DNA of 32,374 nucleotides from a bacterium (GTDB lineage: Bacteria > SZUA-182 > SZUA-191 > JAJRXT01): contig JAJRXT010000092.1 of assembly GCA_024276125.1 (NCBI GenBank), forward strand, positions 1-32,374, written 5' to 3'. A program made the translations under genes and the position numbers. This document shows, in pieces, positions 1-32,374 of the stretch (positions within the stretch are counted from its first letter, which is position 1; every line of letters begins with the position of its first letter). The notes below the pieces were generated by a model, which was not told where the DNA came from, did no database searches, and worked only from the letters and a program-made list of their open reading frames with translations.

Positions 1-225
1 CTTTCAAAATCCGATACTTACACCTAACCAGTTGATAAGGCTAAAGGCACAACACTTTGATACAAATTTTACCTAATAATTTCTGATAGTTACGATTGTC
101 AAAATTTTATAATTTCCTATACAGAAACGTAAAGAGATTTTTAAATCGGGTTAAACCCTTTGTGTTCTTATGTGGTAAAAAACTATTGTGAATTCACGAG
201 ATATGACCTTCTACAGTATAAGCAT

Positions 226-492
226 CTACTTTTTTTTATAAATATCCTTGCGGTGTCGCACTCGGTAAAGATAGACAGCGTCGTTTTCAATATCATACCT
301 AATCCGATAATCTTTTCCCACCCTTATGCTCCATTGCCCAATTATCATATTGGCTAATTTTTTGCCAATATAAGGATTGACTGCTAGCTGATTCTTTTTT
401 TCTAAAATCCACTTAGCCGCCTTGGGGTCAATTTTATTTAAATCTTTGACAAAAGCTTTGGTTGCAATAACTTGGTATCTTTTACCCGGCAT
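226..492 (-). CDS. RelE/ParE-family toxin of a type II toxin-antitoxin pair
   Basis: An 88-residue protein with the compact RelE/ParE pattern: an N-terminal helix pair (KAFVKDLNKIDPKAAKWILEK), then the beta-sheet core with QWSIRVGKDYRIRYDI and the ending YLYRVRHRKDIYKK. The family consists of ribosome-dependent mRNA endonucleases (RelE) or gyrase poisons (ParE). The conserved Arg/His/Lys-rich C-terminus favours the RelE/StbE mRNA-interferase side, which is inference. The ATG overlaps the end of the upstream antitoxin gene by 11 bases, so translation is probably coupled. Length and motifs are complete, so the toxin is probably functional. Confidence 0.88.
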   Translation of the reverse strand: MPGKRYQVIATKAFVKDLNKIDPKAAKWILEKKNQLAVNPYIGKKLANMIIGQWSIRVGKDYRIRYDIENDAVYLYRVRHRKDIYKKK

Positions 493-814
493 ACTCTATC
501 TTCTTATTCAAGATACTATCAAGCTCTTCTTCGCTAACACCATCTCCTTCTTTAATCTCTTTATAGCCTTCTTGGAGGCTCTTTTGAAACTCGGGGTCTA
601 ATTGTTCTGCCATTGTGTCTATCATATCAACTAAATTCTCGTAATCTTCTACTCCTAACCAAACCATTGCCGGATTGCCGCGGTTGGTAATTAGGTAAGG
701 GGTATGCTCAAAACAAACCTTGCCCATAATAGGAGAAAAAGCTCGACGGACTTTTTCTGCTGTTATGCTTGGCAGTTCTGCTATTGGTGTAGGAAGATAC
801 TTTTTTATTTTCAC
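482..814 (-). CDS. Phd/YefM-like antitoxin
   Basis: A 110-residue protein directly upstream of the RelE-type toxin. Residues about 10-65 (ELPSITAEKVRRAFSPIMG through YLITNRGNPAMVWLGVEDYENL) match the Phd/YefM fold, which binds the operon's own promoter. The acidic tail (about residues 70-105, rich in Glu and Asp) would wrap the toxin. The start is GTG at 814, chosen because an AGGAGAG Shine-Dalgarno lies about 8 bases upstream and partly overlaps the stop codon of the preceding lipoprotein gene. Antitoxin and toxin may therefore be transcribed with the lipoprotein as well as autoregulated. Confidence 0.85.
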   Translation of the reverse strand: MKIKKYLPTPIAELPSITAEKVRRAFSPIMGKVCFEHTPYLITNRGNPAMVWLGVEDYENLVDMIDTMAEQLDPEFQKSLQEGYKEIKEGDGVSEEELDSILNKKIEYAG

Positions 815-824
815 TTTTTCTCTC

Positions 825-2084
825 CTATTGCACCGCTCGATAGCTTATAAAATGTTTACCTTTTTGTCTGATTTCTATATTACCAAATTTTATCGTATTT
901 ACCAAATTATTATAGCGGCTGTACAGCTTTAAAGTTACATTATGATTACCGGCAGGCAGGCTTATGCGCGATAGCTGAATATTTTTAGGCAGGCTGAGCC
1001 AGCTTCTGGTATCGGCTTTATTGGTGGCGTGAAAAAACATAAGCGCCAGATGTCCGGCAATCGGATTTTTGGTCTCTTTACCTATTTGATGCGCCAGCGC
1101 TATTTTGCCTGCGGTTACTACGCTTTGTTTTGCCAGCATGCGCATATTTTTTTCTTTTAATTCACGAATGGCGGTTTTTTCTATATCATTTAGAACATAA
1201 GTACGGTCATAGTATCTGCCGTCTACATAAACTTCGGCAAAGGCTGTCAAACTTTTGCGCCGGTGGTATACGGGAATGGCGATCACCCTGGTTTCCTGAT
1301 GCTTTTGTGGCGATCGGCCGCTTTCAAAAAAAACGATCAACTCGCCATAACTTTTATCAGCAGCCTGCGGCTTAGCCCTGCCAAAAAGATTCCGCCATTT
1401 TAAATCATTCGCTGGATCGTTGTTTTCCTGCTTTCTTCCGGCTCTGCCGGCAATACGTCTTAAATCATTTTTTATAAGCGGAAATTGCTGCATTATGCGG
1501 GCTACTTTTTCATAATCAATATATGCGTCTTCCGACTGGCCGTTCATTTCAAATATAAGCCCTGATAAATAAATGGAGAATGGATTTAATTTATAATCGC
1601 ATTTACAAAGCTTACTGTATCGTTTTAGTTTCTGGTTGATGCGCCGCACCTCCACCATAGCGCCTTCTAAATCACCCAGCATGAGATAATCCATAGCCAG
1701 ATAGGTATTAATCAGGATTTTTTCAAAATCCTCTCCCTTATATTTTAATACATAATCAGTAGCCGCCAGACTGGCTATCTGCCGGCTTACGCTTATCATG
1801 TCCAGTTTTTCGCTTAACTTATCCGCTTTAAGGAAGTATTTGATACTGTTTTTATAATCCCCCGCATAATGATATGAAATAGCGGTATCAAGTAGCGCCA
1901 GTAATTCCTCATTACCGATTTTGCCTATCTGCTTGGTATATTCAATAGCGGCATCCTTAAACTCACGGCGGTTAAACAACGTACGCGCAGCTTTGGTGTT
2001 GCGCATATAACCGGCGCAACCGGATAAAAATACTAATGATATAATAATCAGATTTTGATAGAATTTTAGTTTACTGCGTTTCAT
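825..2084 (-). CDS. TPR-containing outer-membrane lipoprotein, COG3014-like
   Basis: A 419-residue protein with a lipoprotein signal peptide: basic start, hydrophobic stretch, lipobox LSGC with the lipidated Cys at residue 23. Residues about 30-210 are helical repeats of TPR type (RREFKDAAIEYTKQIG, YHYAGDYKNSIKYFLKADKL). The segment INTYLAMDYLMLGDLEGAM followed by VEVRRINQK is the signature I associate with the uncharacterised COG3014 family. The C-terminal 180 residues look like beta-rich sequence. The biochemical role is unknown; an envelope-associated scaffold is the reasonable guess. Its stop codon overlaps the ribosome-binding site of the downstream antitoxin gene. Confidence 0.75.
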   Translation of the reverse strand: MKRSKLKFYQNLIIISLVFLSGCAGYMRNTKAARTLFNRREFKDAAIEYTKQIGKIGNEELLALLDTAISYHYAGDYKNSIKYFLKADKLSEKLDMISVSRQIASLAATDYVLKYKGEDFEKILINTYLAMDYLMLGDLEGAMVEVRRINQKLKRYSKLCKCDYKLNPFSIYLSGLIFEMNGQSEDAYIDYEKVARIMQQFPLIKNDLRRIAGRAGRKQENNDPANDLKWRNLFGRAKPQAADKSYGELIVFFESGRSPQKHQETRVIAIPVYHRRKSLTAFAEVYVDGRYYDRTYVLNDIEKTAIRELKEKNMRMLAKQSVVTAGKIALAHQIGKETKNPIAGHLALMFFHATNKADTRSWLSLPKNIQLSRISLPAGNHNVTLKLYSRYNNLVNTIKFGNIEIRQKGKHFISYRAVQ

Positions 2085-2160
2085 ATATGGAATGTTCGGT
2101 TAGGTTGTTGTCTTCTGGCAAAGGATTAATAATTCATATTATGTAAAAATAATAATCTCA

Positions 2161-2355
2161 CTGTAGGGTGGATTAAGGTGTCTTATATAACAGGTGTTCG
2201 TTATAAATTAAAGACAATAAAATTATGTAATGATTACCCCGAATCCACCTCCATTGCTCACCGCTAAGGTGTGGTGGATTCGCAACTGTCATAAAACGTA
2301 ATCTTAAGCATATTTTTTAAGCTCTTTCCCAATACGGGCTTGATCCACCCTACAG
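2161..2355 (+). repeat. ~195-bp palindromic element, family 2, copy 1
   Basis: Perfect 13-bp terminal inverted repeats (CTGTAGGGTGGAT at 2161, ATCCACCCTACAG ending at 2355) enclose a central hairpin: GAATCCACC at 2241-2249 pairs with GGTGGATTC at 2273-2281. The loop contains ATTGCTCACCGCTA at 2253-2266. There is no ORF inside. Related copies lie at 7041-7238, 18470-18664 (inverted) and a half copy at 26050-26155. The form is that of a MITE, but no clear target-site duplication is visible. Confidence 0.85.
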
Positions 2356-2372
2356 TTATGCGTAAGGTGAAG

Positions 2373-2630
2373 TTACTTAAGAGCAGATTCGGCTGCCGGT
2401 ATTCCTATTTCATAAAGGAAATCAGGAGACATATCAGCCTCATTCTTCCAGACTATTGTATCTAAATCTGGATTAACCCGCACAGTTTTAAAATAGTTAA
2501 TATCTTTTAGGGGTTCAAATATTTCCCCGTCTAGGCGGGGCGCTAGATCAACTATACGCACACTGCCATCCTTAAAAGTTAACAATAACTTATATTCCGA
2601 TATATAGGCTGCATCCTTTACAAATTGCAT
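2373..2630 (-). CDS. DUF2442 domain protein
   Basis: An 85-residue protein matching DUF2442 throughout: YKLLLTFKDGSVRIVDLAPRL, then a GEIFEPLKDINYFKTVRVN segment and DTIVWKNEADMSPDFLYEIG. DUF2442 proteins are small, of unknown biochemical function, and commonly sit beside DUF4160 genes in toxin-antitoxin-like pairs. Here the ATG follows the DUF4160 stop by 10 bases, and the TAGGAG ribosome-binding site overlaps that stop, so the two are a translational unit. The reading frame is intact although its partner is 5'-truncated. Confidence 0.85.
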   Translation of the reverse strand: MQFVKDAAYISEYKLLLTFKDGSVRIVDLAPRLDGEIFEPLKDINYFKTVRVNPDLDTIVWKNEADMSPDFLYEIGIPAAESALK

Positions 2631-2640
2631 ATATTTTCTC

Positions 2641-2856
2641 CTAAACCAAAGGTGTAATTTTATTTAAGGGCTTGCCTGCCATAGCAAGCCTCCAGTCATT
2701 CATAAGCTCATCCTGATGTTCAAAAGCCCATTCCATGACTAATGAGATAATCCGTTTAGGTAAATATCCCTCAATAAGTTTTAAATCTGCAATAGAGAAA
2801 ACCCCGACCATTTCCCCGTACTTGGCGTGAAAGTAATGAAGAACTGGCAAAATCAA
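2641..2856 (-). pseudogene. DUF4160 gene lacking its 5' end
   Basis: The 71-residue frame matches the DUF4160 core and C-terminus: HYFHAKYGEMVGVFSIADL, EGYLPKRIISLVMEWAFEH and NDWRLAMAGKPLNKITPLV. Family members usually begin with about 20 more residues (start Met, a short strand, then the His-rich HNPPHFHA region). Here the frame can start only at a TTG (2856) just before HYFHA, and upstream DNA encodes a different protein in another frame. I read this as a deletion junction. A shortened protein could still be made, because the downstream DUF2442 ribosome-binding site depends on this stop. Partner of DUF2442. Confidence 0.65.
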
Positions 2857-2932
2857 TTACCTCCTCCAGCTTATTTTCGGGAAGCATATTAATTATTTCC
2901 TCAAGCTTTTGTTTAGCTTCCAAAACTTGCAT
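2771..2932 (-). pseudogene. DUF2281-like N-terminal fragment fused out of frame to DUF4160
   Basis: Starting at ATG 2932 the frame reads MQVLEAKQKLEEIINMLPEN then KLEEVIDFAS. This resembles the N-terminus of the short DUF2281 antitoxin-like proteins (the LPEDKLEEVLDF pattern). Beyond about residue 30 the frame runs through DUF4160-coding DNA in the wrong register and stops after 53 codons. The junction lies at about 2843-2856. The whole looks like a deletion that joined the beginning of one toxin-antitoxin gene to the middle of another. Confidence 0.5.
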
Positions 2933-3098
2933 GTTTTCCTTCTGCTAAAGTCTTCTTAAAGTCCGCACTATAGCCAATAGCCGCCCGAATACCCTTTTGC
3001 GTCAAATGCGGGTATTCGTCAATAATCTTTTTAATATTCATGCCGTCTGCCCAAAAATCAAGTATCAGCGAGACCCATATCCGTGTGCCCTTAAATAC
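2913..3098 (-). pseudogene. DUF433 gene remnant (5' end lost)
   Basis: One minus-strand frame encodes VFKGTRIWVSLILDFWADGM, then IIDEYPHLTQKGIRAAIGYS and ADFKK. This is the core of DUF433 antitoxin-like proteins (normally preceded by about 20 residues ending in GxPVFKGTRI). No start codon or family N-terminus is present, because the upstream DNA is the 3' end of the YgiT-type gene, read in a different frame. The remnant ends at a TAA (2913-2915), overlapping the start of the DUF2281-like fragment. Confidence 0.7.
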
Positions 3099-3103
3099 AC
3101 TGT

Positions 3104-3331
3104 TTACCCCAAACTTACCACATCCACCAATCGTTCTACGGAAATATTTTTTCGGTTAAGTTTAAGTCGTTCCACCTCGTGCAATGTTTCCGCTGTAAGA
3201 TAGCTTTCACCGCAATGTAAGCAGCTTGTAACTGGTATATTTTCTATTACCAGCAAATCATCTCCCCTGCCATATGTTCTGGCCACCCTGCGAATACGCA
3301 CACCCTCCTTGCCGCAAATATCACATTTCAT
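3104..3331 (-). CDS. YgiT-type zinc-finger protein (MqsA N-terminal-like)
   Basis: A 75-residue protein with two CxxC pairs that would bind one zinc: MKCDICGKEG at the N-terminus and CLHCGESY at about residues 37-44. A helical tail follows (ETLHEVERLKLNRKN). This is the YgiT-type zinc-finger domain found in MqsA-like antitoxins and as small stand-alone proteins next to toxins. Its ATG overlaps the restored stop of the upstream PIN gene by 3 bases. No DUF4258 or MqsR toxin partner is visible; the DNA after it encodes only the DUF433 stump. It may be an orphan antitoxin. Confidence 0.78.
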   Translation of the reverse strand: MKCDICGKEGVRIRRVARTYGRGDDLLVIENIPVTSCLHCGESYLTAETLHEVERLKLNRKNISVERLVDVVSLG

Positions 3332-3704
3332 CCCCCGCTAAACAGCGCCAATCCCTCAATATATCTATAATGCTTCCAGTTTCTGGTCATTAAGGGTAAA
3401 TTCTTAGTTTGACAGGTAGCCGCTATGAGAGCATCTTCTTAGCCAAATCCTGATATTTGGTCCGTAGCGTATAATATTCTTTCGCTATTTGGTTATCCAA
3501 ATTAATAAGTCTCAACTTAGATAAAACATTTAAAATGGCTTTCTTTTCCGAGTTTTTTAGCCCCTTTTTTGATAAAAGTTCCTTCTTGGTTATTACTGAA
3601 TAATAAACTTGGATTTTTGTGTTTTGCAAAATACTTCTATAATGACAACGGTTTAGATAATCAATTAGAATATCTGTATCTACTAAGAAGTTGACTTTTG
3701 CCAT
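3328..3704 (-). pseudogene. PIN-domain (VapC-type) toxin, frameshifted
   Basis: The 93-codon open frame begins MAKVNFLVDTDILIDYLNR with the PIN acidic residues D9 and D15, and has the mid-domain Glu in ITKKELLSK. After QDLAKK it runs into a stop. Reading on in another frame restores DALIAATCQTKNLPLMTRNW and a normal PIN ending, to a TGA at 3328-3330. One missing base near 3435-3445 explains this. The lost part carries the later PIN acidic residue (Asp of DALIAAT), so the 93-residue product should be inactive as an RNase. The restored stop overlaps the next ATG, as expected in an intact operon. Confidence 0.8.
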
Positions 3705-3946
3705 TCAAATATCTTTTTTAAAAATGCCTCATCTGTTTTATGTTTTGATTTTTCCCGAAGGTGATTTACGTGTTCGACTGAGTCTTCAACTTCCCCATAG
3801 CCAAAAGGGATAAGTTTTTCCTTAACGATCTCCTCTAATAAACGCACTGGATAGACGCCCCTTCTCCTAGCCTCCTTTTTAACCAATTCCTTTAATTCGG
3901 CATCAAATGAGATCGTCCATCTTTCCTTACTTCATTTGGTTTTCAT
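3683..3946 (-). pseudogene. VapB-like antitoxin with early in-frame stop
   Basis: The intact frame would start at ATG 3946, with an AGGAGT ribosome-binding site about 7 bases upstream. It would read MKTK, stop (TGA, 3932-3934), SKERWTISFDAELKELVKKE and continue to KKIFEWQKSTS. The N-terminal WTISFDAELKELVKKEARRR is antitoxin-like (short strand then helices) and immediately precedes the PIN gene, overlapping it by 22 bases. One substitution (CGA or GGA to TGA) would explain the stop. A shorter product from TTG 3886 is possible but lacks the DNA-binding strand. Both members of this pair are thus damaged. Confidence 0.65.
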
Positions 3947-4117
3947 AATCATTACTCCTGATTATTAGATTCCTATCATTATAATCATATTGTATTACAT
4001 TCGCCTGCTGTAGGCAAGCCGGAATTCTTTTCTATGCGAGCAGGTTAAAGTTATGTATAATGTTATAGATATGTAGTTTTGGCGGGAATGACAGGTACTT
4101 TTGCAAGAGCCTTTAGA

Positions 4118-5026
4118 ATGAAAGATTATTACCATATTTTAGGAATCAAACAATTTGCCGCAGCTAAAGACATTAAAAAAGCCTACCGCAGGCTCGCTCT
4201 TTTATATCATCCCGATAAAAATCCTAACAATAAAGAATCAGAAGAAAAATTTAAGATTATTCTGGAAGCTTATCAAATTCTGGGGGACGAGGAAAAACGC
4301 AAGTCTTATGACTTGTTCTATGAAGCCGATTTTAAATTTGAAGATTACAGGGAAAGCCCGCCTAAGGCGTATGAATATTCTTATACGCGTACGAAAAAGA
4401 CAGCCAAAGCAACACCCGTTGAGGATAAAGATATAGACGTCTTTTCTGGAAAAAAATTCGTTCTGCATCAATTTAATGAATATATAAAAAACCTAAAATC
4501 AAGCTATACGGAATCCGTAATTTCCAAAAAACGTACGATTTGCCCCAAATGCGCAGGACGCGGAATAAGATGGCTTTTTGTATTTTGTACAAATTGTAAT
4601 AGCGCCGGTTATTGCTATGAAATAAATGATAAAAATTATGAAATTTGTCCGGCCTGCAAAGGCGCCGGCTGGGGCGACGTCTTTTTTGGCGAGTGTCTGT
4701 GCGATTATTGTCAGGGACAGGGCGTTGTAAAGCCAAAAGTCTCCGGAGGGGCTGCTTGTTTTCACTGCGGCGGCTTCGGCTGGAGTCTAAAAGACAGTCT
4801 TTGGCGCAAAATATTGTCTTTCCCCTATGGGGCGTTTATTTGTTTTAAGGAAGAGTGTTATATTTGTAAAGGCAGCGGGCGCAATCCCCAAAGAAAGGAA
4901 AAAAGTCCGGCTAATTGGTGTCCTGCTTGTCAGGGATATGGCTGGGTCGGCATAAATTTTCTGCAAAGAAAGATAATCTGCCTGCGCTGTATGGGACGCG
5001 GCTGGCGCAAAGAAAAAAAGGTTTAA
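4118..5026 (+). CDS. J-domain protein with eight CxxCxGxG-type zinc motifs
   Basis: Residues 3-68 are a canonical J domain (YYHILGI, helix [19 protein letters not shown] with HPD at 31-33), which stimulates DnaK ATPase. After a linker (70-140) come eight CxxC motifs, mostly followed by xGxG: C142/C145, C157/C160, C177/C180, C195/C198, C214/C217, C247/C250, C268/C271 and C288/C291. Classical DnaJ has four such motifs plus two substrate-binding domains; here the beta-sandwich domains are absent and the protein ends 11 residues after the last motif. I start it at ATG 4118 ([10 protein letters not shown]); the frame is open back to TTG 4079. It converges on the UroD-like gene, with stop codons overlapping in TTAA at 5023-5026. 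Probably a specialised co-chaperone; client unknown. Confidence 0.82.
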
Positions 5027-6012
5027 GTTTGCGGCATATCTATAGCGGCTCTGGCGGCATGTAGCCTCCAGTCCTGTACGTTTGGATTAAGTACGCAGCC
5101 GGGTCCTATAATCAGCCGCTTCCCCCTAGTCTGCTTTATTGCATCCAATACCTGCTGAGTTATTTGAGCTGTAGTGCCGTGAGTCATAGTTTCCTCATGG
5201 TCCAAACCCCCGACAACACAACCGCCATATTTGGCTACCGCCTCTCCTAAAGTAGGTCTGGTGCGCCGATCATGCCAATTTATAGCCTGCACCGGATAGT
5301 CTACCAATAAATCAAACATTATCTCCTCACCGTGAATATGCAGTATATTAAAGCTGGTATTATCTTCTGTGGTATTTAAGATGCGCATATCGTAGGCTTT
5401 GCCGAACTCATGGTATTTTTCCTCGCTCAATGGAGTGTAACTTGCCCACTTAGTAGCAAAAAATATCCCGTCAACGCCTAACTCTATACAGTGATGAGTA
5501 AAATCAATACTAGTTTGGGTGATTACCTCTAATCCGGCGTGTAATTGTTCAGGATAATTTTGCAGGTGGTCAAGCAATACCTCATTCCCAGCCATTTTAG
5601 AGGCCGTGGTTAAGGGAGAAAAAATTGTTTGTAACATGGGGACTTCGCCCTTTAATTGCTCAGCTAAAATTTTTATACATTCCAGTTGATTTCCCAACAC
5701 GCCTTCTGTTGGATTAAGCGGTTCTAACAGTTCCCAGTCTGTTGGTTCATGTATGGCATGGCAGCTTGCTTCGGCAGTTCTGGCGTTTTTTTCATGGGGT
5801 TTTATTTTTACTCCCCAATCGAATACTGAATAAAGACCATTGGGCATTAATTTTATAAAATCCAGATCATAGCGGTTCTGGAATTGTATAATAGCCTGAG
5901 CCAGTTTATAAGGGTTATTATCAAGCTCTGGAAAGTGATGCCATAAAGAAATAGGCGGACGGTCTACTTCCTGACCATTTATACAGGCTTGCAGGCGTTC
6001 CCTTTTGGTCAT
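5023..6012 (-). CDS. Uroporphyrinogen decarboxylase-family (URO-D) protein
   Basis: A 329-residue protein beginning [20 protein letters not shown], the standard opening of the URO-D superfamily, with later family segments ([45 protein letters not shown], and [20 protein letters not shown] near the end). True HemE decarboxylates uroporphyrinogen III. Many relatives instead act in methyl transfer (MtaA/MtbA-like) or are unassigned, and no other haem gene is nearby, so the substrate is left open. The ATG at 6012 is preferred over an upstream start because AAGGAG lies 7 bases before it. Confidence 0.82.
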
Positions 6013-6056
6013 TGTTTGCTCCTTGAAATTATGCCGTTTGCAATTAAACAATATTT

Positions 6057-6084
6057 AGTATAATATTTTGCAATAACAAATCAA
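6057..6084 (-). promoter_or_regulatory. Probable sigma-70-type promoter for the URO-D gene
   Basis: On the minus strand TTGATT (6084-6079), a 16-base spacer and TATACT (6062-6057) lie about 45 bases before the ATG at 6012. Good match to consensus and correct placement; not tested. Confidence 0.4.
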
Positions 6085-6175
6085 TTTCTTATGTTATCTT
6101 AGCAAATTTAAGTAAAAAATCAAGCCCTAGTTCAAGATCAGGGCTGTTTACTTGTATAACAGGAGAATAAAAATA

Positions 6176-6709
6176 ATGCACCATAAATTGTTATCAATAC
6201 AAGATCGGGCGAAAAATATTCAAATGTTCATTATGGATATAGACGGAGTTTTGACAGATGGACGTATTATTTATACATCTGACGGACAAGAGATGAAGAA
6301 TTTTGACGTACGCGACGGATTCGGTATTCGCTTGGCTCATCGCGCCGGCATAAAAACAACGGTTATTACGGCACGGCAATCCAGTATAGTAGCCAGGCGC
6401 AGTTTGGAATTGGAAATTACGGAAATACGTCAGAATGCGCTCAAAAAGCTGCCGGTTTATGAGGAAATTTTGCTAAAATATCAATTACAAGACGAACAAA
6501 TAGCCTATATAGGCGATGATTTGATTGACATGCCCATATTAAGAAGGGTGGGTTTATCAATAACCGTAGCTGACGCGCATCCCGAAGTAAAGCAAATGGT
6601 ACATTATATTACTGAAAATAAGGGAGGAAGGGGAGCTGTACGCGAGAGTATTGAAATGATTTTAAAAGCGCAGGGAAGCTGGCAGAAGGCTACAGAGCGT
6701 TATTTTTGA
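6176..6709 (+). CDS. kdsC: 3-deoxy-D-manno-octulosonate 8-phosphate phosphatase (KdsC-like HAD)
   Basis: A 177-residue HAD phosphatase of the KdsC/YrbI type. It removes phosphate from Kdo-8-phosphate to give Kdo for LPS inner core. Visible motifs: IMDIDGVLTDG with nucleophile D21 and acid/base D23, then motif II in VITARQS, the conserved Lys in NALKKLP, and motif IV GDDLIDMPIL. The length matches stand-alone tetrameric KdsC, without cap domain. I start at ATG 6176, 10 bases after AGGAG (6161-6165), rather than at the in-frame TTG 24 bases upstream. It is monocistronic: a 14-bp hairpin follows the stop by 6 bases. NeuAc-9-P-type or other sugar-phosphate relatives are less likely given lpxD in the window. 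Confidence 0.88.
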   Translation: MHHKLLSIQDRAKNIQMFIMDIDGVLTDGRIIYTSDGQEMKNFDVRDGFGIRLAHRAGIKTTVITARQSSIVARRSLELEITEIRQNALKKLPVYEEILLKYQLQDEQIAYIGDDLIDMPILRRVGLSITVADAHPEVKQMVHYITENKGGRGAVRESIEMILKAQGSWQKATERYF

Positions 6710-6715
6710 TACCTG

Positions 6716-6746
6716 ATTACACCGTTCTATGGTAGAACGGTGTAAT
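6716..6746 (+). terminator. Strong hairpin after kdsC
   Basis: A perfect 14-bp stem (ATTACACCGTTCTA with TAGAACGGTGTAAT) with a 3-base loop begins 6 bases after the kdsC stop. Only a short T run follows (TTT), so termination efficiency is uncertain, but position and stability fit a transcript end. Confidence 0.7.
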
Positions 6747-6893
6747 TTAAAACCTTGCATTTGTATAATGTGAATGTTAAAATTCAGTCGAAATTTGCGT
6801 CTTTATAACTTTTTTACGAAAGTATCAAATTTGTTAACTCGCCTTACGCACAAAATAAAGATAGACTAATATGGCTTGTAGAATGTCAAATTC

Positions 6894-7405
6894 CAAAGCT
6901 CAAATGTCAAATGAATGCCAAAATCCAAATGACAAAACAGCTTGATTAAAAAAAATACGATGAACTTATAAAAATGCAGTGCCTCTTGTCTGTTTTTAAA
7001 TAAATAAGTCACCTTACGCAAAAAAACTGATGACACCATATGTAGGGTGGATTAAGGGGTTTTATCTAACAGGTATTCTTATATAAATTAAGGACAATAA
7101 CTTATTAAAAGATTACCCCGAATCCACCACGTCTAGCGGCGAACAATTTGCAGATGCGGTGGGTCCGCAACTATCAAATACGTACGTCCAGCATATTTTT
7201 TTAGGCTCATACATAATACGGGCTTGACCCACCCTACATTTTAAAGCAGGGTTTGCGTAACATGAGTTAAATATATTAAAATCAGTAAAAACAATGATAA
7301 CTTGGCGCTTAATTAAACGTAATGACAATCAAATAGCGCTATAAGGACATCTTTTGTTATTTTGACATTTGACATTCATTTGTCATTTGGATTTTGACAT
7401 TTGAA
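6894..7405. repeat. Gene-free stretch: outer inverted repeat surrounding a family-2 element
   Basis: The ~700 bases between the kdsC hairpin and mogA hold no gene. Two blocks built of short CAAATGTCAAA / AATCCAAATGAC units lie at about 6894-6939 and 7361-7405 in opposite orientation (AAAATCCAAATGACAAA at 6920-6936, its complement at 7379-7395). Between them lies the family-2 palindrome 7041-7238. The right block runs into the region just before mogA, so an apparent upstream mogA start at 7401 is inside repeat DNA. Confidence 0.7.
7041..7238 (+). repeat. ~195-bp palindromic element, family 2, copy 2 (loop inverted)
   Basis: Ends TGTAGGGTGG (7041) and CCACCCTACA (to 7238) are inverted. The interior matches copy 1 (GATTACCCCGAATCCACC at 7111-7128; GGGCTTGACCCACCCTACA at the end). 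The loop motif is present in the opposite orientation: TAGCGGCGAACAAT at 7134-7147 is the complement of ATTGTTCGCCGCTA. No coding content. Confidence 0.85.
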
Positions 7406-7445
7406 ATTAACGGCTTTGGGGCATCCAAAAATTGAGTTATTAAGT

Positions 7446-7952
7446 ATGAACAAACAAAATCAGTTTAAATTGGGTATCCTAACCATAAGCGATAGCGGAG
7501 CCGCAGGTAAGCGTACTGATAAAAGCGGAGAGGCTATTAAAAATATATTTTTGTCGTCTGAATTTGTTATCAGCGCATATAAAATAGTTGCCGATGAAAA
7601 AGATGACATTAAAAAAACGCTTCTACATTTTGCGGATGACTTAAAATTAGATATAATTATTACCACGGGCGGTACAGGGCTTAGCCCGCGCGATATAACC
7701 CCTGAAGCAACCAAGCCGATTATAGATAAAGAAATACCGGGAATATCAGAGGCTATGCGTATGGCCGGTTTGGCGCATACACCATATGCTATGCTTTCCC
7801 GCGGTATAAGCGGTATAAGAGGACAAACCCTGATCATAAACTTACCCGGCAGCCCTAAAGCTGTAGGATAATCACTGGAGACCGTCATGCCGGCGCTTGC
7901 GCATGCCGTATCTAAAATACAAGGCGATACCGGCGATTGCGCCCGAGGATAG
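7446..7952 (+). pseudogene. mogA: Molybdopterin adenylyltransferase MogA, interrupted by an in-frame TAA
   Basis: MogA/MoaB-type protein that adenylylates molybdopterin before metal insertion by MoeA (moeA is at 28.6-29.8 kb). Visible: LGILTISDSGAAGKRTDKSG at the N-terminus, the IITTGGTGLSPRDITPEAT nucleotide/MPT motif, and INLPGSPKAV near the end. After AVG a TAA (7869-7871, codon 142) interrupts the frame. The following codons, in the same frame, read SLETVMPALAHAVSKIQGD and end ...DCARG at TAG 7950-7952, exactly the expected MogA C-terminus. GAA to TAA explains it (family members usually have Glu or a polar residue there). The truncated 141-residue product keeps the catalytic motifs but loses the last helices. 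Start chosen at ATG 7446, matching the family N-terminus. Confidence 0.82.
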
Positions 7953-7964
7953 GTACGATACATC

Positions 7965-8930
7965 ATGAAACTTGCCCAGATAAAAGGACAGAATCAGGCT
8001 GTAGATATATTAAAACAAGCGGTTGCACATAAACGCTTAGCTCATGCCTATTTGTTTGAAGGCCCTGACGGAGTAGGTAAGAAAACAACCGCTCTATCAT
8101 TAGCTCAAGCGCTTAATTGCCGAGACGGCGGCGCTGATGCCTGTCTTATCTGTCCGGCCTGTCATAACATAGAGCTTGGACAACATGCGGATGTAAGGGT
8201 TTTACGACCGGAAGGACAATATATAAAAATAGCCGAAATCCGCAGTTTAAAAAAGAGGCTGGTCAGCAAAGCATATGAGGGACGGGTTAAAGTGCAAATA
8301 ATTGACGAGGCCGATAAAATGAACGCGCCGGCAGCCAATTGCCTGCTTAAAACTCTGGAAGAACCGCCTGCTGATTCATTATTGATTTTGGTTACTGCAA
8401 TGCCCTATAACCTGCCGGCAACTATAGTCTCGCGCTGTCAGCGCCTTAATTTTAGGACGCTTAGCGGAGCAGATATACAAGATTTATTGCAGGACAAGGG
8501 ATTAAATGCCGAAGAGGGAAATTTTATAACATCATTTTGCCAAGGGAGTATGGGGCAAATAGTTAATACTGATATAAATGAATTAATCACCGAACATCGG
8601 GAGCTGGTAGATAAAAAATTGTCTAAAATGCCTCTGTCCGATGACATATTAATGGATTGGGCGCAGGAATTGGCTAAAGACGCCAAACGAACCGAAAGAC
8701 TGCTTAAGTGGCTGCTTTTATGGTATCGCGACTTACTAGTTCTTACGGAAAACAATAAATATGAACAACTGATTAATGCGGATAAAGCAAAAGAGCTAAG
8801 GCGGCAGGCCGCAAGATATACGCCGGATGAGGTGCATCAAAAATTAAACGGCATACAAACTGCGCAAAAGCAGCTTAGGCGCAATGCAAACGCTCAACTG
8901 GTACTGGAAGTAATGCTTATGGACTTATGA
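7965..8930 (+). CDS. holB: DNA polymerase III delta-prime subunit
   Basis: A 321-residue clamp-loader subunit. It opens with the standard AAA+ start (IKGQNQAVDILKQAVAHKRL), Walker A GPDGVGKKTT at 33-42, zinc-binding Cys at 52, 60, 63 and 66, Walker B-like QIIDEADKM, EEPPADSLLILVTA and the SRC motif in VSRCQRLNF. The C-terminal half is the helical collar domain. Delta-prime is the stator of the DnaX complex that loads the beta clamp; the zinc finger is diagnostic of HolB/DnaX rather than other AAA+ proteins. It starts 12 bases after the full-length mogA stop and is followed by two DUF507 genes on the same strand, probably one operon. Confidence 0.9.
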   Translation: MKLAQIKGQNQAVDILKQAVAHKRLAHAYLFEGPDGVGKKTTALSLAQALNCRDGGADACLICPACHNIELGQHADVRVLRPEGQYIKIAEIRSLKKRLVSKAYEGRVKVQIIDEADKMNAPAANCLLKTLEEPPADSLLILVTAMPYNLPATIVSRCQRLNFRTLSGADIQDLLQDKGLNAEEGNFITSFCQGSMGQIVNTDINELITEHRELVDKKLSKMPLSDDILMDWAQELAKDAKRTERLLKWLLLWYRDLLVLTENNKYEQLINADKAKELRRQAARYTPDEVHQKLNGIQTAQKQLRRNANAQLVLEVMLMDL

Positions 8931-8948
8931 TAAGCTTTGAGAATAATT

Positions 8949-9227
8949 ATGAAACTAAGACGTGGTGAAATAGAACATATTGCTGGGCGGATTGTGGGTC
9001 AATTAATTGAAAAAAATCTTCTTGACGTGGATGAGCCTGAAGCCGCTGTCGCAATAGTGATAGATATAATAACCAAAGATTTGATGATAGAAGATCGATT
9101 AAATGACGAGGTGCGTCAACTACTTGAGCAATATTCTGAAGAGGTGCAAAGAGGCGGAGTGGAGTACCATCGTATGTTTAATATGGTAAAAGCTAAACTG
9201 GTTAGAGAAAGAAATATTATTTTATAA
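8949..9227 (+). CDS. DUF507 family protein (first of pair)
   Basis: A 92-residue helical protein MKLRRGEIEHIAGRIVGQLI ... DEVRQLLEQYSEEVQRG ... NMVKAKLVRER, the DUF507 pattern. DUF507 genes occur as tandem pairs in Aquificota, Nitrospirota, Deltaproteobacteria and several candidate phyla; the function is not established. Start chosen at ATG 8949, aligning with the second copy; a TTG 12 bases upstream is in frame but less likely. It follows holB by 18 bases. Confidence 0.85.
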   Translation: MKLRRGEIEHIAGRIVGQLIEKNLLDVDEPEAAVAIVIDIITKDLMIEDRLNDEVRQLLEQYSEEVQRGGVEYHRMFNMVKAKLVRERNIIL

Positions 9228-9240
9228 GGATACTATTACC

Positions 9241-9519
9241 ATGCGCTTAAGTCGTGAGAAAATGACACAATTGTCACATTTGATTGTGAATGGTTTAATG
9301 GACGAAGAGGGAATCGGTTTTTTTAAAGACGACAATGATGTGCGGCTGGAAATTTTTAATATTATTAATGATGAGCTAATGCTTGATGATCAGCTTGATA
9401 AAAATGTAAGACAGAAGCTGGCCAGTTATTCGCGTCCTATTATGGAAGGCACCCGCGAATGGGATGTTATGTACCGCAAACTATACGAAGAAGAGCTGAA
9501 CCGCATGGGGCGCGCATAA
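9241..9519 (+). CDS. DUF507 family protein (second of pair)
   Basis: A 92-residue paralogue of the preceding gene, same length and layout: MRLSREKMTQLSHLIVNGLM, then DVRLEIFNIINDELMLDDQL and LASYSRPIMEGTREWDVMY. An AAGGA ribosome-binding site overlaps the stop of the first copy (9226-9230), 10 bases before ATG. The two probably form a heteromer or arose by tandem duplication (inference). No function is known for the family. Confidence 0.87.
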   Translation: MRLSREKMTQLSHLIVNGLMDEEGIGFFKDDNDVRLEIFNIINDELMLDDQLDKNVRQKLASYSRPIMEGTREWDVMYRKLYEEELNRMGRA

Positions 9520-9621
9520 AGAACCGATGTTTAGGTTTGTCTTACTCCTGAAGCATAAAATAAATTTGTGTCACACAGCTAACCAATTGAAGACACAGTA
9601 TAACACAGTTACTAAAACATC

Positions 9622-9650
9622 TTGACTGAACCATTAACTAACGGTATAAT
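9622..9650 (+). promoter_or_regulatory. Near-consensus sigma-70 promoter of a small RNA locus
   Basis: TTGACT at 9622-9627, exactly 17 bases, then TATAAT at 9645-9650. This is among the best promoter matches noticed in the window. No start codon with a ribosome-binding site follows on this strand before the terminator at 9715-9750, so the transcript is probably non-coding. Confidence 0.65.
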
Positions 9651-9656
9651 TTATAT

Positions 9657-9750
9657 AAATTAGTATAGTATACTAGTTGTTCTCTGCCAGTGGCAGTAGA
9701 ACCTATAAAGGCTTACCGCTGAGCCCGCCTGGCGAATCAGCGGTTTTCTT
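9657..9750 (+). ncRNA. Candidate small non-coding RNA, about 94 nt
   Basis: Bounded by the promoter above (expected +1 near 9657) and an intrinsic terminator ending at 9750. It contains a compact hairpin GTTCT-c-TGCCA-g-TGGCA-gt-AGAAC (about 9678-9701). GGCT (9710-9713) could pair with AGCC (9722-9725), which excludes the terminator stem, so two alternative folds are possible. I do not recognise a known RNA family (not 6S, SRP, tmRNA or a standard riboswitch). It ends at the stop codon of the minus-strand putative RNase gene (9749-9751) and is convergent with that operon. Confidence 0.45.
9715..9750 (+). terminator. Intrinsic terminator of the small RNA
   Basis: The 8-bp stem ACCGCTGA (9715-9722) / TCAGCGGT (9737-9744) with a 14-base loop is followed by TTTCTT. 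There is no T-run on the other strand, so it points rightward. Confidence 0.7.
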
Positions 9751-10189
9751 ATATCCACTTATGGCCAAGTCGTATTTTATCTATTGTAGAAAATATTCCG
9801 CGTCTTGCTTTTGTTTCGGCAAAAAAGGCGGTAATAAAATTTGCCGTGTATTTATTAGTCAATCTAATTACTACGACATAATTTCCCATAACAATTGCAA
9901 CACGCCTAGACTTGTCATATCGTTTACGCTTTTTGTCCCAGCCTTGAAATCTGTCACTATTCGGGTCTTCTAAGGCTTTTTTAATCCAATCTATTCGCTC
10001 GGCTCGTTTTTGTGAGAAAGTGTCATCCTTTGTCCTGACAGACTCAAAAAAGCAATGGGCAAAATCACTTTTTTTAAAACGTACTGCTATATTGTCAAAA
10101 GTTACTATCGTTGTGCGACAATAAATGTTTTCAAAATGTTTTTGGTAATCATTTATTGTTTTATACTTAACTAGCGAAGGATATTTCAT
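9749..10189 (-). CDS. Small protein partnered with DUF3800; possible BECR-fold RNase
   Basis: A 146-residue basic protein with no family I can name with certainty. The C-terminal half has a charged helix (FSQKRAERIDWIKKALEDP) and then strands VAIVMGNYVVVIRL and TANFITAFFAE after the basic stretch WDKKRKRYDKSRR. That order resembles the BECR (barnase/EndoU/colicin/RelE-like) phage and toxin RNases, in which a strand ending in FITAF-like sequence is typical. I regard this as a suggestion only. Its ATG abuts the stop of the DUF3800 gene (TAA then ATG, no gap), so the two are translated together. An sRNA terminator from the other strand ends at its stop codon. Confidence 0.6.
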   Translation of the reverse strand: MKYPSLVKYKTINDYQKHFENIYCRTTIVTFDNIAVRFKKSDFAHCFFESVRTKDDTFSQKRAERIDWIKKALEDPNSDRFQGWDKKRKRYDKSRRVAIVMGNYVVVIRLTNKYTANFITAFFAETKARRGIFSTIDKIRLGHKWI

Positions 10190-10891
10190 TTACCACCCTC
10201 CGCTAAGATCAATTACAAAAACATTAAATTTTTGTTCTGCCCTGACAGTATGTTTAATTTGTCGTCCCAATTTTCCTTCAATATAACTTACCAATTTGCA
10301 CTTTGCTGTTTTATCATTGAGACAATTGTTCATTCTTGCCGCTGCAATTCCGGTCAACAGGTCGGTTAATTGAATTAATACCGATTCCTTAGAGCGGATT
10401 GCCTGAATATTGGTTATTGATGAGGAAAGGTTGGAATATGAAAGGCAGCGTTTAAAAACCTCTAACCGATCTCGTCGCCGGTTGCTCTTAAAATCGCAAA
10501 AAACCGAGTATTCATTAAAATCCATAATCCAATGATGCAGCATTTGATAGTAAAACTTATAAAACCCCAGCTCCTGGTCATTATCATGATAGTGGACAAG
10601 ATTTACCTTTTTATGCTCAACCACAATGCAGCGAAAACGTAAATTCTCCCCTTGATTCCAAAACAACTCCACCAATTCTTTATAAAAATCCAGACGGGAT
10701 GGAGTGACTTTCTGCCATTTAAACTCACCACCCACTTTGTGTTTGTCCCGTAATTGGTGAATAGCGGTTTTAAATTTCCCCCGGTTATTGGACTTAAGCC
10801 ACAAGCTGCCGATAACCATATACTGAGCTTGAGGTTTTTTAGATGACAATAAATCGGGGCGGCTTTCATCGCAATATACCTCAAATCTCAT
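10190..10891 (-). CDS. DUF3800 domain protein (RNase H-like fold)
   Basis: A 233-residue protein starting MRFEVYCDESRPD, the strand plus DES motif (D8, E9, S10) that opens DUF3800. It continues with YMVIGSLWL, the basic GGEFKWQKV segment, FRCIVVEHK, a second acidic strand YSVFCDFKSNRR, and the C-terminal IQLTDLLTGIAAA motif, whose Asp completes the proposed RNase H-like active site. DUF3800 proteins are widespread in mobile and defence-rich regions; their reaction is not established. A GGAGGG ribosome-binding site lies about 10 bases before ATG. It is first gene of a two-gene operon with the small putative RNase. Confidence 0.85.
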   Translation of the reverse strand: MRFEVYCDESRPDLLSSKKPQAQYMVIGSLWLKSNNRGKFKTAIHQLRDKHKVGGEFKWQKVTPSRLDFYKELVELFWNQGENLRFRCIVVEHKKVNLVHYHDNDQELGFYKFYYQMLHHWIMDFNEYSVFCDFKSNRRRDRLEVFKRCLSYSNLSSSITNIQAIRSKESVLIQLTDLLTGIAAARMNNCLNDKTAKCKLVSYIEGKLGRQIKHTVRAEQKFNVFVIDLSGGW

Positions 10892-10960
10892 TTTCTTTTT
10901 CCCTCCATATATTTTTCAAGCTTCAATTTCTCCGTTTATGAGCCTGAGGCGGCGGTCAAG

Positions 10961-10976
10961 GGCATTAGCTAATGCC
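10961..10976. repeat. Perfect 16-bp palindrome upstream of the DUF3800 operon
   Basis: GGCATTAGCTAATGCC is perfectly self-complementary and lies 70 bases before the DUF3800 start. It could be an operator or part of the leader. The rest of 10892-11121 shows no gene: the minus-strand tail ALANALDRRLRLINGEIEA is open for about 20 codons but has an upstream stop and no start. Confidence 0.4.
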
Positions 10977-11121
10977 TAAGTTGTACTTTTGTGGTGAAGG
11001 TTATGGATTTGTTTGTGGATTGGAGATGACAGAATCCTCAAAGAAGCGGTCTCAACTTAAACTTAGGGGTCAAGCAAAAAAAGCAGGATAGGTTTCGGAG
11101 TAATTCCCGAATTTATTTGGT

Positions 11122-11994
11122 TTAGCCTATTGCTGTTTTCTCTGCATGCTCAAACTGTAATGCGCTATGGTATGAGGTTCTGGCTAGCGGTTTGGACATT
11201 ACGTCTTTAAAACCCATTTGGTAGGCTGTCTGCTTATATTCTTCAAATTTTTTAGGCAATACATATTCTGTTACCGGCAGGCTGGTTCTGGTTGGCTGTA
11301 AATATTGCCCTATTGTTAAAAAATCACAATCAACCCTGCGTAAATCCTGCATTAGCCTTATTATTTGCTCTTGCTTTTCCCCTAAACCCAGCATAAAACC
11401 GGATTTGGTGTATATATTATCACTATGATTTTTTATCCAGGAAAGTATATTCAAAGAGCGATAATAATCTGCTCTTGTTCTTACCGCAAAATAAAGCTCC
11501 CTTACAGTTTCCATATTATGGCTCCACACATCAGGCGCCGCCTGCAAAACTTTATCCAGCGCCCTTGGATTGCCTTGAAAATCAGGGGTAAGCGCCTCTA
11601 TCATAATTTTAGGGCAATGTTTTTTTATAGCGCAAATTGCCTTGGCAAAATGTGCAGCTCCCCCATCCGGCAGATCGTCCCGCGTAACAGAAGTAATAAC
11701 CGCATGTTTTAAATCAAGACGTGAACAAAAATCGGCAATTTTAGAAGGTTCTTTTTCATCTAAAGCAAATGGTTTGCCTTTTTCTACAGCACAAAACCGG
11801 CAGCATCTGGTACAACGCGAGCCCATAATTAAAAAAGTAACCCGTTTTTGTGAAAAGCACTTAGCCTGATTAGGGCAACGCGCAGATTCACATACTGTAT
11901 TTAAATTTTGTTTTCTTAAGCTGGCTTTTAGATTTAATACATCCGAATTATGGCTACATTTGTTTATTACCCATGAAGGCAGGCGTTTTTGCAT
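11122..11994 (-). CDS. lipA: Lipoyl synthase
   Basis: A 290-residue radical-SAM enzyme that inserts two sulfurs into protein-bound octanoyl groups to make lipoyl cofactors for 2-oxoacid dehydrogenases and glycine cleavage. The sequence shows the auxiliary-cluster motif C35-C40-C46 (CESARCPNQAKC), the radical-SAM motif C61-x3-C65-x2-C68, TSVTRDDLPDGGA, SHNMETV, KSGFMLGLGE, and near the end ARTSYHS (residues 271-277), whose Ser274 corresponds to the Ser ligand of the auxiliary cluster in the family RSSY motif. AAGGA lies 8 bases before ATG. No lipB, lplA or dehydrogenase genes are adjacent. Confidence 0.95.
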   Translation of the reverse strand: MQKRLPSWVINKCSHNSDVLNLKASLRKQNLNTVCESARCPNQAKCFSQKRVTFLIMGSRCTRCCRFCAVEKGKPFALDEKEPSKIADFCSRLDLKHAVITSVTRDDLPDGGAAHFAKAICAIKKHCPKIMIEALTPDFQGNPRALDKVLQAAPDVWSHNMETVRELYFAVRTRADYYRSLNILSWIKNHSDNIYTKSGFMLGLGEKQEQIIRLMQDLRRVDCDFLTIGQYLQPTRTSLPVTEYVLPKKFEEYKQTAYQMGFKDVMSKPLARTSYHSALQFEHAEKTAIG

Positions 11995-12084
11995 ATATAT
12001 ATTCCTTAAAATTTACTTTCGATATTTATATAACAACCTTAAATCCGACGTAAAAGTTATTGATTTTATTGCCTTGTATGGGAT

Positions 12085-12264
12085 AGGTTTAAAACCCAAC
12101 GCCGTTGACTTAAGGAGATTTTGTGCTTAAAAAAATTTTCTTAGCTGTCATTCTGAGGCTGGAAGCCGAAGAATCTACTCGCATACGAGAACAGATTCTT
12201 CACTCCACTCCGTTTCGTTCAGAATGACAATGCTTTAAACTCAACGGCGTTGAGTTTAAAACCT
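12085..12264. repeat. Nested inverted repeat around an ~84-bp family-1 element
   Basis: Outer arms AGGTTTAAAACCCAACGCCGTTGA-type (24 bp; 12085-12108) and its near-perfect complement at 12241-12264 enclose the family-1 palindrome at 12146-12229. The right arm supplies the last codons and TAA of the DUF2723 gene (ends 12256). A similar outer pair surrounds the family-1 copy at 25911-25995. Confidence 0.8.
12146..12229 (+). repeat. Family-1 palindromic element (A arm left, B arm right)
   Basis: Starts TGTCATTCTGAGGC, contains GCCGAAGAATCT and AGATTCTTCACTCCACTC, and ends CAGAATGACA. Both ends and the inner GAAGAATCT/AGATTCTTC pair are inverted, but the left arm is GC-rich (A type, GAGGC..GCC) and the right arm is the CACTCCACT..TTTCGTT type (B). 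Confidence 0.85.
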
Positions 12265-13809
12265 ATTTTTTTGTTTTTCTACCAAATAAATCGGTTTAAG
12301 CGCAATAAGATTATATTCGGTCAGCAGTTTGCCGGCATTATAGTAATATCTCATATTATCCGGTATAAAGTCTCCCAGATATATGGGTCTTTTACCATAG
12401 AATTTATCTACAAAGGGTTTTAATTCATTATTATCTTTTGGATCGCCCGCTTTTTGTAGATATACCAGTTTTACATCAGGACGCATACCCATAATTTGTT
12501 GATAATATTCCAAAACGGCAGCCGGTGTAAAATCAGCTATTATAATAGCATCCGGCTTTAATAAACTAAAAGTACGAAAGGCATATTCTTCGGGTCCCGT
12601 ATAGCCTGTTTTGGGAGGGTCTAAAAAGTAGGTTTCATTGTTTCTATACGGCAGGGGGCGAGTCGGCGCTAATGTAAGCCCCAATTTTTTGGATAAGGGC
12701 GGGGTAATTTTATAGGTGATAATAGGAAATACGCAAATACATCCCAAAAGCAGCATATTGGCCAGATTATTGGGCGTCCGGTTAAATAAATTATTTTTCA
12801 TCCAATACAAAACAGAGCTACTGCCATAACCGATTAAAATCGAAAACAGCATGTAATCCTGTATAATGAATTGATAATTATATTGTAAGTGAGCGCTGAA
12901 AATAAAAAATAATGAATTAACGCCAATTAGCAAAAGAAAAAACCAACCCAAACGAGCGTCTTTTTTCATTAAGCCTATAATACCTAATATTCCCAAGATA
13001 AAGCCTGCTAAAGGAAACTGGTAAAACAATAACGCTATATATAGACCTATGTTTTTTAGTACCCTAAATATAGTCGTATGAAGCATGTACTGCTTGTGAC
13101 CTCTACCGGTTGCAATATCTACAATTTCCGCCGTTTTTTGGGGCATCAGCAAAAACCAGCGCAAAAGCAATCCCCAGTATAAGCTGCTGCCTAACAGAAA
13201 AAAGAAAGCAATAAGGGCTATCCTGCGCGCATTGAGCAGGCGCTTGCCGCCATAGACAATCATAAAATATAGGCCGCCAAATCCGCATAAACCGATTATA
13301 AGATGATGACTAAGCGAAAGCCCGAAAACAAAACTGGCAGCATACAGCCATTTATATTCTTCTACGTTATCCTTCCAGCAAAGCATCAACCAGACAATTA
13401 AGGTCACAAAAAATGCGTTTAATACATAAACCTCGGTTACTAACGCATGCAGCCAAAAGGCGTGCGATAAGGTCAGACATACTGCCGCAATAATTCCCTG
13501 AATATGGTTTTTGGTGATTTTCTCTACAATCAGGTATACAAATGTTACTGCTAAGGCGGCAAAAAATACAGACATAAAATTTAGATTTACGGCCAGCTCT
13601 CCGGGCAGCCACGAAAATACCCTGCCCAATAATATATAAAGCGGATGCCCGTCTGCCGCCGGGTCCAAAACCAAATTATGAACCTTTAAGGCAATATCAG
13701 CGCTGTCGCCCCAAATTACAGTCTGCGCCATAGTCATAACATATAAAGCCAGGGTAGTAAAAAATATATATACCCAAGTATGGCGGATGTGCTGGTTATT
13801 CTGCGGCAT
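12256..13809 (-). CDS. DUF2723 (GT117-like) polytopic membrane protein
   Basis: About 517 residues from ATG 13809 (the frame is open to 13842, but the ATG that overlaps the upstream gene's end is the natural coupled start). About ten hydrophobic segments follow an N-terminal QTVIWGDSADIALKVHNL segment and DPAADGHPLYILLGRVFSWL. The latter is the DUF2723 signature, with an early loop Asp and the HPLY motif comparable to the catalytic loop of GT-C glycosyltransferases. The C-terminal soluble part (IIIADFTPAAVLEYYQQIMG, VKLVYLQKAGDP) is typical. Probably a lipid-linked-sugar glycosyltransferase of the inner membrane; donor and acceptor unknown. In an operon with the methyltransferase-like frame upstream. 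Confidence 0.82.
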   Translation of the reverse strand: MPQNNQHIRHTWVYIFFTTLALYVMTMAQTVIWGDSADIALKVHNLVLDPAADGHPLYILLGRVFSWLPGELAVNLNFMSVFFAALAVTFVYLIVEKITKNHIQGIIAAVCLTLSHAFWLHALVTEVYVLNAFFVTLIVWLMLCWKDNVEEYKWLYAASFVFGLSLSHHLIIGLCGFGGLYFMIVYGGKRLLNARRIALIAFFFLLGSSLYWGLLLRWFLLMPQKTAEIVDIATGRGHKQYMLHTTIFRVLKNIGLYIALLFYQFPLAGFILGILGIIGLMKKDARLGWFFLLLIGVNSLFFIFSAHLQYNYQFIIQDYMLFSILIGYGSSSVLYWMKNNLFNRTPNNLANMLLLGCICVFPIITYKITPPLSKKLGLTLAPTRPLPYRNNETYFLDPPKTGYTGPEEYAFRTFSLLKPDAIIIADFTPAAVLEYYQQIMGMRPDVKLVYLQKAGDPKDNNELKPFVDKFYGKRPIYLGDFIPDNMRYYYNAGKLLTEYNLIALKPIYLVEKQKNRF

Positions 13810-14593
13810 TAGGGGCTCCGGTATTAAATGCGGCATAGGCAATGTGGGCGTGATTTTTTCTTATACCTTGCGGTATCAGCCCTTCGGCATCAGCCCACCT
13901 GTTTACTCCCCAAAATAAAAATTTCTGGAAAGGACTGCTTAGGGCGTCTCCCCTTTTAGAATCAGAACGCGTAAGACCGGGCGGGAAAGGGGGTACGTCC
14001 AGCCAGCCGGATTTAATCAATTTACCGCCGATTGTTTTGGTTAAATCCTGTATACAGGATAAGGATACCGTCTTAAGACCGCTTAGGCCGGCATGCTGGG
14101 AGTTTGCGGAATTAGGCGCGAATATAACCGCTTTTTTAGCGTATGTGTTTATTTGTGAAAAATAAGCGGTTTGCTCTTTCTGGTTTAAACGCTGTAATAC
14201 TTCGCAGCAAAGCAGCAGATCAAAATGTTCGGATAATTGCCATTTACACAAGCTTTCAACCACCCGATATCTAATGCGGTTAAGCGAGATTAAACCCTGT
14301 TGGTTTAACTCATCATATATTTAGGCAAATACGTTTAAACGCTCTGCTCGTTCGTCTAAAAACAAAATTTCCGCATTAAGGCTGCAAGCCAGTATGGCAA
14401 AATCCATACTAAATCCATATTTTTCAGGCAGTCCGGCAACCAATATCCGCCGGGGAGGACTTGCCGCCGGTATAACCTGTCTTAAGAGACGGGCTTTTAC
14501 ATAATATTCATAAGCCGTACCTGCGCCTTCTTTTTCGGCCATAGCAATTGGATAATAATCATATACGCTGAATTTCATTTTACTTGATACCAT
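13796..14593 (-). pseudogene. Class I methyltransferase-like gene with one in-frame TAA
   Basis: Two open stretches, 14593-14321 and 14320-13796, are in the same frame and separated by a single TAA at 14321-14323 (codon 91). Together they encode about 265 residues. RRILVAGLPEKYG (glycine-poor motif I), EILFLDERAERLNVFA, then after the stop IYDELNQQGLISLNRIRYRV, FDLLLCCEVLQRLN (motif IV region) and KKAVIFAPNSANS. This order matches SAM-dependent methyltransferases. The stop falls in the helix after motif II, where Glu or Lys would fit (GAA or AAA to TAA). The 3' end overlaps the DUF2723 ATG by 14 bases, so the pair was an operon. Substrate unknown. Confidence 0.7.
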
Positions 14594-14923
14594 GTTATAA
14601 TGACAATGAATAATGCCGATTTTATGTTTCTATAATAGGTTTTATGTTTGTCATTCTGAGGCCGTAGGCCGAAGAATCTGCTTTTATATGTGAGTAGATT
14701 CTTCGGTCGGCTTCGCTTTCTTCAGAATGACGGCTATAAAAAAACCTGTGTTTGGCATCTCATTTGCCGAAACGTCTGAGGGGTGAGACGCCCCGAAAGA
14801 TATAATTTAAAACCAACAACATTTTACAAGATAATAAAGATAAAATCAATTTATTATGTGTCTTGCAATAATTTGCCTGAAATTGGGCTTGTTTGTTGCG
14901 CCTAAAAATGGTATGAATTTGTA
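14594..14923. other. Gene-free stretch with repeats between divergent genes
   Basis: This 330-base region separates the minus-strand methyltransferase-like gene from the plus-strand Crp/Fnr gene. It holds a family-1 element (14649-14732) and a decayed piece of family 3 (about 14757-14802, GGGGTGAGACGCCCCGAAAG). I see no coding sequence and no convincing promoter; the ribosome-binding site before ATG 14924 is weak. Confidence 0.6.
14649..14732 (+). repeat. Family-1 palindromic element (A arm left)
   Basis: TGTCATTCTGAGGCCG ... GGCCGAAGAATCTGC ... TAGATTCTTCGG ... TTCAGAATGACGG. The left arm is A type with the internal GGCCgtaGGCC mini-hairpin; the right arm is a diverged mix. Confidence 0.85.
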
Positions 14924-15622
14924 ATGGATATAAAGCATGAATTAAAAGCTTCTTTTCTTTTTTCCGGTTTAACGGAGAATGAATTAGAAAAAATCGCAAA
15001 GATTGCCTTGGTTCGGCGCTACGATAAAAACCAGACCATTTTCATCGAGGGAAGGGAAGCTGTCGGTTTTTATATAATTGTAAAAGGACAAGTAAAGCTT
15101 TATAAAATATCGTCTGAGGGTAAGGAACAGATTTTAAATATTGTAAGCCCGGGAGAGACTTTTGCTGAGGCGGTAATGTTTTCCGGCGGACGTTATCCAG
15201 CCTTTGCGCAGACCATTATTTCCAGTAAACTAATCTACCTGCCCAAAGACAGCTTTTTGCGATTAATTAAAGATAATCCCACCTTAAGCCTTAATATGCT
15301 GGCTACAATGTCTAAATTATTGAGGAAATTCAATCGCTTGATAGAGGAGCTGTCCTTGCGCAACGTATCTGCCCTGCTGGCTAAATTTTTGGTGGATGAG
15401 GCTGTAAATTCAGGGCGTCAAAATCAGCAGGAAATACAGATAAAGTTAGATGCCAGTAAAACGCACATAGCGGCGAGAATCGGAACCGTAAGCGAAACTT
15501 TATCCAGAACACTAGCTAAATTTAAAAAAGCCGAATTAATAAAGGTTAATGGAAACGAAATTACAATTATTGATTTTAATCGCCTAAAGGAAATAAGTCA
15601 AGGACCTGCCCGCAGATATTAG
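14924..15622 (+). CDS. Crp/Fnr-family transcriptional regulator
   Basis: A 232-residue protein with a cyclic-nucleotide-binding-like sensor domain (about residues 8-120: FLFSGLTENELEKIA, FIEGREAVGFYIIVKGQVKL, SPGETFAEAVMFSGGRYPA), a dimerisation helix (NRLIEELSLRNVSALLAKFL), and a C-terminal winged helix (THIAARIGTVSETLSRTLAK, recognition helix SETLSRTL). The phosphate-binding cassette Arg is not obvious and no Fe-S Cys cluster is present, so it is neither a clear cAMP receptor nor FNR; Dnr/HcpR-type haem or redox sensing is possible. It stands alone, so targets are not indicated by context. Confidence 0.88.
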   Translation: MDIKHELKASFLFSGLTENELEKIAKIALVRRYDKNQTIFIEGREAVGFYIIVKGQVKLYKISSEGKEQILNIVSPGETFAEAVMFSGGRYPAFAQTIISSKLIYLPKDSFLRLIKDNPTLSLNMLATMSKLLRKFNRLIEELSLRNVSALLAKFLVDEAVNSGRQNQQEIQIKLDASKTHIAARIGTVSETLSRTLAKFKKAELIKVNGNEITIIDFNRLKEISQGPARRY

Positions 15623-15641
15623 CTAAGGTATTCGTTTATAG

Positions 15642-15729
15642 CCGTCATTCTGAACGAAACGAAGCGTAGTGAAGAATCTGCTTTGCGTATGCGAGTAGAT
15701 TCTTCAGCCTTCGGCCTTAAGAATGACGG
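15642..15729 (-). repeat. Family-1 palindromic element (B arm left)
   Basis: CCGTCATTCTGAACGAAACG ... GTGAAGAATCTGC ... GTAGATTCTTCAGCC ... TTAAGAATGACGG. Opposite orientation to the 12146 copy (B arm first). It lies between the Crp/Fnr gene and truB. Confidence 0.85.
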
Positions 15730-15828
15730 TTAAGAAAAGTTTTTTCAACGACAATTACCTTCAATCAACAACATTGAGGGACGACCCCCGCTATTGCATA
15801 AATATAATGTCATTTTTGGAGTATATGA

Positions 15829-16773
15829 ATGAAAAACAACTTGTACGGCGCGCTTAATATAAACAAATCACCCGGTTTTACCTCGCATGATGTGGTACAA
15901 AAAGTGCGCAATTTACTTAGAATAAAAAAAGTAGGGCACACCGGTACGCTTGATCCGGCTGCTTCAGGCGTATTACCCCTGTGCTTAGGAAAAGCCACCC
16001 GCATGTCTCAATACTTATTGGAAGCGGATAAGGAATACCATTTAGCTGCTAAATTGGGCGAAACCACCGATACGCAGGACGCCAAGGGCAAACTGCTTGA
16101 AACAAAGGATTATACAAATATCAGCCCGCAGGCTATAAAAGAAGCGCTAAAACAATTTACAGGTGAAATAGAACAAATCCCGCCAATGTATTCGGCGTGC
16201 AAACATAATGGCAGGAGATTATATGAATTGGCGCGAGAGGGTAAGTGGGTTAAGCGCGAGCCGAGGAAGGTAACTATTTATAATCTAACATTGGAATCCA
16301 TTGAGCTGCCGTTTGTGAATCTAATCGCAACCTGTTCCAAGGGCACTTATATGCGCACTTTATGCGCTGATTTGGGCGAGGTTTTGGGATGCGGCGCACA
16401 TTTACACAAGTTGATACGCACCAGATGCTGACAATTTAAGCTTAGCGAGGCGATCTCAATTGATGAGCTAATCGTCTTAAATAAAGAAGGACGGCTGTCC
16501 GAAAAATTATACACACTGGATCAAATGCTGTCTCACCTGCCGGCTGTTATTGTAGACAGGGAATCAGTCCGGCGTATATCTTTGGGGGCTGCGGTTAAAG
16601 TAGGCGGTATATTAAGCAAAACGCCGGCAGCTATTGCAAGTAAAAGCAAGATTCGCTTATATGATACAGATAACCGGCTGCTGGCAATTGGAGAGGCCTG
16701 CCTGGATTTTAATGATACGGACTCTAATGAACCATTCCGAATAGCTTTTAAACCGCAAAGGGTACTGGTTTAG
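15829..16773 (+). pseudogene. truB: tRNA pseudouridine55 synthase TruB, interrupted by an in-frame TGA
   Basis: TruB makes pseudouridine 55 in the T-loop of tRNAs. The first 200 codons hold the whole catalytic core: NINKSPGFTSHDVVQKVR, GHTGTLDPAASGVLP with catalytic Asp42, QIPPMYSACKHNGRRLYELA and CSKGTYMRTLCADLGE. At codon 201 (16429-16431) RTRC is followed by TGA and then, in the same frame, QFKLSEAISIDEL, continuing through a normal TruB C-terminal domain to TAG 16773. The family usually has RTRSGxF here, so GGA to TGA is the simplest change. The 200-residue product lacks the end of the core and the RNA-binding tail. The stop could be a true mutation, a consensus error or read through; the 3' part shows no further decay. 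Confidence 0.85.
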
Positions 16774-16784
16774 TTAAACGTAGT

Positions 16785-16804
16785 AGCGGGTTTTTAAACC
16801 CGCT
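16785..16804 (+). terminator. Hairpin after truB
   Basis: AGCGGGTTT / AAACCCGCT (9-bp stem, TT loop) begins 11 bases after the truB stop, followed by CTTGTGTTGTTTG. It resembles the palindrome at 32277-32305 (GGGCGGGTTT / AAACCCGCCC) and may belong to the same short repeat type. Confidence 0.55.
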
Positions 16805-16821
16805 CTTGTGTTGTTTGTGTT

Positions 16822-16905
16822 TGTCATTCTGAATGAAACGAAGTGGAGTGAAGAATCTGCCCTCGTAGGCTGAGAGATTCTTCGGCCTCCGGCCTCAGAA
16901 TGACA
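16822..16905 (-). repeat. Family-1 palindromic element (B arm left)
   Basis: TGTCATTCTGAATGAAACG ... GGAGTGAAGAATCTGC ... GAGATTCTTCGGCC ... CTCAGAATGACA. Its right end lies 42 bases before the cysS ATG, so it is probably inside the cysS leader or promoter region. Confidence 0.88.
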
Positions 16906-16947
16906 ATAAAACAATTAAGTTTTATTAGATATACAAGGAATTTTTTT

Positions 16948-18459
16948 ATGTCTTTGAAAGTATATAATACGCTGACTGGAAAAAAAGAGGAATTTATACC
17001 GCTTAATAAAGACGGTAAAAAGGTTAATATGTATGTGTGCGGGGTTACTGTATATGATGATTGTCATATAGGGCATGCCCGCGGCGCTCTTACCTTTGAT
17101 ATTATACGAAACTATTTGAAATATAAGGGATATGATGTAAAGTATGTACGCAATATTACAGATATTGACGATAAGATTATAGAGCGCTCAAATGAATTAA
17201 ATATCCCTTGGTATGATTTGGTGGGAAAATATATAGTAGAATACTATAAGGATATGGCAGCGCTTGGCATAAAAAAAGCGGATATGGAACCCAAAGCTAC
17301 TGAGCATATAAAAAAGGATATAGTCGGTTTGGTCAGCCAGTTGATTGATAAGGGGTATGCCTATGAGGTAGACGGCGACGTATATTTTGAGGTGCGCAAA
17401 TTTGAAGGCTACGGTAAGCTTTCCGGACGCAGGCCGGATGATATGTTGTCCGGCGCGCGCATTGCAGTGGATGAGCGCAAGCGCGACCCGCTGGATTTTG
17501 CGCTATGGAAATCCTCAAAACCGGGGGAACCCTCGTGGGACAGCCCGTGGGGTAAGGGACGCCCTGGCTGGCATATTGAATGCTCGGCTATGAGTATGTC
17601 TTATTTGGGGGAGAGTTTTGATATTCACGGCGGTGGTAAGGATTTGATATTCCCGCATCATGAAAATGAAATAGCCCAATCTGAAGCGGCCACCGGCAAG
17701 CCCTTTGTTAAATACTGGCTGCATAATGGCTTTGTGCAGGTGGATAAGGAAAAAATGAGTAAGTCTTTGGGTAATTTTTTTACCATTAAAGATATACTTA
17801 AAAAATATCCGGCAGAGGTAGTGCGCTTTTTTTTGCTGTCTACGCATTATCGTAATCCGATAGATTTTTCGGATGCCAGGTTGGAGGAAGCCAGAAAAAA
17901 TTTGGAAGGTTTCTGTATACTTATGAATACCCTTAAACGCCAATTAGAATCAGTTTCAATAACTCCGCTTTCTGAAGTAGAGTATACGATTAAAAATCTT
18001 CGCGGGGAAAAATCGGATGATGAATCAGATTGGCATACCCCTGATTTTAGCAATGAAAAGAATTTCCTTAAGCAAATAGAGGGTTGCAGGAAAAATTTTG
18101 AAGTTGCTATGGATGATGATTTTAATACTGCTGAAGCCATAGGGTATCTAAATAAACTGCGTACTCAGATAAATAGGTTTAATGTATCGAAAACTAATCC
18201 ATTGGTTGATAAGAATACATTATTAAAGGAAGCTATCGACATACTGAAGAAATTAGGTAAAATCTTGGGGTTATTTGAAGAAAAAAAAGCGGTATTGCCA
18301 ATTCCAGAAGAAGAAATAAATTCACTGCTTGATAAGCGGAACAAAGCGAGAGAAAATAAAGATTGGGTTACCGCCGATGCGGTTAGAAAAAAATTAGACA
18401 CATTAGGTATTATACTAGAAGACCGCGCGGGGGGAACCATTTGGCGGGTTAAAAGTTAA
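16948..18459 (+). CDS. cysS: Cysteinyl-tRNA synthetase
   Basis: A 503-residue class I aminoacyl-tRNA synthetase charging tRNA-Cys. Sequence evidence: MYVCGVTVYDDCHIGHARG with zinc ligand Cys31 and HIGH at 40-43, KYVRNITDIDDKI, PGWHIECSAMSM with the second Cys and His of the zinc site, DIHGGGKDLIFPHHENE, the KMSKS signature at 269-273 followed by LGNFF, and the DALR-type helical domain (about 330-500). Length and motifs are complete. The start is ATG 16948, 8 bases after AAGGA; the frame is open 48 bases further up, but that part lies in the family-1 repeat. It is the only cysS seen, hence likely essential. Confidence 0.97.
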   Translation: MSLKVYNTLTGKKEEFIPLNKDGKKVNMYVCGVTVYDDCHIGHARGALTFDIIRNYLKYKGYDVKYVRNITDIDDKIIERSNELNIPWYDLVGKYIVEYYKDMAALGIKKADMEPKATEHIKKDIVGLVSQLIDKGYAYEVDGDVYFEVRKFEGYGKLSGRRPDDMLSGARIAVDERKRDPLDFALWKSSKPGEPSWDSPWGKGRPGWHIECSAMSMSYLGESFDIHGGGKDLIFPHHENEIAQSEAATGKPFVKYWLHNGFVQVDKEKMSKSLGNFFTIKDILKKYPAEVVRFFLLSTHYRNPIDFSDARLEEARKNLEGFCILMNTLKRQLESVSITPLSEVEYTIKNLRGEKSDDESDWHTPDFSNEKNFLKQIEGCRKNFEVAMDDDFNTAEAIGYLNKLRTQINRFNVSKTNPLVDKNTLLKEAIDILKKLGKILGLFEEKKAVLPIPEEEINSLLDKRNKARENKDWVTADAVRKKLDTLGIILEDRAGGTIWRVKS

Positions 18460-18469
18460 CAAATTAGTA

Positions 18470-18664
18470 GTAGGGTGGAACAAGCTCGTATTGGAAATTA
18501 GACTAAAAAAAGATGTTAAGCCTACATTTTTTCATAGTTGCGGTTCCACCATACTATCTTATAACCAATTGCAATTGCGGTGGATTCGGGGTAATCCTTG
18601 TGTAATTTACTATCCTTAATTTATTAAGGAGGTCTGTTATATAAAGCCCCTTAATCCACCCTAC
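18470..18664 (-). repeat. ~195-bp palindromic element, family 2, copy 3 (inverted)
   Basis: GTAGGGTGGAACAAGC at the left corresponds to the complement of the right end of copy 1, and CCTTAATCCACCCTAC at the right to the left end. The region GCGGTGGATTCGGGGTAATC (18577-18596) matches the central stem. Here the loop differs (it contains CAATTGCAATTG) and lacks a clear copy of the shared 14-nt motif. Confidence 0.83.
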
Positions 18665-18678
18665 GGCAATGTTTTTGT

Positions 18679-18754
18679 TTATGTTTCGGGATGTCTCATC
18701 CCGAAACCAATGCTCACAGCTAGGTGTTTCGGGGTGAGACGCCCCGAAACATAA
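18679..18754 (+). repeat. Double-hairpin palindrome, family 3, copy 1
   Basis: Two stem-loops, GTTTCGGGA-tgtctca-TCCCGAAAC and GTTTCGGGG-tgagac-GCCCCGAAAC, joined by CAATGCTCACAGCTAGGT. The whole is also one long palindrome. Together with copy 2 (19411-19488) it flanks the HIT gene, and its end lies 28 bases before the HIT ATG. The 323-base gap 18460-18782 holds only this and the family-2 element. Confidence 0.85.
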
Positions 18755-18782
18755 GCGATAGCTTATAACAAGGAGAGGCGAT

Positions 18783-19373
18783 ATGAGCTGTATATTCTGT
18801 AAAATAATAAACGGGGGAATCCCCTCCCATAAAATATATGAGGATGAGGATACTATTGCTTTTTTGGACGCTTATCCGGCAGGCGCCGGACATACTCTTA
18901 TTTTACCGAAAGCGCACTATGCTGATGTAATGAATACGCCTGATGCTATCTTTAATAAAACCATGAGTACCGCTAAAAAATTGGCGCCGGTAATTACTAA
19001 GGCTATGGATGCGGATGGTTTTAATTTATTTTTAAATAATGGCAGGGCGGCAGGGCAGGTAGTCGATCATGTGCATCTTCATATACTGCCGCGAAATACG
19101 CAGGATAATCTGAAAATAGGCCTGCCGCAAAAACCTTATGGCCAAGGCGAGGCGGAAAAAATTAAGCAGTCCATAATAAATTGCCTGCGGGAAAATCACC
19201 TGGATAGGGAAAAAATAAAAGAACAAATAAAACAAAATGCGCCCCAAGGCAAAATCTCCTGTGCTAAAGCCTTTGAGCTGGCCCAATTGTACGGTATATC
19301 TCACGCCCGTATGGGGGAATCATTAAATCAATTGAAAATAAAAATAGTAAAATGCCAATTAGGCTGTTTTTAA
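18783..19373 (+). CDS. HIT-family nucleotide hydrolase with C-terminal CQLGCF domain
   Basis: Residues 1-110 are a HIT domain: CIFCKIINGGIPSHKIYEDE with C3/C6, DAYPAGAGHTLILPK and the histidine triad HVHLHILPR (H96, H98, H100). HIT proteins hydrolyse phosphoramidates or dinucleoside polyphosphates (HinT/Fhit types). Beyond about residue 115 there is an 80-residue helical extension ending KIVKCQLGCF, which is not part of HIT. The pattern KISCAKAFELAQLYGISHAR followed by MGESLNQLKIKIVKCQLGCF resembles a small winged-helix-like module I recall as a stand-alone gene in other bacteria (recalled, not checked). A strong AAGGAGAGG ribosome-binding site precedes the ATG. The extension may bind metal or nucleic acid through its Cys residues; this is inference. 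Confidence 0.87.
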   Translation: MSCIFCKIINGGIPSHKIYEDEDTIAFLDAYPAGAGHTLILPKAHYADVMNTPDAIFNKTMSTAKKLAPVITKAMDADGFNLFLNNGRAAGQVVDHVHLHILPRNTQDNLKIGLPQKPYGQGEAEKIKQSIINCLRENHLDREKIKEQIKQNAPQGKISCAKAFELAQLYGISHARMGESLNQLKIKIVKCQLGCF

Positions 19374-19410
19374 TAATGGTACTCGGGCTCGTCCCTGAGT
19401 CCCAGTTATG

Positions 19411-19488
19411 TTTATGTTTCGGGATGTCTTCTCCCGAAACTAATGCTCGCCGCTAGGTGTTTCGGGGTGAAATGTCCCGAAACATAAA
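19411..19488 (+). repeat. Double-hairpin palindrome, family 3, copy 2
   Basis: Same layout as copy 1: TTTATGTTTCGGGATGTC at the left, CCCGAAACATAAA at the right, centre AATGCTCGCCGCTA at 19442-19455. It ends 25 bases before the DUF6485 ATG, at a position equivalent to copy 1 before the HIT gene. Confidence 0.85.
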
Positions 19489-19512
19489 TTTAAAAAAAAC
19501 GGAGTTTTGATA

Positions 19513-19710
19513 ATGGGATGTGACAATAAAGGTAACACCGACTCTTGTACCTGTACATATGAACCCTGTGAGCGTAAGGGGAATTGCTGTCAATGTATAG
19601 CATATCATAAGAGCTTAGGTCAATTACCCGGCTGCTTATTTTCACCTGAGGCTGAAAAAACCTATGATCGCTCTATTGCCAAATTTATTTCCTGCATGCA
19701 GGGTAAATAA
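19513..19710 (+). CDS. DUF6485 family Cys-rich cytosolic protein
   Basis: A 65-residue protein with nine Cys (3, 12, 14, 19, 25, 26, 28, 41, 61) arranged CTCTYEPCERKGNCCQCIAY then LPGCLF and SPEAEKTYDRSIAKFISC. This is the pattern of a small family now called DUF6485, found in anaerobes. The Cys spacing suggests zinc or Fe-S binding, but the function is unknown. The ATG at 19513 follows GGAG (19501-19504) by 8 bases; the frame also opens at TTG 19507, which is less likely. It is preceded by a family-3 palindrome, so it may have its own transcript. Confidence 0.83.
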   Translation: MGCDNKGNTDSCTCTYEPCERKGNCCQCIAYHKSLGQLPGCLFSPEAEKTYDRSIAKFISCMQGK

Positions 19711-19884
19711 GCAGATAGAGTATATTCGCATCTTATGGCAGTAAGACCATTGTTTGTTCTATCAATATGGCAGCTACACCATATAAATTACCGGATTAAA
19801 AGTTATAAAGTAATGAATGCTTACTAATTTTATTGCCTGAAAAAACAGAACTATTTAGCATGTAGCTGTTATGCTAGAGATAGC

Positions 19885-19914
19885 TTGAGATATAGGCATA
19901 ATACTTGCTATAAA
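19885..19914 (+). promoter_or_regulatory. Probable promoter of the cytochrome lipoprotein gene
   Basis: TTGAGA (19885-19890), 18 bases, TATAAA (19909-19914), about 50 bases upstream of the ATG. Plausible position and sequence; untested. Confidence 0.4.
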
Positions 19915-19967
19915 TTAAAGATAGTGCAAAAAGTAAGGATAATCATAAAATAAAGCGAGGGAATCTT

Positions 19968-20249
19968 ATGATATACTACAAACTATCTTTAATCGTAGTT
20001 TCGATGTTCATGATGGTGTTTTTTCTTGGTTGCGATGCTAAAAAAGAAGCCGAAAAAATATATATAAAACAATTGGTAGCCCAAAAATGCTCTATCTGCC
20101 ACTTCTCTGAAAGGATTTATAAAGAACCCCGCAGCCCCAGAGAATGGACTGCTATTGTGGATCGCATGCAAAAAATAAATCCGACTCTATTAAAGAAAAC
20201 AGACAGCTTGCTTATCCTGGAATATCTTAAGCAGAATGTAAGCAAGTAA
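19968..20249 (+). CDS. Small c-type cytochrome lipoprotein
   Basis: A 93-residue protein. Residues 1-22 are a lipoprotein signal (MIYYKLSLIVVSMFMMVFFL then G-C22). The mature part has one haem-binding motif CSICH (41-45), then SPREWTAIVDRMQKINP with Met67 as candidate distal ligand, and a final helix DSLLILEYLKQNVS. This matches the very small single-haem proteins that share the pattern CxxCH...EWxxIVxRM...IxxYL. Likely a periplasmic electron carrier anchored to a membrane. It requires cytochrome c maturation genes, not seen here. Strong GCGAGGGAAT leader before ATG. Confidence 0.82.
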   Translation: MIYYKLSLIVVSMFMMVFFLGCDAKKEAEKIYIKQLVAQKCSICHFSERIYKEPRSPREWTAIVDRMQKINPTLLKKTDSLLILEYLKQNVSK

Positions 20250-20446
20250 TATCTTTGTCTGCAGATTTGTTGGTAAATAAAGATTTTTTGTTTGACAAAG
20301 TAGGCGCAGAATTATTATTTTCTAATAAGTTAAGATAATTGTTCTTATCTAAGGTTAGAGGCTTTTGCAAAACCACCTCTTACTACCGAATGTTTTTAGC
20401 GGAAATCTGACATTTTGCAGCATTCTTACAGGTGATATATTAAATT

Positions 20447-21514
20447 ATGCTTATAGAACACAACAAATCAATTTTTTTAGGGGAAGTCTTAGAAAAAAAA
20501 ACTTGTGAAACATCAGCGCCCGCCAGAATAGACTGCGGCGGTACATTGGATATAAAAGCAATTGCCCTCACCTTGCAGCAATTTACTCCCTCAACGGTTA
20601 ATTTCGCAGTTGATATGCGTACTTACATTAGCCTTAGGGCATATAAACTAAATATGGTAAAGGTAACAAGCTGTGGTTTTGCTAAAGAGGAATATCAATT
20701 TGGGCAAGCGCCTTTTGACACTCCGCTGGGATATTTTTTTGCCATATTAAGTTTTTTTAATGTTCATGGGGTAGAAGTTGTTATATCATCTACTTCGCCC
20801 TTAAAAAGCGCTCTGGGAGGCTCCAGCGCAGCAGGTATAGCCCTTATTTATGCTTTGTCAAAGACTTTGGATGGAATTGGAGAGCAAAAATTAAGCAAAA
20901 AACAGATGGTACACTTAGCCTATTACTTAGAGGATAGCGTGGGCGTAAGTTTTTGCGGTATGCAGGATCACTTAGCTGCATGTTACGGCGGCGTTAATCA
21001 GTGGATATGGAAATATTCTTTGCCGAACGAGCCTTTTAATCGAGTTAAATTACTCGATAATGCGGGATGTAATGAACTGTCGCCGCATCTGCTGATTGCC
21101 TATAGCGGCGAGGTGCATAATTCCGTTGAAATCAATTTGAAATGGACTGCCAATTTTCACAGCGCAAAAAATAGAGATAAATGGGTGGAATTAATCCAGC
21201 ATGTTGATGAATTTGCGGATTCCATAAAGCATAAGAATTGGGGTAAAGCGATAAGCGCACTAAGAAAAGAGATGAGAATCAGGATGCAAATAACTCCCGA
21301 GTGTATGATTCCATTAACCAAAAAACTGCTTCATACTGCAAATCAGGCAGGGTGTGCAGCCAGATTTGCCGGCGCCGGCGGCGGCGGGTGCTTTTGGGCG
21401 CTGGGCGAGTTAAAAGATATCGAAAAATTAACAGGGATTTGGGAATGTATCTTGCCAAAAAACAACGGCGCAAGACTTTTAAATAATAAAATAGCGGAGC
21501 AAGGAGTAATTTAA
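20447..21514 (+). CDS. GHMP-family sugar kinase (galactokinase/heptose-kinase type)
   Basis: A 355-residue GHMP kinase. Motif 1 SAPARIDCGGTLDI at about 23-36, motif 2 (ATP loop) SPLKSALGGSSAAGIA at about 115-131, and motif 3 FAGAGGGGCFWALG near 306-319 are all present. GMQDHLAACYGGVNQW is the usual region following the catalytic helix. The family includes galactokinase, mevalonate kinase and D-glycero-D-manno-heptose-7-phosphate kinase (HddA). The short PARIDCGGTLD start, without a galactokinase signature, favours a sugar-phosphate kinase, possibly serving LPS sugar synthesis; the substrate remains open. A TTGACA (20292-20297) lies upstream, with only a weak -10. Confidence 0.85.
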   Translation: MLIEHNKSIFLGEVLEKKTCETSAPARIDCGGTLDIKAIALTLQQFTPSTVNFAVDMRTYISLRAYKLNMVKVTSCGFAKEEYQFGQAPFDTPLGYFFAILSFFNVHGVEVVISSTSPLKSALGGSSAAGIALIYALSKTLDGIGEQKLSKKQMVHLAYYLEDSVGVSFCGMQDHLAACYGGVNQWIWKYSLPNEPFNRVKLLDNAGCNELSPHLLIAYSGEVHNSVEINLKWTANFHSAKNRDKWVELIQHVDEFADSIKHKNWGKAISALRKEMRIRMQITPECMIPLTKKLLHTANQAGCAARFAGAGGGGCFWALGELKDIEKLTGIWECILPKNNGARLLNNKIAEQGVI

Positions 21515-21564
21515 AATGGCTATTGAGTTCTCTTGTGAAACCAAAGCTGTTTAATTTTATTAGC

Positions 21565-21682
21565 TGTCATTCTGAATGAAACAAAGTGGAGTGAAGAATC
21601 TGCCTACGTATGCGAGCAGATTCTCCGGCCTCAGAATTACAGAATGTAATTATTTTCGGAGTTAACTAAAGTAGCCATTTAA
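21565..21682 (-). repeat. Family-1 element (B arm left) with extended right flank
   Basis: TGTCATTCTGAATGAAAC ... GAGTGAAGAATCTGCC, then a partly decayed A arm (GCAGATTCTCCGGCCTCAGA). The following 43 bases (CAGAATGTAATTATTTTCG ... TTAACTAAAGTAGCCATTTAA, 21640-21682) recur almost exactly, inverted, at 31152-31195 next to another family-1 copy. Confidence 0.8.
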
Positions 21683-21730
21683 TTTAATAACTCACCTTAA
21701 AATGACGGTTAATATGGAGCAATAAATTTT

Positions 21731-22000
21731 ATGATAAAAATTGAGTTAATTTCTCAATTAGCTAAAGAATTAGAGCTGCCCCGAAAAGAAGCGGCCTTAA
21801 TTATAAATACAGTGTTTGATGGTATTTCTCAAAGTTTAGCCAAGGGTGAAAAAGTAGAAATAAGGGGATTCGGCAGTTTTAGGATTAAACAAACCAAGCC
21901 TCGTATGGGACGCAACCCTAAAACAGGTGAAAAGATTGATATCCCTGCCAAAATAATTCCATATTTTAAGGTTGGCAAGGATTTAAAATCCATCAGATAA
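21731..22000 (+). CDS. HU/IHF-family DNA-binding protein
   Basis: An 89-residue histone-like protein with the complete fold: helical N-terminus MIKIELISQLAKELELPRKE, KGEKVEIRGFGSFRI, and the DNA-binding arm KPRMGRNPKTGEKIDIPAKI with the tip Pro (RNPKTGE), then PYFKVGKDLK. HU/IHF proteins bend and compact DNA as dimers. The RGFGSF plus RNPKTGE combination does not separate HU from IHF subunits safely. GGAGC lies 13 bases before ATG. It is monocistronic in context. Confidence 0.93.
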   Translation: MIKIELISQLAKELELPRKEAALIINTVFDGISQSLAKGEKVEIRGFGSFRIKQTKPRMGRNPKTGEKIDIPAKIIPYFKVGKDLKSIR

Positions 22001-22461
22001 TTCAAATGAGCCTCTTTACCCAACTACCTGTCATTCTTCAGCTTTCAGCCGAAGAATTTGCCAGCATATGCAGGTAGACTTTGCGCTTTGAGGCTGTATC
22101 ATAATTAGAAAACTTGCTTTTTTCCTGTTATCCCCGTGAAAACTAGAATCCATAAGTTACTTTAAAAGACTGGGTTCCTGTCTTTGCAGGAATGACAGAT
22201 TGAGGACAATTTTCAGCTTATAAGCAATTAAGGCACAGTCTTTTCGTTCAGGATAAAACCTCCTGAAACATAAACATGATAGTAATCTTAAGTCAATAGC
22301 ATTGGCAATGACCCAAGGGTGGCAGGTATAGAAAACTTACACAAAAAGTGTATGAACATGCCTATAGCCTAAAAAGATAAATTTTTCTTGCGTAAAGTAA
22401 AATATTAATCTAATATATGTATTGGGTTCAAGTAAATACCAAAATATAGAATTAAGGAGCA
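22001..22461. other. Gene-free stretch holding degenerate repeats
   Basis: About 460 bases without a gene. It contains a broken family-1 copy (22029-22082, TGTCATTCTTCAGC ... AGCCGAAGAATTTGCC), a decayed palindrome of another type (about 22127-22199, GTTATCCCCGTG ... TTGCAGGAATGACAG), a fragment CCTCCTGAAACATAAACATG similar to a family-3 end (22259-22278), and a copy of the AAGTCAATAGCATTGG motif (22291-22306). I see no promoter strong enough to name. Confidence 0.6.
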
Positions 22462-22467
22462 ATGCTA

Positions 22468-22773
22468 TTGTCTAAGGAAAAGGAAAATAAAAAATTACCC
22501 CAGGTCGCCATTGAAATAAATAAGGATATTGAAGCGGGGGTTTATGTAAATCAGGCATTTATTATTCATTCCAGAAAAGAATTTATTATTGATTTAGGCT
22601 TAGGTCTGCCTACCGGTAAGATAAGGATTCAGTCCAGGGTGATTACCAACCCGCAAGACGCCAAAGCAATTTTTCTGGCCTTAAAAGAAAATATAGAAAG
22701 ATACGAATTGCAATACGGCGACATCCCCCTTCCCAAAACTCAACCAAAACCTAAAAGTGAACGCGTACATTAA
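22468..22773 (+). CDS. DUF3467 family protein
   Basis: A protein of about 101 residues matching DUF3467: AGVYVNQAFIIHSRKEFIID, RIQSRVITNPQDAKAIFLAL and KENIERYELQYGDI. The family is small, widespread and of unknown function. Start choice: AAGGAG (22454-22459) is only 2 bases from ATG 22462 but 8 bases from TTG 22468 in the same frame, so TTG may be the real start; the difference is two residues. A Pro/Lys-rich tail (PKTQPKPKSER) ends the protein. Confidence 0.82.
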   Translation: MSKEKENKKLPQVAIEINKDIEAGVYVNQAFIIHSRKEFIIDLGLGLPTGKIRIQSRVITNPQDAKAIFLALKENIERYELQYGDIPLPKTQPKPKSERVH

Positions 22774-22820
22774 AATCGGCTGCCGATAGAATTTTCTCTC
22801 CCCTTGGAAGGATATGTTAT

Positions 22821-22855
22821 AATTAAGGAACTTATTCCGTGACAGTTCCTTAATT
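22821..22855. terminator. Hairpin downstream of DUF3467
   Basis: Perfect 11-bp stem AATTAAGGAAC / GTTCCTTAATT with a 13-base loop, 48 bases after the stop. No T-run follows on the plus strand, so its role as terminator is uncertain. Confidence 0.4.
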
Positions 22856-22886
22856 AAGCATAATTGCATAAATATCTATAACTTGT

Positions 22887-22913
22887 GTTGTCGGATTCTC
22901 AAAATCCGACAAC
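22887..22913. repeat. Perfect 11-bp stem hairpin
   Basis: GTTGTCGGATT-ctcaa-AATCCGACAAC. It stands between DUF3467 and hicB with no T-run; it may be a short dispersed palindrome or processing site. The window's first bases carry a similar AAAATCCGA string. Confidence 0.5.
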
Positions 22914-23029
22914 TAGGCTTACGATGTCAAATTTTTTAATCTGCCCCCCCACTAAAAACATTATAGCTAATTATGCGACTATGCTTATATGGTGAGCATG
23001 GTGCAAATAAATAGTAAATAGAGGAAAAA

Positions 23030-23260
23030 ATGAGTCGGTTAACTTATCGAATTATGTTGCGAGAAGAGCCGGAGGGTGGATATACGGTTTTGGTCCCTTA
23101 TCTGCCAGGTTGTGTTACTTACGGAAAGGATATGAATGAGGCACATATAATGGCGGAAGAAGCTATTATGGCCTACCTTGAAAGTCAAAGAAAACATGGA
23201 GAGCCAATCGTTGATGACAGCCATATTCTTGAAGGAGTTTTAAACTTGGAATATGCCTAA
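23030..23260 (+). CDS. hicB: HicB-like antitoxin, orphaned
   Basis: A 76-residue HicB-type protein: TYRIMLREEPEGGYTVLVPY then LPGCVTYGKDMNEAHIMAEE and AIMAYLESQRKHGEPI. This is the partial RNase H-like fold that neutralises the HicA RNA-cleaving toxin. No added DNA-binding domain is present, as in many short HicB proteins. GAGGAAAA precedes ATG. The last codons overlap ATGCCTAAACTACCG, the usual beginning of hicA, but only 12 codons of hicA remain, so the antitoxin has no local partner. Confidence 0.85.
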   Translation: MSRLTYRIMLREEPEGGYTVLVPYLPGCVTYGKDMNEAHIMAEEAIMAYLESQRKHGEPIVDDSHILEGVLNLEYA

Positions 23261-23291
23261 ACTACCGGTATATAAGATTAGTTGGATATAA
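23253..23291 (+). pseudogene. hicA: hicA remnant (12 codons)
   Basis: The frame MPKLPVYKISWI then TAA overlaps the hicB end by 8 bases, as intact hicA genes do. HicA proteins typically begin MPKLPVLSGKEV; homology stops after MPKLPV. Everything after that, including the dsRBD-like fold and the catalytic His, is missing. The TAA overlaps the ATG of the GT9 gene (TAATG), so a deletion has placed GT9 where hicA continued. Confidence 0.7.
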
Positions 23292-24178
23292 TGTCTATAC
23301 CCAAAATTATTTATTTCCAGCCTTGGGGAGGGTTGGGAGATGTTTTATTATCAACACCCGCCTTATACGCAATAAAAAAAACATACCCTGACGCCTTAAT
23401 TTATTGTAATGATCTGCCTATATATCGTGAGCTGTTAGCCGGTAATCCTTGTATCTACCGTTTTATAAATTCCTATCAGGAATTATTTGACTATTCAGAT
23501 AATAAGCTTAAAGAAATAACCAATGATTTATCTCATGAAAAAGCCATATTTTATCCCTGCTACGGTTCGCTGCGTCCTTCATTAAAATACCCCGCCAAAC
23601 ATGCTATAGAACATATCGCTCAAATGATCGGTATCAAACCGGTTACCCATAAAATTAAAATTAATCTTTCACCCAAAGATGATAAGAATGCCGAATTATT
23701 TATAGATAAAATCGGACGCCCTGTAATTGCTTTTCATGCCGAAGCAATTTGTTCCAAGAACAAACAATGGTATCCTGAACGCTGGATAAAGATAGTTGAC
23801 TGGTTGGGTAATAAAGGGTACAAAGTATTACAACTTGGCAGCCAAAATGAAACCCATATTGCAGGCGCTATAAATATGCTGGGTAAGACAAACATAGCTT
23901 ATGCCATGGCATTAGTAAAGCATAGCGATTATTTTTTGGGTATAGATTCGGTATTTAATCATGCAGCCAGCGCCTTCGGCACAACAGGCGTGGTTTTATT
24001 CGGGGCATCCACTCCTGAAGTTTGGGGTCATAAAGAACACATCAACCTGTACAAGGGGTTAAAGTGTCAACCCTGCATAGACCTGCTGTACGACAAATGT
24101 CAAGCCAGATTTTGTATGCAGCAAATCAGTACAGAGGAAGTCATTAATGCGCTGTCGGAATTATTATGTTTAACATGA
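23291..24178 (+). CDS. Glycosyltransferase family 9 (ADP-heptose:LPS heptosyltransferase-like)
   Basis: A 295-residue GT-B protein of family GT9. Features: IYFQPWGGLGDVLLSTPALY (N-terminal glycine-rich loop GGLGD), AIKKTYPDALIY, then in the C-terminal half VIAFHAEAICSKNKQWYPER (the KxWPxxR acceptor/donor segment), YFLGIDSVFNHAASAFGTTG (the DSxxxHxA nucleotide-sugar motif), VVLFGASTPEVWG, and a Cys cluster LKCQPCIDLLYDKCQARFCM near the end. GT9 enzymes such as WaaC and WaaF add heptose to the LPS core; others act in O-antigen or capsule synthesis. ATG 23291 overlaps the hicA stub's stop. Confidence 0.85.
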   Translation: MSIPKIIYFQPWGGLGDVLLSTPALYAIKKTYPDALIYCNDLPIYRELLAGNPCIYRFINSYQELFDYSDNKLKEITNDLSHEKAIFYPCYGSLRPSLKYPAKHAIEHIAQMIGIKPVTHKIKINLSPKDDKNAELFIDKIGRPVIAFHAEAICSKNKQWYPERWIKIVDWLGNKGYKVLQLGSQNETHIAGAINMLGKTNIAYAMALVKHSDYFLGIDSVFNHAASAFGTTGVVLFGASTPEVWGHKEHINLYKGLKCQPCIDLLYDKCQARFCMQQISTEEVINALSELLCLT

Positions 24179-24224
24179 GTTCGATATAATTGATTTAATT
24201 TATTTGTAAAAGGCAAAACCATGA

Positions 24225-24424
24225 GGAACCTTTTTTGAAAAAAGTGTTCTTAAAACTCCTCCCAAAAACTTTCAATCTAAAGGAATTTGGTTGGCGGCAC
24301 ATCTTATCTTGCAACAATATTTATAGCCGGTATTATTGTGCCGCCAGCCAAATTCCTTGAATTAAAGTTCTTAGGAAGGGGGTTTGGGGGGATAACCCTT
24401 CTTTCAAGAAGGGTTTCCCCCAAG
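24225..24424. repeat. ~200-bp palindromic element between convergent genes
   Basis: Centre: 21-bp arms at 24280-24300 (AAGGAATTTGGTTGGCGGCAC) and 24338-24358 with one mismatch, 37-base spacer. The outer parts are also weakly inverted (AACCTTTTTTGAAAAAAG at the left, CTTTCAAGAAGGGTTTCCCCC at the right). The right part includes a strong hairpin CCCTTCTT-tc-AAGAAGGG inside GGGGG...CCCCC (24386-24421). It lies between the convergent GT9 and TackOD1 genes, where it could act as a bidirectional terminator. Confidence 0.7.
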
Positions 24425-24427
24425 GTT

Positions 24428-25837
24428 TTATCCTTTACAAATAAGTTTATCAATTATAGAGTCAAGTCTATTACCTTCTTTGGGAGCTTGTGCAATCGCT
24501 GTTAGAATTTGATGTTTATTATCATCATAATAATTTTTCAGCTGATTAGTAATACGCAAAGTAACCTGTAGCGCTGTGTTATAATCGGTTTCAGGTGAAA
24601 GTATTAAGACTTTTTCATCAGATAGACTGCTTATTAAGTCGCTGTTTCTTATGCTTTTAAGTAATAGTCCGGCTAGGGATTTTCCAACTGAATCCGATTT
24701 ATTATCTTGTTTTGTGTTTATCTGAAAACTGATTACACACAACGAACGATTTAGACGTTTACAAATATCTAGCTGTAAATTAAAGATTTTCTCAAACAGT
24801 GGGTAACTTATAATCCTATCGCATGTCTGACTAGACAGGCTGTTGGATATTTGCGGCAGGACGACGCCCGTTAGAGCTGTTTTTTTACCAAGCGGGCTTA
24901 GTATATATTCCTTTATTGTAACCAAACCGGCGTCTTTTGGTAAAAATACCTCTCCGCAATTAATACACAAACAATTTACTATTGGTTCGGCAAAGATATT
25001 ATTGCAGCTTTGACAATAAAAGTCCTCCGAGGGTCTTTCATAATCCACGCCAATATGCCGCAGACGTCTTCTGCATTTAGGGCAGACAAGCCGGTTTTCA
25101 TATAAAAAATCATTCTCTGGAGCAATACAGGCACAGGCATAATGATGAAGATTTCTTTGACGGTTTATATGCGGCAGCCGGCACTTTGGACAAACCTCCC
25201 TAAAATTAAGCTGATAATAATCGCAAGTAGGACAAACATGGAGCCGATCATGCGCATATCCTTTAATCAGCTCCAGTTGTTCCAATTCATTAATCCAAGT
25301 AAACTCTTCTCCCGGGGAAACATCTAAAAAAACAGCTAGCCGAGGATAGACATAAGCTTGCTTAGCAGATATAAGTCTTTGAGGAATAAAAGAATTATTG
25401 GGGCGAGTTAATAAATAACGCAAAAAATTCGTTAATTGTTTTTCTTTTAGGCTGAATGTATCGGCTAGCGGCATGAAATTATTTGTTTGTGCATATAATT
25501 TCAACAAAGAATTGATTTTATCCTGAATTTCGGCGGCAGAAAGCGGCAAGAGGGCGGTCTCATCAGCCAAAAGACGATAATACCCTAAATTATCATTTGA
25601 GGTTATGGCGAATATTGGAATTAAAGAAAGATTCTGATGAGAGCGTATTTGTTTCAGCCATTTAATAATAATAGCGCTACTTGCCGCCGCCAGGATAATA
25701 AGCTGGCTGTTTTCAGCTTCGTTTTGCCTTATGCGATTAGAAAATGTTACAGATAAATTTGGAATATTCTTAATAAATACAAAATAGTCCCTCTCTTCTG
25801 CCAGCCCGACCAATAAAGCTTTACAACAATTATTCAT
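24428..25837 (-). CDS. TackOD1 zinc-binding protein with receiver-like N-terminus and degenerate GGDEF
   Basis: About 469 residues. Residues 5-115 look like a receiver-type alpha/beta domain without the phospho-acceptor pattern (LIILAAASSAIIIKWLK, PIFAIT). Residues about 130-315 match the TackOD1 metal-binding domain: AYVYPRLAVFLDVSPGEEFT, WINELEQLELIKGYAHDRLH, CPTC (202/205), CPKC (216/219), CPKC (252/255), CQSC (275/278), C291/C294, and LRHIGVDYERPSEDFYC between. Residues 340-469 are GGDEF-like (RNSDLISSLSDEKVLILSPE), but the signature reads SLSDEK rather than GGDEF, so cyclase activity is unlikely. Perhaps a c-di-GMP-related or protein-binding output. ATG 25837 is chosen over GTG 25849. 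Confidence 0.75.
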   Translation of the reverse strand: MNNCCKALLVGLAEERDYFVFIKNIPNLSVTFSNRIRQNEAENSQLIILAAASSAIIIKWLKQIRSHQNLSLIPIFAITSNDNLGYYRLLADETALLPLSAAEIQDKINSLLKLYAQTNNFMPLADTFSLKEKQLTNFLRYLLTRPNNSFIPQRLISAKQAYVYPRLAVFLDVSPGEEFTWINELEQLELIKGYAHDRLHVCPTCDYYQLNFREVCPKCRLPHINRQRNLHHYACACIAPENDFLYENRLVCPKCRRRLRHIGVDYERPSEDFYCQSCNNIFAEPIVNCLCINCGEVFLPKDAGLVTIKEYILSPLGKKTALTGVVLPQISNSLSSQTCDRIISYPLFEKIFNLQLDICKRLNRSLCVISFQINTKQDNKSDSVGKSLAGLLLKSIRNSDLISSLSDEKVLILSPETDYNTALQVTLRITNQLKNYYDDNKHQILTAIAQAPKEGNRLDSIIDKLICKG

Positions 25838-25910
25838 CTGTCTTCTCACGTTTGTCTTAAGCTCATTTATGTGGGAGAGGGCAAGCCCAATGCTGTTGAA
25901 TTAAGAGAAC

Positions 25911-25995
25911 TGTCATTCTTAAACAAAACGAAACGGAGTGAAGAATCTGTCCCCGTAGGCTGAGAGATTCTTAGGCTTTCAGCCTCAGAATGACA
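25911..25995 (-). repeat. Family-1 palindromic element (B arm left)
   Basis: TGTCATTCTTAAACAAAACG ... GGAGTGAAGAATCTGTCC ... GAGATTCTTAGGC ... CTCAGAATGACA, in the B-to-A orientation. Confidence 0.85.
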
Positions 25996-26049
25996 GACCA
26001 AAAAGGCCTTTTTGCTATATTATGCCATTAAGTTAACAGCATTGATGCC

Positions 26050-26155
26050 TGGCGGAGAGCAATGGCGGTGGATTCGGGGTCATCATTATGTAGTTTTATT
26101 GTATTTAACTGATGTAAGAATATTTATTATATTAGCCCCCCTTAATCCACCCTAC
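26050..26155 (-). repeat. Half copy of family-2 element
   Basis: TGGCGGAGAGCAAT (26050-26063) is the complement of the loop motif, followed by GGCGGTGGATTCGGGGTCAT (central stem) and CCCTTAATCCACCCTAC to 26155. The other half, with its terminal repeat, is missing. Confidence 0.75.
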
Positions 26156-26254
26156 GGTTGTGTTCTTACGATGATGATGCCGTAACTTAAGTCAACAGTA
26201 TTGGGACAAGCCCTGCCTTTTTTTGCTTCGTATGCTGCGGCTTGAATGAGCCGG

Positions 26255-26974
26255 CTAAATACTTTTTACGCTTTGGTACCAGATTACCTTGCCTAAAATA
26301 TAATTTTGCTTATTAGCGGAAAAGATTAGCGGTACATATTCTTTGATATTCTCCGGCATACCCAATAAATATTTCTTTTCACTTTTTAGATATCTAACAG
26401 AACAGATACCGTCATTGTTTTTCAGGGCAACTATTTTCCCGTCCAGTTCTTCAGCATTATTTTGATATGAATCAATGCAGACTACGCCCTTAGGTTCAAT
26501 TTGCGGGTACATACTTAAATCATCAGTCTCAACGGATACACAACGATAACGGTGCTGATCGTATTGTGATTCTAAAAAATTTCCGCTTATTATGGCATAA
26601 TCTATTATATCATTCTGACTAATATATTTGGGATTACTAGCCGCAAACTCAGCGCTTATTATCGGTATAGCTACAAATTCTTTACCCTCAATCTTTTCAG
26701 CTAATTCCTCTTCGCTTTCTTTGCCTGAAAAAATTTTTATCAGCGGTTCTTTACGCACAGGAAGTTCATCATCTCCAGAAAGTAATTCGGTAATAGGAAT
26801 ACCAATACCATCGCAAATCTTAAGCAAGGTGGAAAAGGTTGGATTATTTAATTCATTATTTTCTATTTTGGATAAATACTCTCTTTTAATTCCGGTCTTC
26901 TTTTCCAAGTCAAATTGGGTTAATCCCTTGTTTTTCCTAAGATGTTTTATTTTTTGTCCCAAATAAGCAGCCAC
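26255..26974 (-). CDS. XRE-family regulator with LexA/S24-like C-terminal domain
   Basis: A 239-residue protein. Residues 5-66 form a helix-turn-helix of XRE type (IKHLRKNKGLTQFDLEKKTG, IKREYLSKIENNELNNPTFS). The C-terminal part (about 100-235) is S24/LexA-like: VETDDLSMYPQIEPKGVVCI contains the Ser154-Met pair of the SM motif, and DGKIVALKNNDGICSVRYLK is the strand that normally carries the catalytic Lys, but here Arg194 stands in the VKRL-like position. Autocleavage may therefore be lost, giving a constitutive or ligand-controlled repressor. The start is GTG 26974 with AGGGAG upstream. The palindromic operator candidate at 27007-27047 suggests autoregulation. Confidence 0.82.
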   Translation of the reverse strand: MAAYLGQKIKHLRKNKGLTQFDLEKKTGIKREYLSKIENNELNNPTFSTLLKICDGIGIPITELLSGDDELPVRKEPLIKIFSGKESEEELAEKIEGKEFVAIPIISAEFAASNPKYISQNDIIDYAIISGNFLESQYDQHRYRCVSVETDDLSMYPQIEPKGVVCIDSYQNNAEELDGKIVALKNNDGICSVRYLKSEKKYLLGMPENIKEYVPLIFSANKQNYILGKVIWYQSVKSI

Positions 26975-27006
26975 TTTAGATTCTCCCTTTTTCTCAAAAA
27001 TTAATG

Positions 27007-27047
27007 AATATAGACATGTTCATGCAATTTTAGCATATGCCTATATT
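27007..27047. promoter_or_regulatory. Candidate operator: inverted repeat upstream of the XRE regulator
   Basis: AATATAGACAT (27007-27017) and ATGCCTATATT (27037-27047, the complement of AATATAGGCAT) differ at one position and are about two helical turns apart, 33 bases upstream of the GTG. This spacing fits a dimer-of-dimers operator for the XRE protein, or control of the divergent side. Confidence 0.4.
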
Positions 27048-27182
27048 GTGTCTGTTTAACCGCCGTCTACTGACCAACGGTTTGGTGAACCTTTTTGGTC
27101 AAGAGCGGGGGCTAGCTTTAAAATATAAGTTAATATGTTTTTAAAATCCGAAGTATTAAAATAAAAAAAGATTTATTTTTTA

Positions 27183-27380
27183 CTAATTTTTATTAATTAA
27201 TTTTTTTATCAAGCGATAGGCAATTCGCAAAGATAAAAATGCCCCCCCCGCAATAAATATTACTGCCGCAACATGTATTTGAGCGCTTTTATCAGGACCT
27301 AGCCCGGCAATTCCAAGCGCTATTAAGAATAGCGCCAACAACATTCCTACTAAAAACCTTACAAAATCTCTTGCCTTCAC
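27183..27380 (-). CDS. Small two-helix membrane protein
   Basis: A 65-residue hydrophobic protein: basic start MKARDFVR, helix 1 FLVGMLLALFLIALGIAGL, a short polar turn GPDKSAQIH, helix 2 VAAVIFIAGGAFLSLRIAY and a Lys-rich end RLIKKLINKN. No family recognised. The start is GTG 27380 with TAGGAT about 9 bases upstream. A run of eight G bases (27242-27249) lies inside helix 2 coding sequence (GGA residues), which would shift the frame if it slipped. Function unknown. Confidence 0.6.
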   Translation of the reverse strand: MKARDFVRFLVGMLLALFLIALGIAGLGPDKSAQIHVAAVIFIAGGAFLSLRIAYRLIKKLINKN

Positions 27381-27616
27381 AATTTAATCCTATCCATCCC
27401 ATTAATTTTGGAAGCTGATAACGTATTTAATTTTAATTTTGGTATACAATAAGGTTCTTACCTAACAACGGTCATTTCCAAATGCCTTTATCAATAACCT
27501 TGTTTTTCAAACAGTTAAAATTACATCCCCACTTTAAAGTCACTGCTGGAATGACATCTTGGTGGTTTTTAAAAGAGGTTCCAATGGCTCAGATTATTTT
27601 TTTTGCGCAACATGAG

Positions 27617-28078
27617 TTATTCAATAAATGGCCGGTATGAATAGCGTTTATTCATTGTTCTTAACATGTTGACTACAGTGAGAATAATCTTACGCTGTAT
27701 CTCTGCGCCTTGTTCTAAATCAGATGAAATTATAGTATGATAGTCTTCACGGGTAAGCACGAACAATTGTAAATCCTCAAGCGCAGTAACCCGGGCGGAA
27801 TGCTCCCTGCCATCGAAAAACGACAATTCGCCAAAATATTCCCCTTCCCTAACAACCGCCACCTTTTCCTCACGGCTGTCGTAGCGACTGAGAGGCAGCG
27901 TGACTTCAACTCGTCCGCTTTTTATAAGGTATAGCTTTCCCCCCTTTTGCCCCTGATCAAAAATAACATCGCCATGGCGATAATTCTCTGTTTTCATTAC
28001 ACTGGACAGGCGCTCCAACTCATGTTGGTCCAGCGATTGGAATAATGGAGATTTTTTTAACAAATTAACGGCAATCAT
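27617..28078 (-). CDS. Stand-alone cyclic-nucleotide-binding-domain protein
   Basis: A 153-residue protein consisting only of a Crp-type effector domain: LLKKSPLFQSLDQHELERLS, NYRHGDVIFDQGQKGGKLYL, IKSGRVEVTL, EGEYFGELSFFDGREHSARV. There is no DNA-binding domain. In the phosphate-binding cassette the FGEL part is kept, but the Arg that holds the cyclic phosphate appears replaced (EHSA in place of PRAA), so cAMP or cGMP binding is doubtful. The ATG overlaps the mobB stop (ATGA), and this is the last gene of the lpxD-moeA-mobB operon. Perhaps a sensor or scaffold subunit. Confidence 0.8.
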   Translation of the reverse strand: MIAVNLLKKSPLFQSLDQHELERLSSVMKTENYRHGDVIFDQGQKGGKLYLIKSGRVEVTLPLSRYDSREEKVAVVREGEYFGELSFFDGREHSARVTALEDLQLFVLTREDYHTIISSDLEQGAEIQRKIILTVVNMLRTMNKRYSYRPFIE

Positions 28079-28599
28079 TGTTTCCCTCCCCCCCCTTTTT
28101 TTGTTTGGGTTAGAAATTTTTGCTCGATAAAATCGCTTATTGCAATAAAATTATCCCGACTAAAATATGGGATATTATGGTTATTATTAATAATCTCATC
28201 ACCTATCAAGGCGATTAAATCCTGCCGGTTAAATTGATTCTGACTAATACCTACAGGTAACACCCCTATCTTTGGAGCGCCTTTATTGGAATACCCCTCG
28301 GTTAAGATAATATCCGTTCCATCTGCCAGCTTTTGTATATCTTTTAATGATAATTCCTGCTTGGTATTATTAATAACCGCCCACTTTTTTGCTGAAGAAA
28401 TAAGCACAATATCGGCTTGTGCCTGAGCATAGCGCCAAGTATCTTTTTTTGGCGTATCAATACAGAATCCATGTGCGCTATGCTTTGCCACCGCTATTTT
28501 ATAGCCGCGCTCCTTTAGCTTCGGTATAATACCTTCTATCAGTTGCGTTTTACCGCTGTTTGAATATCCGATTATAGAAATAACCGGTATGTCGCCCAC
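28075..28599 (-). CDS. mobB: Molybdopterin-guanine dinucleotide biosynthesis protein MobB
   Basis: A 174-residue P-loop GTPase. VISIIGYSNSGKTQLIEGII holds Walker A (11-18), followed by YKIAVAKHSAHGFCID, the KDTWRYAQAQADIVLISS segment and DIILTEGYSNKGAPKIGVL, all MobB signatures. MobB assists MobA in attaching GMP to molybdopterin. The start is GTG 28599, whose first base is the last base of the moeA TAG. Near the C-terminus a run of A7G8 (QTKKGGGGK, about 28088-28102) gives a slippage-prone stretch and also serves as Shine-Dalgarno for the next gene. Confidence 0.9.
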   Translation of the reverse strand: MGDIPVISIIGYSNSGKTQLIEGIIPKLKERGYKIAVAKHSAHGFCIDTPKKDTWRYAQAQADIVLISSAKKWAVINNTKQELSLKDIQKLADGTDIILTEGYSNKGAPKIGVLPVGISQNQFNRQDLIALIGDEIINNNHNIPYFSRDNFIAISDFIEQKFLTQTKKGGGGKQ

Positions 28600-29837
28600 T
28601 ATATAATACCCCCGCCGCCAGTAACTGTTTTACAAAGTAATCGCACCTTAACTTCTTGGCCGGCCATGATATATTCCACGTTTTCAGGTATAATCATAAG
28701 ACCATCCGCCCCCAACATAGAAGACAACATTCCCGAGCCTTGCGCTCCTGTCGCGCTGGCATAATAATTTCCTTTTTTGTATTCAAGCTGAACCCGTAAA
28801 TATTTGCGGCGCCCCGGTTTATTCTTGATATCTTCCGTTGCTATTGCCTGTACAAAAACATCTGTTGTATCTTTCCTGCCCAGCATTTTATAAATCAACG
28901 GACGGATAAAGTGTTCAAAAGTAACCATACTGGCAACCGGATTCCCGGGTAGACCGAAAACCAGTCTATTTTCCCACAGACCAAACAAAGTAGGCATACC
29001 TGGTTTTATGGCCACTTTCCAAAATATACGCCTAAAACCCAAACTGCAAAGCGCCTCCTGCACCAAATCATATTTCCCCATGGAAACGCCGCCGGAGGTA
29101 AGAAGTATCTGGCAATCACGGCTTTTATTAATTATTCCGGCCAGTCCCTCTTTATTATCCGACGCTATTCCCAAATATACCGGTTTAGCGCCGGCGCTCA
29201 TAGTCTGAGCTATAAGGCTGTAGCTGTTGCTATTATATATCCTGTTGGTCTTTAGCGGAGCACCCGGCTCTGTCAACTCATCTCCTGTAGCTATTATACC
29301 TACAAGCGGTTGTTTTATGACCGGAACTTTCCTTTTACCACAGGCGGCAAGCAGGCCGATATGTGCCGCCGATAGCTGAGCGCCCTTATTTAATACCCGT
29401 TTCCCCCGGCTTATATCATCTCCGGCCAGCCTAATATGCTCGCCTGATTTTGGCTCTAAATAAAAATTTACGTAATCACCTTCTAAGTCAGTATGTTCAA
29501 TAGGCGTCACAGAATCAGCCCCCGGCGGGATAGCCGCGCCGGTCATAATGCTTATCGCTTCGCCCGATTGCAGATTTTGCTCATTATCCGCGCCGGCAGC
29601 AATCTCTCCGATAAGTCTAAGCCTTACGGGATGTTGCCTGCTTGCCTCTTTTAGGTCGTCTTTTTTTACGGCGTAACCGTCCATAGCCGAATTATCAATC
29701 CCGGGCACATCAAGATCAGCATATATATCACAAGCCAATGTCCTAAGCCAAGCAGAGGATATATCGCAATCCTCTGAGGGCATCTCTTCTTTTACCTGAG
29801 CTAATATCAGTTCTTTTGCTTTTTCTAAGGAAATCAT
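28599..29837 (-). CDS. moeA: Molybdopterin molybdenumtransferase MoeA
   Basis: A 412-residue enzyme inserting molybdate (or tungstate) into adenylylated molybdopterin, the product of MogA. Motifs: DVPGIDNSAMDGYAVKKDDL, GEAISIMTGAAIPPGADSVT, GIIATGDELTEPG, LLTSGGVSMGKYDLV, KVAIKPGMPTLFG, VFGLPGNPVASMVTFEHFIR, and domain IV at the end. Length is normal. The ATG overlaps the lpxD stop by 4 bases (ATGA), and it overlaps mobB by one base. Its partner mogA is 20 kb away and interrupted, which bears on whether cofactor synthesis still works. Confidence 0.94.
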   Translation of the reverse strand: MISLEKAKELILAQVKEEMPSEDCDISSAWLRTLACDIYADLDVPGIDNSAMDGYAVKKDDLKEASRQHPVRLRLIGEIAAGADNEQNLQSGEAISIMTGAAIPPGADSVTPIEHTDLEGDYVNFYLEPKSGEHIRLAGDDISRGKRVLNKGAQLSAAHIGLLAACGKRKVPVIKQPLVGIIATGDELTEPGAPLKTNRIYNSNSYSLIAQTMSAGAKPVYLGIASDNKEGLAGIINKSRDCQILLTSGGVSMGKYDLVQEALCSLGFRRIFWKVAIKPGMPTLFGLWENRLVFGLPGNPVASMVTFEHFIRPLIYKMLGRKDTTDVFVQAIATEDIKNKPGRRKYLRVQLEYKKGNYYASATGAQGSGMLSSMLGADGLMIIPENVEYIMAGQEVKVRLLCKTVTGGGGII

Positions 29838-30883
29838 GTACCGGATTTTTCCTCCTCAAGCAGGTTTATGCGCTGTTGTAATTCTTTAACCGTATTTTGT
29901 AATTTAACCAGATTACGCATGGCGACTTCTGTCTTTTTCCACTCGGCATAAGGCCGCCCTATCATACCGGCCATAACGGCATCCGCCGGCACATCTTTGC
30001 TGATACCGCCTTTAGCGGCAACTTTAACATTATCCCCGATTTTAACATGCCCAACTACTCCGACTTGTCCGCCTAAAATTACCCCGCATCCAAGCCGGCT
30101 GCTACCGGAAATACCAACTTGTGCCACAATAATAGAATTCTCGCCGATACTTACATTATGGGCAATCTGTACCAGATTATCAATCCTGACACCCCGTGCA
30201 ATATGCGTATTACCCATGCTGCCGCGGTCAATGGTAACATTTGCGCCTATTTGAACATCATCCTCAATAATCACTGAGCCGATTTGAGGGATATGGTGAT
30301 GCCTGCGCCCGTCCCATACATAGCCAAAGCCGGAACAACCGATTACAGTACCGCTGTGAATAACAACCTTGCAACCGATACTAACCTCATCATAAATACT
30401 TACCTGCGGATAAATTACCGAATCAGCGCCTATTTTTACCCCGCATCCAATACAGGCTCCAGAATAAATTACCACATTATCATCTAACTGCACATCATCG
30501 CCAATCACCGCCCAAGGGTAAATGGAAATATTTTTTCCCAGTTTTGGGTTCTTACCTATTACAGATAATGGATGAACGCCGACAACCGGTTTAGGCTTAG
30601 CATAAAAATATTTCAGTAAAACAGCCAATGCCAAATACGGATTATCTACAATTATATATGGTTTATCTATCTCAGGGAATGCCTTGGAGAGTATCAGCGC
30701 TGCGGCATTAGTTTTAGCAAGTGAAGATTTATATTTTGGGTGAGCTAAAAAAGAAATATCCTGATTACCGGCATCTTCCAAACCGGCGACACCGGTTATT
30801 TTGATATTCTCATCACCAATTAATTTTCCCTTAATTAGCAAGGAAATTTCTTTTAACGTACAAGGTTTATTTATTTTTTTCAT
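29834..30883 (-). CDS. lpxD: UDP-3-O-(3-hydroxyacyl)glucosamine N-acyltransferase
   Basis: A 349-residue acyltransferase for the third step of lipid A synthesis. N-terminal uridine-binding domain (LKEISLLIKGKLIGDENIKI, DISFLAHPKYKSSLAKTNAA), then a left-handed beta-helix of hexapeptide repeats (IGKNPKLGKNISIYPWAVIG; VIYPQVSIYDEVSIG; IGCSGFGYVWDG), the catalytic His about residue 242 in VQIAHNVSIGENS, GSSRLGCGVILGGQVGV and a C-terminal coiled helix (NLVKLQNTVKELQQRINLLE). First gene of lpxD-moeA-mobB-cNMP. ompH lies upstream on the same strand after 470 bases of repeat DNA. Confidence 0.95.
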   Translation of the reverse strand: MKKINKPCTLKEISLLIKGKLIGDENIKITGVAGLEDAGNQDISFLAHPKYKSSLAKTNAAALILSKAFPEIDKPYIIVDNPYLALAVLLKYFYAKPKPVVGVHPLSVIGKNPKLGKNISIYPWAVIGDDVQLDDNVVIYSGACIGCGVKIGADSVIYPQVSIYDEVSIGCKVVIHSGTVIGCSGFGYVWDGRRHHHIPQIGSVIIEDDVQIGANVTIDRGSMGNTHIARGVRIDNLVQIAHNVSIGENSIIVAQVGISGSSRLGCGVILGGQVGVVGHVKIGDNVKVAAKGGISKDVPADAVMAGMIGRPYAEWKKTEVAMRNLVKLQNTVKELQQRINLLEEEKSGT

Positions 30884-30906
30884 GTTATAAACAAATTATA
30901 GGATTA

Positions 30907-31038
30907 TACAAAACGTATTTGTACGCAGACAAAAAAGACTTGGATGCCTTGAGACAAGCCGAAACATTAGGTGTTCGGAACAGATATCCCAAGAATAAAT
31001 TAGCTGACATCAGATTGGATGATTCTGCTTACAGCTAA
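30907..31038 (+). pseudogene. 3' remnant of an unidentified gene
   Basis: One frame encodes 43 residues, YKTYLYADKKDLDALRQAET then LGVRNRYPKNKLADIRLDDS and AYS, ending in TAA. Composition is protein-like (charged helix, then a basic turn), but there is no start codon and the frame upstream runs into the opposite-strand lpxD start. I take it as the tail of a lost gene; I do not recognise the family. Low certainty. Confidence 0.3.
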
Positions 31039-31355
31039 TTGTATATATCCATTTTAGCATACTATAATATTTATTCCACAAAATATTTAGCTTTATCCAC
31101 AAGAAATATTATTGTATGTATAAAGACATTCGGGAATAACAGGTCATTAGGTTAAATGGCTACTTTAGTTAATTTGCGAAAATAATTACATTCTGTCATT
31201 CTGAGGCCGGAGGTCGAAGAATCTGTACGCTTACGGGGACAGATTCTTCACTCCACTTACGTTGCGTTTAAGAATGACAGTTCCTAAGTCAATAGCATTG
31301 AGGTGGAATCCCCCTAAAATGGATTGGGCGAGGCGCTCCTTATAGAAACATTGAG
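31039..31355. other. Gene-free stretch with a family-1 element
   Basis: Holds AT-rich sequence with one TTATCCACA (31093-31101), the 44-base flank shared with 21640-21682 (31152-31195), the family-1 element 31194-31279 and the AAGTCAATAGCATTGAGG motif (31286-31303). No gene seen. Confidence 0.6.
31194..31279 (+). repeat. Family-1 palindromic element (A arm left)
   Basis: TGTCATTCTGAGGCCGGAGG ... TCGAAGAATCTGT ... AGATTCTTCACTCCACTT ... TTAAGAATGACA. Same A-to-B orientation as the 12146 copy, with an extended A-side flank. Confidence 0.88.
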
Positions 31356-31946
31356 TTATTCTTTTTCTTTCTTTTTCTTTTTTTCCTCATATTGCTTGTT
31401 GTATAAAGACAACACCTTTTCGGTAATATTTAATTCAGGCGTAGAGTACAAAATATTTGTCATCGGCAGTTCGACCTCATCGTTTTTTATACCTGAAGAA
31501 TCCAGCAGTAAGGTATATTTCTCATCTTTACCTATCTTTTTGATTATTTTGTTTATGTCGGTTACAATTTCACTTACCGCCCTTTTTTCAAAGTTACGTA
31601 ACTGGCGATATAAATCTTTTTCAGACCTGTCCTTATCAATAAGTTTCCTCTCAATATTATCCTTTAGCTCTTTTTTAGCTTCAGGAGAGAGTACCATTTC
31701 CTTTTCTTTGTAATCATTAAACATTTTGCTTATCTCATCTTCCAGCGCTCTTATTTCTGCCTTTTTATCACCGAGTATTTTATTGCCTTCTTGGGACATT
31801 TCTTTGCCAGCTGTAGATTCTTTAACGATTTTTTGCATATTTACACAGCCGATTTTCATATCGGCAGCCTGGCTTAGACTAAATGAAAAAATAACCGAAC
31901 AAGCGGTTATTAGCGCCAAACTAATATAAAAAAAGCTCTTTCTCAT
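31356..31946 (-). CDS. ompH: OmpH/Skp-family periplasmic chaperone
   Basis: A 196-residue protein. It has a signal peptide (MRKSFFYISLALITACSVIF, cleavage near SQA-AD at 25-28), then MKIGCVNMQKIVKESTAGKE, the first strand and helix of the Skp fold, and a long charged coiled coil (about 50-135). A return strand KYTLLLDSSGIKNDEVELPM and the closing NILYSTPELNITEKVLSLYN follow, with a Lys-rich tail. Skp/OmpH holds unfolded outer-membrane proteins on the way to BamA. It usually lies next to bamA and lpxD; here lpxD follows after a repeat, and bamA would be expected just upstream beyond the window. Confidence 0.88.
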   Translation of the reverse strand: MRKSFFYISLALITACSVIFSFSLSQAADMKIGCVNMQKIVKESTAGKEMSQEGNKILGDKKAEIRALEDEISKMFNDYKEKEMVLSPEAKKELKDNIERKLIDKDRSEKDLYRQLRNFEKRAVSEIVTDINKIIKKIGKDEKYTLLLDSSGIKNDEVELPMTNILYSTPELNITEKVLSLYNKQYEEKKKKKEKE

Positions 31947-32374
31947 CTGTTTTCCCCTGTTTTGTTTTAAGTGTAGAAAATTATGTGATTTTGGTAATTG
32001 TAATTAACGGATGTTCTTAGCCAGAAGTAACGGGAGGTGACAACCCTCCAAATGACAGCTATCTTTCTAGTCAAACAACATTGGGATAAACCCATCCCCT
32101 ACGGAAAATCGCATTAATAAAGTATATGCAAAAGATCAACTAACTGACATGTAATAACATTTCGTTTTTTGTTACGTCGAACTAACGTTAATTAGACCCT
32201 TCATTTGCGTTCGGCGTGACATCTGAGGACTTATTTAACGTGAGTTCGACATAAAAGTTCTTGATTTTGTTATCTTGTAGGGGCGGGTTTCAAACCCGCC
32301 CCTACAGCAAGAGGGGATATGTCACTCTTCTACAAAAATTTTACGTCAATCAAATCTATACAAAACACCAACTA
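31947..32374. other. Gene-free end of the window
   Basis: No gene on either strand. It contains another copy of the AACATTGGG-type motif (GTCAAACAACATTGGGATAA at 32071-32090) and the palindrome at 32277-32305. The CAGGGG before the ompH ATG is the likely ribosome-binding site. Confidence 0.5.
32277..32305. repeat. 29-bp near-perfect palindrome
   Basis: GTAGGGGCGGGTTT-c-AAACCCGCCCCTAC: 14-bp arms with a single central base, in an extended TCTT...AAGA context. There is no T-run, so it is more likely a dispersed palindromic repeat than a terminator. A shorter relative is the hairpin at 16785-16804. Confidence 0.75.

Follow-up and report, generated by a model that had tools for sequence, protein, structure and literature searches.

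A DUF3800 and BECR-like protein pair with a structured RNA directly behind it: a candidate three-part conflict module in type I restriction loci and prophages

A coupled pair of genes in a bacterial draft genome, encoding a DUF3800 protein (A) and a small BECR-like protein (B), is accompanied directly behind B by a structured RNA that recurs at the same place in relatives of the pair. We see about an even chance that these three components constitute a mobile ribonuclease-RNA conflict module. The two proteins carry candidate active-site residues, the RNA a putative pseudoknot, and their genomic settings suggest a role in defence; read together, these sequence patterns suggest an RNA-controlled anti-phage or toxin-type switch. 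DUF3800 proteins, the small RNAs that recur beside their genes and the rlfAB genes of phage P1 have so far been without a settled function, and this locus joins all three. The RNA, at positions 9677-9747 of the plus strand, is the part overlooked by the first-pass annotation, an earlier reading of this DNA.

The window, i.e. the whole stretch of DNA analysed, is a complete contig of 32,374 bases (C33) from a draft genome of 2.98 Mb, belonging to a poorly sampled phylum of which nine genomes were examined. Its relevant features are the following:

9622-9650, plus strand: sigma-70-like promoter, TTGACT-17-TATAAT, just upstream of the RNA, with 11/12 consensus matches
9677-9747, plus strand: structured RNA of about 71 nt (model R1), convergent with B and reaching its stop codon
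9679-9702, plus strand: RNA helix P1 (GTTCT CTGCC AGT GGCAG T AGAAC), from the alignment, the counts of its outer five pairs and the fold
9710-9725, plus strand: putative H-type pseudoknot, GGC at 9710-9712 with GCC at 9723-9725 in the loop of P2
9715-9744, plus strand: RNA helix P2 (ACCGCTGA ... TCAGCGGT), then TTTTCTT, a terminator-like 3' end
9749-10189, minus strand: gene B, PDC-M04B, 146 aa, from PADLOC, PBECR2 matches in homologues and a fold model
10190-10891, minus strand: gene A, DUF3800/PDC-M04A, 233 aa, from Pfam, PADLOC and a fold model
10961-10976, no strand: perfect 16-bp palindrome GGCATTAGCTAATGCC, 69 bp before the start of A, a possible operator, not conserved

Predicted folds and active sites of the two proteins

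The first-pass annotation had described a DUF3800 gene followed with no gap by a gene for a small basic protein, together encoding two possible nucleases, and both open reading frames are as it gave them. Protein A begins with MRFEVYCDES, contains QLTDLL and matches the Pfam DUF3800 family (PF12686) with an E-value of 1.7e-13 (52 bits, the curated cut-off being 21); the TAA of A is directly followed, in the same frame and with zero gap, by the ATG of the 146-residue B. Both proteins also match the profiles of PDC-M04, a candidate defence pair in PADLOC with the same two-gene order: A matches PDC-M04A over residues 2-230 (1.8e-74) and B matches PDC-M04B over residues 1-140 (2.9e-51). As listed in PADLOC, however, the candidate comprises two proteins only and lacks the RNA; no paper naming PDC-M04 was recovered in the literature searched.

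The structure of A was modelled with AF2 within a read-through fusion of the natural zero-gap A-B junction (pLDDT 93.2, pTM 0.75). Foldseek searches with the A model recovered RNase HII (1eke, 5.2e-6, probability 1.0) and further RNase HII/H2 structures. Across 25-26 homologues the residues D8, E9, D133 and D177 are invariant, as are E56, K58 and W59, and the four acidic positions are retained in RlfA of phage P1 and in a Mannheimia phage protein. Given the model, we infer that these four residues are a candidate type-2 RNase H metal site. Earlier work had already predicted that DUF3800/RlfA adopts an RNase H fold (PMC10910872, PMC3710099). Searches with A found no match to the Pfam family PF01351, of whose motifs the DE is present in A and the GRG absent, and a sequence search of the PDB likewise gave no match. 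Homology of A to RNase HII at the level of sequence was considered and rejected (hhalign probability <1%), and the likeness is at the fold level only.

No Pfam family is assigned to B of the window, which falls below the threshold of PBECR2 (PF18810), but nine of 30 B homologues match this family at E<0.01 (best 1.1e-5). The AF2 model of B, built with 29 homologues (pLDDT 90.7, pTM 0.84), consists of helices followed by four strands. H45, R62 and T120 are invariant in 30/30 homologues, and most of the distant versions, RlfB among them, retain these residues as well, which makes them candidate active residues. The His lies in the N-terminal helix and the Thr in strand 4 of the four-stranded sheet, as in BECR proteins; the PBECR2 phage nucleases share this topology, with the His in the N-terminal helix and the Thr in the last strand (PMC5512222), but B differs from them in being the solo partner of a DUF3800 protein. 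In Foldseek searches B had no significant match in the PDB (best E 0.62, the weak matches including YafQ, ParE and BrnT), while in the viral library it recovered phage polyvalent-protein domains (best 6.5e-6). Neither a PDB sequence match nor a close phage relative by tblastn was found for B. Thus, the BECR-like fold proposed from strand order alone in the first-pass annotation is favoured by the homologue profiles, the helix plus four-strand model and the invariant His and Thr, but obtains no significant PDB match; on profile and predicted topology we regard B as BECR-like.

The pair is accordingly best described as two predicted nucleases, one RNase HII-like in fold and the other BECR-like, translated together. 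A complex between them is no more than possible on the fusion model, with its pTM of 0.75. Neither the BECR assignment of B nor the RNase HII-like fold of A was found in the sources searched; the pair itself is already known as the PADLOC candidate and, in P1, as rlfAB.

Conserved pairing of A and B across genomes

Conserved pairing of the two genes, which had been anticipated, was examined by searching with B alone and then asking for A, and the reverse, so that the test is not circular. A B-only scan with one genome per species recovered 16 loci from Pseudomonadota, Desulfobacterota, Bacteroidota, Planctomycetota, Verrucomicrobiota, KSB1 and other groups: in 13 A lies immediately upstream, one retains only the tail of A, and two are remnants of B. 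Conversely, in A-only scans of viral contigs B adjoins A in 14/14 cases. Among 392 genomes from the phylum of a Pirellulaceae locus A accompanies 8/8 full-length B genes, the other two B matches being fragments. Among 385 genomes from the class of Pararhodospirillum a strong A is followed by B in five of six cases, the sixth being a truncated A beside HsdR; weaker DUF3800 genes in the same sample occur without B. Intact A and B relatives are thus adjacent almost without exception, in whichever direction the search is made. The gap between them in relatives ranges from -7 to +7 nt, and translational coupling is therefore general.

A structured RNA directly behind B

Reading of the DNA 3' of B at every locus revealed a two-hairpin element, which was aligned from 31 loci, the window included, to give the covariance model R1. 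The element is present directly behind B in all 31 aligned loci. Over 17 base pairs, 96.9% of 513 cells in the alignment can pair, versus 27-42% after a shift of one side by 1-3 columns, and 65 cells show two-sided (compensatory) changes versus 22 in shuffles. Five pairs of P2 show such two-sided changes; the inner five pairs of P1 were left uncounted, as their offset varies between groups. The putative pseudoknot consists of three GGY/RCC pairs crossing P2, which are paired in 31/31 sequences, the third being CG in 20 and UA in 11. The minimum free energy of the window copy has a z-score of -3.1, and R1 recovers it with 82.1 bits (E 8.2e-19), the second-best match in the window scoring 9.7 bits. 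In the restriction-modification (RM) loci a short conserved ORF that follows B was also weighed as a possible third protein, but it was discarded because the conservation pattern tracks base pairs and not codons.

G-U pairs at columns 5-28, 9-24 and 45-72 would be mismatches if read on the other strand, and hence the RNA is convergent with B in the window and at most loci. The promoter-like site at 9622-9650 is called on its position and score, as the number of such sites around the RNA is at background. In six prophage loci the RNA is instead codirectional with the genes, and several of these have a TTGACA/TATAAT-like box before it and a terminator-like hairpin after it, which indicates that it is an independent unit.

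These observations bear on the simplest reading of the locus, an ordinary protein toxin-antitoxin (TA) system in which A would be the antitoxin to B, a BECR toxin, and the RNA would be a mere transcription terminator. The gene order, the translational coupling, the size and predicted fold of B, and the U-run in which P2 ends in the window are all compatible with it. However, A keeps an invariant predicted nuclease site and no DNA-binding domain was found in it, and the RNA shows covariation in a second helix as well, contains the pseudoknot and, in prophages, has a promoter-like site ahead of it. We therefore consider such a system distinctly unlikely. The conflict or TA-type module of the first-pass annotation fits with the PDC-M04 profiles, the RM operons and the prophages, but as a plain protein TA system it is incomplete, since the RNA belongs to it too.

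Applied to loci outside its alignment, R1 matches at two intact pairs (L025, L078) and at four loci (L080, L018, L103, L107) in which A or B is broken or missing; retention in the latter could be due to chance. Nothing above noise was found by R1 at control loci or at DUF3800 loci lacking B. A scan of viral contigs with a 20-mer RNA pattern returned 64 contigs, mostly by chance, from which five RNAs were confirmed by R1, two of them adjoining an A-B pair. Two further viral copies lie without A-B in the stretch examined (L153 9212-9285, minus strand; L168 5070-5135, plus strand); for another, at L133 8651-8716 on the minus strand, the stretch stops short of the relevant side. L133 and L168 share a source genome. 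Such RNA-only viral copies could be antitoxin decoys or relics.

Relation to other DUF3800-associated and antitoxin RNAs

RNAs have been described next to DUF3800 genes before (PMC10910872), and the Rfam DUF3800 RNAs (DUF3800-V, -VIII, -IX and others) share with the window RNA its small size, structured nature and 3' placement. Four such RNAs were found, each convergent with and 3' of a sister DUF3800 gene, whether or not a B gene accompanies it:

L081 2337-2407: DUF3800-VIII RNA, convergent, 3' of a DUF3800 gene
L082 1307-1371: DUF3800-VIII RNA, convergent, 3' of a DUF3800 gene
L083 2138-2207: DUF3800-IX RNA, convergent, 3' of a DUF3800 gene
L108 1275-1370: DUF3800-V RNA, convergent, 3' of a DUF3800 gene

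A convergent RNA at the 3' side thus seems to be general across the DUF3800 superfamily. Nevertheless, no Rfam DUF3800 family matches the window RNA or its relatives: at gathering scores the DUF3800 covariance models gave no match to any of them, and neither a search of the RNA region with E up to 10 nor one of the whole window at gathering scores yielded a DUF3800 RNA or another credible match. The RNA family, its pseudoknot and its fixed place behind B were not found in the sources searched, though some earlier-described DUF3800 RNA motifs may be absent from Rfam, and the window RNA could be listed among those.

In its combination of predicted endoribonucleases with a small, putatively pseudoknotted RNA the A-B module resembles the type III TA systems ToxIN and CptIN. 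The type III antitoxin RNA is described as multiple repeats accompanying an endoribonuclease toxin (PMC8860590). The A-B RNA, in contrast, is single-copy, downstream, usually convergent and preceded by its own promoter-like site; no repeat array of the type III kind was found at the A-B loci, where the RNA is a single copy and a separate unit. Set against the pseudoknotted type III partner, its pseudoknot is one of 3 bp with one covarying pair in 31 loci. The proteins differ as well, being RNase H-like and BECR-like rather than ToxN-like.

Alternatively, the RNA may be a guide, a cofactor or a processed product of A and B, which would strike phage nucleic acid directly instead of being restrained toxins. 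DUF3800 proteins occur as RNase H-fold accessory nucleases at some Cas12a2 and VI-F loci (PMC10910872, PMC12669027), structured RNAs recur by DUF3800 genes even without B, and the A-B RNA is single-copy and, from its promoter-like site, separately transcribed, unlike the type III antitoxin arrays. But it contains long invariant blocks without a variable spacer-like segment, and it is kept at loci that have lost A or B. On balance a guide-type function appears rather doubtful to us.

Association with type I restriction systems and prophages

Genes of type I RM systems (hsd) occur in the same stretch as A-B in 19 of the 31 loci (L003-L006, L008, L009, L011-L014, L017-L019, L022-L025, L027 and L028), and a further one, L007, has a ResIII-type helicase only. 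As a general estimate rather than a computed rate, a gene picked at random seldom has a type I locus within 8 kb. About ten of the 19 hsd loci show the order hsdS-A-B-hsdR. Other loci (L029-L031) are prophage settings with A-B beside terminase, endolysin or integrase genes, and a few, including the window copy, are solitary. At L024 a Shedu gene (4574-6001, SduA C-terminal domain) lies between hsdS and the A-B pair, adding another defence gene to that operon.

The embedding of RNase genes between hsdS and hsdR is shared by many A-B loci with EcoprrI-PrrC, whose genes are in the order prrA-prrB-prrC-prrD. In that system prrC is embedded in the type I EcoprrI operon (PMC3874165, PMC3710099). PrrC is, however, a HEPN-ABC ATPase protein, whereas the A-B module has two other predicted nucleases and an RNA. 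By analogy the pair might be an accessory of type I RM, a latent ribonuclease that the restriction complex keeps inactive until a phage inhibits this complex. This would suit the hsdS-hsdR placement in about ten loci and the hsd genes in 19 of 31, which recall prrC in EcoprrI, as well as the DarTG-like genes, identified by sequence reading, in an hsdS-hsdR slot of the window's genome. Against it, the solitary window copy and the prophage copies have no RM neighbor and yet retain the RNA, and hence it is the RNA, and not the RM complex, that is the constant partner. Dependence on the restriction complex in this manner is accordingly unlikely.

The rlfA-rlfB pair of phage P1

A distant version of the pair is found in phage P1, whose RlfA is about 32% identical to A (tblastn) and whose rlfB, the next gene, overlaps rlfA by one base and matches PDC-M04B with an E-value of 1.3e-51. 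The DE/D/D and F-x-H/R/T residues are kept in RlfA and RlfB, but RlfB belongs to another B subfamily and R1 finds no RNA at the locus. Short hairpins (L088 4151-4230) lie directly behind rlfB, in the manner of the DUF3800-RNA theme and without an Rfam match.

The annotation of these P1 genes as possibly associated with lytic replication, together with the presence of the pair in several prophages, could be taken to mean that A-B is a phage-derived helper of replication or RNA processing with no role in defence. Yet CRISPRi scored rlfA and rlfB as non-essential for P1 growth (PMC10695390), and it is in restriction operons of many phyla that the pair is concentrated; we hold this older reading to be very improbable.

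A proposed mechanism

In the three-part module that we favor, A would act as a type-2 RNase H-like nuclease and B as a BECR-type endoribonuclease translated from the same message, while the small pseudoknotted RNA would come from a separate transcription unit that immediately follows B. In the uninfected cell the RNA would bind the pair and silence both proteins in the manner of an RNA antitoxin. A phage disturbing transcription might cause the RNA to be lost or titrated and thereby release A-B; alternatively, in RM loci the release might follow loss of the restriction complex. The freed proteins could then jointly attack RNA, or an RNA-DNA hybrid, in the infected cell and in this way arrest growth or provide a second line of defence.

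The RNA itself may be a restraint, a guide or cofactor, or a substrate, and it could also function as a terminator. Restraint of A-B is the role that we prefer, at a little short of an even chance. The retention of the RNA in broken loci and the RNA-only phage copies fit what is expected of an antitoxin-like or decoy RNA. If the RNA restrains the pair, this would be an RNA-antitoxin architecture unlike the known type III systems; if it guides the pair, a new RNA-dependent nuclease would be at hand. The fuller picture, namely an obligate RNase HII-like and BECR nuclease pair spread over many phyla, its activity governed by a single-copy pseudoknot RNA with transcription of its own, serving as a second line in type I RM operons and countered by phages with an RNA-only decoy, is tentative and, taken in its entirety, somewhat improbable.

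The window copy and its neighborhood

The first-pass annotation placed the pair apart from housekeeping operons, and its flanks are indeed unrelated housekeeping genes, with holB and DUF507 on one side and lipA on the other. No RM genes adjoin it within the window. In the same-family genome G007 neither A nor B was found beside lipA, and among the nine genomes of the phylum the PDC-M04B profile has a match only in that of the window; the pair was therefore probably acquired horizontally. The pair and the window are similar in GC content, which is neutral on this question.

The palindrome that had been singled out upstream of A is present and occurs once in the genome, but with four perfect 16-bp palindromes in the window it is at background level and was dropped as a diagnostic feature. 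A second DUF3800 gene of the same genome (G000:C113:49361-49906, L039) has no RNA match to R1. Elsewhere in this genome, contig C34 (L033, 438-4227) carries a separate type I RM remnant with hsdS and a truncated hsdR at the contig edge, and between these lie genes that read as DarT/DarG-like, another toxin-type module in the hsdS-hsdR slot. Within the window, DUF507 (8937-9519) is divided between two successive ORFs, one matching the N-terminal and the other the C-terminal half of the Pfam model.
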